This document shows, piece after piece, positions 1 to 64,000 of a stretch of 64,000 bases of DNA. Position 1 is the stretch's first letter. Each line of letters opens with the position of its first letter. The position numbers and the translations under genes were made by a program. This stretch comes from Bacteroidales bacterium. GTDB lineage: Bacteria; Bacteroidota; Bacteroidia; Bacteroidales; UBA932. The stretch is from positions 164,837 to 228,836 of the forward strand of contig JAKSKN010000003.1 of the NCBI GenBank assembly GCA_024401695.1. The letters run 5' to 3'. The notes beneath the pieces are model-generated. The model had not been told where the DNA came from. It made no database searches and saw only the letters and a program-made list of their open reading frames with translations.

Positions 1-27
1 CTTATGTAATTATTGAGGCTTAAGAGT

Positions 28-657
28 ATGAAACTTTCAGTTTTAAAGATCGACGGAACCAAATCCGGCAAGGAAGTCGAACTCGCAGACAGCGTATTCG
101 CAATTGAGCCTAACGACCACGCCATTTATCTTGACGTAGTCCAGTATCTCGCAAACCAGCGTCACGGCAATGCCAAGACCAAGGACCGCAGCGAGATTGC
201 GCACAGCACCAAGAAGCTTGGTCGCCAGAAGGGCGGCGGCGGTGCTCGTCACGGTAGCCTTAAGGCCAATATCTTCGTAGGCGGCGGCCGCGTTTTCGGT
301 CCGGTGCCACGTTTCTATCATAACAAGTTGAACAAGAAGGTCAAGGCCCTCGCCCGCAAGTCCGCCCTTTCATACAAGGCGCAGGAGAATGCGATCATCG
401 TTCTTGAGCCGTTCGCAATGGATGCACCTAAGACCAAGGAGTTCCTCAAGATCAACGAGGCTATCAAGGCCGGCGATCGCAAGGTCCTCTACGTGCTCCC
501 TGAAAATTCAACCAATATTTTCCTTTCATCCCGCAACCTTCCTCAGGTGAATGTCATTTCCGTTGACGAAATCAACACCTACGCTATCATGAATGCCAAT
601 ACTCTGGTAATGGTAGACGGTGTCCAGGACATCCTCGCCGAGAGAAACATGCGCTAA
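28..657 (+). CDS. rplD: 50S ribosomal protein L4
   Basis: This protein binds 23S rRNA early in large-subunit assembly, and its extended loop lines the peptide exit tunnel. The product has 209 residues, close to the usual 200-210. The basic Gly-rich stretch GRQKGGGGARHG, typical of the L4 loop, lies in the first third. I chose the ATG at 28 rather than the in-frame TTG at 13 because the protein then opens with the normal KLSVLKIDG beta strand. A weak purine-rich TGAGG lies 9 bases upstream. It is the first complete gene here; rplC and rpsJ should lie outside the window. rplW follows 12 bases downstream in the same operon. Confidence 0.97.
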   Translation: MKLSVLKIDGTKSGKEVELADSVFAIEPNDHAIYLDVVQYLANQRHGNAKTKDRSEIAHSTKKLGRQKGGGGARHGSLKANIFVGGGRVFGPVPRFYHNKLNKKVKALARKSALSYKAQENAIIVLEPFAMDAPKTKEFLKINEAIKAGDRKVLYVLPENSTNIFLSSRNLPQVNVISVDEINTYAIMNANTLVMVDGVQDILAERNMR

Positions 658-669
658 ACGAACACGAAG

Positions 670-960
670 ATGGGAATCATTATTAAGCCAATCGTAACAG
701 AGAAGTTGACGGCTCAGGGCGAAAAGTTGAACCGTTATGGCTTCATCGTAAACGCTGATGCCAACAAACTTCAGATCAAGGACGCAGTCGAGAAGATGTA
801 CAACGTCGTAGTCGCTGACGTCAATACCGTCAATTATCACGGCAAGAGGAAATCCCGCTATACAAAGTCAGGACAGGTCCGCGGCCGTGCTAATCATTAT
901 AAGAAGGCATACATCACTCTTGCCGGTGACGACAAGATTGATTTCTACGCTAATATCTAA
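670..960 (+). CDS. rplW: 50S ribosomal protein L23
   Basis: L23 binds 23S rRNA at the exit of the peptide tunnel and is the docking site for trigger factor and SRP. The 96-residue product has the usual length and fold signature: an N-terminal IIKPIVTEKLT strand/helix, a central KDAVEKMYNVVVADVNT stretch and a basic loop KRKSRYTKSGQVRGR. It lies between rplD and rplB in canonical S10 order with short spacers, so it is surely co-transcribed. Confidence 0.97.
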   Translation: MGIIIKPIVTEKLTAQGEKLNRYGFIVNADANKLQIKDAVEKMYNVVVADVNTVNYHGKRKSRYTKSGQVRGRANHYKKAYITLAGDDKIDFYANI

Positions 961-975
961 TAGGAGGTTCAGACA

Positions 976-1800
976 ATGGCAGTAAGAAAATTCAAGCCGG
1001 TTACTCCCGGTCAAAGAAACAAAGTGATCAGCACCTTTGAGGAGATCACCACCAACAAGCCTCAGAAATCATTGCTGGAGCCTCTCAAGAGCACAGGCGG
1101 ACGTAACAACACCGGTCAGATGACCGTTCGTTACCTCGGCGGCGGCCACAAGAAAATGTACCGTATCATCGACTTCCTCCGCGACAAGGACGACTGCACC
1201 GCTACCGTTCTCACGATCGAGTACGATCCTAACCGTAGCGCACGCATCGCTCTCGTGCAGTACACAGACGGCGAGAAGAGATACATCATCGCCCCTAAGG
1301 ACCTCAAGGTCGGCCAGGTTATCGCATCCGGCAGCGGTGTTGCTCCGGAAGTCGGCAACTGTCTTCCTCTGAGTGAAATTCCAGTTGGTACCATCGTTCA
1401 CAACATTGAGCTCCGTCCTGGTCAGGGTGCCGCTATGGCCCGTTCAGCCGGTACTTTCGCTCAGCTCGCAGCCCGCGAGGGAATCCACGCTGTTCTCCGC
1501 CTGCCTTCAGGTGAGACCCGTATGGTTCTCGTAAGCTGCCGTGCTACCGTTGGTCAGGTATCCAACGCAGATCACAACCTCGAAAGTCACGGTAAGGCCG
1601 GTCGCAAGCGTTGGCTTGGCAAACGTCCTCACAACCGTGGTGTTGTTATGAACCCTGTTGATCACCCGATGGGTGGTGGTGAAGGCCGTGCATCAGGTGG
1701 ACATCCACGTTCACGCAAGGGCTTGCCAGCTAAGGGATACAAGACTCGTAATCCTAAGGCTCAATCCAACAAGTTCATCATCGAGAGAAGAAAGAAATAA
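976..1800 (+). CDS. rplB: 50S ribosomal protein L2
   Basis: L2 is a core large-subunit protein near the peptidyl transferase centre and is needed for subunit association. The 274-residue length is standard. The C-terminal third carries the hallmark region with [18 protein letters not shown], whose His lies close to the active centre, followed by the basic [16 protein letters not shown] tail. A full Shine-Dalgarno AGGAGGT (962-968) stands 7 bases before the ATG, which is unusual for this phylum. Confidence 0.98.
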
Positions 1801-1823
1801 CAGGAATTAAACTTTAGAGATTT

Positions 1824-2096
1824 ATGAGTCGCTCATTAAGAAAAGGTCCATACATCCAGGAAGCCCTGGAGAAAAGAGTTCTTGCTATGAATGATGGTAG
1901 CAAGAAGAAGGAAGTGGTCAAGACCTGGTCACGTGCCAGCATGATCTCTCCTGACTTTATCGGCCATACTATCGCAGTTCACAACGGTAACAAGTTTATC
2001 CCTGTTTACGTAACTGAGCAGATGGTTGGTCACAAGCTCGGCGAATTCGCCCCTACTCGCAACTTCCGCGGACATTCAGGTAACAATAAGAAGTAA
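1824..2096 (+). CDS. rpsS: 30S ribosomal protein S19
   Basis: S19 forms a complex with S13 in the head of the small subunit and contacts the A-site tRNA region. The 90-residue product starts with [10 protein letters not shown] and contains [21 protein letters not shown] and [12 protein letters not shown], all family signatures. It lies between rplB and rplV in normal S10 order. No strong Shine-Dalgarno is visible in front of the ATG. Confidence 0.98.
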
Positions 2097-2101
2097 TCAT
2101 T

Positions 2102-2518
2102 ATGGGAAAGCGTAAAAGACTTATGGCTGAAAGCCTCAAGGAGGCCAAGAAGGTTACAGCAGTTGCAAAACTGAATGACGTCCCTACTTCTCCACGCAAG
2201 ATGCGTCTCGTTGCAGACACAGTCCGTGGTGTAGAAGTTAACCACGCACTCGATCTTTTGAAATTCTCAAAGAGAGAGGCTTCTATCCGTCTCGAAAAAC
2301 TTCTCCGCAGCGCTATCGCAAACTGGGAAGCCAAGAACCCGGACAAGAGCAAAGATTTGGATAATGGCAATGTCTATGTCAAGACTATCATGGTTGATGA
2401 AGGCCGCACTCTCAAGCGCATCCGTCCGTGCCCTCAGGGCCGCGCCGGCCGCATCCGCAAGCGTTCCAACCACGTCACCATCATCCTCGATGTAAAACAA
2501 CCAGTGGAGAATAAATAA
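2102..2518 (+). CDS. rplV: 50S ribosomal protein L22
   Basis: L22 contacts all domains of 23S rRNA and its hairpin narrows the exit tunnel. The 138-residue protein has the family core [14 protein letters not shown] and the C-terminal [19 protein letters not shown] hairpin. It carries about 25 extra N-terminal residues ([20 protein letters not shown]) compared with short forms. An internal in-frame Met at residue 8 is an alternative start, but the ATG at 2102 sits 5 bases after the rpsS stop and fits the tight operon spacing. Confidence 0.95.
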
Positions 2519-2519
2519 T

Positions 2520-3281
2520 ATGGGACAGAAAACTAATCCTATTAGCAACAGAATCGGTATCACCCGTGGTTGGGACTCTAACTGGTGTGGTGGTAACTAT
2601 GCTGAGAAGATCGCAGAAGACTACGAGATTCGCAAATATCTTGGTAACCGTCTCGCTAAGGCCAGCCTCAGCAGAATCGTTATCGAGAGAACCCTCAAGC
2701 TCATCACTGTTACAATCTACGCAGCTCGTCCGGGCTTCATCATCGGCAAGGGCGGCACTGAGGTTGACAAACTCAAGGAAGAGCTCAAGAAGGTCACAAA
2801 GAAAGACGTCCAGATCAATATCTACGAGGTTAAGCGCCCGGAGGTTGATGCTCACATCGTTTCCGACAGCATCGCCCGTCAGATTGAAGGCCGTGTTTCT
2901 TATCGTCGCGCCATCAAGATGGCCGTTGCCAACACAATGCGTGTCGGTGCAGAAGGTATCAAGGTTCAGATCAGCGGTCGCGTAGGTGGCGCTGAAATGG
3001 CCCGTTCAGAAATGTTCAAGGAAGGTCGTACACCTCTCCATACTTTCCGCGCAGATATCGACTATGCACTTGCAGTTGCAAACACCAAGGTTGGTACCCT
3101 CGGTATCAAGGTTTGGATCTGCAACGGTGAGCGTTACGGCAAGCAGGACCTCACCCCTGCAGCGCTTGCAGCAGCAAACGCCCAGGCAGCAGGCCAGCAG
3201 AACCGTGGCGGCAACCGCGGAGACCGTCGCCCTCGTCGTGACGGCGACCGTGACCGTCGTCCTCGTCGCGAGCAGAAGTAA
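2520..3281 (+). CDS. rpsC: 30S ribosomal protein S3
   Basis: S3 lies at the mRNA entry channel of the small subunit. The N-terminal domain, the KH domain with the GxxG-type loop [16 protein letters not shown], and the C-terminal S3 domain with [13 protein letters not shown] are all present. The 253-residue length exceeds the 230-odd common form because of a low-complexity Arg/Asp/Gly-rich tail (about the last 30 residues). The ATG follows the rplV stop by 1 base. rplP should follow in canonical S10 operons; here an intrinsic terminator and unrelated genes follow instead. Confidence 0.97.
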
Positions 3282-3309
3282 TTTCGTAAGAAAATTACTA
3301 TATTTAATG

Positions 3310-3340
3310 CCGGTTTCGGGTTTCCGAGACCGGTTTTTTT
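3310..3340 (+). terminator. Intrinsic terminator ending the rplD-rpsC transcript
   Basis: A 10-bp stem (3310-3319 with 3324-3333, one G-U wobble) and a 4-base loop are followed by seven T (3334-3340). The T run ends one base before the uvrC ATG. It separates the first half of the S10 operon from uvrC. Confidence 0.9.
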
Positions 3341-5134
3341 ATGGACATCAGAGAAAAGATCACATTGCTGCCTCATCAACCGGGAGTGTACAGATACTAT
3401 AACTCCGAAGGTTCGGTGATCTATGTCGGCAAGGCCAAGGATCTCAACAAGAGGGTAGCCCAGTATTTCGTGGATCCTGCCCGGCTCAATACAAAGACAC
3501 GCCTGCTGGTGTCAAAGATCGCAGACGTCCAGTATTCGGTGGTGGACTCCGAGGCCGACGCCCTGCTGCTTGAGAACAACCTCATCAAACAGTACAAGCC
3601 GCGGTACAACATCCTCCTGAAGGACTCGAAGACCTATCCGTGGATATGCATCACGAATGAGGAGTTTCCGAAAGTGCTGCTTACCCGCCGGGTCGATAAG
3701 AACGGTTCCAGGTATTTCGGCCCGTACAGTTCCGTCATGCACGCAAGGGCCCTGCTTGAGTTCTTCCGCAGCAATTATCCCCTCCGTAGCTGCAAGTACA
3801 AGATCACGTCTGACGCCATACTCCGGCACAAGTTCCGCCCCTGTCTCGATATGCACATCGGCCGATGCCGGGGATGTTGCGTGGGCGGTGTCTCCAGAGA
3901 GGAGTATAATTCCTGGATAGCGGAGATAGAACATCTGCTTACCGGAGGGGTGAATGACATAATCCGCAGTTACAAGGCTCAGATGCAGGCCGCTTCTGAT
4001 GAATTGAACTTTGAGCTTGCCCAGCAGTATAAACTCAAGATAGATGCATTGCAGCAGCATTACTCCAAGTCGATCATCACTGCTGCAGGAGAGCGGGACG
4101 TGGACGTGTTCTCCCTCGTCTTCGATGGTCTCGAGGCCTTTGGCAATTTCCTCCGCATCCGCGGAGGCGCGATCATCCAGTCTCTCAACCTCGGCTTCAG
4201 GATGCAGATAGAAGAAGAGCAGGCCGCCGTGCTGAGCACCTTCGTTGCTGAGATAGAATCCAAGTTCGGTGAGCTGAGCAAGGAAATCATTGTGCCGTTC
4301 CTTCCTGACGTAAGGATTGAAGGTGTGAATTTCAGAATACCCGTCAGGGGAGACAAGCTTGCTCTTCTGGAACTGAGTGCCAAGAACTCCAGGGAGTTCC
4401 GCTTCAATTCCCTCAAGCAGCGCGAGCATACCAACCCGGACGAGTTTCACGCCGCCGTGGTCGAAGAACTGCGCAAGGCACTGGGAATGGATGTGGCTCC
4501 CGAGCACATTGAATGCTTCGACAACTCAAACACGCAGGGCACGAATCCTGTTGCTGCCTGCGTGGTGTTCCGGGGCGGAGTCCCGGCAAAGAGCGATTAC
4601 CGCAAGTTCAAGATAAAGACCGTCGTCGGTGCCAATGACTATGCTTCGATGAAAGAAGTGGTCAACCGCCGCTATTCGCGTATGCTTGAGGAAAATCCGG
4701 ATGACCTGCCGCAGCTTGTGGTCATTGACGGTGGCAAGGGGCAGTTGAATTTCGCCTGGCAGGCGCTCTGTGAGCTTGGTATTCAGGACAGATTTACCGT
4801 AGTGGGCCTTGCCGAGAGGATGGAAGAGATTATCCGTGTGGCAGACCCGTATCCGCTCTTCCTTGACAGGAATTCGCAGGCCTTCAAGCTTATAACTCAC
4901 GTGCGCGACGAAGCACACCGTTTCGGAATCACCTTCCACCGTTCGCTTCGCAGCAAATCCCAGATCAACTCCGCGCTCCGCGCGATCAAAGGAGTCGGAG
5001 AACAGACGGAGCAGCGGCTGCTGATGCATTTCGGCAGCGTGGCGAGGATAGCCGCTGCGCCCGAATCCGACATTGCCAAACTTGTCGGCGATTCCCTTGC
5101 AAACAGAATCAAAACACAATTGAACAATGACTAA
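3341..5134 (+). CDS. uvrC: Excinuclease ABC subunit C
   Basis: UvrC makes both incisions around a DNA lesion in nucleotide excision repair after UvrAB recognition. The 597-residue protein has the GIY-YIG nuclease at the N-terminus (GVYRYY about 15-20, YVGKAK about 28-33), a Cys-containing segment near 170-180 (HIGRCRGCCVGG), a UVR-like helix pair (about 200-235), the RNase H-like second nuclease (ECFDNSNTQG, VVIDGGKGQL) and C-terminal helix-hairpin-helix motifs (IKGVGEQTEQRLL). The ATG directly abuts the T run of the rpsC terminator, so there is no room for a normal leader unless transcription reads through or starts inside the hairpin. It overlaps pnuC by 8 bases. Confidence 0.97.
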   Translation: MDIREKITLLPHQPGVYRYYNSEGSVIYVGKAKDLNKRVAQYFVDPARLNTKTRLLVSKIADVQYSVVDSEADALLLENNLIKQYKPRYNILLKDSKTYPWICITNEEFPKVLLTRRVDKNGSRYFGPYSSVMHARALLEFFRSNYPLRSCKYKITSDAILRHKFRPCLDMHIGRCRGCCVGGVSREEYNSWIAEIEHLLTGGVNDIIRSYKAQMQAASDELNFELAQQYKLKIDALQQHYSKSIITAAGERDVDVFSLVFDGLEAFGNFLRIRGGAIIQSLNLGFRMQIEEEQAAVLSTFVAEIESKFGELSKEIIVPFLPDVRIEGVNFRIPVRGDKLALLELSAKNSREFRFNSLKQREHTNPDEFHAAVVEELRKALGMDVAPEHIECFDNSNTQGTNPVAACVVFRGGVPAKSDYRKFKIKTVVGANDYASMKEVVNRRYSRMLEENPDDLPQLVVIDGGKGQLNFAWQALCELGIQDRFTVVGLAERMEEIIRVADPYPLFLDRNSQAFKLITHVRDEAHRFGITFHRSLRSKSQINSALRAIKGVGEQTEQRLLMHFGSVARIAAAPESDIAKLVGDSLANRIKTQLNND

Positions 5135-5861
5135 GGAAGAAATCTTCAACAAAGTTTTCAATGCCTTCATCCTGATTGGAATGACGGTCGCAATGATATT
5201 GACCACAATCATCAAGCTGAAGGCTGCCGATTCCGGACAATACCTCCTGATAATTGCGGCATTCGGTTCACTGATGGGGGTGCTGTCAACAGTCTGCTCC
5301 GCAAACGGGAAGATCCTGACATTCCTTTTCGGAATACTGGACGTGTCCATCTATGCGGTGATGTGCTTCATCGGAGCTAAATATGGCAATGCGGCATTGC
5401 ACGCGTTGTATTTCTTCCCGATGCAATTCGTCGGCTTCTTCCAGTGGAAAAAACGCGGCGCCGGTTCCTCTTCGAAATTGAAGGCCCGCCGTTTCACTCC
5501 GAAACAGTGGCTTATGTTCGGGGCCATTTTCCTTGCCGCCTCGGTTGTGGTCTATCTTATCCTGAGCCGTTTTGACAAGACGGCAGCCGACCATTTCATA
5601 AAGGTGGCGGTGCTTGCGGATGCGGTATCCACTGTCTGCAACATCCTCGGTCAGATGCTCCTCTCAACGGCCTATATGGAGCAGTGGTATTTCTGGATAG
5701 GGGTCAACATATTTTCAATAGTGATGTGGGCGGTAACACTTTCCAAAGGCGAAGGAGACACATCATATTCGCTGATATACATCATCAAATACTCGTTCTA
5801 TCTGCTGAATTCATTCAATGGTCTGAGAATCTGGATGGGTTTGAGCCGGGAAGGCCGTTAG
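5127..5861 (+). CDS. pnuC: PnuC-type nicotinamide riboside (vitamin B) transporter
   Basis: PnuC proteins are SWEET-like membrane facilitators that take up nicotinamide riboside or a related B-vitamin precursor, trapped inside by phosphorylation. The 244-residue protein has about seven hydrophobic segments, the motif LHALYFFPMQFVGFFQWKK and a WFWIGVNIFSIVMW segment matching the family's W-x3-N signature. The substrate is inferred; thiamine-specific relatives look alike. It overlaps uvrC by 8 bases (ATGACTAA), so the two are translationally coupled. Confidence 0.85.
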   Translation: MTKEEIFNKVFNAFILIGMTVAMILTTIIKLKAADSGQYLLIIAAFGSLMGVLSTVCSANGKILTFLFGILDVSIYAVMCFIGAKYGNAALHALYFFPMQFVGFFQWKKRGAGSSSKLKARRFTPKQWLMFGAIFLAASVVVYLILSRFDKTAADHFIKVAVLADAVSTVCNILGQMLLSTAYMEQWYFWIGVNIFSIVMWAVTLSKGEGDTSYSLIYIIKYSFYLLNSFNGLRIWMGLSREGR

Positions 5862-5892
5862 TTGCGTTATTAATAAATAATTGTTATCTTTG
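5861..5892 (+). promoter_or_regulatory. Bacteroidota-type promoter of acpP
   Basis: A -33 GTTG (5861-5864), a 20-base spacer and a -7 box TATCTTTG (5885-5892) match the TTTG-N19-21-TAnnTTTG consensus. The acpP ATG lies about 50 bases downstream. Confidence 0.75.
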
Positions 5893-5944
5893 TGGCTCGA
5901 AAGTTTGGTTTGAAGTACTAATATAAACTAAATAACTAGCAATT

Positions 5945-6193
5945 ATGGAATACGAAGAAATCGTAAAGAAGGTGAAGGCGATCATCGTTGACAAACTCGG
6001 TGTTGAAGCCTCTGAAGTTACAGAGACTGCCAATTTCACAAATGATCTCGGAGCTGACTCTCTCGATACAGTAGAACTTCTTATGGAATTTGAGAAAGTG
6101 TTCGGCATCAAGATTCCAGATGAGGAGACCAGCACAATCGTAACTGTAAAGGACGCAGTTGACAAGGTTGCTGAAAAGCTTGCTCAGAACTAA
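5945..6193 (+). CDS. acpP: Acyl carrier protein
   Basis: ACP carries acyl chains as thioesters on 4'-phosphopantetheine during fatty acid synthesis. The 82-residue acidic protein has the attachment motif [13 protein letters not shown] with the modified Ser at residue 39. It has its own promoter and terminator. It stands apart from fabF and other fatty-acid genes, none of which is in this window. Confidence 0.97.
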
Positions 6194-6222
6194 GTCGTTT
6201 TTAAACAGTAGACAACACAATA

Positions 6223-6256
6223 ATCAAGGCTGCCCGCAGGCAGCCTTGATTTATTT
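6223..6256 (+). terminator. Terminator between acpP and the DUF4270 gene
   Basis: A perfect 12-bp inverted repeat (6223-6234 with 6239-6250) with a CGCA loop is followed by a T-rich stretch on the plus strand. It lies between two convergent genes and probably works in both directions. Confidence 0.85.
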
Positions 6257-6266
6257 GTATTCATTC

Positions 6267-7925
6267 CTATTCCGATTTCTTCGGCAGCGAGAATACCAGT
6301 TTGAGAGTTGGGACGGCACCCTCGGCATCCGGACCGTTGAGGGCAGCCTTGTAGAAGCGGTCCTTGTCCAGCTGCCTCGTGACAGACTTCTGCGTCTGTG
6401 ACTGGGCGGCGGAGTTGGCGAGCATCGCGTAGCTGTAGTAGTTGTTGTAACCATATCCGCCGTATCCACCGTAGCCGTATCCACCATAACCGCCATAACC
6501 GCCATATCCGCCGTTGTACATACCGTTGTAATAGCTCTGGTATGCGAGGTAATTGTAGTAGTCGCTCATCTCCTTGTTGCCGGCGACGGTGGTGTATGAG
6601 ACCTCATCGGCGAGGATGAGCAGCCAGATGTCATACATCCCTTCGTTGAAGGCTTCTGTCTTGCTGCTTCTTTCGTCGTTCTCGTCGATAAGCAGGATCT
6701 GCTGGAGGTGGTATGAGATGTCAGGAGCGTATTTGTCCTGGGTCCTGTTGATGTCGCCCTGGTTTTCGGTTGCGCTGCTCGTGTCGGAGATGCTTCCGAA
6801 AGTGGTCTTCCCGTCGAAGTTGAGCCGGCAGGTAGGGGACAGGACCTTTGGCCAGAAACGGTCGATGTCCTCATAGTTCTCCGGGAACTTGAACGGCATA
6901 TCCAGAGTGGCTTTGTTGATGATGGCTTTCTTCGGATCGCCGCCGGCTTCAATGATCATATCTTCGGCAATACGCTTGAGCTCTGCCGCCGGAATGCGCG
7001 GCTTGAGGCCGCCGCCGCCTTCGATACGGATTTCAGCAGAGGCTGTGCCCAGGTATGTGTCGCTCTCCTGGGTCGTCATATTCAGGCAGGTCTGAGGATA
7101 TTTGGTGTTGTTCTGGAGAAGGGAGTCGGCCTGGTAGAAATCATATCCGCCGAGGAGGAAATATGACATTGTGTCCTTGCGTACACCATCGAACTCCGCT
7201 TCATAGAGAAGGACGCCGAAGTTGTTCTCAATATATCCGTAGTCAAGGTTGTATTTGACCTGAAGATTGAACATATTGATCCTTCCGCCGTTGGAATTCG
7301 GAACGTTGGTCTCGATGAAGAGTCCCGGGATCTCGGAGCGGAATTCCTCCACATCCTTCAGCGCGCTTTTCGGAAGAGAAAGTATCTTCTGGCCATATTC
7401 CTTCGAGAGATGTACGATGAGGGTGTCTCCGCCGCTGTAGATCGGAGTCCCGCGCGTGAGCCTGGTATCCTTGTGCGGCACTACTTCATTGCACTCGTAA
7501 GTCTTGTCAAAGTCAAACGGCTCCGTCAGTTCGTAAATGTAGAGATTCTGGAAGATCGCATCCTGTCCGTCCTTTGAGATCGAGCAGGAGTCGCGGAGGA
7601 CCGACAGGTAAAAATCCTTGACGACCGGATCCTTGCCGAAGTCCACGCCGTCTTTCTGGTACATAGGTACAAGAGGGAGGGCGGCCGACCTGGTGGTGAG
7701 ACCGTAGTCTTCGTCACGGATGGCGCCGAAGGTTATCCTGGTGTTTGAGAAACCGGAGAGGCCGTCGGCCCTGTCAACAAGTATCTCGGAGATCGGCGCG
7801 CTCTCGACGAACACGTCATACATATCATCGACAGCGAAAAGGTTGCTTCCGATCTGATAATCTGTCTCTACGCAGGCGCAGCAGCAAAGAAGTGCCGCCA
7901 CAAAGGCTGTGAATCTGGATTTCAT
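6267..7925 (-). CDS. DUF4270-family predicted lipoprotein with a Gly-Tyr repeat
   Basis: DUF4270 proteins are Bacteroidetes lipoproteins of unknown function. The 552-residue product has a signal peptide ending in LLCCCAC, a plausible lipobox, so it is probably anchored in the outer membrane. I chose the ATG at 7925, 1 base past the upstream gene's stop, because the signal peptide begins there. Near the C-terminus (minus-strand DNA about 6440-6540) there is a striking run of GGYGGYG-type repeats followed by NNYYSYA. The pairing with the upstream GT5-like gene resembles other Bacteroidales genomes, where the two families occur together; the functional link is unknown. Confidence 0.8.
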   Translation of the reverse strand: MKSRFTAFVAALLCCCACVETDYQIGSNLFAVDDMYDVFVESAPISEILVDRADGLSGFSNTRITFGAIRDEDYGLTTRSAALPLVPMYQKDGVDFGKDPVVKDFYLSVLRDSCSISKDGQDAIFQNLYIYELTEPFDFDKTYECNEVVPHKDTRLTRGTPIYSGGDTLIVHLSKEYGQKILSLPKSALKDVEEFRSEIPGLFIETNVPNSNGGRINMFNLQVKYNLDYGYIENNFGVLLYEAEFDGVRKDTMSYFLLGGYDFYQADSLLQNNTKYPQTCLNMTTQESDTYLGTASAEIRIEGGGGLKPRIPAAELKRIAEDMIIEAGGDPKKAIINKATLDMPFKFPENYEDIDRFWPKVLSPTCRLNFDGKTTFGSISDTSSATENQGDINRTQDKYAPDISYHLQQILLIDENDERSSKTEAFNEGMYDIWLLILADEVSYTTVAGNKEMSDYYNYLAYQSYYNGMYNGGYGGYGGYGGYGYGGYGGYGYNNYYSYAMLANSAAQSQTQKSVTRQLDKDRFYKAALNGPDAEGAVPTLKLVFSLPKKSE

Positions 7926-7926
7926 T

Positions 7927-8745
7927 TTACAACGTTTCATAAAATGCGCTGTATTCGTCGATGTAGCTGCCGTTTTCCAGGGATTCTTTGTTGAACGGAA
8001 GTATAGGCAGACCGAGTTTCTTGCAGTGGTTGACAATGTCCTTGTCCACGCCGTCTGCGCCCAGAATCACACCGTCGGAATACTGAGCTGCCGTTTTTGC
8101 AAGATTGATGCCATCCGGCTGCTCAAGGAACGGAACGTCCTCGCGGGTCAAACCGCCGAATGCCGCCTTCCCGGCGAAATCGGCTGAGAACTTCTCGGAA
8201 GGGATGTCGTCGTACAGGGAAAGGACGACTTTGCTGTTCGAGAAGATAGGATCGTCTTTATATGCCTTTTTGAGATATGCAGGCAGAAGATGGGAGATCC
8301 AGCCCTGGCAGTGGATGACATCGGGCGCCCAGCGGAGCTTCTTGACGGTCTCGAGGACACCGCGTGCGAAGAAGATTGCGCGCTCGTCGTTGTCCGCGAA
8401 GAATTTGCCGTTGGCGTCGGCATAGATCTGTTTGCGACGGAAGTAATCTTCGTTGTCGATGAAATAGACCTGGATGCGGGCGGAGGAGATTGAAGCCACC
8501 TTGATGATCAGCGGCCTGTCAACGTCCCCGATGATGATGTTCATGCCGGAGAGGCGGATGACTTCGTGCAATTGATTTTTGCGTTCGTTGATGCAGCCGT
8601 AGCGCGGCATGAACGAACGTATTTCCATCTTGCGCTCCTGGATACCCTGCGGAAGATACCGTCCGATATTTGCGATATCGGATTCCGGGAGATATGGAAA
8701 TATCTCAGAATTTACAAATAATACTTTTTGCACTAAATTGCCCAT
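7927..8745 (-). CDS. Stand-alone GT5 (glycogen/starch synthase-like) N-terminal domain protein
   Basis: The protein begins like glycogen synthases (KVLFVNSEIFPYLPE) and includes a PDVIHCQGWIS motif similar to the DVVHxHDW region of GT5 enzymes. It is only about 272 residues, versus about 450-480 for a full synthase, so the C-terminal nucleotide-sugar-binding Rossmann domain is missing. Catalytic activity alone is doubtful. Short versions like this are common in Bacteroidales. The ATG at 8745 lies 5 bases after a TATCTTTG box; the GTG at 8733 is an alternative start with a short leader. Confidence 0.75.
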   Translation of the reverse strand: MGNLVQKVLFVNSEIFPYLPESDIANIGRYLPQGIQERKMEIRSFMPRYGCINERKNQLHEVIRLSGMNIIIGDVDRPLIIKVASISSARIQVYFIDNEDYFRRKQIYADANGKFFADNDERAIFFARGVLETVKKLRWAPDVIHCQGWISHLLPAYLKKAYKDDPIFSNSKVVLSLYDDIPSEKFSADFAGKAAFGGLTREDVPFLEQPDGINLAKTAAQYSDGVILGADGVDKDIVNHCKKLGLPILPFNKESLENGSYIDEYSAFYETL

Positions 8746-8750
8746 TTGCA

Positions 8751-8758
8751 CAAAGATA
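8751..8758 (-). promoter_or_regulatory. -7 box of the GT5-like/DUF4270 operon
   Basis: TATCTTTG on the minus strand matches TAnnTTTG. The ATG at 8745 is only 5 bases downstream, so the transcript would be nearly leaderless. No clear -33 box is visible. Confidence 0.6.
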
Positions 8759-8781
8759 GCCATTTTTTTTGATTTTATCGC

Positions 8782-8789
8782 TATCTTTG
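8782..8789 (+). promoter_or_regulatory. -7 box of the ftsX operon
   Basis: TATCTTTG on the plus strand, 17 bases before the ftsX ATG at 8807. It is divergent from the -7 box at 8751-8758. No good -33 element is seen at the right distance. Confidence 0.6.
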
Positions 8790-8806
8790 GGCTCGTAATC
8801 GAAGTT

Positions 8807-9685
8807 ATGGCCTCTCAGGAGCGAAATATCATACGCCGCAGGATAGCCAACGCCTATCTTTCAAGCGTGATCAGTATCAGCCTGGTGCTGATGTTGATAG
8901 GAATCGCGGCCCTGCTTATTGTCAACGCCCGCAGCGTTTCCGACTATTTCAAGGAGAGCCTCCAGGTCTCTGTACTGATGAAGCAGGAGGTGTCTGAGAA
9001 ACAGGCGGAAGAGTACCGGAAGGCCATATCCGGACTCCCGTTCGTGCGCACCACGAGGCTGGTCAGCAAGGAGGAAGGGACTGAAGAACTCAAACAGATG
9101 CTTGGCGAAGATTTCCTGAGTGTTTTCGAGTCGTCCCCGGTGCCGCTTTCCATCGATGTCTCGCTGCGTGCAGAGTATGTCTCGCCCGATAGTCTGGAGT
9201 TTGTTAAAAGCAAGTTGTCAGCATACAAGATCGTTGATGAGATCGAGTGTCAGCAATCCCTGGTTGAGGCGCTCAACGCCAATCTGGCCAAGATATCGCT
9301 CGTCCTCGGGATATTCATACTTCTGATGCTTTTCGTTTCGTTCGTGCTTATCAACAACACCGTGCGTCTGAGTGTGTTTTCACGCAGGTTCACCATACAC
9401 ACGATGCAGCTTGTGGGCGCTACGCGTTCTTTCATACGCAAGCCGTTCCTTGTGAGCGCGGTCTGGCAGGGCCTGGTGGCTGCAGTCATAGCAGTTGCAG
9501 CCCTCGCTGCGATGCTTCTTGCCGTGAAGCGTTCGTTCGAAGCTCTCTTTACGATCTTCCGCCTCCAGCAGATGCTGGTGGTTGCCGGCGTCGTAGTTGT
9601 CTGCGGCGTTTTGATCTGTGTGCTCAGCACGTATTTTGTAGTCAACAAACTGGTCGGACTGACCAGAAACGACTTATATTATTGA
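8807..9685 (+). CDS. ftsX: Cell division protein FtsX
   Basis: FtsX is the membrane half of FtsEX and couples divisome ATP hydrolysis to peptidoglycan hydrolase activation. The 292-residue protein has one N-terminal transmembrane segment (about 18-40), a periplasmic domain (about 45-165) and three C-terminal segments with the FtsX-fold motif FTIHTMQLVGATRSFIRKPF. I start at the ATG at 8807; a longer reading frame would run back through the divergent promoter. Downstream DUF3098 and uppP follow with almost no gaps, an order familiar in Bacteroidetes. Confidence 0.93.
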   Translation: MASQERNIIRRRIANAYLSSVISISLVLMLIGIAALLIVNARSVSDYFKESLQVSVLMKQEVSEKQAEEYRKAISGLPFVRTTRLVSKEEGTEELKQMLGEDFLSVFESSPVPLSIDVSLRAEYVSPDSLEFVKSKLSAYKIVDEIECQQSLVEALNANLAKISLVLGIFILLMLFVSFVLINNTVRLSVFSRRFTIHTMQLVGATRSFIRKPFLVSAVWQGLVAAVIAVAALAAMLLAVKRSFEALFTIFRLQQMLVVAGVVVVCGVLICVLSTYFVVNKLVGLTRNDLYY

Positions 9686-9686
9686 T

Positions 9687-9926
9687 ATGGATAAAATGGC
9701 GACGACCCCCAAGGGCCTCAAGTTCATCCTTGCAGGCGTGATAGTGATGATAGCGGGGTTCATACTTATGACAGGCGGCGGTACTTCTGACCCGCAGGTT
9801 TTCAATTATGCAATGTTTGACTGGCGCAGGCTTGTGGCGGCGCCGCTGGTCATCCTTGCCGGCATCGTGGTGATAATCATCGCCATTATGGGCAGGTTCG
9901 ACGGTAAGGAGGAGGACAAGCGATGA
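9687..9926 (+). CDS. DUF3098 small membrane protein
   Basis: This 79-residue protein has two hydrophobic helices (about 11-29 and 50-68) joined by a loop with VFNYAMFDWRRLVAAPL. That pattern fits DUF3098, a Bacteroidetes family usually sandwiched between ftsX and uppP. Its function is unknown; the neighbours suggest a role in cell envelope or division. The ATG comes 1 base after the ftsX stop, and the end overlaps uppP by 4 bases. Confidence 0.85.
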   Translation: MDKMATTPKGLKFILAGVIVMIAGFILMTGGGTSDPQVFNYAMFDWRRLVAAPLVILAGIVVIIIAIMGRFDGKEEDKR

Positions 9927-10738
9927 ACTGGTTGCAGGCACTTCTTCTGGGCCTGGTACAAGGCCTTACCGAATTCCTTCCGGTCAGCAGCAGCGGTCAT
10001 CTTGCCATCGGCAAGGAACTGCTCGGTGTCGAGGCGGCCGATGACCTTGTGTTCGAGGTTGTCGTCCACGCAGCGACTGTCCTGGCTACGATCATCGTGT
10101 TCAGGAAGCAGATCTGGCAGCTCCTCTGCGGGTTGTTCAAGTTCAAGTACAATGACGAGACGGATTATATCCTGAAGATATGCGTTTCGATGATCCCCGT
10201 ATTCATAGTGGGTATGTTCTTCAAGGACTATGTCGAAGGCCTCTTCTCTTCGCTTATGGTTGTCGGCATCGCCCTGCTCGTGACAGCAGCGCTCCTGTTC
10301 TTCTCTGATGTGGCGTCAAAGGGCAGGAAAGAGGCTGAGGCCTCGGGAAAGTGTGCAAACCGCAATGGCATTTCCTATTGGCAGGCATTTGTCGTCGGAC
10401 TTGGCCAGGCGCTTGCCGTGACGCCGGGCCTTTCCCGTTCCGGCACGACCATAGGTACCGGACTTATCTGTGGCGTCAAGCGCGAAGCGATGGCGCAGTT
10501 CTCATTTCTGATGGTGCTGGTGCCGATTCTGGGCGAGGCGTTCCTTGATGTCGTCGGTGGCGATATGGCGGCTTCCGCCGTAGGTGTGCTGCCGCTGGTA
10601 ATCGGTTTCCTGGCTGCTTTCGTGTCCGGCCTGTTCGCCTGCAAGGTGATGATAGCACTGGTGAAGAAGGCGCAGCTCAAATGGTTCGCTCTGTATTGTG
10701 CGCTTGTGGGAATCCTCGTTTTGATATTTGTCCGATAG
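9923..10738 (+). CDS. uppP: Undecaprenyl-diphosphate phosphatase
   Basis: UppP (BacA) dephosphorylates undecaprenyl pyrophosphate to recycle the lipid carrier of peptidoglycan and other envelope polymers, and gives bacitracin tolerance. The 271-residue membrane protein has the two family signatures: GLVQGLTEFLPVSSSGH near the N-terminus, with catalytic Glu and Ser, and the later TPGLSRSGTTIGTGLICG with its catalytic Arg. About eight hydrophobic segments are visible. It overlaps the DUF3098 gene by 4 bases. Confidence 0.97.
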   Translation: MNWLQALLLGLVQGLTEFLPVSSSGHLAIGKELLGVEAADDLVFEVVVHAATVLATIIVFRKQIWQLLCGLFKFKYNDETDYILKICVSMIPVFIVGMFFKDYVEGLFSSLMVVGIALLVTAALLFFSDVASKGRKEAEASGKCANRNGISYWQAFVVGLGQALAVTPGLSRSGTTIGTGLICGVKREAMAQFSFLMVLVPILGEAFLDVVGGDMAASAVGVLPLVIGFLAAFVSGLFACKVMIALVKKAQLKWFALYCALVGILVLIFVR

Positions 10739-10741
10739 TCA

Positions 10742-11476
10742 ATGGCTGAGCGTAACCTGACATATTTCGTGTCCGATGTACATCTCGGGTTGGCGACAAA
10801 GGATCCCGCCGAGCGTGAAAGGCGTTTCCTCGCTTTCTTGAAAGGTATCCCTCGCGACAGCGCCAGGTCGCTCTTCCTTCTGGGTGATATCTGGGATTTC
10901 TGGTATGAGTACAGGGATGTGGTCCCACGTGAGGGTTCGCGTGTGGTGGCGCAGCTGATCGATCTTATGGATGCCGGTGTGGAGGTGTATTTCTGCGAAG
11001 GCAACCACGATATCTGGACATACTCGTACTTCACTGAATTGGGCATCAAGAAGTTCTCGCAGCCTTTTATATGCGAGATAGGCGGCAAGACGTTCTGTCT
11101 TGGCCACGGAGATGCCCTGGGTGGGTCAAAAAAAGGATATGGCTTGATGCTCAAACTTTTCCACAGCAGATTCGCGCAGATGCTTTTCAGTACCCTGCAC
11201 CCCTGGCTCGCCTACCGTTTCGGCCTTGCCTGGTCGAATTCAAACCGCCGGTCGCATAAACCATATCACTTCAGGAACGAGGAGGAGCCTTTGTACAAAT
11301 TTGCCCTCGAACTGTCATCGAAGCAGCATATCGACTGTTTCGTTTTCGGACATTTCCACGACGAGGTGGACCTCGAACTTCCTGGCGGGTCCAGATTCGT
11401 CGTCCTGAAAGACTGGATGGACGGGGGTATGCCTTGCGGTGTGCTTAACGGTTCTTCTTTCGAACTTCGCTGCTAA
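10742..11476 (+). CDS. lpxH: UDP-2,3-diacylglucosamine diphosphatase-like metallophosphoesterase
   Basis: LpxH cleaves UDP-2,3-diacylglucosamine to lipid X in lipid A synthesis. The 244-residue protein has the dinuclear-metal motifs SDVHLG (about 11-16), LGDIWDFW, EGNHD, LGHGD and GHFHDE in order. The WDFW after GD and the Arg/Ser-rich segment WSNSNRRSH are LpxH-like. It follows uppP by 3 bases, so envelope synthesis genes are grouped. Assignment to LpxH rather than another phosphoesterase is likely, not certain. Confidence 0.85.
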   Translation: MAERNLTYFVSDVHLGLATKDPAERERRFLAFLKGIPRDSARSLFLLGDIWDFWYEYRDVVPREGSRVVAQLIDLMDAGVEVYFCEGNHDIWTYSYFTELGIKKFSQPFICEIGGKTFCLGHGDALGGSKKGYGLMLKLFHSRFAQMLFSTLHPWLAYRFGLAWSNSNRRSHKPYHFRNEEEPLYKFALELSSKQHIDCFVFGHFHDEVDLELPGGSRFVVLKDWMDGGMPCGVLNGSSFELRC

Positions 11477-12131
11477 GCGTTTCTGTCTTGATCTCCGTTC
11501 TTACTGGCCACTCCATGAAGATGGAGTAATAGAAGGCGTTCCATTCTCCGCTGTCCCATTTCTTGACCAGCTGCTCGATCTTTGCGTCCTTGCCGTCCGG
11601 GTCGTATTTTGTTTTCAGGTCTTGGGAGAACAACCTGGCGACGACCTGCCAGAAACCCGCGGCAAAGCCGCTCTCGTAGGTCTTGATGATGTTGTAGGCG
11701 TTCATCCCGCATTCCCTGTCAACCAGGCGCATCAGGACAAGGCCCTGGGATATCGTCATATTCCGGATATCCTTTTCAAACAATCTGAACAACTCTTTTT
11801 CGACGTCGTTGACGTACTGTGTGCGTTGTGATTTCTTCTTGACGTCGGCGGCGATGGTGCTGTCAACCTGGGCCATCATCCTGCGCCCTGCGAGCGCGTA
11901 GGGGTAAACCTTGTTGAAATTGTAGACGAGCTTGTAGTCCCTGCGCCAGTCGCCGTCCTTCATCCTCCTGCCGCGCGGGAAGCACCAGACCGGGTCTAAG
12001 GAGTCGAAGAACATCGTGTCGCCGTCGGGCATGACCTCGTAGTACATCATTTCACCCTTGAGCTTCTGGGCGAATGATGCATTGCCGGCCAGCAACAAGG
12101 CGGCGAATATGACTGCCAGTCTCTTGAACAC
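11445..12131 (-). CDS. DUF4294-family secreted protein
   Basis: The 228-residue protein starts at a GTG and has a classical signal peptide (FKRLAVIFAALLLAGNASFAQ), so it is exported. The conserved segments YYEVMPDGDTMFFDSLDPVW, PRGRRMKDGDWRRDYKLVYN and LIRLVDRECGMNAY-like stretches match DUF4294, a Bacteroidetes family of unknown function. It converges on the lpxH-like gene and overlaps its 3' end by 32 bases. The GTG sits 4 bases behind a -7 box, suggesting a nearly leaderless message. Confidence 0.82.
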   Translation of the reverse strand: MFKRLAVIFAALLLAGNASFAQKLKGEMMYYEVMPDGDTMFFDSLDPVWCFPRGRRMKDGDWRRDYKLVYNFNKVYPYALAGRRMMAQVDSTIAADVKKKSQRTQYVNDVEKELFRLFEKDIRNMTISQGLVLMRLVDRECGMNAYNIIKTYESGFAAGFWQVVARLFSQDLKTKYDPDGKDAKIEQLVKKWDSGEWNAFYYSIFMEWPVRTEIKTETLSSEVRKKNR

Positions 12132-12135
12132 GTTG

Positions 12136-12143
12136 CAAAATTA
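12136..12143 (-). promoter_or_regulatory. -7 box of the DUF4294 gene
   Basis: TAATTTTG on the minus strand matches TAnnTTTG. The GTG start of the DUF4294 gene is 4 bases downstream. No clear -33 box is seen. Confidence 0.55.
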
Positions 12144-12326
12144 ATAAAAATCCGATTGAAAATTTGGGAGGACTTAAGGTGTGTGAGGCCGTGTCGAAAA
12201 TGCAGGAAAATATTTTTTAACAAGAAAAGTAAGTGATTGAAAAATACGGAAGTTAAGTGTTGAGTTTCTGTGTCGAAAATATTTGAAAATTTTCGATGAA
12301 AGTGATGTTAATTCAAGATTTTTTAC

Positions 12327-12334
12327 TAAATTTG
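12327..12334 (+). promoter_or_regulatory. Promoter -7 box for the rplP-to-rplQ cluster
   Basis: TAAATTTG matches TAnnTTTG; a weak TGTTA (about 12305) stands where a -33 box would be. The leader to the rplP ATG would be about 80 bases and includes a small hairpin (CCTTG with CAAGG, around 12354-12369) followed by TTTT. The A/T-rich stretch 12132-12421 holds no gene that I can support. Confidence 0.6.
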
Positions 12335-12421
12335 CAGTCCCAAAATCCGGCCTTGTTTCAGCCAAGGTTTTGATTATCAGGGAGTTATAAAGAAAATTAT
12401 ATATTTTAAAAGTAATACAAA

Positions 12422-12841
12422 ATGTTACAACCTAAGAGAACCAAATTCAGAAGGGAACAGAAGAACCGCATGAAGGGTAACTCACAGAGAGGAAACCAGC
12501 TTGCATTCGGTTCATTCGGTATCAAGACCCTTGAAAATTGTTGGCTTACTGCTCAGCAGATCGAGGCTGCCCGTCAGGCTATCTCACGTAAGATGAACCG
12601 TGAAGGTCAGATTTGGATCAGGGTCTTCCCTGTCAAGCCTATCACCAAGAAGCCTCTCGATACCCGTATGGGTAAAGGTAAGGGTGATCCGTATGCTTAC
12701 GTAGCCCCTATCACTCCGGGTAGAATCATCTTCGAGGCTGAGGGTGTGTCACTCGAGATCGCCAAAGAGGCAATGCGTCTTGGCGCTAACAAGCTCCCTA
12801 TCGCAACAAAGTTTGTTGTCCGCAGGGATTATGTTGAATAA
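12422..12841 (+). CDS. rplP: 50S ribosomal protein L16
   Basis: L16 helps position A-site tRNA in the large subunit. The 139-residue product opens [14 protein letters not shown] and contains [11 protein letters not shown] and the basic TKFVVR end, all standard. In other bacteria it directly follows rpsC; here it is the first gene of a separate block more than 9 kb downstream, with its own promoter and an A/T-rich leader. Confidence 0.98.
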
Positions 12842-12859
12842 TTTAATGGAGGAAAGAAA

Positions 12860-13054
12860 ATGAAAGCATCAGAAGCACGCGAAATGTCTGTAGCAGATCT
12901 CCGCGACCGTATTGAGATCGAGAAGAACAATCTCGACACAATGAAGCTCAATCACGCAATTTCTCCATTGGAGGACACTTCAAAAATTTGCAAGACCAGA
13001 AGGGATATCGCTCTTATGATCACTATCCTTGCTGAAAAAGAGAAACAGAACTAA
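12860..13054 (+). CDS. rpmC: 50S ribosomal protein L29
   Basis: L29 is a small helical protein beside L23 at the tunnel exit. The 64-residue product begins [21 protein letters not shown] and ends with a basic helix containing [17 protein letters not shown] Shine-Dalgarno GGAGG (12848-12852) stands 7 bases before the ATG, one of a few strong ones in the window. Confidence 0.95.
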
Positions 13055-13068
13055 ATCAGAGAAGTCCT

Positions 13069-13323
13069 ATGGAAAGAAATCTTCGTAAGGAAAGAATAGG
13101 AATCGTGGTCAGCAACAAGATGGACAAGACCATCATCGTTGCCGTTGAGGTTAAAGAGAAACATCCTTTGTACGGTAAATTCGTCAAGAAGACCACCAAG
13201 TTCGTAGCCCAGGACGAGAAGAATGAATGCGGTATCGGTGATACCGTCCGCATCATGGAGACCCGTCCGTTGAGCAAGACCAAGAACTGGAGATTAGTAG
13301 AAATCATAGAAAAAGCAAAATAG
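13069..13323 (+). CDS. rpsQ: 30S ribosomal protein S17
   Basis: S17 is a primary 16S rRNA-binding protein with an OB fold. The 84-residue protein has [17 protein letters not shown] and the loop [19 protein letters not shown], then [19 protein letters not shown], all family hallmarks. It sits between rpmC and rplN in normal order. Confidence 0.98.
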
Positions 13324-13329
13324 CATATT

Positions 13330-13695
<366 letters not shown>

Positions 13696-13707
13696 TTAAT
13701 AAGCATT

Positions 13708-14022
13708 ATGAAAAAGATACATATTAAGAAAGGTGACACCGTGTATGTAAATGCCGGTAATGACAAAGGTAAGACCGGAAAGGTCCTCACCGTTATCCCT
13801 GAAAAGGATCGCGCTATCGTAGAGGGCATCAATATGGTCAGCAAACACACCAAACCGAATTCAAAGCAGCCTCAGGGTGGTATCATCAAGCAGGAAGCTT
13901 CAATTCACATCTCAAACCTCAATCTCGTTGACCCTAAGTCAGGCAAGGCTACCCGCGTAGGCTACAGGATGGACGGCGACAAGAAGGTTCGTTATGCTAA
14001 AAAATCAGGAGAGGAGATCTAA
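13708..14022 (+). CDS. rplX: 50S ribosomal protein L24
   Basis: L24 is an assembly initiator that binds the 5' end of 23S rRNA. The 104-residue protein has the KOW motif [20 protein letters not shown] near the N-terminus and the downstream [20 protein letters not shown] stretch. It ends 2 bases before rplE. Confidence 0.97.
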
Positions 14023-14024
14023 TT

Positions 14025-14621
14025 ATGGCAAAGAAGAAAGAAGCAGTAGTAGCACAGGCCCTTCCTACCGACTACGTACCAGCCCTCAAGAAGGTCTACA
14101 AGGAGGAAATCGTAGAGAAACTTATGAAGCAGTTCTCATACGGTACTGTAATGCAGGTTCCTCGCCTCGTCAAGATTACTATCAATGAAGGTGTCGGCGA
14201 CGGCACACAGGACAAGAAGGTTGTTGAGGAAGCAGCTGAAGAGCTCGGCCTCATCACCGGTCAGAAGGCGGTCATCACTTCTTCAAAGAAGGACGTATCC
14301 AACTTCAAGCTCCGTCGCGGTATGCCTATCGGCACCAAGGTCACCCTTCGCAACGTCAAGATGTACGAGTTCCTCGAGAAGCTCGTCCGCGTTGCTCTCC
14401 CACGTATCCGTGACTTCAACGGTATCGCTGAGAATATGGACGGCCAGGGTAACTACACTCTCGGTCTCAAGGAGCAGATCATCTTCCCTGAAATCGACAT
14501 CGACAAGAACCCTCGCATCCACGGTATGGAGATTACATTCGTAACAACGGCCCGCACCGATGAGGAGTGCCACGCACTTCTCGCCGCATTCGGTCTGCCT
14601 TTCAAAAAACATAACAAATAA
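14025..14621 (+). CDS. rplE: 50S ribosomal protein L5
   Basis: L5 binds 5S rRNA and contacts P-site tRNA. The 198-residue protein has the conserved [36 protein letters not shown] and [15 protein letters not shown] segments. An N-terminal extension rich in Lys and Ala ([17 protein letters not shown]) makes it about 15-20 residues longer than the E. coli form. It lies between rplX and rpsN as usual. Confidence 0.98.
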
Positions 14622-14627
14622 GATACT

Positions 14628-14897
14628 ATGGCAAAGGAATCAATGAAAGCTCGCGAGGTTAAGCGCGCGAAACTGGTTGCTAAGTACGCAGAGAAGAGAA
14701 AGGCTCTCAAAGAGGCCGGCGATTGGGCAGCTCTCGACAAGCTCCCTAAGAACGCATCTCCTGTCCGCCTTCACAACCGTTGCTCACTCACCGGTCGTCC
14801 GAAGGGCTACATGAGAGCATTCGGCATCAGCCGTATTCAGTTCCGTGAGATGGCCAGCAATGGTCTCATCCCGGGAGTAAAGAAGGCTAGTTGGTAA
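14628..14897 (+). CDS. rpsN: 30S ribosomal protein S14, zinc-free form
   Basis: S14 completes the head of the small subunit. The 89-residue protein is the longer form without the paired CxxC zinc ligands; only one Cys is present in the region ([20 protein letters not shown]). The C-terminus [11 protein letters not shown] is canonical. Genes for zinc-free S14 let the ribosome be built under zinc limitation. Confidence 0.97.
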
Positions 14898-14918
14898 AAA
14901 ATTAAAAAGTATAATAAT

Positions 14919-15314
14919 ATGACTGATCCAATTGCAGATTATCTCACCAGGATTCGCAATGCCTATATGGCAGGCAAGAAGGTTGTAGAGATCCCTTCAT
15001 CCAAAATGAAGGTTGCTATGACCCAGATCCTCTGTGAGAAAGGTTACATCCTCAGCTACAAGGTAGTTGAAGGCACTCCTTACAATACTATCAAGATCGC
15101 TCTCAAGTATCACCCTCAGACCAAGATGGCCGCCATCAAGAAGATCGAGCGCGTCTCCACTCCGGGTCTCCGCAAGTATACCGATGCTGAGAACATGCCA
15201 CGCGTCCTCAACGGACTCGGCATTGCCATCATCTCTACATCAAAGGGCATCATCACCGACAAGGAAGCCAAGGAACTCGGCATCGGCGGTGAAATCATTT
15301 GCTATGTATATTAA
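14919..15314 (+). CDS. rpsH: 30S ribosomal protein S8
   Basis: S8 binds the central domain of 16S rRNA and in many bacteria also represses the spc operon by binding the rplE region of its mRNA. The 131-residue protein starts MTDPIADYLTRIRNA and has the C-terminal GLGIAIISTSKGIITDKEA and GGEIICYVY. Whether autoregulation operates here cannot be seen from the sequence alone. Confidence 0.98.
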   Translation: MTDPIADYLTRIRNAYMAGKKVVEIPSSKMKVAMTQILCEKGYILSYKVVEGTPYNTIKIALKYHPQTKMAAIKKIERVSTPGLRKYTDAENMPRVLNGLGIAIISTSKGIITDKEAKELGIGGEIICYVY

Positions 15315-15334
15315 TCTTTAATTTATTATTAATA

Positions 15335-15895
15335 ATGTCACGAATTGGTAAATTGCCTGTAAGCCTTCCGACCGGTGTGAGCGCAGAGCTCCTTGACGGC
15401 AACGTGCTGAAGGTTAAAGGACCTCACGGTGAGATGATCCAGAAGATCGATCCGGACATCACTGTCACCATCGAGGACAATCAAATCAAGTTCGCTCGTC
15501 CAACTGACCAGCCACGCCACCGTTCAATGCACGGTCTCTACCGCGCACTTGCACACAATATGGTTGTCGGTGTTCACGAGCAGTTCTCAATCACTCAGGA
15601 ATTGGTAGGTGTTGGTTACCGTGTTGCAGTCCAGGGCCAGATGCTCTCGTTCTCTCTCGGTTTCTCTCACGAAGTCCAGCTCCTTCTCCCTAAGGAGATC
15701 ACCGCTGAAGTTCCAGATGTCCGCAAAGGTGAGAACCCTCGCCTTATCCTCAAGAGCTGTGACAAGCAGCTTGTCGGACAGGTAGCAGCCAAGATCCGTT
15801 CATTCCGTAAACCAGAGCCTTACAAGGGCAAGGGTATCAAGTTCGCAGGTGAACAGCTTCGTCGTAAGGCAGGCAAGACTGCAGCAGCTAAATAA
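15335..15895 (+). CDS. rplF: 50S ribosomal protein L6
   Basis: L6 sits near the factor-binding site of the large subunit. The product is 186 residues when started at the ATG at 15335 (MSRIGKLPVSLPTGV), which matches the family start; an upstream in-frame Met adds a hydrophobic extension that is not homologous. The second domain ends with the conserved RKPEPYKGKGIKFAGEQLRR. Confidence 0.97.
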   Translation: MSRIGKLPVSLPTGVSAELLDGNVLKVKGPHGEMIQKIDPDITVTIEDNQIKFARPTDQPRHRSMHGLYRALAHNMVVGVHEQFSITQELVGVGYRVAVQGQMLSFSLGFSHEVQLLLPKEITAEVPDVRKGENPRLILKSCDKQLVGQVAAKIRSFRKPEPYKGKGIKFAGEQLRRKAGKTAAAK

Positions 15896-15910
15896 TAGGA
15901 GGAAAGAATT

Positions 15911-16273
15911 ATGGCACTCAGTAGAATTGAAAGAAGAAGAAGGATTCATTACCGTATACGTAAGCACGTCAATGGCACAGCCGAGAAACCTCGTATGGCC
16001 GTTTTCCGCAGCAACAAGCAGATTTACGTACAGGTTATTGATGACGAGCAGGGCAAGACTCTTTGCGCTGCTGCATCCAACGATAAGGAACTTGCTGCAC
16101 AGTGCAAAGGCAAGTCCGGTATCGAAGCTGCTGCAATCGTCGGCAAGGCTATTGCAGAGCGTGCTCTCGCTAAGGGTATCACCGCTATCTGCTTTGACCG
16201 CGGCGGATATCTTTTCCACGGAAGAGTTAAAAGTTTGGCAGATGCTGCCCGTGAAGGCGGCCTCGTATTCTAA
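15911..16273 (+). CDS. rplR: 50S ribosomal protein L18
   Basis: L18 binds 5S rRNA with L5 and L25. The 120-residue protein has the [20 protein letters not shown] strand region, the central [18 protein letters not shown] helix and the C-terminal [20 protein letters not shown]. An AGGAGG Shine-Dalgarno (15897-15902) lies 8 bases before the ATG. Confidence 0.98.
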
Positions 16274-16284
16274 CAGATAAGACT

Positions 16285-16803
16285 ATGGCAAATACAAATG
16301 TTAAAAGAGTAAAGACGTCTGACCTCGAGTTGAAGGACAGACTGGTCGCCATCCAGCGCGTTACCAAGGTAACCAAGGGTGGTCGTCACTTCCGCTTTGC
16401 TGCTATTGTAGTCGTAGGTGACGAGAACGGCGTTGTAGGTTATGGTCTTGGTAAGGCTAATGAGGTTACCGCCGCTATCGCTAAGGGCGTTGAGGACGCA
16501 AAGAAGAATCTTGTCAAGATTCCTGTCATCAACACCACTATCCCTCACGAGCAGGAGACAAAGTTCGGTGGCTCACGTGTATTCATGAAGCCGGCTGCCC
16601 CTGGTACCGGTGTCAAGGCAGGTGGTGCGATGCGTGCAGTGTTCGAGTCTGCAGGTATCCAGAACGTCCTTGCAAAGTCAAAGGGTTCTTCAAACCCTCA
16701 CAACCTTGTAAAGGCTACCATCGCCGCTCTCACCAACATGAGAGATGCATATACGGTTGCCGGCCTTCGTGGCGTACCTATGAGTAAAGTATTTAACGGC
16801 TAA
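16285..16803 (+). CDS. rpsE: 30S ribosomal protein S5
   Basis: S5 lies at the mRNA channel and is involved in decoding accuracy. The 172-residue protein carries the double-stranded RNA-binding domain ([20 protein letters not shown] and [17 protein letters not shown]) and the C-terminal domain with [17 protein letters not shown]. Length is typical. Confidence 0.98.
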
Positions 16804-16818
16804 TGGGAGGACACGATT

Positions 16819-17001
16819 ATGGCAAAGTATAAGATCACACAGATTATCAGCAGCAACGGCGAGACCAAGCGCCAGAAGGACAACCTTCGTTGCCTCGGCA
16901 TCCGTCGTATGCATCAGACTGTAGAGATCGAGAAGAACCCTGTATCAACCGGTATGGTTGCCAAGGTCGCCCATCTCTGCAAAGTTGAAGAAATTGACTA
17001 A
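16819..17001 (+). CDS. rpmD: 50S ribosomal protein L30
   Basis: L30 is a small large-subunit protein present in part of bacteria. The 60-residue protein has the conserved ITQIISSNGETKRQKDNLRC and LGIRRMHQTVEI core. A strong GGGAGG (16805-16810) lies 8 bases before the ATG. The stop TAA forms part of the Shine-Dalgarno of rplO. Confidence 0.96.
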   Translation: MAKYKITQIISSNGETKRQKDNLRCLGIRRMHQTVEIEKNPVSTGMVAKVAHLCKVEEID

Positions 17002-17015
17002 GGAGGACCGAAAGT

Positions 17016-17462
17016 ATGAAACTTAACAATTTGACACCTGCTGTTGGTTCTACCCACACAAGCAAAAGATTAGGTCGCGGTCAGGGCTCTGGTAAGGGCG
17101 GTACTTCCACCCGTGGTACCAAGGGTGCACAGGCTCGCGCAGGTTATGAGCACAAGATCGGATTCGAAGGTGGTCAGATGCCTATCCAGCGTCTCCTTCC
17201 TAAGTTCGGATTCAAGAACCCTACAAGAGTAGAGTACAAGGCTGTCAATCTTGACGCCATCGAGGCTCTCGCTCAGGCTGGTCTCAAGGAAATCGGTGTA
17301 GCCGAGATCAAGGCCGCCGGTCTTGCAGGAAAGAATGATCTCGTCAAGGTTCTCGGAAACGGAGAGCTCAAGTCTGCCGTTACCGTCAACGCTGACGCAT
17401 TCTCAAAGTCTGCTATCGCTAAAATCGAAGCTGCCGGTGGAAAGGCAGTCGTTAATGAATAA
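17016..17462 (+). CDS. rplO: 50S ribosomal protein L15
   Basis: L15 is a late-assembly large-subunit protein. The 148-residue protein opens with the basic Gly-rich segment RLGRGQGSGKGGTSTRGTKG and contains GFEGGQMPIQRLLPKFGF. The AAGGAGG in front of it (17000-17006) overlaps the rpmD stop codon, so the two genes are translationally linked. Confidence 0.98.
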   Translation: MKLNNLTPAVGSTHTSKRLGRGQGSGKGGTSTRGTKGAQARAGYEHKIGFEGGQMPIQRLLPKFGFKNPTRVEYKAVNLDAIEALAQAGLKEIGVAEIKAAGLAGKNDLVKVLGNGELKSAVTVNADAFSKSAIAKIEAAGGKAVVNE

Positions 17463-17467
17463 TTCTT

Positions 17468-18805
17468 ATGAAGAGATTCATTGAGACAATAAAAAACATC
17501 TTCAAGATTGAAGAGCTCCGCAAGAGAATCGTCTATACGTTCCTCCTGATCCTGGTCTACAGATTGGGTTGCTTCGTGGTCCTTCCGGGCATTGACGCTT
17601 CTATGCTGGCCAACCTTCAGCAGACGACATCAGAGGGCCTCGTAGGTCTCCTCAACATGTTCTCCGGTGGAGCGTTCGGTAATGCTTCAATCTTCGCACT
17701 GGGTGTGATGCCGTACATTTCTGCATCCATCGTCATCCAGTTGCTCGGTGTTTTCGTCCCTTACTTCAGGAAACTCCAGATGGAGGGCGAAAGCGGACGC
17801 AAGAAGATGAATCAGATGACTCGCTGGCTTACCATCGTCATCATCTGCATTCAGGGTCCAGCTTATATGGCCGCAGTTCACAACCAGATCCCTGGTGCCG
17901 CCTTCGTGGCAGTCAACCAGCTCGGTTGGAGCAATTTCATGTTCAACATTGTCTCCACCATCATCCTTATGGCGGGCTCAATGTTCGTGATGTGGCTTGG
18001 CGAGCGCATTACCGACCGTGGTATCGGTAACGGTATCTCCCTTATCATTATGATTGGTATCGTTGCTCGTTTCCCTTACGCTATCGTAGCAGAATTCAGT
18101 GAGAAGTTCTCCACCAACAACGGTGGCTTCCTTCTTCTCATCGTCGAGATCGTAATCTGGTTCTTCATCGTAGCAGCAGCTATCGCTCTTGTACAGGCAG
18201 TCCGCAGGGTTCCTGTACAGTATGCGAAGAGAGTTGTCGGCAACCGCCAGTACGGCGGCGTCCGCCAGTACATCCCTCTCAAGATCAACGCCGCAGGTGT
18301 TATGCCTATCATCTTCGCCCAGGCATTGATGCTCTTCCCTCTTCTCTTCTCCCGTTGGGATGCGACCAGAGGACTTGCTGCAACCATGAGCAACTATACG
18401 GGATTCTGGTATAATTTTGTATTCGGTCTCCTCGTAGTCATCTTCACATACTTCTACACAGCCGTTACAGTCAACCCGACGATGATGGCGGAAGATATGA
18501 AGAGGAACGGTGGATTCATCCCTGGTGTGAAGCCGGGCAAGAAGACAGTCGAGTATCTTGACGCCATTATGTCAAGAGTCACTCTCCCTGGTTCAATCGC
18601 GCTCGCTATCATATCCATTCTTCCTGCAATTGCAATGGTATTCGGAATCAACAACTCATTCGCAAGCTTCTACGGCGGTACTTCCCTCCTGATTCTTGTA
18701 GGTGTTGTTCTTGATACCCTCCAGCAGGTTGAAAGTTATTTGCTGATGCGTCACTACGACGGTCTTATGAAGACCGGTCGTCTCAGCGGACGCTCAGGTA
18801 TGTAG
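17468..18805 (+). CDS. secY: Protein translocase subunit SecY
   Basis: SecY is the channel of the Sec translocon in the inner membrane and handles both export and membrane insertion. The 445-residue protein has ten hydrophobic segments, the plug/TM2 region (FSGGAFGNASIFALGVMPYI), cytoplasmic loops with TRWLTIV and the C5 loop RMVEYL-like segment GKKTVEYLDAI. It follows rplO by 5 bases as in nearly all spc operons. Confidence 0.98.
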   Translation: MKRFIETIKNIFKIEELRKRIVYTFLLILVYRLGCFVVLPGIDASMLANLQQTTSEGLVGLLNMFSGGAFGNASIFALGVMPYISASIVIQLLGVFVPYFRKLQMEGESGRKKMNQMTRWLTIVIICIQGPAYMAAVHNQIPGAAFVAVNQLGWSNFMFNIVSTIILMAGSMFVMWLGERITDRGIGNGISLIIMIGIVARFPYAIVAEFSEKFSTNNGGFLLLIVEIVIWFFIVAAAIALVQAVRRVPVQYAKRVVGNRQYGGVRQYIPLKINAAGVMPIIFAQALMLFPLLFSRWDATRGLAATMSNYTGFWYNFVFGLLVVIFTYFYTAVTVNPTMMAEDMKRNGGFIPGVKPGKKTVEYLDAIMSRVTLPGSIALAIISILPAIAMVFGINNSFASFYGGTSLLILVGVVLDTLQQVESYLLMRHYDGLMKTGRLSGRSGM

Positions 18806-18825
18806 TTCTTTGAAAAATCAGCAGG

Positions 18826-19608
18826 TTGATGATCAAGCCGAAAACAGAAGTAGAGATTGAGCTCCTGCGCGAAAATGCCATCTTGGTTTCCAAGACATTG
18901 GCGGAAGTCGGTAAGGCAGTTGCCCCGGGTGTGACAACCAAAGAGTTGAATCGGGTGGCTGAGACTTTCATTCGCGACAATGGCGCCATTCCAAGCTTCC
19001 TTGGTTTTGAAGGCTTCCCTGCAGCGATCTGTGCATCGGTCAACGATGTTGTGGTCCACGGTTTTCCGTCCGACTATGTCCTCAAGGAGGGCGACATCGT
19101 TTCCGCTGACATAGGTACGTTATACAAAGGATACAATGGTGATTCAGCGTACACCTTCCCTGTCGGGGAGGTGGACGCCAAAACCAGGAAGCTCCTTGAC
19201 GTAACGAAAGCCTCCCTTTACAAAGGAATCGAGGCCGCTGTAGCAGGTGCAAGGGTTGGTGATATAGGATACGCGGTGCAATCGTATGTTGAATCATACG
19301 GATTCTCAGTGGTTCGCGAATTGGAGGGCCACGGAATCGGTACCGAGATGCACGAGAATCCGGGAGTTCCCAATTATGGGCGTCCGGGTCGCGGCACACA
19401 TCTCGTGGACGGTATGGTTCTCTGCATAGAGCCGATGATCAATGCCGGTGGCAAGGCTGTCTATCTGGCCAGAAATGGCTGGGCAGTCCACACCGCCGAC
19501 CATAGCAAGTCAGCTCATTTCGAACTTACGGTTGTTGTCCGAAAAGGCCACGCCGAGCAGCTCTCAACCTTCGATTTTATCGAGAAAGATGGCACGATCA
19601 ATTTTTAA
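18826..19608 (+). CDS. map: Methionine aminopeptidase type I
   Basis: Map removes the initiator methionine from nascent proteins. The 260-residue protein has the pita-bread metal ligands: Asp in [16 protein letters not shown] (two Asp), His in [15 protein letters not shown], and Glu in [11 protein letters not shown] and the C-terminal [10 protein letters not shown]. The N-terminus [17 protein letters not shown] starts right at the family domain. It belongs to the spc operon downstream of secY, a frequent position. Confidence 0.97.
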
Positions 19609-19619
19609 GTGATATTTTA

Positions 19620-19838
19620 ATGTCAAAACAAGTAGCAATAGAACAAGATGGAAAGGTGATAGAGACCCTTCCAAACGCTATGTTCAAAGTAGAGCTTGAG
19701 AACGGTCACGTCTTGCTTTGCAATATTTCGGGCAAGATGCGTATGAACTTCATCCATATTCTTCTGGGCGACAAAGTAAGAGTTGAAATCTCACCTTATG
19801 ATTTGACCAAAGGCAGAATATCTTTCAGATACAAATAA
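19620..19838 (+). CDS. infA: Translation initiation factor IF-1
   Basis: IF-1 blocks the ribosomal A site during initiation. The 72-residue OB-fold protein shows [20 protein letters not shown] and [20 protein letters not shown] and ends KGRISFRYK. It starts 11 bases after map and is followed by rpmJ. Confidence 0.98.
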
Positions 19839-19850
19839 AAACTCACAGAT

Positions 19851-19967
19851 ATGAAAGTCAAGACATCCATCAAAAAGCGCAGTGAAGATTGCAAGATCGT
19901 TAGACGCAAAGGCCGTCTCTATGTCATTTGCAAGAAGAACCCTAAGTTCAAGATGCGTCAAGGATAA
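19851..19967 (+). CDS. rpmJ: 50S ribosomal protein L36, zinc ligands partly lost
   Basis: This 38-residue protein is the last, very small subunit protein of the large ribosome. It reads [17 protein letters not shown] and ends NPKFKMRQG. Zinc-binding L36 uses Cys at positions 11, 14 and 27 and His at 33; here positions are Ser, Cys, Cys and Phe, so a full zinc site cannot form. This is the zinc-independent type, in line with the zinc-free S14. It lies between infA and rpsM. Confidence 0.96.
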
Positions 19968-19998
19968 TAATCAGTAACAAATTAAGTAAAGTATAATT

Positions 19999-20376
19999 AT
20001 GGCACGTATAGCCGGTGTTGATTTACCAAACAACAAACAGGGAGAGATAGGTCTTACCTATATCTTCGGAATCGGTCGCCCTTCAGCATTAGCAATTCTT
20101 GCAAAGTGCGGCATCGATCCTACAATCAAAGTTGGTGATTGGAATGATGAGCAGGTTGCCAAGATCCGTAGTGAGATCAATGAGAACTACAAGATCGAAG
20201 GTGAGCTCCGCTCTTCCGTCCAGATGGACATCAAGCGCCTTATGGATATTGGTTGCTACCGTGGAATCCGTCATCGTCTCGGACTTCCGGTTCGCGGCCA
20301 GAGCACCAAGAACAACGCTCGTACCCGCAAGGGTCGCAAGAAGACCGTTGCCAACAAGAAGAAGGCAACCAAGTAA
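19999..20376 (+). CDS. rpsM: 30S ribosomal protein S13
   Basis: S13 contacts S19 and the intersubunit bridge. The 125-residue protein begins [20 protein letters not shown], has the helix-two-turn-helix region and [20 protein letters not shown] near its basic C-terminus. It opens the alpha operon segment. Confidence 0.98.
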
Positions 20377-20389
20377 AAATTGATGAATT

Positions 20390-20776
20390 ATGGCAAAGAA
20401 AACTACAACATCCAAGAGAGTTGTCAAGGTTGAAGCTTATGGCGAGGCTCATATTTCATCAACCTTCAACAACGTAATCGTTTCACTTACCAATGCACAG
20501 GGCCAGGTTATCAGCTGGGGTTCTGCCGGTAAGTGCGGTTTCCGTGGTTCTAAGAAGAACACTCCGTATGCTGCTCAGATGGCAGCCGAGGATGCAGCCA
20601 AGACTGCATTCGATGCTGGTCTCCGCAGAGTAAAATGCTATGTCAAGGGTCCTGGCGCTGGCCGTGAGTCAGCTATCCGCACCATTAACAACGCAGGTAT
20701 CATTGTAACTGAGATCATCGACGTTACCCCTATGCCTCACAATGGTTGTCGTCCTAAAGGCCGTCGTAAAGTTTAA
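20390..20776 (+). CDS. rpsK: 30S ribosomal protein S11
   Basis: S11 lies on the platform of the small subunit near the mRNA exit. The 128-residue protein has THISSTFNN-like [19 protein letters not shown], then [20 protein letters not shown] and the C-terminal [17 protein letters not shown]. Order rpsM-rpsK-rpsD-rpoA-rplQ is canonical. Confidence 0.98.
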
Positions 20777-20797
20777 TCTTAATAAAACAGAATTACT

Positions 20798-21400
20798 ATG
20801 GCAAGATATACAGGTCCAAGCACCAAAATCGCACGTAAGTTCGGTGAGCCTATCTTCGGCGCCGACAAATATTACGAGAAGAGAAATTTCCCTCCGGGAC
20901 AGCACGGCCTTGCAGCAAAGCGTAAGAAGCAGAAGGAGTACGGTGTCCAGCTCAAGGAGAAGCAGAAGGTCAAGTATATGTACGGCGTTCTCGAGCGTCA
21001 GTTCCACAATACTTATGACAAGGCTTCCCGTATGGCCGGTCAGAAGGGTGAGAACCTTATCATCCTCCTCGAGACCCGCCTCGACAATGTTGTTTACCGT
21101 CTTGGTATAGCTCCTACCCGCGCAGCTGCCCGTCAGCTCGTGTCTCATCACCATATCACCCTTAACGGAGAGGTTTGCAGTGTCCCTTCAACCTTCGTAA
21201 AGGCCGGTGACGTCATCGCAGTAAGAGAGAGATCCAAGAGCCTTGAGGTTATCCAGGCTGCAGTCGCTTCAACGACCAAGTACTCCTGGCTTGACTTCGA
21301 CAACAAGACCCTCGTAGGTAAGTTCCTCAATCTGCCTGTAAGGGCTGAGATTCCTGAGAACATCAACGAACAGCTTATCGTCGACCTCTACTCCAAGTAA
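20798..21400 (+). CDS. rpsD: 30S ribosomal protein S4
   Basis: S4 nucleates 16S rRNA folding and in many bacteria represses the alpha operon. The 200-residue protein has the NPPGQHG-like [19 protein letters not shown], the S4 RNA-binding domain [20 protein letters not shown] with NGEVCSVPS, and the end IVDLYSK. One copy is seen in this window. Confidence 0.98.
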
Positions 21401-21424
21401 TATTTAACACCAAAATAGAAGAAT

Positions 21425-22432
21425 ATGGCAATCTTAGCATTTCAGAAACCAGACAAGGTGATAATGCTCGAAAGCACCGACACTGTCGGCCGTTTTGAAT
21501 TCCGCCCTCTTGAGCCGGGTTACGGTGTGACTATCGGTAATGCTCTCCGCCGCATCCTGTTGGCCTCTTTGGAAGGATTTGCTATCTCTCAGATCAAGAT
21601 CTCCGGCGTTGACCAGGAGTTCGCCACCATCCCCGGTGTGATCGAGGGTATGCAGGACATCATCCTTAACCTGAAGCAGGTCCGCTTCCGCCGTATGGTT
21701 GAGACTGTTGATTCAGAAACAGCCAATATCGTAGTCAGCGGCAAGCAGGAGTTTACCGCAGAGGAAATCTCCAAGGGATTGTCTTCATTCAAGGTGTTGA
21801 ATCCGGAGCAGCACATCTGCTCTCTTGAGCCTTCAGTCAAGCTTGAAATCGCCATCACCATCACAAAGGGTCGCGGTTTCGTGCCGGCTGACGAACTCAG
21901 GGATGAGAATACTCCTATCGGAACCATTCCGGTAGACGCCATCTATACTCCTATCCGCAAGGTTAACTGGAGCGTGGAGCCTTGGCGTGTTGAGCAGAAG
22001 ACCGACTTCGACAAGCTCAATCTTGAGATTGTAACAGATGGATCCATCTCTCCTAATGCTGCATTGCAGGAAGCTGCAAGCATCCTGATCTACCACTTCA
22101 AGCTCTTCACCGACGACAAGAAGATGTCTCTCGAGAGCGCAGTGGAATCAGACAGCAAGGAGCTCGATGAGGAGTCTCTCCGCATGAGGCACCTCCTCCT
22201 GACCAAGCTCTCCGATATGGGACTTTCAGTACGTGCATTCAACTGCCTCAAGGCAGCCGATATCGACACCTTCGCTGACCTTGTCTCATACTCACGTGCT
22301 GAGCTTATGAAGTTCCGTAATTTCGGCCGCAAGTCTCTCAATGAGATTGACCTCCTGGTCGAGAAGATGAAGCTCTCATTCGGTATGGATGTCACCAAGT
22401 ATAATATTGAACCTAAGAAAAAGAATATCTAA
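21425..22432 (+). CDS. rpoA: RNA polymerase alpha subunit
   Basis: The alpha dimer scaffolds RNA polymerase assembly and its C-terminal domain contacts promoter DNA and activators. The 335-residue protein has the N-terminal domain ([20 protein letters not shown], the beta-contact motif) and after a linker the CTD with [20 protein letters not shown] and [15 protein letters not shown]. Length is standard. It sits between rpsD and rplQ. Confidence 0.99.
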
Positions 22433-22434
22433 AG

Positions 22435-22923
22435 ATGAGACATAATAAAGCTATCAATCATCTCGGACGCCAGAGCGGTCACCGCAAGGCCCTCCTCGCC
22501 AATATGGCAACTTCTCTTATCCTCAATAAGAGAATCACCACCACAGTGGCAAAGGCCAAGGCTCTCAAGAGCTATGTTGAGCCGCTCATCACCAAGTCAA
22601 TGGACGACACCACCCACAACCGTCGCGTCGTGTTCAGCTACCTCAAGAACAAAGAAGCCATCACTGAACTCTTCCGCACGATTGCACCTAAGGTCGCTGA
22701 CCGTCCGGGCGGATACACCCGCGTTCTCCACGTCGGCTTCCGTCAGGGAGATGCCGCCGAAATGGCTTTGATCGAGCTTGTTGACTTCAACGAGGCAGCA
22801 CTCGCTACCTCTGCAAAGGCAGCCAAGAAGACCACCCGCCGCAGCAAGGCCAAGAAGGCAGAAGCTGCTGCAGAGGCTCCAGCTGCAGAAGCTCCAGCAG
22901 CCGAGGAAGCAAAGGCAGAGTAA
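22435..22923 (+). CDS. rplQ: 50S ribosomal protein L17 with Ala/Glu tail
   Basis: L17 is a large-subunit assembly protein near the tunnel exit. The core (about residues 1-120) is standard: [50 protein letters not shown]. It continues into a roughly 40-residue tail with a Lys-rich part and then Ala/Glu/Pro repeats ([19 protein letters not shown]), absent from E. coli L17. A similar tail occurs on S16 in this window. It ends the ribosomal cluster. Confidence 0.97.
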
Positions 22924-22943
22924 TCAAGACTCAATAGAAAAAA

Positions 22944-22976
22944 AGGCGTTCGCTCATACGGCGGACGCCTTTTTTT
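22944..22976 (+). terminator. Terminator of the spc/alpha ribosomal cluster
   Basis: A 10-bp stem (22944-22953 with 22961-22970, one G-U) with a 7-base loop is followed by six T. A run of A in front of it lets it also serve the convergent gene at 22993. Confidence 0.92.
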
Positions 22977-22992
22977 GTGAGTTTCTGTCTTA

Positions 22993-23637
22993 TCAGAATT
23001 CAAGCGTCCCGAAGAACTCGGGGCGGTGGAAGTCGGGCTTCTCGGTCTCGATCGGATTCCAGCTGGCGAAGTGCTTGTGGGCAGTGAGGTTGCCGCACTT
23101 GTAGAAATTTGCTTCGACCGAGTGTGGCAGTGCGCTGCCGTCAAGGCCCAGTAGGTCGAACGGGATCAGTGCACACACACGCCATTTGTATGGACCTCCC
23201 ACCAGGTCATACTTCTTGTGCTCAAGCGAGCTGCGCCTTGTTATGCGTGCGACATCTGACAGCGGGAGCACCCGGCGTCCTTCGCGGTCGGAACCGCAAG
23301 CCATCAGTATGCTGCCGATGCAGGTTATCTCCACGTTGTAATATTCATTCCCGCCGGGAGAGAGGAAAATTTCTACGCAGCTGTCTTCCCAGCTGTTGCC
23401 GTTGTCTTCAAGATAACTTGCACGGATGTCAAGGCCTTCTGTTTCGAAAGAGACGGCCAGGTGGGTGTGGCTGCGTGCGATACGGAAGGAGCACGCCGGC
23501 GCATAGGGGAATGCATCCGGCCAGTTGATGCTGTCAATGGCGTTTGGCTGGCAGCTTGCATCAAGGGCGGCATTGAAATCGTCGCCGGACATTTTTTCAA
23601 TCGCCTCAATCAGGGGAACGTGGATAATTTTTTTCAT
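22993..23637 (-). CDS. Carbohydrate-binding family 9-like protein
   Basis: The 214-residue protein has the layout of CBM9-like domains found in many Bacteroidales: FRIARSHTHLAVSFETEG, SWEDSCVEIFLSPGG followed by YYNVEITCIGSILMACG, and a later NFYKCGNLTAHKHFASWNPI. The WEDSCVEIFL motif is the clearest marker. No signal peptide is visible, so it is probably cytoplasmic; its ligand is unknown. It converges on rplQ and diverges from nagB. Confidence 0.78.
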   Translation of the reverse strand: MKKIIHVPLIEAIEKMSGDDFNAALDASCQPNAIDSINWPDAFPYAPACSFRIARSHTHLAVSFETEGLDIRASYLEDNGNSWEDSCVEIFLSPGGNEYYNVEITCIGSILMACGSDREGRRVLPLSDVARITRRSSLEHKKYDLVGGPYKWRVCALIPFDLLGLDGSALPHSVEANFYKCGNLTAHKHFASWNPIETEKPDFHRPEFFGTLEF

Positions 23638-23674
23638 TGTTTCGTAAAATTAGATATTTTTTCTCTCTTTTTGT

Positions 23675-23682
23675 TACATTTG
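23675..23682 (+). promoter_or_regulatory. -7 box of the nagB gene
   Basis: TACATTTG matches TAnnTTTG, 41 bases before the nagB ATG. No convincing -33 box is seen. Confidence 0.55.
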
Positions 23683-23723
23683 TAGGTTGCACCCGATGTG
23701 GTGTGCGTTAAATTTCAATACAA

Positions 23724-24503
23724 ATGAAAGTAGTTATCAGAAATAGTGCGCTGGAGGCCTCAGTCTGGGCCGCGCATTATATCGCAGCGAAAATCAACGA
23801 AAAGGCTGCCAAGACATCAGAACCGTTCGTGATCGGACTTTGCACAGGATCTACACCTATCGAGACTTATGCGGAACTCGCCAAGCTCGTGAAGGCTGGA
23901 AAGGTTTCCTTCAAGAACGTCATCTCATTCAATATGGACGAGTATGTAGGACTCCCAGAATCGCATCCGGAAAGCTATCACTCTTTCATGCACAAGTATC
24001 TCTTCGACAACATTGATGAGCCGAAGGAGAATATCCATATCCTCAATGGCAACGCCAAGGACCTCGATGCAGAGTGCGCAGCATACGAGCAGGCCATCAA
24101 GGCTGCCGGTGGCTTCGACCTCTTCCTCGGTGGCATAGGTGAAGACGGGCATATCGCTTTCAACGAGCCTTATTCCTCACTGAACTCCCGTACACGCGTC
24201 GTTGACCTTACCACCGACACACGCATCGTCAACTCACGCTTCTTCGGCGGTGATATGAACAAGGTGCCATCACAGGCGCTTTCAGTCGGCGTAGCCACCG
24301 TGACCGATGCGAAGGAGGTCATTCTTCTTGTTATGGGACCAAAGAAGGCACGCGCCCTCAAGGACTGTGTCGAAGGCCCTTGCAGCCACAAGTGCACCGC
24401 TTCCGCCCTCCAGCTCCACGAAAATGCGTGGATTGCCTGCGACGAGGCAGCAGTCGGTGAGCTTATGGTCAACACCTACCGCTACTTCAAAGATCTCTAT
24501 TAG
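23724..24503 (+). CDS. nagB: Glucosamine-6-phosphate deaminase
   Basis: NagB converts glucosamine-6-phosphate to fructose-6-phosphate and ammonia, linking amino-sugar use to glycolysis. The 259-residue protein keeps the catalytic residues at E. coli numbering: Asp72 (NMDEYVGL), Asp141, His143 and Glu148 (GEDGHIAFNEP). The phosphate loop GLCTGSTPIETY is present. The TAG stop at 24501 is followed, in the same frame and with no gap, by the TonB-like reading frame. Confidence 0.96.
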   Translation: MKVVIRNSALEASVWAAHYIAAKINEKAAKTSEPFVIGLCTGSTPIETYAELAKLVKAGKVSFKNVISFNMDEYVGLPESHPESYHSFMHKYLFDNIDEPKENIHILNGNAKDLDAECAAYEQAIKAAGGFDLFLGGIGEDGHIAFNEPYSSLNSRTRVVDLTTDTRIVNSRFFGGDMNKVPSQALSVGVATVTDAKEVILLVMGPKKARALKDCVEGPCSHKCTASALQLHENAWIACDEAAVGELMVNTYRYFKDLY

Positions 24504-25142
24504 TTGAAGACAGAAGGCAACAGACTGCTTATCACTGAGATCGTCCTCGTGATTCTGCTGACTCTGCTGAACATTGTCTACAATGTAAGCAGCAAGAGTT
24601 ACAATTTCTTTACGGCTTCGGACTGGAAGGAGATTGTCACGCATCCCGACGATCTTGACAAGATAGTGCTGGCAGACCTGTTCAGTATGGAAATTCAGGA
24701 AGATGAGGCGCCGGAATCAGAGCCGGCGCCTTCTCTTGAAACCGCAGGAGAAGCGGAGCCCGACTTCCAGCCCGGCGATGAGCCTGCGGATGATCCCGCA
24801 GATGATTCCGCTCCTGCCGGGGCGCCTGCGTCAATGATTGAGCCGCCAAGATTTCAGGGCCGGGACTATGCGGCGTTCGGCGAATGGATAGCCGAACGCG
24901 TCGAATATCCCGACGAGGCGGCCGACAACAATCTTTTCGGCGTGGTCCACGTAAGTTTTGTCGTGGAAAAGGACGGAAGCCTTTCAGATATCAAAATTGC
25001 CAGAGGCATAGACCCGCTTCTGGACAACGAAGCGCTGCGCGTCGTTGCGCAGTCGCCCAAGTGGACTCCGGCCAAGGCCGCCGGCAATCCTGTAAGCGTC
25101 CGTCTGACTTTTTCGGTCGACTTCAGCCTGGAAGAAGAATAA
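24504..25142 (+). CDS. TonB-like energy-transducing protein, TTG start
   Basis: TonB proteins connect the proton-motive force to outer-membrane transporters. The 212-residue product has one N-terminal membrane anchor (LLITEIVLVILLTLLNIVYN, about 8-27), an acidic Pro/Ala/Glu/Asp linker (about 65-120) and a C-terminal TonB domain with VVHVSFVVEKDGSLSDIKIA and DNEALRVVAQSPKWTPAK. The only in-frame start before the anchor is the TTG at 24504, directly adjacent to the nagB stop. Either TTG is used by coupling, or some ribosomes read through the TAG and make a NagB-TonB fusion. Confidence 0.82.
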   Translation: MKTEGNRLLITEIVLVILLTLLNIVYNVSSKSYNFFTASDWKEIVTHPDDLDKIVLADLFSMEIQEDEAPESEPAPSLETAGEAEPDFQPGDEPADDPADDSAPAGAPASMIEPPRFQGRDYAAFGEWIAERVEYPDEAADNNLFGVVHVSFVVEKDGSLSDIKIARGIDPLLDNEALRVVAQSPKWTPAKAAGNPVSVRLTFSVDFSLEEE

Positions 25143-25143
25143 A

Positions 25144-27075
25144 CTACAGACTGAAATCAGGGAAAGACTTGGCCACGCAGGCCTCATCATCAATCACAAC
25201 CGGTCCGTCCGCTCCAAGCGAAGCGACTTTGAGAGCCATTACCATCCTGTGGTCGTGGCGGGATGTGTAATTCCCTCCGGCAAGCAGGTGGCCGCTGACA
25301 AGACGGCTGCTCAGTGTCTCGCCGCAGACATTAAGAACGTCGCCGTCAATGGCAGCCTCCACACCCATCTGCGTGAGCATCGTCAGTATGGCGTCGGCGC
25401 GGTCGGATTCCTTTCCGGCAAGGCGTCCCACACCTGCGATATGGCTTTCCCCGGCGCAGAATGCGGCAAGTAAGGATACGATAGGGAAGAGGTCGGGAGC
25501 GTGGTTGAGGTCGGCGTCAAAGGCCTCCAGCGGGGCTTTGCGGACGCAGACGGTGTCGTCTTCAAGTTGAGAGACGACAGCCCCGGATTCTACGAGGATG
25601 TCGATGATTTCGAGGTCGGCCTGAAGGGATTTGGTGTCCAGGCCAATTATTTCGGCAGAGCCGAATACGGCGCCGGCTACAAGATAGTTCGCCGCCGCGC
25701 TCCAATCCCCTTCGATGCTGAAATCGGCCGCAAGGTATTTCTGCCCGCCGTGGACCTTGAAGTTGATGCCGGAGCAGTAGGTCCAGTCCTGCTGCTCAAG
25801 CATTTCGGCGTCGCCCTCCATCTCGCTGCGCGTCTGGATGCCGAAATGGCGGAGAACGTCAAGCGTGATGTACATATACGGGATGCTCTTCGGCTCGTTG
25901 ACGTAGACGTATGAATCCTTGCCGCACAGCGGCAGGGCCATCAGAAGGCCCGAAATGAGCTGTGAGCCGCCTTTCCCCGAGATGTCGGCGTTGCCCGGAA
26001 TGAGGTTGCCCTTCACGCGGAGAGGCACGTGGTCTGAAGACAGAAGGACACCGAAGGCAGCCATAATGGCACCGGCCTCCTCGAGCGGGCGCTTGAGAAG
26101 CGTGCCTTCCCCCTCTATCTCCACCGTGCCTTCGTTCACGGCTGCGAGGATTGGGATCATCAGGCGGGTGAGAAGGCCTGATTCCCCTGTATGCAGGGTT
26201 TCAAGATTGATTTTTCCCGGCACGAGGCCTGCACCCGTGACGGACAGGATGTCGCTTTGACGGCTGACGCTGGCTCCGAGAGCTTCCGCCACATTGATGG
26301 CAGCCTCTGAATCAGCGCACGGAGTGTAGCCCGACAGATGCGAAGTGCCTTCAGCGAGTGCTGCCGCGATGATGGCGCGTTGCGCAAAACTCTTCGATGC
26401 CGGCATTCTGAGGCCGCTCCGGAAGAATCCCCCGTGAGAGCCATATACCGCTTTTCTGATTTCTGCCAGCGGCCATTGGCCGGCTGCCACGGTGTCCTCC
26501 TCGGAAAGGGCGGCGTACGTGAACGGTGCTCCGCGCCTGAGGCATTCCAGCCTGCTCATCTTGCCTTCTTTGCCCATTCCAAAGGCTATCAGTTTGCCTT
26601 GAAGCGAATCGACGTCCTCAAGCACTATCGAGTAGAGGGCTTCGATGCGGCTGGCGTCTTCGGCGGTGTTGCAGGTTGTGACTATCTTGGCTATCTCGGC
26701 TCCGTAACGGAAACAGCGCGCCAGGGCCATCTGGAGAACTTCGTCCTCAGGCGTGCCCTCGAAATCGTGGAAGGAGCGGATGAGTTCGGTGCCGCAATCC
26801 CTGCATAATTTCTGGATGTACCGGCTCTTGCCGGCAGGTGCTTCTATCTCAAGGTCGGCGAAGCGTGCTCCCGCCTCGATGGCTATGGCCAGTCTGTCGG
26901 CGTTGCCGCGGCAAGTGGCAATGAGCGGTGTGTCGCTCTCGCTGAAAAGCTCACGTATCTCGTCATCCTTCAGGTCGCAGAGGTCAAGGCGGATTTCGGC
27001 CATTTCCACCTGCGGATTATCAAGGATTTCAAGGATTTCCTGGTATGTCTTGTTCTGAATGCTTACGCAGATCAT
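25144..27075 (-). CDS. Bifunctional 3-dehydroquinate dehydratase / EPSP synthase (AroD-AroA fusion)
   Basis: The protein carries two non-adjacent shikimate-pathway steps in one chain of 643 residues. Residues 1 to about 208 are a type I dehydroquinase: EIRLDL (27-32), SFHDFEG with the catalytic His at 103, the Schiff-base Lys at about 130 (AEIAKIV) and GMGKEGKMSR. From about 215 on it is EPSP synthase (AroA): MPASKSFAQR (about 224-233), later SGKGGSQLISGLLMALP and GRLAGKESDRADAI. I start at ATG 27075, which overlaps the aroB stop (ATGA), rather than a longer frame inside aroB. Both halves look intact. Confidence 0.93.
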   Translation of the reverse strand: MICVSIQNKTYQEILEILDNPQVEMAEIRLDLCDLKDDEIRELFSESDTPLIATCRGNADRLAIAIEAGARFADLEIEAPAGKSRYIQKLCRDCGTELIRSFHDFEGTPEDEVLQMALARCFRYGAEIAKIVTTCNTAEDASRIEALYSIVLEDVDSLQGKLIAFGMGKEGKMSRLECLRRGAPFTYAALSEEDTVAAGQWPLAEIRKAVYGSHGGFFRSGLRMPASKSFAQRAIIAAALAEGTSHLSGYTPCADSEAAINVAEALGASVSRQSDILSVTGAGLVPGKINLETLHTGESGLLTRLMIPILAAVNEGTVEIEGEGTLLKRPLEEAGAIMAAFGVLLSSDHVPLRVKGNLIPGNADISGKGGSQLISGLLMALPLCGKDSYVYVNEPKSIPYMYITLDVLRHFGIQTRSEMEGDAEMLEQQDWTYCSGINFKVHGGQKYLAADFSIEGDWSAAANYLVAGAVFGSAEIIGLDTKSLQADLEIIDILVESGAVVSQLEDDTVCVRKAPLEAFDADLNHAPDLFPIVSLLAAFCAGESHIAGVGRLAGKESDRADAILTMLTQMGVEAAIDGDVLNVCGETLSSRLVSGHLLAGGNYTSRHDHRMVMALKVASLGADGPVVIDDEACVAKSFPDFSL

Positions 27076-28004
27076 ATCTTCTTCACGGTTACTTTGCCAA
27101 TCTTCTCGATGAATACGAAGTTCAATTTGCCGTCCTTGTTCTTCTTGTCCTGTTCGATGGCGGCCTGAAGTTCTGCCTCGGAATACGGGCACACGGTCTG
27201 GAGACCGCAGTAGCGGAAGTCTTCGCGCAGCTTTTCAGCCAGGCCGACGGCCGCAATGCCTTTTTCTTCCGATTTCTCCGCAGCCTTGATGATGCCCATC
27301 GCAACGGCCTTGCCGTGAGAGATAGTGCCCTTTGAGCACCATTCTATGGCGTGAGCATAGGTGTGGCCCAGATTCAGGACGCGGCGCTCACCCTTCTCTT
27401 CGGGGTCTTTCTTGACTATTTTCTTCTTGGCCTTGCCGGCGGCCTTGATGAGAGGCGACATAAGTTTCTCGTCATAGGCTACGCTCAGGGCGCTGACAGC
27501 ATTGCGGTAGTTGTTGTCCTTGTCGCAGATGATGAAGGTCTTGAGCATCTCGGCGGCGCCTTCAAGGAACTGCTCCTCAGGCAGGGTCTCGAGAGGTTTC
27601 GGGGTGATGTGTACGAATTCCGGCTGACGGATGACTCCGAGCATATTCTTGAAGCCGTCGAGGTTGACCCCGGTCTTTCCGCCTATGGCAGCGTCCACCT
27701 GCGCAAGCAGGGTCGTCGGCACATTTGCGTAGCGTATGCCTCTCTTGTAGATGCTGGCGGCGAATCCGGCTATGTCGGAGGTGGTGCCTCCGCCTACCGC
27801 AAGCAGCAGGGCGCCTTTGTCGGCCTTCTGCGCAAGAAGCCAGCGGCAGATGTCCATAACGGTATCCATAGTCTTGTGCTCCTCGTCTGCAGTGATGGCA
27901 AATGACGGGTATTTTCCGAGTTTCAGAGCATACTGCTCGACGTTGCGGTCATAGACCATGAAGATGTTCTTGTACTTGAAGAGAGAGATCTTGAGTGTAT
28001 CCAT
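27072..28004 (-). CDS. aroB: 3-dehydroquinate synthase, short form
   Basis: AroB makes 3-dehydroquinate from DAHP with NAD and a divalent metal. Motifs include GGGTTSDIAGF (71-81), PTTLLAQVDAAIGGKTGVN, the metal-ligand Glu in EGAAEMLK and the His ligands in NLGHTYAHAIE and ISHGKAVAMG. The protein is 310 residues, shorter than the usual 340-370; the N-terminal domain is cut down while the metal and NAD sites remain. It is the first gene of the aroB-aroDA operon on the minus strand. Confidence 0.93.
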   Translation of the reverse strand: MDTLKISLFKYKNIFMVYDRNVEQYALKLGKYPSFAITADEEHKTMDTVMDICRWLLAQKADKGALLLAVGGGTTSDIAGFAASIYKRGIRYANVPTTLLAQVDAAIGGKTGVNLDGFKNMLGVIRQPEFVHITPKPLETLPEEQFLEGAAEMLKTFIICDKDNNYRNAVSALSVAYDEKLMSPLIKAAGKAKKKIVKKDPEEKGERRVLNLGHTYAHAIEWCSKGTISHGKAVAMGIIKAAEKSEEKGIAAVGLAEKLREDFRYCGLQTVCPYSEAELQAAIEQDKKNKDGKLNFVFIEKIGKVTVKKI

Positions 28005-28044
28005 TCAGCAATGAATTTTTAGAAGTGCTAAGTTACGGCAAAAA

Positions 28045-28075
28045 TTTGATTAATCGCGTTTTTTCAATACCTTTG
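28045..28075 (+). promoter_or_regulatory. Promoter of tRNA-Leu(CAA)
   Basis: TTTG (28045-28048), a 19-base spacer and TACCTTTG (28068-28075) are an excellent match to the Bacteroidota consensus. The mature tRNA begins 29 bases after the -7 box. Confidence 0.85.
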
Positions 28076-28104
28076 CACTCCACGTTCGGCGTCGCCGACC
28101 ACTT

Positions 28105-28188
28105 GCCCGAGTGGCGGAATGGTAGACGCGATGGACTCAAAATCCATTGTCCCTTAAAGACGTGCCGGTTCGATCCCGGCCTCGGGCA
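28105..28188 (+). tRNA. tRNA-Leu (anticodon CAA)
   Basis: The acceptor stem pairs GCCCGAG (28105-28111) with CTCGGGC (28181-28187), discriminator A at 28188. The anticodon loop reads CTCAAAA with CAA, which reads UUG. A long variable arm and the T arm GCCGGTTCGATCCCGGC are present. CCA is not encoded. The accessory region starts immediately downstream. Confidence 0.96.
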
Positions 28189-28190
28189 CG

Positions 28191-28220
28191 AGGGCAGACC
28201 AAAGCGGCCTGCCCTTTTTT
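28191..28220 (+). terminator. Terminator of tRNA-Leu(CAA)
   Basis: A 10-bp stem with one mismatch (28191-28200 with 28206-28215) and an AAAGC loop are followed by a T run. It directly follows the tRNA 3' end. Confidence 0.88.
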
Positions 28221-28323
28221 AAAAGGTCTTCGCGAGTTCCTCGTAAAAGGCCTCTGACATAATTCCTTCTTGCTGACGGGTAATTAACTTCTCTATCTCA
28301 GTTTGTGAGCTCCTTACTGTCAT
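28219..28323 (-). other. Possible 34-residue ORF in the 28221-28638 interval
   Basis: On the minus strand an ATG at 28323 opens 34 codons with a protein-like composition (SQTEIEKLITRQQEG and MSEAFYEELAKTF at the end). Its stop overlaps the T run of the tRNA terminator. An in-frame TGA lies directly upstream, so it is no longer than this. It could be a real microprotein, a gene remnant or chance. The first codons lie in the 37-bp repeat copy. Apart from this, the repeats and the higB1 promoter, I see nothing in 28221-28638. Confidence 0.3.
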
Positions 28324-28332
28324 TCATACATA
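28296..28332 (+). repeat. 37-bp direct repeat, copy A
   Basis: This stretch matches 32204-32240 at 34 of 37 positions in the same orientation. A small palindrome (CATTCAT with ATGAATG, 28321-28338) overlaps its end. Together the two copies bracket both HigBA modules and the first peptide/lipoprotein locus. Confidence 0.75.
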
Positions 28333-28367
28333 TGAATGAGAAATACGAATGTAATCGAAAACATTCC

Positions 28368-28383
28368 ATACCGATGTACGTTT
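28368..28383 (+). repeat. 16-bp repeat upstream of higBA module 1
   Basis: ATACCGATGTACGTTT matches 29344-29359 at 15 of 16 positions. The pair brackets the first HigBA module about 1 kb apart. The short length means chance is possible. Confidence 0.45.
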
Positions 28384-28600
28384 TATCCGTGCAGATCAGC
28401 AGCGAAAGCTGAATTCAAGTTACGTGGATACGCTCCTCAGGTGCCCGTTACTTGATTTTTATTTACCGACTTCTCAGCGGCAGGCTCCGGCATCTGAATC
28501 ACGTTCAGCCGTGCCGCAAACGTATATACTTTACGCCGTCAAAACAGCTGAAGACGAAAACAGGATTGGAAACATTCCATATCCAAATATGTTTCTGTAA

Positions 28601-28632
28601 TTTGGATAATTTATATAAAGTATGTATATTTG
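28601..28632 (+). promoter_or_regulatory. Promoter of higBA module 1
   Basis: TTTG (28601-28604), a 20-base spacer and TATATTTG (28625-28632). The toxin ATG at 28639 lies 6 bases after the -7 box, so the message would be leaderless or nearly so. Confidence 0.75.
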
Positions 28633-28638
28633 CATAGT

Positions 28639-28935
28639 ATGAGAATTATTACGAAAGAACCGCTGCGGCTATATGCGGATAGACATCCTGATTGCAAGAC
28701 AGCAATACAGGAGTGGATAGCAAAAGTCGAAGATAGCCAGTGGAATAGTTTTGCAGATGTCCGGCAGACTTTCGGTGATGCAGATATGCCGGGAAATCAG
28801 CATTATGTTTTCAATATCCATGGTAATCATCACAGGCTGGTTGTAGTCGTAAAATTCTTCAATCACACCATCCTTGTAAGATGGATTGGTACACATGCAG
28901 AATATGATAAAATAAAGGACGTTACAACATTATGA
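28639..28935 (+). CDS. HigB-family toxin (module 1)
   Basis: The 98-residue protein resembles HigB-type mRNA interferases that cut ribosome-bound mRNA. The HigB_toxin pattern is visible: an N-terminal RIITKEPLRLYADRHP stretch, W-SF-DVRQTF, a central GNQHYVFNIHGNHHRLVVVV strand pair and the C-terminal RWIGTHAEYDKI. It is encoded before its antitoxin, the higBA order, and overlaps it by 4 bases (ATGA). It is paralogous to the toxin at 31532. Toxicity is inferred from family and context. Confidence 0.85.
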   Translation: MRIITKEPLRLYADRHPDCKTAIQEWIAKVEDSQWNSFADVRQTFGDADMPGNQHYVFNIHGNHHRLVVVVKFFNHTILVRWIGTHAEYDKIKDVTTL

Positions 28936-29297
28936 CAAAAATAGAATCCAGAGAACAGTATGAATGGGCACTCAGCAGAATTGAAGCATTGGTAAATGAC
29001 GTTACCGAAGAGATGCCTGACAATGATCCCAGAAAGATGGAATATTGCCTTCTTTCCAATCTTGTTGCCGATTACTCTGATGAACATTTCGACCTGGGAA
29101 CCCCCACTTTACAGGAATGTCTCAAAGAGCGTATGTTTGAGCAGGGGCTGTCTCAAAAGGATGTTGCCGGAATGCTGGGTACAAGCCAGTCAAGAATCAG
29201 CGAACTCCTTGCCGGGAAATGCAATCCCACATTCGAGTTGGCTCAAAACATATGCCGTAATCTTGGCATATCACCGGCCGTGGTTCTTGGGGTTTGA
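28932..29297 (+). CDS. HigA-family antitoxin (module 1)
   Basis: The 121-residue protein has an acidic N-terminal helical half and a C-terminal Xre-type helix-turn-helix (LSQKDVAGMLGTSQSRISEL, about 74-93). HigA proteins neutralise HigB and repress their own promoter. The downstream position and 4-base overlap with the toxin support coupled translation. The likely operator would be around the promoter at 28601-28638, though no clear palindrome is marked there. Confidence 0.85.
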   Translation: MTKIESREQYEWALSRIEALVNDVTEEMPDNDPRKMEYCLLSNLVADYSDEHFDLGTPTLQECLKERMFEQGLSQKDVAGMLGTSQSRISELLAGKCNPTFELAQNICRNLGISPAVVLGV

Positions 29298-29343
29298 CCG
29301 TTCCCAGCCTAATTATTCAGGAGACGTATGTTTTTACATCCAA

Positions 29344-29359
29344 ATACCGATGTATGTTT
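29344..29359 (+). repeat. 16-bp repeat downstream of higBA module 1
   Basis: ATACCGATGTATGTTT is the partner (15 of 16) of the copy at 28368-28383. Confidence 0.45.
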
Positions 29360-29409
29360 ATGCCTGAATGATGGTAGGTTGAGATATTTTTTGTATCTTT
29401 AAAAATCTT

Positions 29410-29487
29410 ATGGCAACGCGTACCTTCAATAACAGCCCTCTTAGGCCTGCCTCTGTTCAGGTGGGGGGGTATTCAACTGTCTCATAA
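29410..29487 (+). other. Possible 25-residue leader ORF before peptide gene 1
   Basis: A small ORF, MATRTFNNSPLRPASVQVGG and five more residues, lies 8 bases behind a near-consensus -7 box TATCTTTA (29394-29401). An intrinsic terminator-like hairpin lies between it and the first peptide gene. This arrangement could act as an attenuator. No similar leader is seen before the second locus. Nothing else is seen in 29298-29599 apart from the 16-bp repeat and the hairpin. Confidence 0.35.
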
Positions 29488-29517
29488 ACAGCAGTTTAGC
29501 GTCATATTGTAGCCTTT

Positions 29518-29560
29518 ACCGTCTGGGAACCATTCGTGCGTCCCGGACGGTTTCTTTATT
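29518..29560 (+). terminator. Terminator or attenuator upstream of peptide gene 1
   Basis: An 11-bp stem with one G-U (29518-29528 with 29541-29551) and a 12-base loop is followed by TTTCTTTATT. It stands 40 bases before the peptide ATG. Transcription of the peptide gene must pass through it unless a promoter lies just downstream, and I see none. Confidence 0.75.
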
Positions 29561-29599
29561 CGTCGGTAAATAACTCAGCAAACAAAAACATATAGCACA

Positions 29600-29749
29600 A
29601 TGATGAAGCAGGACATTAAAAACAAAGAATTTCAGGGGAATCGGGAGTATGTTTCCCCGAGCGTGAAGGTGATAGAGGTCACCGCACAGAGGGTACTCTG
29701 CGGAAGCAACGAGCAGTATGGAAGCGAGAACTATAATCCTTGGGCATAA
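29600..29749 (+). CDS. Short Cys-containing peptide, locus 1
   Basis: The 49-residue product has an N-terminal basic/polar part, the segment SPSVKVIEVTAQRVLCG and the end SNEQYGSENYNPWA, with a single Cys. There is no signal peptide or membrane segment. It is 20 bases upstream of the lipoprotein gene, and its second half is nearly identical to the product at 34436. Small proteins with an SPxVxVIE...VLC-like pattern occur widely in Bacteroidales without known function; I do not know one with this exact C-terminus. A double ATG (29600 and 29603) makes the exact start uncertain by one codon. Confidence 0.75.
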   Translation: MMKQDIKNKEFQGNREYVSPSVKVIEVTAQRVLCGSNEQYGSENYNPWA

Positions 29750-29769
29750 CCACTAATGCAAGAAAGAGT

Positions 29770-31296
29770 ATGAAAAAGATTAATTTATTTCTGACGATTC
29801 TTGCAGCAGCTGCAGGATTCACGAACTGTTCAAAAGCGGAACTTGTTGAAAACAAAGAGACCGAAAAAGGTGGGTCGGTTGTTTATGCCACCACCGATGC
29901 CGCCACCAAGACGACCCTGGCGAATGATTACAAAGTGTTGTGGTCAGAGGGAGACAAGATCACATTCGTCAAGGACGGTGCCACCAATACGACATATACT
30001 TACACCCTATCCTCAGGAGCTGGAACCACAAGCGGCACGTTTACGTGCGCTCAAACTCCCGAAAACGGCACATATACAGTCTGGTACAACTACGACAAGA
30101 ATGAAGGGTACTGGTACCTTCAGAACTATGTTAGCGCTGCGGATATCTCCAAAGCCCCGATGAAGGCGACAGTCACGGTAAGCGACGGAATAGTATCCGA
30201 TATCAGTTTCAAGAACGAAGGCGGTATTCTGCGTTATACAGTGAAGGGCAACAAGACCATAGGGAGCATCAAAGTACAGTCCGCTTCTCGGGAACTTGAC
30301 GTTACTCTTTCCTGCGGAGATGGCGTCGCGCTGACCGAAGGGGGCACCGTGTTCAACATTGTTGTCAAGCCAGGCACATACAGCGATGTCACCCTCACCT
30401 TTTCTGCGACTGACTTCACCCTTGCGACAAAGAAGGCAAGCAGTTTCGTTGTTAAGAAAAATACAGTCTCGCTGGCCACATTCGAAGCCGCTGATCTTTT
30501 GTTCCTTCCTGCCGGCGCTCTTAAGGGCGTGTTCACGGTGGGTAAAGGTGCCGATGGGGAAGAAGGAACCGCTGATGACGTAAAGGTTCGCTTTTCGCAG
30601 GGCAACCTCAAATATAATCAAACAGGAGATGAGCCAAAGTGGAAATTCTACGATCATCAGTACGATTATTTAAAAGGCTTCGAATACTCTCCTGTCAGCC
30701 TTTTCCCATGGGGCTATGATGCCAATAGTGAACATATTAGTCTTGACAGTAGTGACTATGTAGAAGATCACACCAATGAAGGAGACAAATTGGTTTATGA
30801 TAAAGCTTCTTCAGAGGGTGGAGATGATTGGGGCGTTGCCTATTGCGAATCAAATAACATAACAGTAGGTATATGGCGCATGCTCTCCAAGGAAGAGTGG
30901 GTGTACCTGATCAACACCAGAACAATGACTAATGGTAAGGCTCGTTACAGCATAGCTATGAGAGATTTTACTATCGGAGGTACAAATTACTATGGTGTAT
31001 TCCTATACCCGGACAATTACAACGGTGAAGTTGTCTCCGGCTCTATGACTTGGGATGCAATCAACGCAGCCGGCATCGTATTTCTTCCCGCTGCGGGCTA
31101 CTATAATAGTGGCCAAGTCTCTGCTGACGAAAATGAAGGCTTCTATTGGTCGTCTTCTGCATGTTCCTACGGCAGCTCATACTTAATGTACTTCAGTAGC
31201 GTGGATGTCACGCCCGACAGGGGAGATTTACAAAGCACGGAATGGAGCGCTCGTCACCAAAAATATAGTGTCCGCCTCGTTACAGAAGTAAAATAA
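29770..31296 (+). CDS. Fimbrillin-like/FISUMP lipoprotein, locus 1
   Basis: The 508-residue protein has a lipoprotein-type signal peptide ending AGFTNC (Cys20), so a lipid anchor is likely. The next part (about 45-245) resembles the N-terminal beta-rich region of fimbrillin-like proteins (TKTTLANDYKVLWSEGDKIT). The C-terminal half ends in a FISUMP/C-type-lectin-like module: FLPAAGYY, EGFYWSSSACSYGSSYLMYF and YSVRLVTEV. I start at ATG 29770 rather than the in-frame TTG 29740, which lies inside the peptide gene. Surface display and a binding role are inferred. Confidence 0.78.
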   Translation: MKKINLFLTILAAAAGFTNCSKAELVENKETEKGGSVVYATTDAATKTTLANDYKVLWSEGDKITFVKDGATNTTYTYTLSSGAGTTSGTFTCAQTPENGTYTVWYNYDKNEGYWYLQNYVSAADISKAPMKATVTVSDGIVSDISFKNEGGILRYTVKGNKTIGSIKVQSASRELDVTLSCGDGVALTEGGTVFNIVVKPGTYSDVTLTFSATDFTLATKKASSFVVKKNTVSLATFEAADLLFLPAGALKGVFTVGKGADGEEGTADDVKVRFSQGNLKYNQTGDEPKWKFYDHQYDYLKGFEYSPVSLFPWGYDANSEHISLDSSDYVEDHTNEGDKLVYDKASSEGGDDWGVAYCESNNITVGIWRMLSKEEWVYLINTRTMTNGKARYSIAMRDFTIGGTNYYGVFLYPDNYNGEVVSGSMTWDAINAAGIVFLPAAGYYNSGQVSADENEGFYWSSSACSYGSSYLMYFSSVDVTPDRGDLQSTEWSARHQKYSVRLVTEVK

Positions 31297-31331
31297 TAAA
31301 TCCACCTAATACAAACCCTTGAAAGCCCTTA

Positions 31332-31372
31332 TCCAGCGCCCTTGTCAAAAAATAGGGGCGCTGGAATTTTTT
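31332..31372 (+). terminator. Terminator of locus 1
   Basis: A perfect 10-bp stem (31332-31341 with 31356-31365) and a 14-base loop are followed by ATTTTTTAT. It lies 36 bases after the lipoprotein stop. The rest of 31297-31531 contains the higB2 -7 box and nothing else I can support. Confidence 0.87.
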
Positions 31373-31519
31373 ATCCCCGTCAGAGCATCACAGGGCGGTG
31401 GGTGGGCCGCGAAACTGAGTTCGTTTACGCCGTTAAGCAATCACGTTTCATCCGTCCAGACGGATGAACTAGATATAAATTATTTAATTGATAATAATGT
31501 TTCATATTGAATAATTTTG

Positions 31520-31527
31520 TATATTTG
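31520..31527 (+). promoter_or_regulatory. -7 box of higBA module 2
   Basis: TATATTTG, with the toxin ATG 4 bases downstream. No clear -33 box is seen at the expected place. Confidence 0.6.
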
Positions 31528-31531
31528 CAGC

Positions 31532-31825
31532 ATGAGAATTATTTCAATCAACAGTCTTCGTGAGTATTGGGAAAAACATCCCGAAACTCAGCAACCATTG
31601 AGCGAATGGTATTTGAAGGTAAGCAGGGCACAGTGGGAATCGTTCAATGATATGCGGGCGGATTTCAACTCTGTTGATTATGTCGGTAATCAGCATTATG
31701 TGTTTAACATAAAAGGTAATAATTACCGGCTTGTGGTCGCAGTCAAGTTTACCCCGAAATTGGTCTATATCCGTTTTGTGGGAACGCACGATGAATATAT
31801 GAAGATTGACGTTTCAAACATTTAA
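31532..31825 (+). CDS. HigB-family toxin (module 2)
   Basis: The 97-residue protein is a paralogue of the product at 28639: MRII start, WE-SFNDMRADF, the near-identical GNQHYVFNIKGNNYRLVVAV core and VYIRFVGTHDEYMKIDV. It has the same gene order and the same TATATTTG box directly before the ATG as module 1. The sequences differ at many positions, so this is an old duplication or an independent acquisition, not a fresh copy. Cross-neutralisation between modules cannot be judged. Confidence 0.85.
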   Translation: MRIISINSLREYWEKHPETQQPLSEWYLKVSRAQWESFNDMRADFNSVDYVGNQHYVFNIKGNNYRLVVAVKFTPKLVYIRFVGTHDEYMKIDVSNI

Positions 31826-31828
31826 GTT

Positions 31829-32194
31829 ATGGCACAGATAAGGGACAAAAAGCAGTACGATGCTATTATGGCAAGGATTGATGAACTTTTCTTTGCCACC
31901 GATGAGAATACTCCGAAAGACGACAAGCGGCTTCTGGAACTTGATGTCCTTTCAGCGATGGCGGAGGAATACGAACAGGAGCATTATCCTATTCAGACAC
32001 CTTCATTATCGAATACCATTGTGGAGAGGATGAATGAACGCAAGTATTCACAGAAAGAGCTCGCATCCCTGCTGGGAATGTCCGCACCTAGGTTGTGCGA
32101 TATCATTGGCGGGAAGAAGACGCCGACGTATAATCAGGCTCGAATGATTTCCAAGAAGCTCGACATCGATCCGGCGATTGTCCTTGCTCTTTGA
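31829..32194 (+). CDS. HigA-family antitoxin (module 2)
   Basis: The 121-residue protein has the same length and layout as the module 1 antitoxin. Its N-terminal half contains MARIDELFFATDENTPKDDK and the C-terminal helix-turn-helix reads YSQKELASLLGMSAPRLCDI. It begins 3 bases after the toxin stop. The 37-bp repeat copy B starts 10 bases after its own stop. Confidence 0.85.
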   Translation: MAQIRDKKQYDAIMARIDELFFATDENTPKDDKRLLELDVLSAMAEEYEQEHYPIQTPSLSNTIVERMNERKYSQKELASLLGMSAPRLCDIIGGKKTPTYNQARMISKKLDIDPAIVLAL

Positions 32195-32203
32195 GGACAG
32201 CCC

Positions 32204-32240
32204 TCTCAGTTTGTGGGCACCTTACTGTCATTTATACATA
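32204..32240 (+). repeat. 37-bp direct repeat, copy B
   Basis: Partner of 28296-28332 (34 of 37 identical, same orientation). It starts 10 bases after the antitoxin stop and ends 15 bases before a perfect inverted repeat. Confidence 0.75.
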
Positions 32241-32254
32241 CGGGTGAATTGGTG

Positions 32255-32281
32255 CATACGCGAATCAATCATTCGCGTATG
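32255..32281 (+). repeat. Perfect 11-bp inverted repeat
   Basis: CATACGCGAAT and ATTCGCGTATG are separated by CAATC; the stem extends to 14 bp with one G-U wobble (32252-32284). It lies downstream of the deiminase gene on the minus strand but lacks a T run, so it is not a typical terminator. It could be a recombination or protein-binding site. Confidence 0.6.
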
Positions 32282-32304
32282 TACGAAAATCAATTGAATC
32301 GCGA

Positions 32305-33579
32305 TTATTTACCTCGATTGAGCACTTGAGTCATACAGTGGGCGGCACCGTAACCACCGATGAGATTGTCGAGCGGAACCCATTCCACGCGCACACCGTA
32401 TTTGGCATACTCGGCTTCGAGGTCCTTGCTTTGTCCGGCCACGGACATAATGTGACGCGCATCGATGGTGAGGAAGTTATTGGCGTAGTGGTCTGCGTCC
32501 TCCTTGCTTACGCGGATTATTTTCACTCCTCTGGCCTCAAGGAATTCACGGAAACCTTTTCCGGAATACCTCTCGTCCAGGCGATAAGCTGTCTGTCCGG
32601 GGCTGCGCACATACATATCCATCGTCAGATAGTTTATGTCGCTTATATCCTTAGCGTCGTAGCGGTTGAAGCACATCGTGCACAAGTCCTTGTCAATCAC
32701 GTTGAAATAGGTGTCAAGATGCATTTGATACTGGTCTTTCCAGCGCTCTCGCACCACCACTACCGTATCGTGCCCGAAGCAGTTGTTTCCAAGCAGCTCG
32801 TCTATGGCCTTCTGGTTGGTTCTGAGCCCCTGGCCGATAAGGCTGATGGTTCCGAACGGGATGTAGTCGCCGCCTTCGAGATAACTGTCCTCTCCTTTCA
32901 CCCGATAAACGGCGGGTTCGCCGAGCTGCTCATAGCAGGCTTCGATGATGTCAACCTCAGGAGCTCTCTGGCTGGAGTTCATCCTGCACATTATATGCCC
33001 ATTCGCTGTGGTTATGCTCTGGTCCCTGAGGAAATACATATTCATCAGAGGATTATGCAGATACTGAGCCTCGAATCCGGTGTTGATGCCTGATTTTTTG
33101 AGTATGACGGTAGGCCTGTTGATTATGATGCGGACAAGGTCGGAATTGCTCATCGAAGCAAGGACCTCACGCTTATACAGGGCCTGAGCCTCCTGTTCAC
33201 TAATTTCAAGATTGCTTACATCGTATTTAAGAGACGGCTGTGCAAGGGAGACGAGGCGGTCGTGAGGCATTGAAAGCAACGTGTTCGTTACTGTGTGAAC
33301 GGTACAACCTTCCTTTTCAAGCATTGAAATATAATTTCTGTGCTCGTCGGCAGCCTTGTCGATGTCGAAATACTTCTCATACAATCCGGCATCCGGATGG
33401 ATGACTCCGTCAAAGAGTTCTGCACCGGGAGTGTACATCAGAATGGATCCCGCCTTGTGATATTCGGCCTGCGGGTAGCCGTAAACAAGCGGCTTTTCCG
33501 GCCTGTCCAAAGGACTGCATCCGAATGCTGTCAGGCAGGCGAATGCAATCAATAATGAATTGATAATTCTAAATTTCAT
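32305..33579 (-). CDS. Predicted lipoprotein arginine deiminase
   Basis: Arginine deiminase hydrolyses arginine to citrulline and ammonia. The 424-residue protein, close to the usual 410, has guanidino-deiminase features in order: FLRD (183-186), LEGGDYIPFG (234-243), a His in MHLDTYF (H287) and the nucleophile Cys415 in GGYGAAHCMTQ. Unlike cytosolic ArcA it starts with a signal peptide and lipobox (LTAFGC, Cys21), so it should act outside the inner membrane. It overlaps the upstream nucleosidase-like gene by 4 bases. It could instead act on peptidyl arginine or another guanidino compound; I cannot tell which. Confidence 0.75.
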   Translation of the reverse strand: MKFRIINSLLIAFACLTAFGCSPLDRPEKPLVYGYPQAEYHKAGSILMYTPGAELFDGVIHPDAGLYEKYFDIDKAADEHRNYISMLEKEGCTVHTVTNTLLSMPHDRLVSLAQPSLKYDVSNLEISEQEAQALYKREVLASMSNSDLVRIIINRPTVILKKSGINTGFEAQYLHNPLMNMYFLRDQSITTANGHIMCRMNSSQRAPEVDIIEACYEQLGEPAVYRVKGEDSYLEGGDYIPFGTISLIGQGLRTNQKAIDELLGNNCFGHDTVVVVRERWKDQYQMHLDTYFNVIDKDLCTMCFNRYDAKDISDINYLTMDMYVRSPGQTAYRLDERYSGKGFREFLEARGVKIIRVSKEDADHYANNFLTIDARHIMSVAGQSKDLEAEYAKYGVRVEWVPLDNLIGGYGAAHCMTQVLNRGK

Positions 33580-34187
33580 CTCTTTCTGTCTGAGTTACGG
33601 GACAATATTGTTTCCACAGCCTGCCTTACATTCGCCCAGACTTCATCGCTTGTAAGCACGCCTGATTCTCTTTTGATATTATTCAGGTATTCATCTACAC
33701 TCAGGTTGTCACTGACAATTTTCACCGCTGCAACCAGTTCGAGATGAGGCGAGAATGAAGCTATATAGTTAAGCTCCATGTCATAAAGCGTGGGCTCGGT
33801 CCTGCCCGATTCAGTAAAAAAACTGTTTCCAGTATAACACGGAAGTCCTTCGTCCGAGAGGTGAAGCGGGTTGGCGTGGTCATCGAACTTATAATTCCCG
33901 TCAGTGTATCTGAAAGTGTCGCTCACCAGGGATACCGTTCCTATTTCGACGTTGTTGCTTCCGGCATAGCCGATGTTGATGATGCGGGTCCCTTTGGGAA
34001 GATTGCAGCAGGCCTTGATGACATTGCCGGCGCCGATTCCTGTCCTAATACATTCTATCTCGGGAAAAATCTCCCGACACTTGTTGTACTCGCCCTCTTC
34101 CGCTGCAAGAATAACGAGTTCGCTCCCGTTGCTGCAGGAGCATAGGCTTGCAGCTATAACGGCCACGATAATGAAAAAATGCTTCAT
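33576..34187 (-). CDS. Predicted lipoprotein nucleosidase/phosphorylase (MTAN-like)
   Basis: The 203-residue protein resembles the PNP/UDP family, in particular MTA/SAH nucleosidases: ELVILAAEEGEY, IRTGIGAGNVIKACCNLP, RIINIGYAGSNNVEIGTVSL and a late YDMELNYIASF that mirrors the family's substrate-binding Met-Glu region. The start MKHFFIIVAVIAASLCSC is a lipoprotein-like signal peptide, odd for a normally cytosolic enzyme. I chose ATG 34187 because the promoter box TACCTTTG lies just upstream of it. It is the first gene of a two-gene operon with the deiminase. Confidence 0.68.
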   Translation of the reverse strand: MKHFFIIVAVIAASLCSCSNGSELVILAAEEGEYNKCREIFPEIECIRTGIGAGNVIKACCNLPKGTRIINIGYAGSNNVEIGTVSLVSDTFRYTDGNYKFDDHANPLHLSDEGLPCYTGNSFFTESGRTEPTLYDMELNYIASFSPHLELVAAVKIVSDNLSVDEYLNNIKRESGVLTSDEVWANVRQAVETILSRNSDRKR

Positions 34188-34197
34188 GATACGCCCA

Positions 34198-34205
34198 CAA
34201 AGGTA
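34198..34205 (-). promoter_or_regulatory. -7 box of the nucleosidase-deiminase operon
   Basis: TACCTTTG on the minus strand, 10 bases before the ATG at 34187. The rest of 34188-34435 has only a weak TAACTTTA box for the plus-strand peptide gene; nothing else is recognisable. Confidence 0.6.
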
Positions 34206-34435
34206 GCGATTATTTTCCAACCATAGAGAATATGCCATCTCTCCCATTAATTTCTGCTTTCACGGATTCTCAGTATGTTCGACGCATATGTCCAGGCAGA
34301 CGAACCTCGACGAACATAAAAAGAAGAAGAATTCATCACGTTTTTCGAAAGAATTGCTAACTTTAACGGCCACAATGTAACAAAACACCCAATGCAGGGT
34401 GCAAGAACGACCAATAAGTCGACCAATCAATACTG

Positions 34436-34582
34436 ATGAAAACAAAAGAATTGAACAACAAGGGCGGCGCCCAGGCCCCCTACGCTTCACCTGATGTGAA
34501 GGTCGTAGAAATCAAGGCGCAGAGAGTACTCTGCGGGAGCAACGAGCAGTATGGAAGCGAGGACTACAACCCTTGGGCATAA
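34436..34582 (+). CDS. Short Cys-containing peptide, locus 2
   Basis: The 48-residue product shares the second half of the locus 1 peptide (SPDVKVVEIKAQRVLCG, then SNEQYGSEDYNPWA), while the first 16 residues differ completely. It too lacks a signal peptide and has a single Cys. The lipoprotein gene follows after the same 20-base spacer. No terminator-like hairpin precedes this copy, so it is probably regulated differently from locus 1. Confidence 0.75.
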   Translation: MKTKELNNKGGAQAPYASPDVKVVEIKAQRVLCGSNEQYGSEDYNPWA

Positions 34583-34602
34583 CCACTAATGCAAGAAAGA
34601 GT

Positions 34603-36051
34603 ATGAAAAAGATTAATTTATTTCTGACGATTCTTGCAGCAGCTGCAGGATTCACGAACTGTACGAAGGGAGACCTTGTTGAGAACAAAGAGGCCGGAAA
34701 CGGCGGGGCTGTTGTGTATGCCACCACCGATGCCGTCACCAAGACGACCCTGGCGAACGACTACAGCGTGTTGTGGTCAACGGGAGACCAGATCAAGTTC
34801 ATCAAGAGTGACGCTCCCGCAACGACATATACTTTCACTCTGTCCTCAGGAAGCGGCACCTCAAACGGGACGTTTACGTGCGGCGTGACTCCTGTTGAAG
34901 GCACATATACAGTCTATTACCCTGCCACATACGACGGCACGAACTGGCCGGCACAGACATACGTCAGCGCAACGGACATTTCCGGAGCCCCGATGAAGGC
35001 GACAGCCACGGTTGGAAGCGATGGAAGTGTTTCCGACATCGCCTTCGCAAATGAAGGCGGAATCCTGCGTTACACCGTGAAGGGCAGCAAGACCATCAAG
35101 AGCATCAATGTCAAGTCGACTTCTCCGACACTTGACGTTACCCTTGACTGCGGGACCTCTGGCGTCGCGCTGACCGCGGAGGGCACCGTGTTCAACATTG
35201 CTCTTCCTGCGGGCACATACAGCGATGCCACCCTTACCCTTACTGCAATGTACAACATCGTGGCAACGAAGGCGGCCAGCAGTTTCACCGTTACAAAGAA
35301 TGTGGTTTCGCTTGCCACATTTGAGTCAAGTGCTCTTTCATTCATAGCTCCGCCCGCCCCGGATGGTTTCGTTGACCTTGGTATTACTGATGCCGCTGGC
35401 AAACCTCTCTATTGGGCAAAGTGCAACCTCGGCGCCACCAAGGCTGAGGACACCGGAGACTATTTCGCCTGGGGAGAGATTGCGCCATACTACACGACAA
35501 CAGGTGGATGGCCTGCATCACTTTCGTGGAAAACAGGAATGACATCCGGCTACGCTTGGCAATCATATTGCGGCAGTAGTAGTTTTGTTGAATGGAGCAC
35601 CCCGCCGTATGACGCCTCCACCAAGATTCTCCTTCCTGCTTATGACGCCGCAACCGTGGTGAATTCAAGCTGGCGCACGCCAAAATCCAATGAATTCCAG
35701 TCCCTCAAGGACAACTGCTACTGTGAATGGACTGACGGTTACAACGGCACAGGTGTGAAGGGCGTCATAGTCTACAAGGCAAAGGCTGCTGGGGATAAGG
35801 GCAAATATGGCGGACAAACCGGTTACACAACTTCCGACACGCACATCTTCCTCCCAGCTGCAGGCTACGGCAACAACACATGGCAAAGTTTTCTGAATAG
35901 CCAAGGCGTCTATTGGTCAAGTTCCTTCTATTCCGGAGAAAATGCGTACTCGATGGACTTTAGTAGTAGCTATTTCCTTCCAAACTACAAAGATAACACC
36001 CGTTACGGAGGCTTCTCCGTGCGTCCTGTGACAGACGTGCCTGCTGAATAG
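34603..36051 (+). CDS. Fimbrillin-like/FISUMP lipoprotein, locus 2
   Basis: The 482-residue protein has the same signal peptide as locus 1 (ending AGFTNC, Cys20), a clearly homologous fimbrillin-like part (TKTTLANDYSVLWSTGDQIK) and a fuller FISUMP module: PDGFVDLGITDAAGKPLYWA, ATKAEDTGDYFAWGE, SSWRTPKSNEFQSL, HIFLPAAGYG, VYWSSSFYSGENAYSMDFSS and FSVRPVT. The N-terminal half is much closer to locus 1 than the C-terminal half. Display on the cell surface is inferred. It stops 9 bases before the next gene. Confidence 0.8.
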   Translation: MKKINLFLTILAAAAGFTNCTKGDLVENKEAGNGGAVVYATTDAVTKTTLANDYSVLWSTGDQIKFIKSDAPATTYTFTLSSGSGTSNGTFTCGVTPVEGTYTVYYPATYDGTNWPAQTYVSATDISGAPMKATATVGSDGSVSDIAFANEGGILRYTVKGSKTIKSINVKSTSPTLDVTLDCGTSGVALTAEGTVFNIALPAGTYSDATLTLTAMYNIVATKAASSFTVTKNVVSLATFESSALSFIAPPAPDGFVDLGITDAAGKPLYWAKCNLGATKAEDTGDYFAWGEIAPYYTTTGGWPASLSWKTGMTSGYAWQSYCGSSSFVEWSTPPYDASTKILLPAYDAATVVNSSWRTPKSNEFQSLKDNCYCEWTDGYNGTGVKGVIVYKAKAAGDKGKYGGQTGYTTSDTHIFLPAAGYGNNTWQSFLNSQGVYWSSSFYSGENAYSMDFSSSYFLPNYKDNTRYGGFSVRPVTDVPAE

Positions 36052-36060
36052 ATTGAAGCA

Positions 36061-36546
36061 ATGCAAACCAAAGAAGAAAGATACGTCGCTCTGCTTCCAG
36101 TAGTCCGTTCTCTTATGAGCGGCGAGGAAGATGTAATTGCCCGGATGGCCAACCTGGCGGCCCTGCTGCACAATGAGTTCGGCTTCTGGTGGACAGGATT
36201 CTACCGGGTGGCAGACGACGATATGCTTGTTCTCGGCCCGTTCCAGGGCCCTCTTGCCTGCACGAGGATCCGCCTGGGGAAAGGTGTCTGCGGGACAGCC
36301 TGGGCTGAAGACAGGACGGTGGTTGTGCCGGACGTATCGAAATTCTCCGGTCACATTGCCTGTTCGAGCGAATCCAAAAGTGAAATCGTCGTCCCTTTGA
36401 GAAGTAAAGGACGTGTTGTAGCCGTTCTTGACATAGACAGCAGGGAGCTGGGCACTTTCGACAAGACAGACGCAAAGTATCTGGAGAAGATTGCGGATTG
36501 CATCTATGGCCCGCAGCGAGATATCTGGTTTACTGCTTCAGGATGA
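36061..36546 (+). CDS. msrC: Free methionine-R-sulfoxide reductase (GAF domain)
   Basis: fRMsr reduces free methionine-(R)-sulfoxide. The 161-residue GAF-domain protein has Cys67, Cys77 and Cys101 at the same spacing as the three Cys of the E. coli enzyme (84, 94, 118), in GPFQGPLACTRI, GKGVCGTAW and GHIACSSESKSEIVVPL. It follows the locus 2 lipoprotein by 9 bases and may be transcribed with it. Its 3' end overlaps the convergent antiporter gene by 17 bases. Confidence 0.92.
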   Translation: MQTKEERYVALLPVVRSLMSGEEDVIARMANLAALLHNEFGFWWTGFYRVADDDMLVLGPFQGPLACTRIRLGKGVCGTAWAEDRTVVVPDVSKFSGHIACSSESKSEIVVPLRSKGRVVAVLDIDSRELGTFDKTDAKYLEKIADCIYGPQRDIWFTASG

Positions 36547-38119
36547 ACATCACGTCACCGGACTTGATGACGGTGTTGCCGTTCGGGATGATGTGCTCGC
36601 TGCCGCGCTTTATCATCACGAGAATGGAATTGTCCTTTTTAGGATAATCCTTGACTGTGCTTCCGATCCAATGGCTGTCCTGAGGCACGAGGTGCTCTAT
36701 CAGATTGATGTCGCCGCCGTGTGAGAAGGTGCGGCTGCAGATGATGACCTTGTCTCCCTCCTTGATTTCTGTATGCCCCTTGGGCACAATCCTCTCTTCG
36801 CCGCGCAGTATCAATGTGATCTGCACGTCGCTTGGAAGCATAAGGTCCTTGATCATCTTGCCGGCCCATTTGTCGCGTTCCTTGATGGAGAGGCTGCCGA
36901 ATGAGACTGATTCGGCCTCGCTGAAATCGTTGAAGGTCTTCATTACGTCTACGCTGCTGTCCATCATATCGAATGCTTTTGCCGCAACTGGGATCAGCGA
37001 TCCCTGCAGGCTCATCGAAATCAGGACTATGCAGAACACTATGCTGAAGATGTCGTTTTCAAGGCTGACATTGGGGTTGAGGGTCATTATGGCGAACACG
37101 ATGGATGCGGCACCCCTGAGCCCCACGAAGGAGATGAATCCCATCTGCCTGCCGGAGTATTTCTTGAAAGGAGCCAGGATGGAAAAGACTGAAACAGGCC
37201 TGCCGACGAGGGTCAGGAAGGCGAAGATCAGCACCGCCGGGACTATTGCCTTCAGCAGATTCCCCGGGATGACCATCACGCCGAGCAGGCAGAAAATGAC
37301 TATCTGCGTCAGGGATGTGATGCCGTCGAAGAAGGTTGCCATTGTCTTTCTGTCCTTCAGGTCAGAGTTGCCGAGGATGATGCCCGCGACGTAGGCGCTC
37401 AGGTAGCCGTTCCCTCCGACAATGGACGGAAGGGCGAATGAGAGGAGGGCCACGGCGACGAAGAACAGGGAGCTGAACCCCTCGGGCAGTCTGACCCGTT
37501 TGAGCAGCAAGAGCGTGCCCTGAGCGATGAGGATGCCGAAAAGGCCGCCGAAGGCAAGCTGCGCAAAGACTTTCCAGACAATCTCAAATCCCATCGATTC
37601 CCCCTTGAGCAGCGAGATCATCACGATTGTAAGCAGATATGAGCAGGGGTCGTTGGAGCCGCTTTCTATCTCGAGCATAGGGGCGGTATTGTTCTTGAGA
37701 CCCATCTTGTGGCTTCTCAATATGGAGAAGACGGATGCCGCGTCGGTTGAACTGACGACCGAGCCCATAAGCAGGCTCTCCACCCACCCCCATTTCAGGG
37801 CGAAGTGACAGAATGTGCCCGTGAGGGCCGCAGTGATGAGGACTCCGAACGTGGCAAGAAATGCCGACTCCTTGATGACGGGCCGTGCCGTCGACCACTT
37901 CGTGCCGAATCCGCCATAGAAAATGATGAATATCAATGCGGTGGAACAGGTGGTCTCGACCACTCCGTACCGCTCCATCATACTGGTGTCGTTCCATCCC
38001 AGCAGGATACCGAGCAGGATGAACAGGAGCAGTACCGGCACGCCCATTTTGCTGGAAAGCTTGTTGAGGGCGATGCTGGTAAGGATGATTACGACAAGTA
38101 TGATCAGAGTCAGGTTCAT
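36530..38119 (-). CDS. Potassium/proton antiporter, CvrA/NhaP2 type
   Basis: These CPA1-family transporters exchange K+ (or Na+) for H+ and help volume or pH control. The 529-residue protein has about 12-13 hydrophobic segments (residues 1-400), the motif SSTDAASVFSILRS in the ion-binding region, and a cytosolic C-terminal part with two RCK-C-like repeats (IVPKGHTEIKEGDKVIICSR and IIPNGNTVIKSGDVMFIL). That layout fits NhaP2/CvrA better than NhaA. Ion specificity is inferred. It is transcribed toward msrC. Confidence 0.88.
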   Translation of the reverse strand: MNLTLIILVVIILTSIALNKLSSKMGVPVLLLFILLGILLGWNDTSMMERYGVVETTCSTALIFIIFYGGFGTKWSTARPVIKESAFLATFGVLITAALTGTFCHFALKWGWVESLLMGSVVSSTDAASVFSILRSHKMGLKNNTAPMLEIESGSNDPCSYLLTIVMISLLKGESMGFEIVWKVFAQLAFGGLFGILIAQGTLLLLKRVRLPEGFSSLFFVAVALLSFALPSIVGGNGYLSAYVAGIILGNSDLKDRKTMATFFDGITSLTQIVIFCLLGVMVIPGNLLKAIVPAVLIFAFLTLVGRPVSVFSILAPFKKYSGRQMGFISFVGLRGAASIVFAIMTLNPNVSLENDIFSIVFCIVLISMSLQGSLIPVAAKAFDMMDSSVDVMKTFNDFSEAESVSFGSLSIKERDKWAGKMIKDLMLPSDVQITLILRGEERIVPKGHTEIKEGDKVIICSRTFSHGGDINLIEHLVPQDSHWIGSTVKDYPKKDNSILVMIKRGSEHIIPNGNTVIKSGDVMFILKQ

Positions 38120-38161
38120 TCCGGAAGGTGGTATTCTACGCTAAGATACGATAAAATCTTG

Positions 38162-38169
38162 TATCTTTG
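38162..38169 (+). promoter_or_regulatory. -7 box of the suf operon
   Basis: TATCTTTG, 8 bases before the sufB ATG. No convincing -33 box is visible. Confidence 0.6.
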
Positions 38170-38177
38170 TATTTGAT

Positions 38178-39611
<1,434 letters not shown>

Positions 39612-39623
39612 ACCACCAATGAT

Positions 39624-40376
39624 ATGAACGACGTATTACTGGAAATCAAGAATCTCCACGCGGGGATTGAGGGCAAAGAAATATTGAAAGGGGTGGACCT
39701 TGTCGTCCGCCGCGGCGAAGTGCATGCCGTTATGGGACCCAACGGTGCCGGCAAGAGCACTCTTGGAGCCGTGCTTGCCGGCCGTCCTGACTACAAGGTG
39801 ACGGAGGGCAGCGTCATCTATGACGGCCGCGACCTTCTGGCGATGGCACCGGAGGAGCGCTCCTGGGCCGGGTTGTTCCTCAGTTTCCAGTATCCGATTG
39901 AAATCCCGGGAGTAAGCATCACGAACTTTATGAAGGCCGCGATCAACGCCCGCCGCAAGGCGCAGGGGCTCGAAGAGCTCAAGCCGGCTGAATTCCTGAA
40001 ACTCCTGAAGGAGAAGATGGCTTTCGTGCAGATGAAGGGGGAATTCGCGAAGCGCGAGGTCAACGTAGGATTTTCCGGAGGTGAGAAGAAGCGCAACGAG
40101 ATATTCCAGATGGCTATGCTGGACCCGGCTTTCGCCATCCTTGACGAGACAGATTCCGGTCTTGACGTCGATGCCCTCAAGATTGTGGCGGATGGCGTGA
40201 ATGCCCTCCGTACCCCTGAGAAATCAATAATGATAATAACCCATTACCAGAAACTCCTCGAGTACATCCAGCCCGATGTCGTGCACGTCCTGAAGGACGG
40301 CCGCATTGTGAAGACGGCCGGACGCGAACTTGCCGACAGGATCTGGGCTGAAGGATTCGAAAGCATAAATGATTGA
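39624..40376 (+). CDS. sufC: Fe-S assembly ATPase SufC
   Basis: SufC is the ABC-type ATPase of the SUF complex and drives structural changes in SufBD. The 250-residue protein has Walker A GPNGAGKST (about 38-46), the Q-loop SFQYP, the SufC signature GFSGGEKKRNEIFQM, Walker B AILDETDSGLD and the switch His in IITHYQKLLEY. It overlaps sufD by 8 bases. Confidence 0.97.
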   Translation: MNDVLLEIKNLHAGIEGKEILKGVDLVVRRGEVHAVMGPNGAGKSTLGAVLAGRPDYKVTEGSVIYDGRDLLAMAPEERSWAGLFLSFQYPIEIPGVSITNFMKAAINARRKAQGLEELKPAEFLKLLKEKMAFVQMKGEFAKREVNVGFSGGEKKRNEIFQMAMLDPAFAILDETDSGLDVDALKIVADGVNALRTPEKSIMIITHYQKLLEYIQPDVVHVLKDGRIVKTAGRELADRIWAEGFESIND

Positions 40377-40965
40377 GCGGACTTACATAATAGGCCGTGA
40401 CGAAGTGCCTTGCCTTGTCCGTCTGGGCGAGGGCGAGAGCCTGCGCTGGACCATTGTGGCCCTGCCCGGCACAAGCTGCCGCCTCAGCATCGAGATAGAC
40501 CTTGACGGCCCGGGCGCCAGCGTTGACCTTGCCGGTCTGTATCTCTGCAGGGAGAGCGAGGATGTGCAGATAAATGTGCTTCTGAAGCACAATTCCGGGG
40601 GGTGCGTGTCGCGTCAGCTCTTCAAGGGCATCGTCGGCGGCACGGCCCGCGCGTCTTTCGACGGCCTCATCTATGTGAAGCAGGATGCCCAGAAGACAAA
40701 GGCATATCAGGAAAACCACACCATCCTTCTCAGCGACAAGGCGGTGGTCGAATCGCGCCCCCAGCTCGAAATCTATGCCGATGACGTGGAGTGCTCGCAC
40801 GGTGCGACTTCCGGATTCCTCAATGCCGATGAGCTGTTCTATATGCGCTCCCGTGGTATCCGGGAGGAAGAAGCGCGCCGCCTGCAGATGATTTCCTTCA
40901 TCTCTCCGGTTGCCGAAAGGCTTTCAGAAGACCTCAAAGCTGAAATTTATGACAGTCTGGCCTGA
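40369..40965 (+). CDS. sufD: SufD homologue, half length
   Basis: SufD normally pairs with SufB and is 400-450 residues. This protein has 198. The C-terminal part is clearly SufD: ECSHGATSGFLNADELFYMRSRGI, including the His seen at the SufB-SufD interface, and YQENHTILLSDKAVVESRPQLEIY before it. The N-terminal helical domain and much of the beta-helix are missing. The start (ATGATTGA) is coupled to the sufC stop, and the frame is intact, so it looks like a stable shortened form rather than a frameshift. sufS is not adjacent. Confidence 0.82.
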   Translation: MIERTYIIGRDEVPCLVRLGEGESLRWTIVALPGTSCRLSIEIDLDGPGASVDLAGLYLCRESEDVQINVLLKHNSGGCVSRQLFKGIVGGTARASFDGLIYVKQDAQKTKAYQENHTILLSDKAVVESRPQLEIYADDVECSHGATSGFLNADELFYMRSRGIREEEARRLQMISFISPVAERLSEDLKAEIYDSLA

Positions 40966-41710
40966 CGTCAAGCTCAATCTCGGACTGCGTGTCCTGCGCA
41001 AGCGCCCCGACGGTTTTCACGAACTCGAGACGCTTTTCGTGCCTTGCGGTGCATTCCACGATGAACTTACCGTCACTCCTGCCGGGGCGACGACCATAGA
41101 AATCACAAACTGTGACTGGGATCCGCAGAAGGATCTGACGATTCAGGCGTGGAGGATCCTCAAGTCGGACTTCCCGCAGCTGCCTTGCGTGAAGATCCAG
41201 TTGAAGAAGAATTCGCCCGTAGGCGCGGGTCTCGGAGGCGGATCTGCAGACGCCGCATATATGCTGAAGGCGCTGAACACTATGTTCTGCCTTGGCCTTT
41301 CCGATCTGCAACTGGCCGCTTATGCCTCCAGACTTGGCTCTGACTGCCCTTTTTTCGTTTATGACCGGCCTATGCTCGGCACGGGCCGGGGAGAGATCCT
41401 TGAGCCGTTTGACATCGATCTGAGCGCGTATGATATACGGGTGGCAGTCCCGGAAGGGGTGCACGTCTCGACGAAGGAGGCGTATTCCGGCATCAGGCCG
41501 GGCGAGGAGGGAGAGAGTGTCCGCGAGGTGCTTGCCCTGCCGCCAGAGCTTTGGAGGGGCCGCCTGGTGAATGATTTCGAGGCGTCCGTATTCCCCGAAC
41601 ATCCGGAAATAGCCGCGTTGAAGGAAAAATTTTACACCGAAGGAGCCGTTTATTCTTCTATGACCGGCTCAGGTTCAGCAGTTTTCGGTATATTTGTAAA
41701 AACCATATAA
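40949..41710 (+). CDS. ispE: 4-diphosphocytidyl-2-C-methyl-D-erythritol kinase
   Basis: IspE phosphorylates CDP-ME in the non-mevalonate isoprenoid pathway. The 253-residue protein has an N-terminal KLNLGLRVLRKRPDGFHELE, the GHMP ATP loop SPVGAGLGGGSADAAYM and the C-terminal GAVYSSMTGSGSAVFGIF. I start at ATG 40949 (MTVWPDVKLNLG), which overlaps the sufD end by 17 bases, rather than a longer frame inside sufD. Confidence 0.93.
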   Translation: MTVWPDVKLNLGLRVLRKRPDGFHELETLFVPCGAFHDELTVTPAGATTIEITNCDWDPQKDLTIQAWRILKSDFPQLPCVKIQLKKNSPVGAGLGGGSADAAYMLKALNTMFCLGLSDLQLAAYASRLGSDCPFFVYDRPMLGTGRGEILEPFDIDLSAYDIRVAVPEGVHVSTKEAYSGIRPGEEGESVREVLALPPELWRGRLVNDFEASVFPEHPEIAALKEKFYTEGAVYSSMTGSGSAVFGIFVKTI

Positions 41711-41711
41711 T

Positions 41712-42365
41712 ATGAAAACGAATCAGGAATATAAAAATGCCGCGTTGTCCCGTATCCAGGGCAACTGGTCTCCTCTTGTAATCGCAAGCATCATCTATGT
41801 GCTTGTAATCGCTGCCATCTGCGGCGCGAGCTCTCTGCCGGCATTGTTCAATCCGGCTTCGGTTGCTAACGAACTGGGTTCGACAGGTGCGACTTTCCTT
41901 CTGGCAATCTTTCTTGCGTCACCGCTTGAACTTGGCTTTGCGAATGCAATGAGGGTGTTCTTCGAGTCAAACGACCTCGACTGCACCAACAATATGGTCA
42001 GGTTCTCGACGACCAATTATCTTCACAAGGTCCTCGGTATGTTCTTCATGGGCTTGAAGGTCTGCCTCTGGACTATGCTTTTCTTCATCCCGGGCATCGT
42101 AATGTCATTCGCCTATGCAATGACCCCATATATCCTTGAGGAAAATCCTGAATTTTCAGCCTGGGAGGCAAGCACACGCAGCCGCGAGATGATGAAGGGT
42201 CACAAGTTCGACCTCTTCTATCTCTACCTCAGCTTCATCGGTTGGTTCATCCTCTGCCTCCTCACCGCAGGTATCGGATTCATTTGGCTCTGCCCATATT
42301 TCAAGTCAACTGAAGTGGCCTTCTACGAGGATCTGAAGGGCGCAACCGTCAGCGTCGCAGAATAG
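41712..42365 (+). CDS. DUF975-family membrane protein
   Basis: The 217-residue protein starts MKTNQEYKNAALSRIQGNW, a signature of DUF975, and has four to five hydrophobic segments. A conserved inner stretch SFAYAMTPYILEENPE-x-SAWEAS is visible. The function is unknown; members are integral membrane proteins. It follows ispE by 1 base and precedes the ATP-grasp gene by 1 base. Confidence 0.8.
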   Translation: MKTNQEYKNAALSRIQGNWSPLVIASIIYVLVIAAICGASSLPALFNPASVANELGSTGATFLLAIFLASPLELGFANAMRVFFESNDLDCTNNMVRFSTTNYLHKVLGMFFMGLKVCLWTMLFFIPGIVMSFAYAMTPYILEENPEFSAWEASTRSREMMKGHKFDLFYLYLSFIGWFILCLLTAGIGFIWLCPYFKSTEVAFYEDLKGATVSVAE

Positions 42366-42366
42366 T

Positions 42367-43239
42367 GTGAACCGCATTCTGAAAAATCTCGTCTATCACG
42401 CCCCCTGGCTTTTCGGAGATAGAAAATATCTGGAGTTGCGCTGGCAGCTCAAGATGGGTTGCAGGCTCGATCTGGACAACCCTCTTTCTTTCAACGAGAA
42501 AATCCAGTGGCTCAAGCTGTATGACAGAAAGCCGATTTACCATACAATGGTGGACAAGGCGGCGGCAAAGGACTATGTTGCCGCCATAATCGGAGAGGAA
42601 CATATAATTCCGACATTAGGCGTATATGACAGGGTGTGTGATATTCCCTGGGACACGCTTCCTTCCAGCTTCGTGCTTAAATGCACACACGACAGCGGAG
42701 GTATTGTAATCTGCCGGGACAAATCATCTCTGGATATTTGCGGGGCTTCCCGCAAACTTCGGACGGCCCTCAAGACTGATTTCTGGTTCAGAGACCGTGA
42801 ATGGTCGTACAAAGGTGTAAAACCGAGAATCATTTGTGAGCAATATATGGAAGATCCGTCTCAGAAAAACGGTCTGATTGACTATAAGTTTTTCTGTATG
42901 AACGGAAAGCCGGAATTTTTATACATATCCGCAGGGATGGAGGATCATAGCACGGCCAAGATTTCTTTTGCCGGACTGGACGGAGTGGAGTTGCCTTTCA
43001 GAAGGACTGACTATAGGAATTTCGGCGACAGAATTCCTATTTGTGCTCATTTTGAAGATATGAAATCGCTTGTCGTCAAGTTGGCGGCTTCTGTCGGCAG
43101 TCCGTTTGTCAGAGTCGATATGTATGAGATTCGTGGGCGGATTTATTTCAGTGAGTTGACTTTCTATCCAAACGGAGGTTATATCCCATTCGAACCCGCC
43201 GGATGGGATCGCAGGATTGGAGATATGATACGTTTATGA
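42367..43239 (+). CDS. TupA-like ATP-grasp protein
   Basis: The 290-residue protein matches TupA-like ATP-grasp enzymes of surface-polysaccharide clusters, which probably attach amino acids or similar groups to sugars. Family features include PLSFNEKIQWLKLYDRKP, HTMVDKAAAKDYV, PSSFVLKCTHDSGGIVIC, the metal-binding-type YKFFCMNGKPEFLYIS and the end FSELTFYPNGGYIPFEP. The start is a GTG at 42367, the second base after the DUF975 stop. The stop overlaps the flippase ATG (ATGA). Confidence 0.85.
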   Translation: MNRILKNLVYHAPWLFGDRKYLELRWQLKMGCRLDLDNPLSFNEKIQWLKLYDRKPIYHTMVDKAAAKDYVAAIIGEEHIIPTLGVYDRVCDIPWDTLPSSFVLKCTHDSGGIVICRDKSSLDICGASRKLRTALKTDFWFRDREWSYKGVKPRIICEQYMEDPSQKNGLIDYKFFCMNGKPEFLYISAGMEDHSTAKISFAGLDGVELPFRRTDYRNFGDRIPICAHFEDMKSLVVKLAASVGSPFVRVDMYEIRGRIYFSELTFYPNGGYIPFEPAGWDRRIGDMIRL

Positions 43240-44618
43240 ACGGAACAGATATATCACATACAAGCAAAAGGGTGGCGCGCAATACCATGCTCCTGTATGT
43301 GCGCATGTTTGTGCTGATGTGCATCGGGCTGTTCACCTCAAGAATAGTCCTGAAAGCGCTTGGCATCGACGATTTCGGCATCTACAATGCCGTCGGCGAC
43401 GTCGTGGTGGGCTTTACCTTCATCACTTCCGCGCTTTCCGCAGCTATTGTCAGATATATGTCGGCCGGTCTGGGTGAGGGGAATCCTGAAAAGCAGAAGA
43501 AGATATTTTCTGCCAGTATCATCATTCAGCTGGCGCTTTCCGTCCTGATTGTAATCCTTGTCGCGACGGTTGGCTCCTGGCTTCTTCATCATAAGATGCA
43601 GATTCCCGAAGGGCGAATGGGTGCTGCGGAGGCTGTACTCGTCTTCTCGACTGCCGTTCTGGTGCTGAACCTGATGTCGGTACCGTACAACGCCACCATA
43701 ATCGCTCACGAGAGAATGGGAGTCTTTGCCGTCATAAGCATAGTCGAGGGGTTGCTGAAACTGTCGGTGGCACTGCTGCTCCTCTATGGGTTCAAGGATA
43801 ATCTGGTTGCATATTCGGTTATGATGGCAGCGACTGCGCTGATTGTGCGGATGAGTTACGGCATCTATTGCCGCAACTCGTTTGAGGAAGCGCGCGGAAT
43901 GAGTTCATTCGACAAGCCTCTGATAAGGGAGATGATGGGTTTTGCAGGCTGGAACTTCTTCGGCAGCAGCGCATTCATAATCAATACGCGTTTCGTGAAT
44001 ATTCTTGTGAACGCCTTCTTTGGAGTCGCCATGAACGCCGCCCGTGGAGTAGCCGCCCAGGTTGAGGGGCTTCTCAAGAATTTCGCGACCAATTTCCTGA
44101 CCGCCCTCAATCCTCAGATAACAAAGAGTTGGGCTTCGGGCGACAAAGAGTATTGTTTCGAGCTTGTACGCAAGGGTTCCAAATATACTTTCTGGATGCT
44201 GTTGCTGATGTTCATCCCTATTGCCATCTGGGCAGAACCGCTGTTGCGCCTGTGGCTGGGGAATGTGCCGGAACATGCGCCATTATTTACCCGGCTCGTG
44301 CTTCTGTGTCTGATGGTTGATATGGTGCCAAACACTCTCGTAACGCTTGTCCAGGCTACCGGAGACGTCAAAAGGTACTACCTGATAACCGGCACAAGTT
44401 CTCTGCTCTGCCTGCCTCTTACCTGGCTTGCATTCAGAAACGGGACCGGCGCCGAGTGGGCATACATCTGTTTCATCGCGGTTTACCTGTCAGTGTTTGC
44501 CGAGAAACTCATCATCGTCCATAGACAGACCGGCTTCCCTGTAAGACGGTATTTCAGGTCATTCTTTACAATTACAGCAGGTGAAATATCCTATATGAAA
44601 AGCATATGGAAAAAGTAG
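43236..44618 (+). CDS. Polysaccharide flippase (Wzx/MATE-like)
   Basis: Wzx proteins flip lipid-linked oligosaccharides across the inner membrane. The 460-residue protein has about 12-14 hydrophobic segments and the start NTMLLYVRMFVLMCIGLFTS typical of the family; GIDDFGIYNAVGDVVVGF and MNAARGVAAQVEGLLKNF are conserved-looking loops. I start at ATG 43236, which overlaps the preceding stop. It overlaps the next glycosyltransferase by 13 bases, so the block is one operon. Confidence 0.87.
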   Translation: MNGTDISHTSKRVARNTMLLYVRMFVLMCIGLFTSRIVLKALGIDDFGIYNAVGDVVVGFTFITSALSAAIVRYMSAGLGEGNPEKQKKIFSASIIIQLALSVLIVILVATVGSWLLHHKMQIPEGRMGAAEAVLVFSTAVLVLNLMSVPYNATIIAHERMGVFAVISIVEGLLKLSVALLLLYGFKDNLVAYSVMMAATALIVRMSYGIYCRNSFEEARGMSSFDKPLIREMMGFAGWNFFGSSAFIINTRFVNILVNAFFGVAMNAARGVAAQVEGLLKNFATNFLTALNPQITKSWASGDKEYCFELVRKGSKYTFWMLLLMFIPIAIWAEPLLRLWLGNVPEHAPLFTRLVLLCLMVDMVPNTLVTLVQATGDVKRYYLITGTSSLLCLPLTWLAFRNGTGAEWAYICFIAVYLSVFAEKLIIVHRQTGFPVRRYFRSFFTITAGEISYMKSIWKK

Positions 44619-45283
44619 CGATATATACCTGCATCACAGGTAATTATGACATTCTTCTCCAGCCTGCCCGGGTCCGGGACGGCTTCGATTTCATCTGTTT
44701 TGTCGGCAAAGGGGAGAAGACACGGGACAGGGACGGCGTTTGGGAGATTCGGGAACTGCCCTACGAAGGAAAAAACCGTACGCTGACGGCCAGATATGCG
44801 AAGTTGCACCCGCATACGCTCCTGCCGGAATATGAGTACAGCCTGTGGATAGACGGCAACATAAGCATAGAATCAGAAGCCATATACGACATCATCGCAG
44901 GAAAGATAGCAGGAGGCGTGGAGTTTTCCGGAATGCAGCATCCTTCGCGTGACTGCATATATGCCGAGGCTGAAAAGTGCCGTGATATGCGCTACATTTC
45001 TTATCTGAAACTCGCCCAGCTACATACAATCTATCTGTTTTCGGGCGTAAAGCGCCATTCCGGACTGATGGAGACGAACGTGATTTTTAGGAAGCACAAC
45101 GCTGAAAATGTCCTCCTGTTTGACAAAATGTGGTGGGACAAGATTGAGCATCTCTGCCTCCGCGACCAGCTCTCCCAAATGCTTGTCCTTCACAAATGCG
45201 GCCTGAAGCCCGATTACCTTCTTCCGGAAGGGCAAAGCACAAGAAACCACCCGGGTTTCAAGTATCTTCCGCACAGCAAATAG
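44606..45283 (+). CDS. TOD1/MUCI70-like (DUF616) glycosyltransferase
   Basis: The 225-residue protein begins EKVAIYTCITGNYDILLQP and has a DxN-type motif (YSLWIDGNISI) plus HPSRDCIYAEAEKC and a LRDQLSQM-type segment, all seen in the DUF616/TOD1 glycosyltransferase group found in bacterial polysaccharide clusters. The sugar transferred is unknown. It ends the plus-strand part of the surface-polysaccharide cluster. Confidence 0.78.
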   Translation: MEKVAIYTCITGNYDILLQPARVRDGFDFICFVGKGEKTRDRDGVWEIRELPYEGKNRTLTARYAKLHPHTLLPEYEYSLWIDGNISIESEAIYDIIAGKIAGGVEFSGMQHPSRDCIYAEAEKCRDMRYISYLKLAQLHTIYLFSGVKRHSGLMETNVIFRKHNAENVLLFDKMWWDKIEHLCLRDQLSQMLVLHKCGLKPDYLLPEGQSTRNHPGFKYLPHSK

Positions 45284-45291
45284 CCGCTGTA

Positions 45292-46140
45292 TTACCTAAG
45301 GAATGCCCCGCGGCGCTTGGATTCGGCGCGGAGACGCGTCAGCTCGCCATATCTGCCGAGAAGTGTCGGGATAAACTTCAGAGGGTAACAGGAAGCGTTT
45401 TTAACGGCCATGCAAAGAAGTTCGAACGGCTCCGCAATGTAGCGGAAGGCCAGGCAGTTGCACGGGTTGCTTACCTTGACGACGGTGGCGACGCATTTCA
45501 GTTTCATCTTCGCCTCTTTCGACACGCTGCGTTCCGCCCTGTCGTGAACAGCCTTCGCCGCCGGTACCACACCGACCTTGTATCCGAAATAACGCGCGCG
45601 ATGGATCCAGTTGTCATCTTCTCCATACTGCTTGAAGGCAGGGGAGAAGCCCCCGACCGTTTCAATGGCTTTCCGGCTCACGAGCCAGTGGGCTGCCATT
45701 ACGAAGCGGACATCGGCGATGCTTTCTGCCGTACTGGCGAGAGCCTTGCCGCATTTCCTGGCGAAACGCTTGTCCGGTTTACCCTCCGCATCTGTCTGTA
45801 TCGGGCTCAGGATGGCGTATTCAGGCGCGGCCGCGGCGAGTAATTTTTCCAATGTGTCTTCGTTAAGCCAGGCGTCCTGGTTCAGGAGGTAGGCGAAATC
45901 GTATTTTCCGTCCAGGAATTTGCGGAAACCGATGTTGTTGGCTGCGCCGAAGCCGAGATTGCTTCCCGGCTGCACCAGCTGCATTTCAGGGAAATGCTCT
46001 GCGATGTATTCCGCCGTGCCGTCCGTCGATCCGTTGTCGATGACAACGGCGTCGAGGCCGGCGGCGCGCACGCTGCCGAGGCAGCGCTCCACCCAGCGCA
46101 TACCATTGTACGTGACTATGATTGCGAGAACTTCAGCCAT
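45292..46140 (-). CDS. Family 2 glycosyltransferase (A)
   Basis: The 282-residue protein has a GT-A fold start AEVLAIIVTYNGMRWVERCL, VVIDNGSTDGTAEYI, GFGAANNIGFRKFLDGKYD and the metal-binding-type LLNQDAWL. These motifs resemble rhamnosyl-transferase-like GT2 enzymes. It overlaps the upstream GT2 gene by 8 bases, so both are on one minus-strand message. It probably adds a sugar to the same envelope polymer as the neighbouring plus-strand genes. Confidence 0.85.
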   Translation of the reverse strand: MAEVLAIIVTYNGMRWVERCLGSVRAAGLDAVVIDNGSTDGTAEYIAEHFPEMQLVQPGSNLGFGAANNIGFRKFLDGKYDFAYLLNQDAWLNEDTLEKLLAAAAPEYAILSPIQTDAEGKPDKRFARKCGKALASTAESIADVRFVMAAHWLVSRKAIETVGGFSPAFKQYGEDDNWIHRARYFGYKVGVVPAAKAVHDRAERSVSKEAKMKLKCVATVVKVSNPCNCLAFRYIAEPFELLCMAVKNASCYPLKFIPTLLGRYGELTRLRAESKRRGAFLR

Positions 46141-47074
46141 TGAAATATTTTTTGAAGATCTGTTTCGGGCTGCGCCTGGTAAAGATATTCCGCGTGATGT
46201 TGCGGAATGTCAGAAGTTTGATGCGGTTCTCCTCCGACGGATGGAACAGCATCCTGGCGGAGGCTTTGATTCTTTTGGCCATTTCGGCCGGCCAGACTCC
46301 GCACGCAAGCAGGGCATAGCGGAGGCCAGAGCCGCGGGAGAAGAAAATCAGCGAGCCGCGCACCGCTGTTGGCCGTATGGCCGGCGAAATCCGCGACGCG
46401 GTCGTCTTCCATTTGTGGGTGATGCATACCGCCCTGTCGACGAAAACCCTGTATCCGCTCTCGCGGGCTATGGTTGAGAGGGCGATGTCCTCAGGGGTGA
46501 AGTAATATGTCTCATCGAACCAGCCGAGCTTGCGGAAGATTTCTGTCCTGATGAGGAAACAGGCGCCGGTGATGTTTGAGGTCTCGAACACTTCGTTGAA
46601 GAGCGGGGCTTTCCCGACGGTGTCATCGATCGGTTCCTTGTAGAGATGCCACTGCTGGCGGACGTAGTTGATTGCCGGATATGGTGGGCGGCCGCATAGC
46701 TGGAGCGTGCCGTCGGCGTTGAGCAGACGCGGACTTACGATTGCGGCCTCGGACGGAAGCTTGTCAAAGTCCCTGATGAGGCGGTCGATCACCGGACCGT
46801 CAAAAACAGTGTCGTCGTTGAGGATGAAGCAGAACTCGCCGCACGCCTGACGAAGGGCGATGTTGTTGTTTTCGGCGAAGCCGGAGATGTCGTCGTTCGG
46901 GATGAAGGTTACCTGCGGGAAGTCCTTTCCGGCCTTTTCCAGATTGCTTTTGTCGAACCTGTATGCAATCACAAGCGTCTCGTGTTCCACTTCCGTGTTG
47001 CCTTCAACGCTCTGCAGGCATGGATACAGATTGTCCATCCTGTTCATACATACTATTACGATGCTGACCTTCAC
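46133..47074 (-). CDS. Family 2 glycosyltransferase (B)
   Basis: The 313-residue protein starts at a GTG (KVSIVIVCMNRMDNLYPCLQ) and has EFCFILNDDTVFDGPVI with the DDD-like metal site, then SPRLLNADGTLQLCGRP and GACFLIRTEIFRKLGWFDET. This order is typical of GT2 enzymes of O-antigen or capsule loci. A near-consensus -7 box TATCTTTA (47080-47087, minus strand) lies 5 bases upstream of the GTG, again suggesting a very short leader. Confidence 0.85.
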   Translation of the reverse strand: MKVSIVIVCMNRMDNLYPCLQSVEGNTEVEHETLVIAYRFDKSNLEKAGKDFPQVTFIPNDDISGFAENNNIALRQACGEFCFILNDDTVFDGPVIDRLIRDFDKLPSEAAIVSPRLLNADGTLQLCGRPPYPAINYVRQQWHLYKEPIDDTVGKAPLFNEVFETSNITGACFLIRTEIFRKLGWFDETYYFTPEDIALSTIARESGYRVFVDRAVCITHKWKTTASRISPAIRPTAVRGSLIFFSRGSGLRYALLACGVWPAEMAKRIKASARMLFHPSEENRIKLLTFRNITRNIFTRRSPKQIFKKYFNG

Positions 47075-47098
47075 AGGTGTAAAGATACAAAAATTCGG

Positions 47099-47563
47099 CT
47101 AATACAGGCCGGCAGGGAGGTCAAGGACGAGCTCCCGCTTTTCGTCGTCGACAGAAACGACGAAGTCGTCGTGAAGGGGGATAAGGATTTCCCCTATCGC
47201 AAGGCAGGGGTTGCCGGGGATGTCTTCGAAGCCGTCGACGACCCCGACCCTTGTGTCGCGGTCATAGACTGTCCAACCGAGGAAGTCCTCTTCTTCTTCC
47301 TCCTCCTCGAAGTCGTCGGAAAAGACGGCGCGTCCCACTATCTCCTCGGCATCCTCCAGGGTGTTGACGTCGTTGAGATGGACGACGGCCTTTGAAGTGC
47401 CCTTCGGGGTGATGTCAAGAATAAAGAAAGGAACCGGAAGTCCATCGAATTCGATGAATACCGGTTCCTTAAGGTTGATGTCCTGTGCTTCGATGTCGCG
47501 CATTCCAATGAGGATGCCGCCATCGGTGCCGTTGGACTTCAGGATTTTGGCGATCTGGAGCAT
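47099..47563 (-). CDS. rimM: Ribosome maturation factor RimM
   Basis: RimM binds S19 and helps 30S head maturation. The 154-residue protein is somewhat shorter than the usual 170-180. The N-terminal RimM domain (AKILKSNGTDGGILIGMRDI, EPVFIEFDGLPVPFFI) is followed by an acidic EEEEEEEDFLG stretch and the PRC-barrel part (GWTVYDRDTRVGVVDGF, GEILIPLHDDFV). Its ATG overlaps the rpsP stop by 1 base, the conserved rpsP-rimM pairing. Confidence 0.92.
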   Translation of the reverse strand: MLQIAKILKSNGTDGGILIGMRDIEAQDINLKEPVFIEFDGLPVPFFILDITPKGTSKAVVHLNDVNTLEDAEEIVGRAVFSDDFEEEEEEEDFLGWTVYDRDTRVGVVDGFEDIPGNPCLAIGEILIPLHDDFVVSVDDEKRELVLDLPAGLY

Positions 47564-48120
47564 TAAGCCTCAGCTGGAGCTTCTGCCTCAGCGGCAGCTT
47601 CCTCTGCAGGTGTCTCGGCGGCCTCAGCAGCGGCAGCCTCTTCAGCAGCCTTTGCAGCGAGTTCGGCGGCCTTCTTTGCGATAGCCTCTGCGCGAGCCTC
47701 GTTGACCTTTGTCTCCTCAGCCTTGGCAGCCTTCTTAGCCTCGATGGCGGCATTCTTGATACCGGAAACCTTAGCCTCGATCTTGCTGTCTCTCTGAGCC
47801 TTCCAGTCGTTCCACTTCTTGTCGGCCTCTGCCTGGGTGAGAGCTCCCTTGGCTACGCCACCATCAAGATGATGACGAAGGAGAACGCCCTCGTAAGAGA
47901 GGATGCGGCGAGCGGTGAGAGTTGGTTCTGCACCTACCTTGATCCATGCAAGAGCGCGCTCTGAGTTGAGAACGATGGTTGCAGGGTTGGTGTTAGGGTT
48001 GTAGGAACCGATCTGCTCGATGTAACGACCGTCACGTGGTGAGTGTGAATCTGCCACTACAATGTGGAAGAATGCGAAATTCTTCTTTCCGTGGCGCTGT
48101 AAACGAATCTTAACAGCCAT
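47563..48120 (-). CDS. rpsP: 30S ribosomal protein S16 with Ala/Glu tail
   Basis: S16 is a 16S rRNA-binding assembly protein. Residues 1 to about 85 are standard S16 ([33 protein letters not shown]). A tail of about 100 residues rich in Ala, Lys and Glu follows, ending in [12 protein letters not shown], so the protein is 185 residues instead of about 82-90. The tail is probably helical and extends from the ribosome surface. The promoter 48177-48207 precedes it. Confidence 0.95.
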
Positions 48121-48176
48121 TGTGAATCTGTATTAAAAGTTAAACCTTAATTTGCTCTTGCTCGAAGAGCGGGCGA

Positions 48177-48207
48177 CAAAGTTACAAAAGTTTTCCGAGT
48201 TACCAAA
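48177..48207 (-). promoter_or_regulatory. Promoter of rpsP-rimM
   Basis: On the minus strand TTTG (48207-48204), a 19-base spacer and TAACTTTG (48184-48177). The -33 box lies inside the 3' end of the M13 peptidase gene. The leader to rpsP is about 55 bases. Confidence 0.8.
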
Positions 48208-50212
48208 TCATAACTCTCTCATTTTCCGGACGCCACATAGCATCGCCCTCCTTGATTCCGAATGCATCGAAGAAGGTCTGGAAGTTCTTGAGGGTAGCAT
48301 TGACGCGGTTGACGGAGAGAGAGTGCTCGTCAACCTTCGTGAGGCGTGCCATCTCTTCTTCAGTGGTGTTTCCGGCCCATACGTGTGCATAGCCGATGAA
48401 GAAGCGCTGCTCGGCGGTGAATCCGTCGATGTCGGCAGGGTGAACGCCGTTCCAGCTGTTCTGCATAGCGGTGTAGGCAACACCCACGCCGCCCTGGTCG
48501 GCGATATTTTCACCGAGGGAGAACGTTCCGTTGGCAAACACGCCCGGAAGGACCTCGATCTTGTCGAACTGATCGACGAGGATGGCGGTCTTGGCCTTGA
48601 ATGCTTCGGCATCGGCCTCGCTCCACCAGTTGTTCATATTGCCGTTTTTGTCGAAGAGGCGGCCCTGGTCGTCGAATCCGTGGGTCATTTCGTGTCCGAT
48701 GACCACGCCGATGGCACCGTAGTTGACCGCATCGTCAGCGTCGGCGTTGAAGAACGGCGGCTGGAGGATGGCTGCAGGGAAGCAGATCTCATTGGTTGTA
48801 GGCATATAGTATGCGTTCACGGTCTGAGGGCTCATAAGCCATTTGGTCTTGTCGGTAGGCTTCTTGAGGTCTTCGAGATTCTCGGCGACACTCCATTTGC
48901 GAGCCTCGACGATGTTGTCGAAATAGCTCTTCTCATTGTCGATGGCGAGGGTGCTGTAGTCCTTCCATTTGTCAGGATAGCCGATCTTCACGGTAAAGCC
49001 TGCGAGCTTTTCGCGGGCGTATGCCTTGGTCTCTGCAGACATCCATTCGAGGGAGTCGATATGCTGTCCGAGGGAGGTCTGGAGATTGCGGACGATTTCG
49101 AGAACCTTGTTCTTTGAGCTTTCAGGGAAGTATTTTTCGCAATACATCTTGCCGACGGCTTCGCCGAGGATGCCGTTTGGAACACCCATAGCGCGCTTCC
49201 AGCGAGGTTTGTGTTCGGTTACGCCTCTCATCTGGCGGCTGAAGAAATCGAAGTCGGCGGCGTAGAACTCGTCGGAGAGGTAGCCGGCGGCACTGGTGAT
49301 GATGTCGGCTGCGGTGTAGTCCTTCAGGACATCAAGGTCGGCCTTGGCGTACCACTTGTTGAAGCTGTCGAAATATGAGAGCTGCTCAACGCACATCTTC
49401 TCAGGGCAGCCGATGCCAAGAAGCTCTCCGAAGGTAAGGAAGTCGAATGCTGGGTACTTTGCTGCGAATTCCTTGTAGCTCATAGGGTTGTACTGCTTCT
49501 CGATGTCGCGGAGCTGGGCCTTTGTCCAGCAGTAGACGGCAAGTTCGTCCTCAACCTTGAGGACATTGGCGGCAGCCTGCTCAGGGTTGGCGTTGCCGCT
49601 GAGGGCGAACAGCTTGGTGAGCATTTCCAGATAGCCCTGCTTGAGCTGTGCGTTCTCGGCGTCGAGATAATAGTCACGGGAACCCATTCCGAGGCTGGTC
49701 TGGCTTGCATAGACAATCTGCTTGTCGCCATTCATCATATCGGCGCTGACACCGATGCCGAACAGACCGCCGAAGCCCATCTTGTTGAGTTCGGCAAGAA
49801 GAGAGACGAACTCCTTCTTGTCCTTGACTGCGTAAATCCTGTCAAGATATTTCTGGAGCGGGGCGGCTCCTTCCTCGTTGAGGCGTACGGAATCGAGGCC
49901 CTGCTTGTACAGGTCAACGATCTTCTGCTCGACAGAGCCTGCTTCAGGAGTCATTTCCGACATCTCGGAGAAGAGGTCGTTGATCCTGGTCACATTGTCT
50001 TCGCGCAGAGCGTCGAATGAGCCATATCGTGCATATTCTGCAGTGAGAGGGTGTTTCACCTGCCAGCCGCCGTTGGCGTATTTATAAAAGTCTTCGCCAG
50101 GAGCGACGGAAAGGTCCATGTCGGTAGGGTCGATGGCCGGGACTGTCCCAGCCTTTGGCTGACAAGCAGCGAGCGCCAGCGTTGATGCCATAATCAGTAA
50201 AATACGTTTCAT
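48200..50212 (-). CDS. M13-family metallopeptidase, lipoprotein
   Basis: M13 enzymes (neprilysin/PepO type) are zinc endopeptidases. The 670-residue protein has the zinc site GHEMTHGFDDQGR and downstream GENIADQGG, whose Glu is the third ligand, plus the family's NAYYMPTTNEICFPAAILQP. The signal peptide KRILLIMASTLALAACQPKA with Cys17 marks it as a lipoprotein. It probably degrades peptides in the periplasm or at the surface. It ends close to the rpsP promoter. Confidence 0.95.
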   Translation of the reverse strand: MKRILLIMASTLALAACQPKAGTVPAIDPTDMDLSVAPGEDFYKYANGGWQVKHPLTAEYARYGSFDALREDNVTRINDLFSEMSEMTPEAGSVEQKIVDLYKQGLDSVRLNEEGAAPLQKYLDRIYAVKDKKEFVSLLAELNKMGFGGLFGIGVSADMMNGDKQIVYASQTSLGMGSRDYYLDAENAQLKQGYLEMLTKLFALSGNANPEQAAANVLKVEDELAVYCWTKAQLRDIEKQYNPMSYKEFAAKYPAFDFLTFGELLGIGCPEKMCVEQLSYFDSFNKWYAKADLDVLKDYTAADIITSAAGYLSDEFYAADFDFFSRQMRGVTEHKPRWKRAMGVPNGILGEAVGKMYCEKYFPESSKNKVLEIVRNLQTSLGQHIDSLEWMSAETKAYAREKLAGFTVKIGYPDKWKDYSTLAIDNEKSYFDNIVEARKWSVAENLEDLKKPTDKTKWLMSPQTVNAYYMPTTNEICFPAAILQPPFFNADADDAVNYGAIGVVIGHEMTHGFDDQGRLFDKNGNMNNWWSEADAEAFKAKTAILVDQFDKIEVLPGVFANGTFSLGENIADQGGVGVAYTAMQNSWNGVHPADIDGFTAEQRFFIGYAHVWAGNTTEEEMARLTKVDEHSLSVNRVNATLKNFQTFFDAFGIKEGDAMWRPENERVMIW

Positions 50213-50276
50213 ACTTATTGGTTGATAAATTATTAAGTCATTTTTTCATCATTCCTAAAGTCTTTCGAATGGACTG

Positions 50277-50284
50277 CAAAGATA
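50277..50284 (-). promoter_or_regulatory. -7 box of the M13 peptidase gene
   Basis: TATCTTTG on the minus strand, about 64 bases before the ATG at 50212. A near-match TACCTTCG (50306-50313) on the plus strand could serve the divergent small secreted protein. Confidence 0.6.
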
Positions 50285-50337
50285 TACAATGATAATAAAA
50301 ATTGTTACCTTCGCGCGGTTATCATATTGAAAGACTT

Positions 50338-50739
50338 ATGAAAAAGTTACTTTGTATTGTATTCTGCTCGGCATTGATGTCTTTTGCGCTTGACGCACAG
50401 GTCCTGAGCCATAGGATCACAAGCGCCACCAAGACCACAGTGGATGCTGAAGGCAGGCAGATTGTAGAAAAAGCACCTATTTCTTTCGTTGACATCGATA
50501 GGAACAGCAATGCAATATTCCTTATCATCAAAGGGCAGAAGCCGATCGAGATCATTTATGATGAAGAACGCACCGTTGCAAATTCATCAGTATGCAAGGA
50601 GAAGCTTTATAAGTATGAGATGAAGGATGTGTGCGAATGGCGGGTAGTGCTCGATTCGAAGGATTGCCAGATAAAGATCTTTGCAGATGACAATGTCCAA
50701 TATGACCTCTCCGGCAAAAGCATTGAGGCAGAAGATTAA
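50338..50739 (+). CDS. Small secreted protein of unknown function
   Basis: The 133-residue protein starts with a signal peptide (KKLLCIVFCSALMSFALDAQ) and has no family I can name. Two Cys pairs, VCKEKLY with VCEWRV and a later KDCQIKIF, may form disulfides. The body alternates short beta-like strands (NAIFLIIKGQKPIEIIY). I start at ATG 50338, where the signal peptide begins; a longer frame has no support. It diverges from the M13 gene. Confidence 0.72.
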   Translation: MKKLLCIVFCSALMSFALDAQVLSHRITSATKTTVDAEGRQIVEKAPISFVDIDRNSNAIFLIIKGQKPIEIIYDEERTVANSSVCKEKLYKYEMKDVCEWRVVLDSKDCQIKIFADDNVQYDLSGKSIEAED

Positions 50740-50743
50740 ACGA

Positions 50744-50775
50744 AAAGCGCAACCGAATCGGTTGCGCTTTGTTTT
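50744..50775 (+). terminator. Bidirectional terminator between the secreted protein and tRNA-Leu(GAG)
   Basis: A perfect 12-bp inverted repeat (50744-50755 with 50759-50770) with an AAT loop, flanked by A-rich and T-rich stretches on both sides. Confidence 0.88.
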
Positions 50776-50777
50776 CG

Positions 50778-50860
50778 TGCGGATGGTGAGACTCGAACTC
50801 ACACAGGCCAACGCCCACTACCCCCTCAAAGTAGCGTGTCTACCATTTCACCACATCCGC
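50778..50860 (-). tRNA. tRNA-Leu (anticodon GAG)
   Basis: On the minus strand the acceptor arm pairs GCGGATG (50860-50854) with CATCCGC (50785-50779), discriminator A at 50778. The anticodon loop reads TTGAGGG with GAG, for CUC/CUU. A long variable arm fits class II tRNA-Leu. CCA is not encoded. Confidence 0.94.
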
Positions 50861-50925
50861 ATTACTTTGGGACTGCAAAAATAGAGATATTTCTTAAAAA
50901 CGCAAAGAAAAAAAACAAAAACTTG

Positions 50926-50933
50926 TACCTTTG
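50926..50933 (+). promoter_or_regulatory. -7 box of the feoB-like gene
   Basis: TACCTTTG. It lies downstream of the first base of the longest reading frame, so translation must start later; the TTG at 50956 is the only in-frame candidate near it. Confidence 0.65.
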
Positions 50934-50955
50934 CACCGCCAACCGAAATACAGCC

Positions 50956-52236
50956 TTGAAATCAACCCGATATATTTGTAATGGTGACTGCGAGAATTGC
51001 AAGTTTACTCGCGGAAGTCTTTATTGCAATCAGGGACCGAAGGAAAGCCGTTTCTTCCACAAGATCGACCACATCCTGACAAACCGCTGGCTGGGCATCC
51101 CCATCCTGATCATCATCCTCTTCGGCATTTTCGAGCTCACATTTACGTTGGGAGCCTACCCGCAGGCCTGGATCGAGGGCTTGATCGACAGGCTTTCAGA
51201 GTGGCTCAAAAGCGTACTTGCGCCCGGCTGGTTCTCCAATATGCTTGCCGACGGCGTAGTACAGGGCTGTGGCGCCGTGATTGCCTTCCTTCCTAACATA
51301 TTGATCCTGTTCTTCTTCCTGTCTCTTCTGGAAGATTCCGGATATATGTCCCGCGCGGCTTTCCTTATGGACAAGCTGATGCACGCCATCGGCCTGCACG
51401 GCAACTCCTTCATACCTATGCTGGTCGGCTTCGGCTGCAACGTTCCCGCAATAATGGCGGCGAAGCGCATCTCGGACCCACTCGACCGTACCCTCACGAT
51501 GCTGATGATACCATTCATGTCCTGCTCGGCCAGGCTTCCGGTATATCTGCTCTTCGTCTCAGCCTTCTTCCCGAACCACAAGGCGCTGATAATGATTTCC
51601 CTGTACGTCACGGGCATCATCCTCTCCGTGCTGTTTGCCTTCCTGATGAAGCATACTCCTTTCTTCCGCAAGGGCAAGGATGACGACATCTTCGTGCTGC
51701 CGCCGTTCCGCATACCGCCGGCAGGGCCGTTCTGGCACCACGTATGGGATCGCACGAAAGATTATCTCCAGAAAATCACCACGGTGATCCTTGCCGCCTC
51801 TGTCATCATCTGGGCATTGGAATACTTCCCGACGGACAACGGACAGAAGGCCGCTGAGGACAGTTCCTGCCTCGCAATGATAGGCAAGGCAATGGAGCCG
51901 GTGATGGAGTCTCTCGGTTTCGACTGGAAAATGAATGTCTGCATTCTGACCGGCCTGCCGGCAAAAGAAGCCATCGTGAGCACGATGGGTATCCTTTACC
52001 ACACCGACAGCGAAGAATCGCTTGCACTCGCAATGCGCCAGTCGGGCGCGTTCACGCCCGCGGTAGCGCTGGCATTCCTTCTGTTCGTCCTTCTGTATTT
52101 CCCCTGCGTTGCAACCGTCAGGACGCTGCGTAAGGAGATAGGATGGAAATGGGCAGGCTTTACGGTAGCGAACTCCCTGGTTCTGGCCTGGGTTGTCGCT
52201 TTCCTGGCGTTCCGCTTCTTCAGTGCTGTTCTCTGA
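50956..52236 (+). CDS. FeoB-type ferrous iron permease domain without G domain
   Basis: FeoB imports Fe2+ and normally joins a cytosolic GTPase domain to a membrane permease. This 426-residue protein has only the permease: two gate-type repeats, with GFGCNVPAIMAAKRISD and PFMSCSARLPVYLLF in the first, GLPAKEAIVSTMGIL in the second, and about eight hydrophobic segments. There is no Walker-type G1 motif. Instead the first 30 residues hold C8, C12, C15 and C24 (YICNGDCENCKF...YCNQ). The start is a TTG; upstream DNA is promoter and tRNA. A separate GTPase gene is not in the window. Confidence 0.82.
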   Translation: MKSTRYICNGDCENCKFTRGSLYCNQGPKESRFFHKIDHILTNRWLGIPILIIILFGIFELTFTLGAYPQAWIEGLIDRLSEWLKSVLAPGWFSNMLADGVVQGCGAVIAFLPNILILFFFLSLLEDSGYMSRAAFLMDKLMHAIGLHGNSFIPMLVGFGCNVPAIMAAKRISDPLDRTLTMLMIPFMSCSARLPVYLLFVSAFFPNHKALIMISLYVTGIILSVLFAFLMKHTPFFRKGKDDDIFVLPPFRIPPAGPFWHHVWDRTKDYLQKITTVILAASVIIWALEYFPTDNGQKAAEDSSCLAMIGKAMEPVMESLGFDWKMNVCILTGLPAKEAIVSTMGILYHTDSEESLALAMRQSGAFTPAVALAFLLFVLLYFPCVATVRTLRKEIGWKWAGFTVANSLVLAWVVAFLAFRFFSAVL

Positions 52237-52237
52237 T

Positions 52238-52789
52238 ATGTTGAAGCTTGATGTACCCGGCGGAAATTCCCGCATCCTTCTGCATTCCTGCTGCGCACCC
52301 TGCTCAGGTGCCATAATCGAATGTATGGTGGAGAACGGCCTCAAGCCTGTGGTTTTCTTCAGCAATTCCAACATTGACACCTGCGAAGAGTACGAGAAGC
52401 GCCTGGCCGAAGTGGTGAGGTATGCGGCGAAGTTCGATCTCGAAGTCGTAAGCGACGAGTACGACCACGAGGCCTGGCTGGACGCTGTGAAAGGTCTTGA
52501 GGACGAACCTGAGAGGGGTGGGCGCTGCCTGAAGTGCTTCAAGTTCCGCCTCGCGCGCGCAGCCGCTTTCGCGCGTGAACGTGATATGAAGGTACTCACG
52601 ACCTCGCTGGCGTCTTCCAGATGGAAATCGCTTGAACAGGTTGCTGCCGCCGGCCTCGAGGTATGCCCGGACATCTTCTGGGATATGAACTGGCGCAAGG
52701 GAGGCCTACAGCCGCGCCGGTCCGAGATTATTAAAGAGCAGGATTTCTACAACCAGACTTATTGCGGCTGCGAGTTTTCAAAAATTTAA
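52238..52789 (+). CDS. queH: Epoxyqueuosine reductase QueH
   Basis: QueH (DUF208) reduces epoxyqueuosine to queuosine in tRNA modification and replaces QueG. The 183-residue protein shows LHSCCAPCSGA (Cys18, 19 and 22), the RCLKCFKFRL pair and the C-terminal YCGCEF, a full set of Cys for Fe-S/metal binding. The start is ATG 52238, 1 base after the FeoB-like stop. Confidence 0.93.
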   Translation: MLKLDVPGGNSRILLHSCCAPCSGAIIECMVENGLKPVVFFSNSNIDTCEEYEKRLAEVVRYAAKFDLEVVSDEYDHEAWLDAVKGLEDEPERGGRCLKCFKFRLARAAAFARERDMKVLTTSLASSRWKSLEQVAAAGLEVCPDIFWDMNWRKGGLQPRRSEIIKEQDFYNQTYCGCEFSKI

Positions 52790-52851
52790 GGAAAATCGCA
52801 ACTCTTCGGCACGATTTTTCGTTAGCAAATAGTGTTTTTCTTCGTCAAACT

Positions 52852-52882
52852 ATTGGAAACACAAAAATCCGTCGTATATTTG
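52852..52882 (+). promoter_or_regulatory. Promoter of the tripartite efflux operon
   Basis: ATTG (52852-52855), a 19-base spacer and TATATTTG (52875-52882). The ATPase ATG is 25 bases downstream. Confidence 0.78.
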
Positions 52883-52907
52883 CACCGTATTAGTTCAGTA
52901 GTACACT

Positions 52908-53627
52908 ATGATAGATTTAAACAACGTCAACAAGACTTACTTTGGAGCGCAGCCTCTTCACGTGCTGAAAGGTATTGACCTTCATATAGATAAGGGCGAA
53001 TTCGTATCCATTATGGGTGCATCGGGTTCCGGCAAGTCCACGCTTCTCAATATACTTGGAATACTCGACAACTATGATAGCGGGGAGTATTATCTTGCGG
53101 GCAAGCTTATCAAGGACCTCTCCGAAAGACAGGCTGCTGACTACCGTAACAGGATGATCGGTTTCATCTTCCAGTCGTTCAACCTCATAGGTTTCAAGAC
53201 TGCCGTCGAAAACGTCGAGCTTCCTCTTTTCTATCAGGGAGTGCCGCGCCACAGACGTCACGAGATGGCTCTGGAGTATCTCGACAAGCTCGGCATCAGG
53301 GACTGGGCCGGCCATTACCCCAACGAGATGTCCGGCGGACAGAAGCAGCGCGTCGCCATAGCACGCGCCCTGATCACCAATCCGCAGATACTTCTCGCCG
53401 ACGAGCCGACCGGCGCGCTCGATTCAAAGACTTCCGAGGAGGTGATGACGCTTCTGAGCGACCTCAACCGCACCGAGGGTGTGACCATAGTGGTCGTCAC
53501 CCACGAGAGCGGCGTTGCGAACTGCACCAACAAGATCGTCCACATCAAGGACGGCATCATAGGCAACATTGAAGAAAACAAGGAACATCACGCATCCGCT
53601 TTCGGCGTGGGCAGCATAATGAAATAA
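52908..53627 (+). CDS. ABC transporter ATP-binding protein (MacB/LolD type)
   Basis: The 239-residue ATPase powers the adjacent permeases. It has Walker A GASGSGKST (about 38-46), the Q-loop IFQSFNLIG, the signature MSGGQKQRVAIARAL, Walker B LLADEPTGALD and the switch His in VVTHESG. The pattern is that of MacB- and LolD-class exporters. It is the first of five genes and ends 1 base into the first permease gene. Confidence 0.93.
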   Translation: MIDLNNVNKTYFGAQPLHVLKGIDLHIDKGEFVSIMGASGSGKSTLLNILGILDNYDSGEYYLAGKLIKDLSERQAADYRNRMIGFIFQSFNLIGFKTAVENVELPLFYQGVPRHRRHEMALEYLDKLGIRDWAGHYPNEMSGGQKQRVAIARALITNPQILLADEPTGALDSKTSEEVMTLLSDLNRTEGVTIVVVTHESGVANCTNKIVHIKDGIIGNIEENKEHHASAFGVGSIMK

Positions 53628-54892
53628 TGAAAGACCTCATCACAGAAATATGGGAATCCATCAGGCGCAACAAGTTGCGTACCTGCCTCACCGGCTTTGC
53701 GGTGTCCTGGGGCATCTTTATGCTCATCGTGCTGCTGGGTGCAGGCAACGGTGTGCGCAACGCCTTCAATTCCCAAGCCAACGACGTAGCCACCAACACC
53801 GTTCAGGTGGGTGGCGGGCGCACGTCGGAGCCGTATGCCGGTTATCGCGCCGGCAGACGCATACGCCTGACAGAGGACGATATGAACAGAATCAAGGAGG
53901 CCTTCCCCGACATTGTTGATGACGTGACTTCCACCACCAGCATAAGTCTGACCTTCACATACCGTGACGTCCACGTCTCCGGCGGCCTCGACGGCAACTT
54001 CCCTTCCAGGAAGGATATGGACAAGATTGTTATCCTGCACGGCCGCTACATCAACGATGCTGATATCAAGCAGAGACGCAAGGTTGTGGTCTTGCCCGAA
54101 AATGTGGCGGAGAAATTCCTCGACAACCCCAACATCCCGGCTGAAAGGATGATAGGCAAAAGTATCAAGGCAGGCAAGCTGAACTACAAGGTCGTGGGAA
54201 TAATGAAGTCCGACGAGACCAGCACGAGCGTCTGGCTGCCGGCTCCGTACACGACGGTGCGTGACGTATATGCCAGGGGACAGTACATAGACGAACTGAC
54301 TTTCTCCTTCCACGGCCTTGACACGGAAGAAGCCCACGAACAGTTCGAAGACGGGATCCACGCGGTGCTGAATGCGCGCCACAAGGCGGCGCCCGATGAC
54401 CGCAGCGCGGTCTGGATATGGAACCGTTTCACCCAGAACCTTCAGATGAACAAGGCGGGAAATATCCTCAACAAGGCTCTCTGGATAGTTGGACTGTTCA
54501 CCCTTCTGGGAGGTATTGTCGGCGTCAGCAACATTATGCTCATCACAGTCAAGGAGCGCACCCACGAGTTCGGCATACGCAAGGCCATAGGTGCGTCTCC
54601 GTGGAACATCACCAAGCTGATCATCTCCGAAAGTGTCATCATCACGGCCTTTTTCGGATACATCGGTATGGTTCTGGGTATGATTGCCTGCGATATACTT
54701 GACAAGACTCTCGGACAGAGTTCCCAGGACATTATGGGAATGACGATCAGGATAATGGAGAACCCTACCGTGGGATTCGACGTCGCAATCGAGGCGACGA
54801 TAGTATTGATAATAGCAGGTACGGTGGCCGGCCTCATTCCGGCACTCAAGGCCTCCAAAGTTAAACCGATAGAAGCGCTCAGAGCAGAATGA
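53627..54892 (+). CDS. MacB-like ABC permease (first)
   Basis: The 421-residue protein has the MacB layout: one N-terminal membrane segment (about 20-42), a large periplasmic domain (about 45-280), and three C-terminal segments with GVSNIMLITVKERTHEFGIR in the FtsX-type domain. Periplasmic motion of such proteins pushes substrate to a TolC exit. It is homologous to the next permease, so the two probably form a heterodimer. Confidence 0.9.
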   Translation: MKDLITEIWESIRRNKLRTCLTGFAVSWGIFMLIVLLGAGNGVRNAFNSQANDVATNTVQVGGGRTSEPYAGYRAGRRIRLTEDDMNRIKEAFPDIVDDVTSTTSISLTFTYRDVHVSGGLDGNFPSRKDMDKIVILHGRYINDADIKQRRKVVVLPENVAEKFLDNPNIPAERMIGKSIKAGKLNYKVVGIMKSDETSTSVWLPAPYTTVRDVYARGQYIDELTFSFHGLDTEEAHEQFEDGIHAVLNARHKAAPDDRSAVWIWNRFTQNLQMNKAGNILNKALWIVGLFTLLGGIVGVSNIMLITVKERTHEFGIRKAIGASPWNITKLIISESVIITAFFGYIGMVLGMIACDILDKTLGQSSQDIMGMTIRIMENPTVGFDVAIEATIVLIIAGTVAGLIPALKASKVKPIEALRAE

Positions 54893-56124
54893 AATGGGAT
54901 TTTGACAGTTTTCGTGAGATAGGCGACGCTCTTGTGCGCAACAAGAGCAGAAGCCTGCTGACCGGTTTCGGCGTGTTCTGGGGCCTCTTTATGCTGCTCT
55001 TTATGGTAGGTGGCGGCGATGGTGTGAAACAGCTGCTTCTTCAGAATTTTGAGGGCTTTGCCTCCAACACGACAATCGTTTTCACCAGCCGCACCACCAA
55101 GCCGTACAAAGGCAACAAGGAGGGAAGATGGTTTGAGATGGGCTCGCGTGATGTGACGAGGCTGAAGCAGATGGTGCCTGAGCTGGAAGTGGTGACCCCT
55201 TCGCTCGGCTGGTGGGGCATAAACGCCGAATATGACTCCCATACCCTTGAAATCAACGTCACGGGAGTCCTGCCGGAATATGTCAACATTGAAATACCGA
55301 AACTTAAGTACGGCCGTTTCCTCAGCCAGAATGACTGTAACCAGCAACGCAAGGTCTGCGTAATCGGCAAGCGTGTCTATGAGACCCTTTTCCCTGATGG
55401 CGGGAATCCTTGCGGAACATCGATCAAGGTGGGCGGAACTTATTTCACCGTTGTCGGTGTGAACACTTCCAGCAGCAATTTAAGCATTCAGGGCAGCCCT
55501 GACACCAAGGTCTATGTCCCACTTCCGGTTCTACAGCGCCTGAGGCACACCGGTGACTATATCGACCTTGTGGCCTGCACGGCAAAGGGCAGCATCAAGA
55601 CAAGCACGCTTGAAGACAGGATCAGGCAGGTCATCGCCCGTCAGCATATAGTTGACCCGACCGACAGGGATGCCATCCAGGTGCTTAATACAGAACAGAT
55701 TTTCCAGCTTATGGATAGTCTTATGAGGGGCGTGAGCTTCCTTATCTGGCTGGTAGGCCTCGGAACCATTTTCGCGGGAGCGATTGGTGTCAGCAACATT
55801 ATGATGGTGACAGTAAAGGAACGCACGACCGAAATCGGCATCCGTCGCGCCATAGGCGCCACACCGTTTGAAATCCTGTCGCAGATCATTATGGAGAGCG
55901 TTTCGCTTACCGTGGCAGCCGGCGCTTTCGGAATAGTACTGGCGGTATCGGTGCTGCGGCTGATGGAGATGGCGACGAGAGAGCAGGGGATAACTTTCCA
56001 GGTGAGCTTCGGTACCGCGATGCTCGCGCTGTCGTTGCTTGCGCTGCTCGGCGTGGCCGCCGGAATGGCCCCTGCATACAGGGCTATGAAGATCAAGCCT
56101 GTGGATGCAATGAGAGATGAATAA
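54889..56124 (+). CDS. MacB-like ABC permease (second)
   Basis: The 411-residue protein has the same architecture as the preceding permease, with GVSNIMMVTVKERTTEIGIR and RRAIGATPFEILSQIIMES in the FtsX-type domain and ALLGVAAGMAPAYRAMKIKP at the end. The 4-base overlap with the first permease (ATGA) suggests equal expression. The substrate is not evident. Confidence 0.9.
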   Translation: MKWDFDSFREIGDALVRNKSRSLLTGFGVFWGLFMLLFMVGGGDGVKQLLLQNFEGFASNTTIVFTSRTTKPYKGNKEGRWFEMGSRDVTRLKQMVPELEVVTPSLGWWGINAEYDSHTLEINVTGVLPEYVNIEIPKLKYGRFLSQNDCNQQRKVCVIGKRVYETLFPDGGNPCGTSIKVGGTYFTVVGVNTSSSNLSIQGSPDTKVYVPLPVLQRLRHTGDYIDLVACTAKGSIKTSTLEDRIRQVIARQHIVDPTDRDAIQVLNTEQIFQLMDSLMRGVSFLIWLVGLGTIFAGAIGVSNIMMVTVKERTTEIGIRRAIGATPFEILSQIIMESVSLTVAAGAFGIVLAVSVLRLMEMATREQGITFQVSFGTAMLALSLLALLGVAAGMAPAYRAMKIKPVDAMRDE

Positions 56125-56139
56125 TAAAAACACAACGAT

Positions 56140-57240
56140 ATGAAAAGAGTTTTCAAGTACATCCTGTTCGCGTTCATCGCGATTTTTATCCTCGGTACTT
56201 TTGTGTACCTCTTCAAGAATTCCCGCCCGAAGGTGGACCAGTATGAAGAACTGACCGTCGAGGCCCGCGACATCGAGCGCACCACCATTGTAACCGGCAA
56301 GATAGAGCCGCGCAACGAGGTAAACATCAAGCCACAGATCAACGGTATCATCGCCGAACTCTACAAGGAGGCGGGCCAGATGGTACAGGAGGGCGAAATC
56401 ATAGCCAAGCTGAAGGTCATCCCCGATATGAACCAGCTCAGCTCCGCCCAGTCCCGCGTCCGCCTGGCCGAAATCAACCTCAAGCAGGCAAAGACAAATT
56501 ATGAGCGTGAAAAGGCCCTTTACGACAAGGACCTCGTCAGTGCCGATGAATATGACAAGATATTTCAGGCCTACAATCAGGCGGTTGAGGAACGTGCCGC
56601 GGCTCAGGATGCCTTGGAGGTTATCCGCGACGGCGTGTCCAGCACCAACGCCAAGGGAAGTTCCACCCTCATACGCTCCACCATCACCGGGCTTATCCTG
56701 AACATCCCTGTCAAGGTCGGTAACTCCGTAATCCAGGCCAACACGATGAACGACGGTACCACCGTCGCGACCGTCGCCAATATGAAAGACCTCATCTTTG
56801 ACGGCAACATCGACGAGACAGAGGTCGGCTCGCTTGCGGAAGGCACCCCGATGACAATCACAATAGGCGCTCTTCCGGAATACAAGTCGCAGGCGATTCT
56901 CGAATACATCTCACCGAAAGCGACCGACAACAACGGCGCCAATCAGTTTGAAATCAAGGCGGCCGTCGATGTCTCTTCAGACCATATGATACGCTCCGGA
57001 TACAGCTCCAATGCGGAAATCGTTCTTGAAAGCGCCACCCAGGTTCCTGCCATCGAAGAGAGCGCGATCGAATTCGACGGTGACGACTCTTACGTCTATA
57101 TCAAGACCGAGGATGCGAAGGAGCCTTACGAGCGCATCCAGATCACCACAGGAATAAGCGACGGCCTCTACATAGAGGTGAAGTCCGGCCTCAAGCTGGG
57201 CGACAAGGTCCGCGGCAACAAGATAATTGAAGAGAAATAA
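56140..57240 (+). CDS. Periplasmic adaptor (MacA/HlyD type)
   Basis: The 366-residue protein bridges the ABC permeases and the outer-membrane channel. It has an N-terminal anchor (YILFAFIAIFILGTFVYLF), a lipoyl-like half (NIKPQINGIIAELYKEAGQM, then GLILNIPVKVGNSVIQAN), a coiled-coil hairpin of about 70 residues between them, and beta-barrel/membrane-proximal parts. Residue order fits MacA. It follows the second permease by 15 bases. Confidence 0.92.
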   Translation: MKRVFKYILFAFIAIFILGTFVYLFKNSRPKVDQYEELTVEARDIERTTIVTGKIEPRNEVNIKPQINGIIAELYKEAGQMVQEGEIIAKLKVIPDMNQLSSAQSRVRLAEINLKQAKTNYEREKALYDKDLVSADEYDKIFQAYNQAVEERAAAQDALEVIRDGVSSTNAKGSSTLIRSTITGLILNIPVKVGNSVIQANTMNDGTTVATVANMKDLIFDGNIDETEVGSLAEGTPMTITIGALPEYKSQAILEYISPKATDNNGANQFEIKAAVDVSSDHMIRSGYSSNAEIVLESATQVPAIEESAIEFDGDDSYVYIKTEDAKEPYERIQITTGISDGLYIEVKSGLKLGDKVRGNKIIEEK

Positions 57241-57246
57241 TACACT

Positions 57247-58551
57247 ATGGCATCATCAATATTGACATTGGTTCTTGCGGCGGCGGTGTCCGGTCCGTGG
57301 TCACTTACGGAATGCATAGACCACGCCCTTCAGAACAACATCCAGGTCAAGCAGCGTGAAAACACGGTGGCGCAGCGTGAGATAGAACTCAACACAGCCG
57401 AAAACCAATGGCTTCCCGGCGTCTCCGCTTCCGCAGGCGAGAATTTCTCCTTCGGCCGAGGTCTGAACGAAGACAACACTTACAGTACCGGCAGCAACAC
57501 GGCATCCACCCGTTTCAGCGTGGGAGCTGATATAACCCTGTTCCAGGGACTCAACGGTGCCAACGGCATCAAGCTGGGCAAGCTTAACCTTGCTGCGGCA
57601 ATGTCTGATCTTGAAAGGGCGCAGGACGACATCCGTGTGTCGGTTGCCCAGGCGTACGTCCAGATTCTTTATGACCAGGAACTGCTCGTGGTCGCCAACA
57701 ATCAGGTGGACATTGACGAACAGCTCTTCGAGCGCGTCAAGGCGCTGCGAGAGACCGGAAAGGCGAGCGCAGCCGAGGTCGCAGCCCAGCAGTCAACCCT
57801 CGCCCAGTCCCGGCTCCGTGCAACCCAGGCAGAAAACTCTCTGAAACTTTCAATCCTCGACCTGTCGCAGTTGCTTGAGCTTGAGTCCCCTGAAGGCTTC
57901 AGTATCGTCTCTCCGTCGGAAAGCGAACTTGAAATCCATCTTCTCCCGTCTCCGGAAGACATCTATGCCCAGGCCATACAGGAGAAGGCGGTGGTGACCG
58001 CTGAGCAGATCCGCCTCGAGGCGGCTGAAGTCAGCATCAAGAAGGCCAGGTCGGCATACTATCCGTCCCTGTCGCTCAGCGGCGGTGTAAGCACGGACTA
58101 TTTCACCAACAGCGCGTATGACTCCGACCCGTTCGGAAAGCAGCTGAAAAAGAACTTCAGTCCGTATGTCGGACTCTCTCTCAGGGTGCCAATTTTCAAC
58201 AGGATGTCCACGCGCAACAGCGTACGCAACGCGCAGCTTTCGTACAACAACCAGCAGCTGCAGCTTGAGAGCGTGAAGAAGACACTCTACAAGGAAATCC
58301 AGCAGGCCTATTACAACGCAGTCGCGGCCCAGAGCCAGCTCACCAGCAGCAAGGAAGCTGCCGACAGCGCCGAGCACTCCTTCAACCTCACCAGAGAGAA
58401 ATACGAAAACGGAATGTCCAGCATCACCGAGTACAATGAGTCGAAGAACCGTTACCTCGAAGCCGCTTCCAACTATCTCCAGGCACGTTACAAATGCGTT
58501 TTCCAGACAAAGTTGCTTGATTTTTACCGGGGAGCCGATTTGAGTTTCTGA
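57247..58551 (+). CDS. TolC-family outer-membrane efflux protein
   Basis: The 434-residue protein forms the outer-membrane duct of the tripartite pump. It has a short signal peptide, the repeat start SLTECIDHALQNN and two coiled-coil halves (RVSVAQAYVQILYDQE and LYKEIQQAYYNAVAAQSQLT) typical of TolC proteins. It is the last gene of the operon. No terminator is obvious; galE starts 29 bases later. Confidence 0.93.
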   Translation: MASSILTLVLAAAVSGPWSLTECIDHALQNNIQVKQRENTVAQREIELNTAENQWLPGVSASAGENFSFGRGLNEDNTYSTGSNTASTRFSVGADITLFQGLNGANGIKLGKLNLAAAMSDLERAQDDIRVSVAQAYVQILYDQELLVVANNQVDIDEQLFERVKALRETGKASAAEVAAQQSTLAQSRLRATQAENSLKLSILDLSQLLELESPEGFSIVSPSESELEIHLLPSPEDIYAQAIQEKAVVTAEQIRLEAAEVSIKKARSAYYPSLSLSGGVSTDYFTNSAYDSDPFGKQLKKNFSPYVGLSLRVPIFNRMSTRNSVRNAQLSYNNQQLQLESVKKTLYKEIQQAYYNAVAAQSQLTSSKEAADSAEHSFNLTREKYENGMSSITEYNESKNRYLEAASNYLQARYKCVFQTKLLDFYRGADLSF

Positions 58552-58580
58552 TTCTCAAATAAAAATAGCAACTTTGTACC

Positions 58581-59603
58581 ATGAAGAAAACGGTACTTGT
58601 ATCCGGCGGAGCCGGATTTATAGGCAGCCACGTCACAGTCGAGCTTGTACAGGCCGGCTACGACGTGGTCATTGCGGATAATATGTCCAATTGCGATGAC
58701 ACGAACTATCGCGGAGTATGCAGTATCCTCGGAAGGGAACTTCCGTTCATAAAGATGGATTTCTGCGATGGGGATGCGGTGAATGAGCTCTTTGCGAAGT
58801 ACAGGATCGACGCTGTCATTCATTTCGCGGCATTCAAGGCGGTGGGCGAGTCGGTGGACGAGCCTCTCAAGTATTATCGCAACAACCTCCTTTCGTTCCT
58901 CAATGTGCTTGAGGCTGCGCGCAGTCAGGGGGGCTGCAATGTGCTGTTTTCGTCTTCGGCTACAGTGTATGGCGAGCCGGAGGAGTTGCCTGTGACCGAG
59001 AAGTCCCCGCGTCAGCCGGCGACATCTCCGTATGGCGACACCAAGCAGATGTGCGAGGATTTCCTTCGTGACTGCGTCCGTGCCTATCCTGGCGTGAAGG
59101 GTATCGCCCTGCGCTATTTCAATCCTATCGGTGCACATCCGTCAGCACTCATCGGAGAGCTTCCGCGCGGAGTGCCGAACAACCTCGTACCTTTCATCAC
59201 CCAGACTGCAATCGGCCGTCGCGAATGCCTTTCGATCTTCGGCAATGATTATCCTACGGAGGACGGCACCTGCAAGCGCGACTATATAGACATAGTCGAC
59301 CTTGCCAAGGCTCACGTATGTGCAGTGACGAGAATGGTCGAAGGCAGGATGAAGGAAGATTATGAGATCTTCAATGTCGGCACCGGCCGTCCGGTCTCCG
59401 TCCTCGAGCTTGTAAACGCCTTCGAGAAGGTCAACGGCCTTAAGTTGAACTACAAGATAGCGCCGCGCCGTCCCGGCGACGTGGTCGCGATATGGGCCGA
59501 CCCGAGCCTTGCCAACGAAGAGTTGGGCTGGAAGGCGGAGCGCAGCGTTGAGGAGACGCTTGCGGCTGCGTGGGCGTGGGAGAAACATCTTGCCGGGAAA
59601 TAG
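58581..59603 (+). CDS. galE: UDP-glucose 4-epimerase
   Basis: GalE interconverts UDP-glucose and UDP-galactose and supplies sugars for surface glycans. The 340-residue protein has the NAD loop VSGGAGFIGSHV, the catalytic Tyr-x3-Lys in SPYGDTKQM with Ser in FSSSATVYG, and ALRYFNPIGAHPS. It probably feeds the glycosyltransferases encoded elsewhere in the window. Confidence 0.95.
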   Translation: MKKTVLVSGGAGFIGSHVTVELVQAGYDVVIADNMSNCDDTNYRGVCSILGRELPFIKMDFCDGDAVNELFAKYRIDAVIHFAAFKAVGESVDEPLKYYRNNLLSFLNVLEAARSQGGCNVLFSSSATVYGEPEELPVTEKSPRQPATSPYGDTKQMCEDFLRDCVRAYPGVKGIALRYFNPIGAHPSALIGELPRGVPNNLVPFITQTAIGRRECLSIFGNDYPTEDGTCKRDYIDIVDLAKAHVCAVTRMVEGRMKEDYEIFNVGTGRPVSVLELVNAFEKVNGLKLNYKIAPRRPGDVVAIWADPSLANEELGWKAERSVEETLAAAWAWEKHLAGK

Positions 59604-59604
59604 T

Positions 59605-60099
59605 ATGTATGTTGGCCTCATCAGCGACACGCACGGAGTGTTCAGCGACGGGTTCAGGAGTTTCTTCGAGCCTGTCGACGTGATCTGGCACGCCGGTGAT
59701 TTCGGAGGAGGCCTGTCATTTGTCGACAGCATCAGGGAGTTCAAGCCTCTGGTGGGCGTGGCGGGCAACTGCGACGGTCAGGACATCAGGCTTGAATATC
59801 CTCAATATCAATATCTTGAAGTGCAGGGGAAGAAGATCCTTTTGACTCACATCGGAGGGTCGCCCGGGCATTATGACGTCCGCGCCTATGCGCTTATCGA
59901 CCGTTACAAGCCCGATGTGTTCATCTGCGGTCATTCGCACATCCTGAAGGTTATGAGTGACAGGCAGAACAATCTGCTGTATGTCAATCCGGGTGCAGCG
60001 GGTCTGCAGGGATGGCAGGTGGTACGCACTGCGTTGAGGTTCAAGATAGAGGCGGGAGAGCTCAAGGAAATGGAAGTTTTCGAACTTCCGAGACAATAA
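59605..60099 (+). CDS. YfcE/MJ0936-type phosphoesterase
   Basis: The 164-residue protein is a small calcineurin-like phosphodiesterase with metal motifs SDTHG (8-12), HAGDFGG, VAGNCDG, THIGGSPGHY and GHSHILKV. The N-terminus MYVGLISDTHG marks the start at 59605, 1 base after galE. Its in vivo substrate is unknown. Confidence 0.9.
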   Translation: MYVGLISDTHGVFSDGFRSFFEPVDVIWHAGDFGGGLSFVDSIREFKPLVGVAGNCDGQDIRLEYPQYQYLEVQGKKILLTHIGGSPGHYDVRAYALIDRYKPDVFICGHSHILKVMSDRQNNLLYVNPGAAGLQGWQVVRTALRFKIEAGELKEMEVFELPRQ

Positions 60100-60103
60100 C
60101 GAT

Positions 60104-61468
60104 ATGGCAACGAAAGCAAAGACAAGCTGGTTCTGCAGCGCCTGCGGCAACGAAAGCCCCAAGTGGATGGGGCGCTGCCCTGCGTGCGGTGAGTGGAACA
60201 CTATGGTGGAGGCGCCAAAGGAGGACCTGAAGAAATCTTCAGTGACTGCTGCCGGCAGAGTCTCACCGGACCGCAAGCCTTTGCGGCTGAAAGAGATAGA
60301 TTATTCCAAGGAACCGCGCCGCTCGCTCGGACTGGGTGAGGTGGACCGTATTCTCGGTGGCGGTATCGTGCCGGGTTCGCTGGTGCTCATCGGCGGTGAA
60401 CCGGGCATAGGCAAGTCAACCCTGTCGCTTCAGATTCCTCTCGGCTGTCCGGAACTCAGGACTTTGTATGTCACCGGAGAGGAGAGCGCGAAGCAGGTGA
60501 AGATGAGGGCTGAGAGACTTGGCGGGAAGGATGACTCCTGTCTGATCTTCTGCGAGACTATGGTGGAGTCGATTCTGGAAGAGGCTCGCAGCATAGTCCC
60601 TGACCTGATGATTGTGGATTCCGTCCAGACGATGTTTTCCGACAGCATCGATTCAACTCCTGGTTCTGTGTCGCAGATCAAGGAAGTCGCGGCTCTGCTG
60701 CTCCGCTTTGCCAAGGAGACAGGCGTCCCCGTAATCCTCATCGGCCATATCACCAAGGACGGCTACATCGCCGGTCCGAAGATTCTCGAGCATATCGTTG
60801 ACGTCGTCCTTCAGTTCGAAGGAGAGAACCGAGGCTCGTACAGAATACTCAGAAGCATAAAGAACCGTTTCGGAAGCACTTCCGAACTTGCGGTCTTTGA
60901 AATGACGGGAGCGGGGCTCCGCGAGGTCCTGAACCCTTCCGAGATGCTCATCCCTATGCACGGGCAGGGCCTCAGCGGTGCTGCCGTGGCCGCAACGCTC
61001 GATGGCACCAGACCGATGCTCTTCGAGGTCCAGGCACTTGTAAGTTCTGCTGTCTATGGTACGGCGCAGCGTTCGGCGACAGGCTTTGACGCCCGTCGTC
61101 TGAATATGCTGCTGGCAGTGCTGGAGAAGCGTGCCGGTTTCCACCTCAGCGCAAAGGATGTTTTCCTCAATATGGCAGGAGGGCTCAAGGTGTCTGATCC
61201 GGCTTGTGACCTTGCGGTTATCTGCGCGGTCCTGTCGTCCAATTTTGATTTTGCAATTCCTTCAGACGTCTGTTTTGCGGGTGAAGTCGGCCTTAGCGGC
61301 GAGATCCGTCCGGTAGCGCAGACAGAACGCCGCATAGGTGAGGCGGAACGTCTGGGATTCAAGAAGATATTTGTCAGTTACTTTACAAAACTTGACCGGA
61401 AGCCTCAGGGGATAGATGTTGTCAAGGTTGCTGACGTTCCCGCGCTGGTCAAGGCGCTTTTCAAGTAG
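60104..61468 (+). CDS. radA: DNA repair protein RadA
   Basis: RadA (Sms) helps branch migration and processing of recombination intermediates. The 454-residue protein has a four-Cys zinc finger (CSACGNESPKWMGRCPACGE), the RecA-type Walker A GGEPGIGKST, the KNRFG motif (KNRFGSTSELAVFEMTG) specific to RadA, and a C-terminal Lon-like domain. It follows the phosphoesterase by 4 bases. Confidence 0.96.
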   Translation: MATKAKTSWFCSACGNESPKWMGRCPACGEWNTMVEAPKEDLKKSSVTAAGRVSPDRKPLRLKEIDYSKEPRRSLGLGEVDRILGGGIVPGSLVLIGGEPGIGKSTLSLQIPLGCPELRTLYVTGEESAKQVKMRAERLGGKDDSCLIFCETMVESILEEARSIVPDLMIVDSVQTMFSDSIDSTPGSVSQIKEVAALLLRFAKETGVPVILIGHITKDGYIAGPKILEHIVDVVLQFEGENRGSYRILRSIKNRFGSTSELAVFEMTGAGLREVLNPSEMLIPMHGQGLSGAAVAATLDGTRPMLFEVQALVSSAVYGTAQRSATGFDARRLNMLLAVLEKRAGFHLSAKDVFLNMAGGLKVSDPACDLAVICAVLSSNFDFAIPSDVCFAGEVGLSGEIRPVAQTERRIGEAERLGFKKIFVSYFTKLDRKPQGIDVVKVADVPALVKALFK

Positions 61469-61475
61469 AAGTAAA

Positions 61476-63059
61476 ATGAAAAGAAAATTTCTGATTCTTG
61501 CTCTTGCAGGTATAACCCTGGTCCTGGGGACTTCATCCAAGCCAATTACCTTTTTTTACGAAAACGACGTGCATTGTTCTGTGGACGGGTATGCCAAACT
61601 GGCGTATCTGAAGAACCAGGAACTGAAGGACAATCCTGATGTACGTGTCGTTTCAAGCGGCGACTATGTCCAGGGCGGAGGCCTCGGCGCCCTTTCAAAG
61701 GGTGAATACATCGTGGATGTGATGAATGCGGTCGGATACGATGCCGTGACTCTCGGCAACCACGAGTTCGACTATGGCATCCCGCGTCTCAAGGAGCTTG
61801 CCGCAAGGCTGAATACGGATATCGTCAGCTGCAACCTCATTGACCTGAACACGGGGACCAGAATGTTCGCTCCGTACAAGATGATGAAATTCGACAATGC
61901 AAGGATTGCCGTTGTGGGCATCTCGACGCCATACAGCTTTGTGTCTGCAAGACCGTCATATTTCCAGGATGCAGAAGGCAATATGATGTATTCCCTGTGC
62001 GCAGAGACATTTTACGACTCGGTGCAGTCAGTCATTGACCAGGCGAGAGGCGAAGGTGCCGACTATGTGATTGCCATCGCTCATATCGGTGACGATGCGT
62101 TCGACGAGATCAATTCTTCCGAGATGGCGCAGCGCACCCGTGGAATTGACGTCATACTTGACGGCCACGCCCATTCCGTAGTCCCTTCCCGCTATTTCAA
62201 GAACAGTGAGGGGAAGGAAGTGCTCGTGACCTCGACCGGCTCGAATCTGCAGTATGTGGGCAAGCTCACGCTTTCTGACAAGGGTGAATTTGCTGCAGAA
62301 CTTATCCCTACGGAGAATGTCCCTTCAGATCCCGATGTGCTTGCCGTCATCAATGACGTCAAGTCAAAATATGATTTGCAGACAAAGCGGGTGATAGGAC
62401 ACTGTGAGGCTGAGCTCAACGTTGATGACGAGGACGGACCGCGCCAGGTGCGTTACAAGGAGATGGGTATCGGCGACTTCTGCGCTGATGCAGTCCGCGT
62501 GTGTATGAACACCGACGTGGCCTTTATGAACGGCGGCGCAATCCGGGCTGCGCTTCACAAGGGAAGCATTACATACAGTGACATTCTGACTGTATTCCCT
62601 TTCGACAATACTGTAGCCACAGCGAATATGACAGGCCAGCAGATCCTCGATATGCTTGAGTTCTCGGTTTACGTCCTTCCTGTCGAATTCGGCGGCTTCC
62701 TCCAGGTCGCCGGCCTTAAGTTCGACGTCGTGATGCAGAATGACACGCCTGTCACCGTGGATGTGAACAAGAAGTTCTCCGGCTTCCTCGCAAGCCCGCG
62801 CAGGGTCAGGAATGTTATGGTTGAGGGGGCTGACGGCACATATTCCCCGATAGATCCCGGCAAGACCTACACCACTGCCGCTCTTTCATTCCTGCTTAAG
62901 GAGCACGGCGACGGCTTTGATGTCCTCAATGGGGTTCCGGCAACAGATACCGGAATGATTGACGTCGATATGCTTGAGTCCTTCATCGTCGATTCGCTCA
63001 ATGGCGTGATCCCTGCCGGATATGGGAGGGCGGAAGGCCGCATCAATCTGATCTACTAG
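61476..63059 (+). CDS. Secreted 5'-nucleotidase/UshA-like
   Basis: The 527-residue protein has a signal peptide (KRKFLILALAGITLVLGTSS), an N-terminal metallophosphoesterase domain (YENDVHCSVDGYAKL, TLGNHEFDYG, ILDGHAHSVVP) and a C-terminal nucleotidase domain (GIGDFCADAVR, FMNGGAIRAAL, TVFPFDNT). It likely hydrolyses nucleotides outside the inner membrane. I start at ATG 61476 where the signal peptide begins. It lies between radA and rsmE with very short gaps. Confidence 0.92.
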   Translation: MKRKFLILALAGITLVLGTSSKPITFFYENDVHCSVDGYAKLAYLKNQELKDNPDVRVVSSGDYVQGGGLGALSKGEYIVDVMNAVGYDAVTLGNHEFDYGIPRLKELAARLNTDIVSCNLIDLNTGTRMFAPYKMMKFDNARIAVVGISTPYSFVSARPSYFQDAEGNMMYSLCAETFYDSVQSVIDQARGEGADYVIAIAHIGDDAFDEINSSEMAQRTRGIDVILDGHAHSVVPSRYFKNSEGKEVLVTSTGSNLQYVGKLTLSDKGEFAAELIPTENVPSDPDVLAVINDVKSKYDLQTKRVIGHCEAELNVDDEDGPRQVRYKEMGIGDFCADAVRVCMNTDVAFMNGGAIRAALHKGSITYSDILTVFPFDNTVATANMTGQQILDMLEFSVYVLPVEFGGFLQVAGLKFDVVMQNDTPVTVDVNKKFSGFLASPRRVRNVMVEGADGTYSPIDPGKTYTTAALSFLLKEHGDGFDVLNGVPATDTGMIDVDMLESFIVDSLNGVIPAGYGRAEGRINLIY

Positions 63060-63063
63060 CTTT

Positions 63064-63858
63064 ATGGAGCTGTTCTATTCTGCAGATATTGACGGCGATC
63101 TGGTCAGACTTGACCAGGATGAGTCCGGCCATTGCGTCCGCGTGCTGCGGCACCGCACAGGCGACGAAGTGTCCGTCATCGACGGACGCGGCAATCTCTA
63201 CACCTGCCGCCTGCTTGACGCTGACCCGAGATCTGCCACGGCAAGGATAGAGTCCCGCACTCCGGGTTTCGGCACACATCCGTATAATCTCTGCATTGCG
63301 GTATGTCCTACAAAAAACACCGACCGCATCGAATGGTTCGCAGAGAAAGCCACTGAAATAGGAGTGGATACGATTGCTCCGGTGATTGGTGATCACTCCG
63401 AGCGCAAAGTGTTCAAGACCGACAGGATCAAGCGTCTTGTGCTCTCGGCCGCCAAGCAGTCGCTGAAAGGTGCCGTCCCTGAGATTGCGGAGCCCGTTTC
63501 CGTCAAGGAATTCATAGAGGGTGTGCCGGACGACACGCTCAAGCTTATATGCTATTGTTTCGAAGGCGAGGAGCGCAGGGTCTCCATAATGGACGTGCTC
63601 GCTTCCTGTCCCGCCCTATGCTCGGTCAAAGGTGATTCTTCCGGCCTTGCTGCTGCGCCCGGCATTGCCGTTCTGATAGGTCCGGAGGGCGATTTCTCCG
63701 CCTCGGAGGTCTCTCTGGCCCTCAGCCGCGGCTGGCGCCCGGTCCACCTCGGGCCCTCTCGCCTCCGCACCGAAACCGCCGCCCTCACGGCCGTTACAGC
63801 CGTTTACCTCCATAACCTTATTTCCTTGAGGCAGAAGGTTGGCGTTCTGAGTAAGTGA
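63064..63858 (+). CDS. rsmE: 16S rRNA (uracil1498-N3)-methyltransferase
   Basis: RsmE methylates U1498 in the decoding-site helix of 16S rRNA. The 264-residue protein starts MELFYSADIDGDLVRLDQDE, and has the SPOUT knot region VLIGPEGDFSASEVSLALSR and HLGPSRLRTETAALTAVTAV near the C-terminus. Length fits the family. It follows the nucleotidase by 4 bases. Confidence 0.94.
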   Translation: MELFYSADIDGDLVRLDQDESGHCVRVLRHRTGDEVSVIDGRGNLYTCRLLDADPRSATARIESRTPGFGTHPYNLCIAVCPTKNTDRIEWFAEKATEIGVDTIAPVIGDHSERKVFKTDRIKRLVLSAAKQSLKGAVPEIAEPVSVKEFIEGVPDDTLKLICYCFEGEERRVSIMDVLASCPALCSVKGDSSGLAAAPGIAVLIGPEGDFSASEVSLALSRGWRPVHLGPSRLRTETAALTAVTAVYLHNLISLRQKVGVLSK

Positions 63859-63910
63859 TTGGTGGACAGGAAAAATATGTCCATTCCAGCCCGCTGATGG
63901 GGGGAAACAA

Positions 63911-63940
63911 AAAAAACAGTCTTTCAAAGACTGTTTTTTT
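63911..63940 (+). terminator. Bidirectional terminator between rsmE and tRNA-Met
   Basis: A palindrome around ACAGTCTTT and AAAGACTGT flanked by an A run on one side and a T run on the other. It can stop both the rsmE transcript and the leftward tRNA transcript. Confidence 0.85.
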
Positions 63941-63946
63941 GCGAGG

Positions 63947-64000
63947 TAGCGGGAGTGGGTCACGATCCCACGACCTCCGGATTATGAATCCGACGCTCTA
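63947..64000 (-). tRNA. tRNA-Met (anticodon CAT), 5' part outside the window
   Basis: The minus strand gives an anticodon stem-loop TCGGA-TTCATAA-TCCGG with CAT, followed by a T arm and the 3' acceptor strand ending near 63947 (discriminator A). The 5' part runs past the window end. It could be elongator or initiator Met, or Ile with modified C34; the missing half would decide. Confidence 0.8.

Follow-up and report, generated by a model that had tools for sequence, protein, structure and literature searches.

A peptide family of about 45 residues, apparently undescribed and common in gut Bacteroidales, is encoded by genes that usually adjoin the gene of a predicted exported protein, lying before lipoprotein genes in most groups and, in Prevotella-type genomes, mostly behind genes of proteins with a C-terminal signature, and the type of the peptide's tail tracks the type of the adjacent protein's N-terminal domain. 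We read the peptide as a trans-acting companion made together with a surface-directed protein, perhaps as its escort before export. To the pre-export role we assign a probability of roughly one in three, whereas we are much surer of a two-module, trans-acting companion as such. The surface lipoproteins and secreted adhesin-like proteins of gut Bacteroidales form large repertoires that change fast, and little is known of how each one is handled on its way from synthesis to display. A partner-matched family in Alistipes, Bacteroides, Prevotella and uncultured relatives would indicate an unrecognised handling step, testable in culturable Bacteroides, and would offer a sequence marker by which surface-protein genes could be annotated; even as an exported signal or as a regulator, the peptide would represent a large unannotated family. 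No paper describing the family was found in the literature, and Pfam, NCBIfam and PDB gave no convincing match for the peptide, the peptide profile retrieving from PDB a single chance-level match to a nanobody (E 0.094); AlphaFold2 models of the peptide were too poor for a structure search.

The window, that is, the whole analysed stretch of 64,000 nt, holds two copies of the module (Table 1). As an earlier note had described, both peptide ORFs are present, each with one Cys and ending SNEQYGSE[N/D]YNPWA, and in each copy exactly 20 nt separate the peptide gene from a lipoprotein that begins with MKKINLFLTILAAAAGFTNC and carries a lipoprotein signal peptide by our own lipobox rule. The lipoproteins start at the ATG codons at 29770 and 34603, the TTG starts of the ORFs there being mechanical calls; peptide gene 1 has a second in-frame ATG at 29603. 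The sequences TATCTTTA and TAACTTTA weakly resemble the −7 box of Bacteroidota promoters.

Table 1. Parts of the two peptide–lipoprotein copies, in window positions.
Feature	Positions	Strand	Description
Possible −7 box	29394..29401	+	TATCTTTA; by eye, weak
Companion peptide gene 1	29600..29749	+	49 aa; core YVSPSVKVIEVTAQRVLCGS, tail NEQYGSENYNPWA
Copy 1 part near-identical to copy 2	29693..29829	+	VLCGS codons, tail, spacer, signal peptide
Spacer, copy 1	29750..29769	+	20 nt; same sequence as copy 2 spacer (alignment)
Lipoprotein 1	29770..31296	+	508 aa; signal peptide ends FTNC
Possible −7 box	34358..34365	+	TAACTTTA; by eye, weak
Companion peptide gene 2	34436..34582	+	48 aa; core YASPDVKVVEIKAQRVLCGS, tail NEQYGSEDYNPWA
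Spacer, copy 2	34583..34602	+	20 nt
Lipoprotein 2	34603..36051	+	482 aa; signal peptide ends FTNC

At the nucleotide level the copies align over 300 nt with 87% identity, from a point within the peptide gene (29648/34481) onward, and downstream of the near-identical part identity drops to about 80%. The copies differ in the DNA upstream and in the peptide's first half, which places the mosaic junction near the VLCGS codons. The peptides are 63% identical, and the lipoproteins are 67% identical over copy 1 residues 1–258, comprising the common N-domain, and mostly different beyond, in the C-terminal half. A FISUMP half, previously proposed as part of the module, is not borne out as the linked domain: the C-terminal halves differ, and TIGR02145 reached there 23.4 bits (E 7.8e-5) in lipoprotein 2 and 14.4 bits (E 0.045) in lipoprotein 1, below the cut-off of 41.65. 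The proposed fimbrillin-like half holds for a few relatives, since PF13149 (Mfa_like_1) matched 4 of the 85 linked lipoproteins scanned and not the other 81, but for neither window lipoprotein (no match at E ≤ 10). The partners do share with fimbrillin-like or type V pilin lipoproteins a lipobox and, as in surface lipoproteins, a Lys–acidic pattern after the Cys, with Lys at +3 (Cys = +1) in 106 of 163 and often an acidic residue next; among descriptions of fimbrial operons, none was found that mentions a companion peptide. The lipoprotein profile gave 12 weak PDB matches (best E 0.0019), eight of them in the signal-peptide region, and an AlphaFold2 model of the lipoprotein, made with two sequences, was too poor for use in judging a two-domain fimbrillin fold (mean pLDDT 29.4).

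The two copies are real but not unique, as the same genome contains 15 such peptides; 14 of these lie directly before a lipoprotein-like ORF, which argues that the pairing is more than chance, and orphan copies such as L004 also occur. Of 299 genomes belonging to this genome's family, 101 contain relatives. Among the matches listed, a lipobox protein directly follows the peptide at 167 of 189 loci, compared with 7 of the 71 ORFs of the window positive by the same rule, and of the remaining 22 loci, 8 belong to two genomes from other families in which the order is reversed; all these loci are best-scoring matches, all listed rows outside the own genome having been fetched and positional repeats removed by sequence. 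The wider family, with the gene order of the own genome, extends to Alistipes, Tidjanibacter, Bacteroides and Phocaeicola. Inspected by eye, 30 loci of genomes behind named records comprised 21 preceding a lipoprotein-like ORF, 6 behind a C-terminal-signature protein and 3 with neither. Three named Ca. Cryptobacteroides genomes were compared with the mixed profile; one matched, and its peptide has no lipoprotein after it. Copies per genome reached 21 in one search and 24 in another. Scans with degenerate patterns across named genomes, and of a viral collection with the peptides, confirmed nothing.

The 20-base spacing of the window copies is not a constant: spacers ranged from −11 to 99 nt with a median of 13 (n = 163) in a survey covering starts from about 10 nt before the peptide stop to 120 nt. 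The distribution over reading frames (61/53/49) revealed no preference, and a fusion of peptide with lipoprotein by frameshifting or read-through was therefore rejected. A single natural in-frame fusion occurs (L050, genome G250); a conserved fusion was also rejected, as the only counterpart in 60 other genomes of that family was a weak match interrupted by internal stops (G641, E 5e-4).

Two parts make up the peptide: a core with the conserved pattern Y..P...V.EV......[CA].S, and a tail that is acidic and aromatic. Among 168 tails, 17 flagged entries having been excluded without upsetting the figures, the mean charge was −3.98 with none above −1, and all contained an aromatic residue, Trp being present in 96. 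Tail composition was taken from 192 of the 195 matches, the other three running into the end of a stretch, and CxS was found in 185; in 5 of the 185 (L042, L043, L100, L170 and L182) the script stopped at an earlier, wrong CxS and so misplaced the boundary, an error that carries over to 3 of the 163 modules behind the correlation and dN/dS figures. The correlation, tail-cluster, mosaic and dN/dS sets comprise modules having both a CxS and a lipobox ORF. Over 95 non-independent pairs, dN/dS was 0.20 for the tail, 0.27 for the core and 0.27 for the lipoprotein start, and conservation between groups sits at the protein level. At the level of sequence this shows that the peptides form a protein-coding family under purifying selection, the tail included.

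To quantify how the tail relates to its partner, we compared pairs of modules. The top 2% tail-similar pairs had a mean N-domain similarity of 0.445 against a permuted maximum of 0.113, while the mean for core-similar pairs was 0.202, and the partial rho between tail and partner N-domain, given the core, was 0.194. The tail correlation was weaker with the C-terminal half of the lipoprotein (0.119 versus 0.202). These comparisons indicate that tail type follows the N-terminal domain type of the neighbour. Against this, the largest of the loose tail clusters, with 51 members, had a median N-domain similarity of only 0.08 and a cluster of six had 0.10, and tails can differ clearly between close lipoproteins, as in L156/L080 (lipoprotein 0.90, tail 0.59; tail pN 0.43 > pS 0.38).

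Tight linkage could produce such matching. The peptide might then be a small trans-acting regulator of its own operon, for instance in feedback, that hitch-hikes with it, the match between tail and partner reflecting linkage and joint horizontal transfer. Junctions consistent with this were often found inside the peptide gene, where the tail travels with the lipoprotein and what lies before it (promoter region, N-terminus and core) is swapped. Of 40 pairs whose lipoprotein-start DNA is ≥72% identical, 26 have unrelated upstream DNA (<55%), and 11 of these 26 have tails that are ≥75% identical. Against it, the L129/L162 tails keep their residues while synonymous sites diverge (pS 0.44 versus pN 0.04), which argues for selection on the tail beyond mere linkage, and we regard the regulator as unlikely. 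A site-specific inversion at the core was discarded as well, because the divergent pair at L115 lacks arms spanning both peptide genes and no swapped orientation was seen; the imperfect arms at the divergent pairs L101 (66 nt at 77%) and L137 (44 nt at 73%) are not read as inversion, since a conserved protein would yield them.

In Prevotella-type genomes the order is mostly reversed: among the matches listed, 34 of 42 peptides lie behind a C-terminal-signature protein by a pattern widened after the list had been seen, or 18 by the stricter pattern. This search, in which the best returned matches comprised 29 new loci and one already known, used profile seeds from loci whose context had already been seen. 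Prevotella-type peptides (n = 18) have nearly invariant R41 and W50, and their tail is uniform where the partners share the C-terminal signature. The unit proposed in the earlier note is thus conserved and apparently undescribed, but its link to lipoproteins is not exclusive; homologues unlinked to such lipoproteins, which that note had named as counting against it, do partly exist, since the Prevotella-type ones mostly follow C-terminal-signature proteins, while the link to predicted exported proteins persists.

The same reversal bears on a leader ORF acting in cis, whose translation would couple or attenuate the next gene, its product being irrelevant. The close spacing and the first position of the peptide gene in most groups would suit this, but a peptide that can also sit 3′ of its likely partner disfavours cis action, as do the protein-level conservation between groups and the lack of a frame preference; no Rfam match was found in the region, which also removed a known RNA family from consideration. 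We consider the cis leader quite improbable.

SprA, of the type IX secretion system (T9SS), was present in all 8 reversed-order genomes tested and absent from 6 of 7 tested genomes in which only the lipoprotein order was seen, the exception being G079, which has SprA yet the lipoprotein order; G131, G565 and G221 also hold a lipoprotein-order copy (L047, L204 and L348). A prospective test failed to add support for an association between order and T9SS: the peptide was found in 0 of 10 SprA-positive and 0 of 6 SprA-negative genomes of the same family, in a search that had no positive control and whose profile matched 10 of 20 genomes elsewhere. Two homologous peptides in G043 follow proteins with TIGR04183 above the cut-off, which, like SprA in the reversed-order genomes, recalls T9SS cargo with a C-terminal sorting domain. 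The difference is that the peptide lacks a sorting domain and that the Prevotella-type signature was recognised by neither TIGR04183 nor PF18962 in 8 of 8 proteins (last 260 residues each).

Inspected by eye, the peptide shows no signal sequence, as had been noted before; it is therefore expected in the cytosol, and the former label of a two-component surface system goes further than the evidence. As an escort, the peptide would dock with its core on a common cytosolic partner, while its acidic aromatic tail would recognise the cognate precursor as this is being translated or right afterwards, and the peptide would accompany the precursor to Sec or time its delivery, as a private and very small export escort. 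Dedicated secretion chaperone–cargo gene pairs exist, for example in type III secretion. The companion peptide resembles these in being a small acidic product, matched to its partner and encoded beside the cargo gene, but it is much shorter, with one core for all pairs and Sec-type partners, and we know of no homology between it and secretion chaperones. A broader version, in which cytosolic escorts with a fixed docking core and a cargo-matched tail serve proteins that reach the surface by two different routes, as surface lipoproteins and as T9SS-type cargo, throughout Bacteroidales, is doubtful; resident promoters and cores would there be recombined, within the peptide gene, with incoming tail-plus-cargo cassettes, plugging new surface proteins into a shared handling system.

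Alternatively, the peptide itself might be exported and processed, the N-terminal half and core serving as a leader that a shared machine reads, with a cut near [CA]-x-S that frees the tail as a signal, ligand or RiPP-like product, released or displayed to work with the cognate surface protein. The layout of leader and variable tail with a conserved boundary, the many copies per genome, as in multi-precursor systems, and the concordance of tail and partner classes agree with this, and 1 of 15 members matched the lasso-peptide precursor model NF033524 at chance level (E 0.017). Small size, a conserved N-terminal part and a variable C-terminal part are likewise shared with the GG-leader RiPP or bacteriocin precursors of Bacteroidales; one report (PMC10352776) describes RiPP clusters of this order that pair GG-leader precursors with PCAT transporters. 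In contrast, the double-glycine leader model TIGR01847 was absent from the matches of 15 members (E ≤ 1) and of the two window peptides (E ≤ 10), and among 450 ORFs in 152 loci, by BLAST and eye, at which distant enzymes may escape notice, no recurring modification enzyme or PCAT transporter was seen. Recurring neighbours there were lipoproteins and a group of AraC-type regulators (12), a few other groups of 3–4 looking like ordinary flanking genes. We find an exported peptide rather unlikely, somewhat more so than a companion acting before export. A minor feature of the boundary is that AGY codons prevail at the Ser of CxS (136 of 163, compared with about 40% in lipoproteins and 51% in tails), which may reflect ancestry.

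Each of the two copies in the window is a small companion peptide gene followed by a lipoprotein gene. The peptides are 63% identical, with one difference in the last 18 residues (VLCGS plus tail), and the lipoproteins are 67% identical across ~258 residues and largely unlike beyond. The first unit is flanked by two HigB/HigA-type toxin-antitoxin pairs, one on each side. The arginine deiminase family is normally cytosolic; the member-like protein encoded here was lipobox positive by the rule used. By SufB comparison, the source genome (2.65 Mb; the window lies within its contig C23) sits among uncultured gut Bacteroidales, with SufB identities of 83–85% to three Candidatus Cryptobacteroides records and up to 87% to MAGs from rumen, roe deer and buffalo.

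Features around the two peptide–lipoprotein units in the window
Feature	Coordinates	Strand	Remark
HigB/HigA-type pair	28630-29297		PF09907 + HTH_3
Peptide gene, copy 1	29600-29749		20 nt, then lipoprotein gene start at 29770
HigB/HigA-type pair	31517-32194		PF09907 + HTH_3
Arginine deiminase-like protein	32305-33579	-	PF02274, E 6.9e-44
Lipobox ORF	33576-34247	-	no Pfam match at E≤0.001; presumably nucleosidase-like (by eye)
Peptide gene, copy 2	34436-34582		20 nt, then lipoprotein gene start at 34603

The window's own genome yielded fifteen peptide matches, all at E≤0.005 except one at 0.15. Numbered as in copy 1, Cys34 and Ser36 do not vary among these; across 28 aligned peptides from 15 genomes, Tyr17, Cys34 and Ser36 are invariant. 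With a profile from 28 rows (E≤0.001), the peptide was detected in 101 of 299 same-family genomes, own included, spread over 7 of 25 genera with a maximum of 21 copies per genome. Thin order-wide samples gave 5 positives in 247 genomes and, with a second profile, 10 in 198, own included in both. A mixed profile matched 10 of the 20 genomes behind named records (E≤0.05) and only one of three named Ca. Cryptobacteroides genomes, and 13 of 15 genomes of one further genus were positive, one holding 24 copies. The window peptides had no match in Pfam or NCBIfam at E≤10, the 15 relatives gave chance-level matches only at E≤1 (best, a lasso-peptide model at 0.017 for one member), and a PDB search with the peptide profile returned one match, at E 0.094. 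Similar 'hypothetical proteins' are presumably common in Bacteroides and Prevotella annotations, and small-protein catalogues may list members without a name. The literature covered, with few subscription papers, held nothing seeming to describe the family, among it passages of PMC12632263, PMC7903761, PMC10352776 and PMC10434189.

In the own genome, a lipoprotein-like ORF begins 12–31 nt downstream of 14 of the 15 peptide genes, locus L004 being an orphan. The fetched loci held 202 distinct peptide matches, 195 at E<1e-4, with 6 dropped as too close to the end of a fetched stretch, and a lipobox ORF was found ≤120 nt downstream of 167/189 peptide genes; as background, 7 of the 71 ORFs in the window are lipobox positive, the two linked lipoproteins counted. 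The other 22 were sorted by eye: 8 peptides in two genomes of other families have the reversed order, with the peptide gene behind its partner; five loci (L083, L096, L117, L148, L169) continue with a protein bearing an ordinary signal peptide; L086 and L104 have downstream lipoproteins overlooked by the lipobox rule; L039 has a second peptide gene next and the lipoprotein after that; the lipoprotein of L042 overlaps the peptide gene; and L004, L021, L159, L160 and L192 have no explanation. Among the linked lipoproteins, 147/156 form one connected group (BLAST E≤1e-6) and 4/85 match PF13149. Lys at +3 (Cys = +1) occurs in 106/163, as would fit the export signal of Bacteroidota lipoproteins. 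A review discusses this signal (PMC12632263).

After the C-x-S boundary, the tails (n=185) average 18 residues and a net charge of −4; every one is negatively charged and contains an aromatic residue, and 108 contain Trp. Five of the 185 boundaries were misplaced, and a cleaned set of 168 tails agrees. Classes of tail correspond to classes of the partner's N-terminal domain (N-domain), such as TE....G..Y.DDDF with VFTATTE.ATKTAL, and GDV.ATM.G...EETI with LPVTVN..R..D.ATKA. Across 13,203 pairs, Spearman's rho was 0.202 for tail versus N-domain and 0.078 for core versus N-domain, the latter being lower in part through reduced power, because the core is less variable than the tail; tail versus the lipoprotein C-terminal half gave 0.119 (sufficiently long pairs). 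Mean N-domain similarity in the top 2% of tail pairs was 0.445 versus a permuted maximum of 0.113, and 0.240 versus 0.099 permuted in diverged pairs with core similarity below the median. No overall tail/N-domain match was found in a loose 51-member cluster (median 0.08) or a 6-member cluster (0.10). Pooled over 95 overlapping pairs, dN/dS was 0.20 for the tail and 0.27 for both the core and the start of the lipoprotein; single pairs deviate, such as L080/L156 with tail pN 0.43 and pS 0.38. The pooled value establishes the peptide as a protein-coding sequence under selection.

A mosaic pattern was observed in L001/L002 (the window's copies) and L003/L007, in which identity is 93–100% from the tail to the end of the signal peptide, upstream DNA is near random (39% and 41%; shuffled about 30%) and the switch lies near the VLCGS codons. 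The same pattern occurs between genomes (L151/L077 and L162/L129). Upstream DNA is unrelated in 26 of 40 pairs with alike lipoprotein starts; tail identity is ≥75% in 11 of these and lower in 15, indicating that the junction position is not constant.

In 30 loci from genomes behind named records, with context judged by eye, the peptide precedes a lipoprotein-like ORF in 21 (from Alistipes, Tidjanibacter, Bacteroides caecigallinarum and Phocaeicola coprophilus) and comes after a protein with a common C-terminal signature in 6 (Prevotella, Prevotellaceae), while 3 show neither order (one each in Ca. Cryptobacteroides avicola, Carboxylicivirga and Alistipes). A set of 42 distinct peptides was assembled from the fetched loci of the 13/15-positive genus and the earlier Prevotella-type ones. 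A same-strand ORF stops just upstream of 39/42 and starts ≤120 nt downstream of 3/42, and a signature like Y[DN]L.G[RQ]...G.YI.NGKK ends the upstream protein in 34/42, by a pattern widened post hoc (18 of the 42 by the stricter earlier one). Prevotella-type loci such as L343 and L313, in SprA-positive genomes, carry this short C-terminal signature as Y[DN]L.G[RQ]...KG.YI.NGKK. TIGR04183 and PF18962, models for the T9SS-type C-terminal sorting domain, had no match in 8/8 Prevotella-type signature proteins tested; in genome G043, two peptide homologues come after proteins with TIGR04183 above cut-off. The T9SS marker SprA (PF14349) was found in reversed-order genomes G131, G565, G221, G646, G653, G577, G586 and G043 and was absent from lipoprotein-order genomes G000, G497, G223, G580, G575 and G572. 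Against a clean split, G079 is SprA positive yet has lipoprotein order, and G131, G565 and G221 each also hold one lipoprotein-order copy (L047, L204, L348). In the own family, SprA occurs in 10/79 genomes; the predicted reversed-order peptides were found in none of these 10, and 6 SprA-negative own-family genomes had no peptides either.

The simplest reading of these sequence patterns is that the peptide would be a trans-acting product handling its cognate protein before export, because it lies before or behind its partner, has no visible signal sequence and bears a tail that tracks the neighbour. Going by its conservation, the core might dock on a shared factor. Three rival accounts of the peptide, as an exported signal, as a regulator and as a cis leader, are retained beside the trans-acting reading.

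Membrane AraC-type regulator-like genes (by eye) adjoin peptide genes at L024, L093, L097, L108, L109, L113, L124, L133, L172 and L194, and are possible local regulators. BLAST groups them with the genes of L020 and L145, 12 genes in 12 loci altogether, although those two look different. In L050:1497-2604 (genome G250), a lone case, the peptide is fused in frame to the lipoprotein in a 370-residue open frame, which may reflect either a genuine fusion or an error in the sequence. Head-to-head divergent peptide–lipoprotein units, 0.3–0.6 kb apart, occur at L101, L115, L125 and L137.
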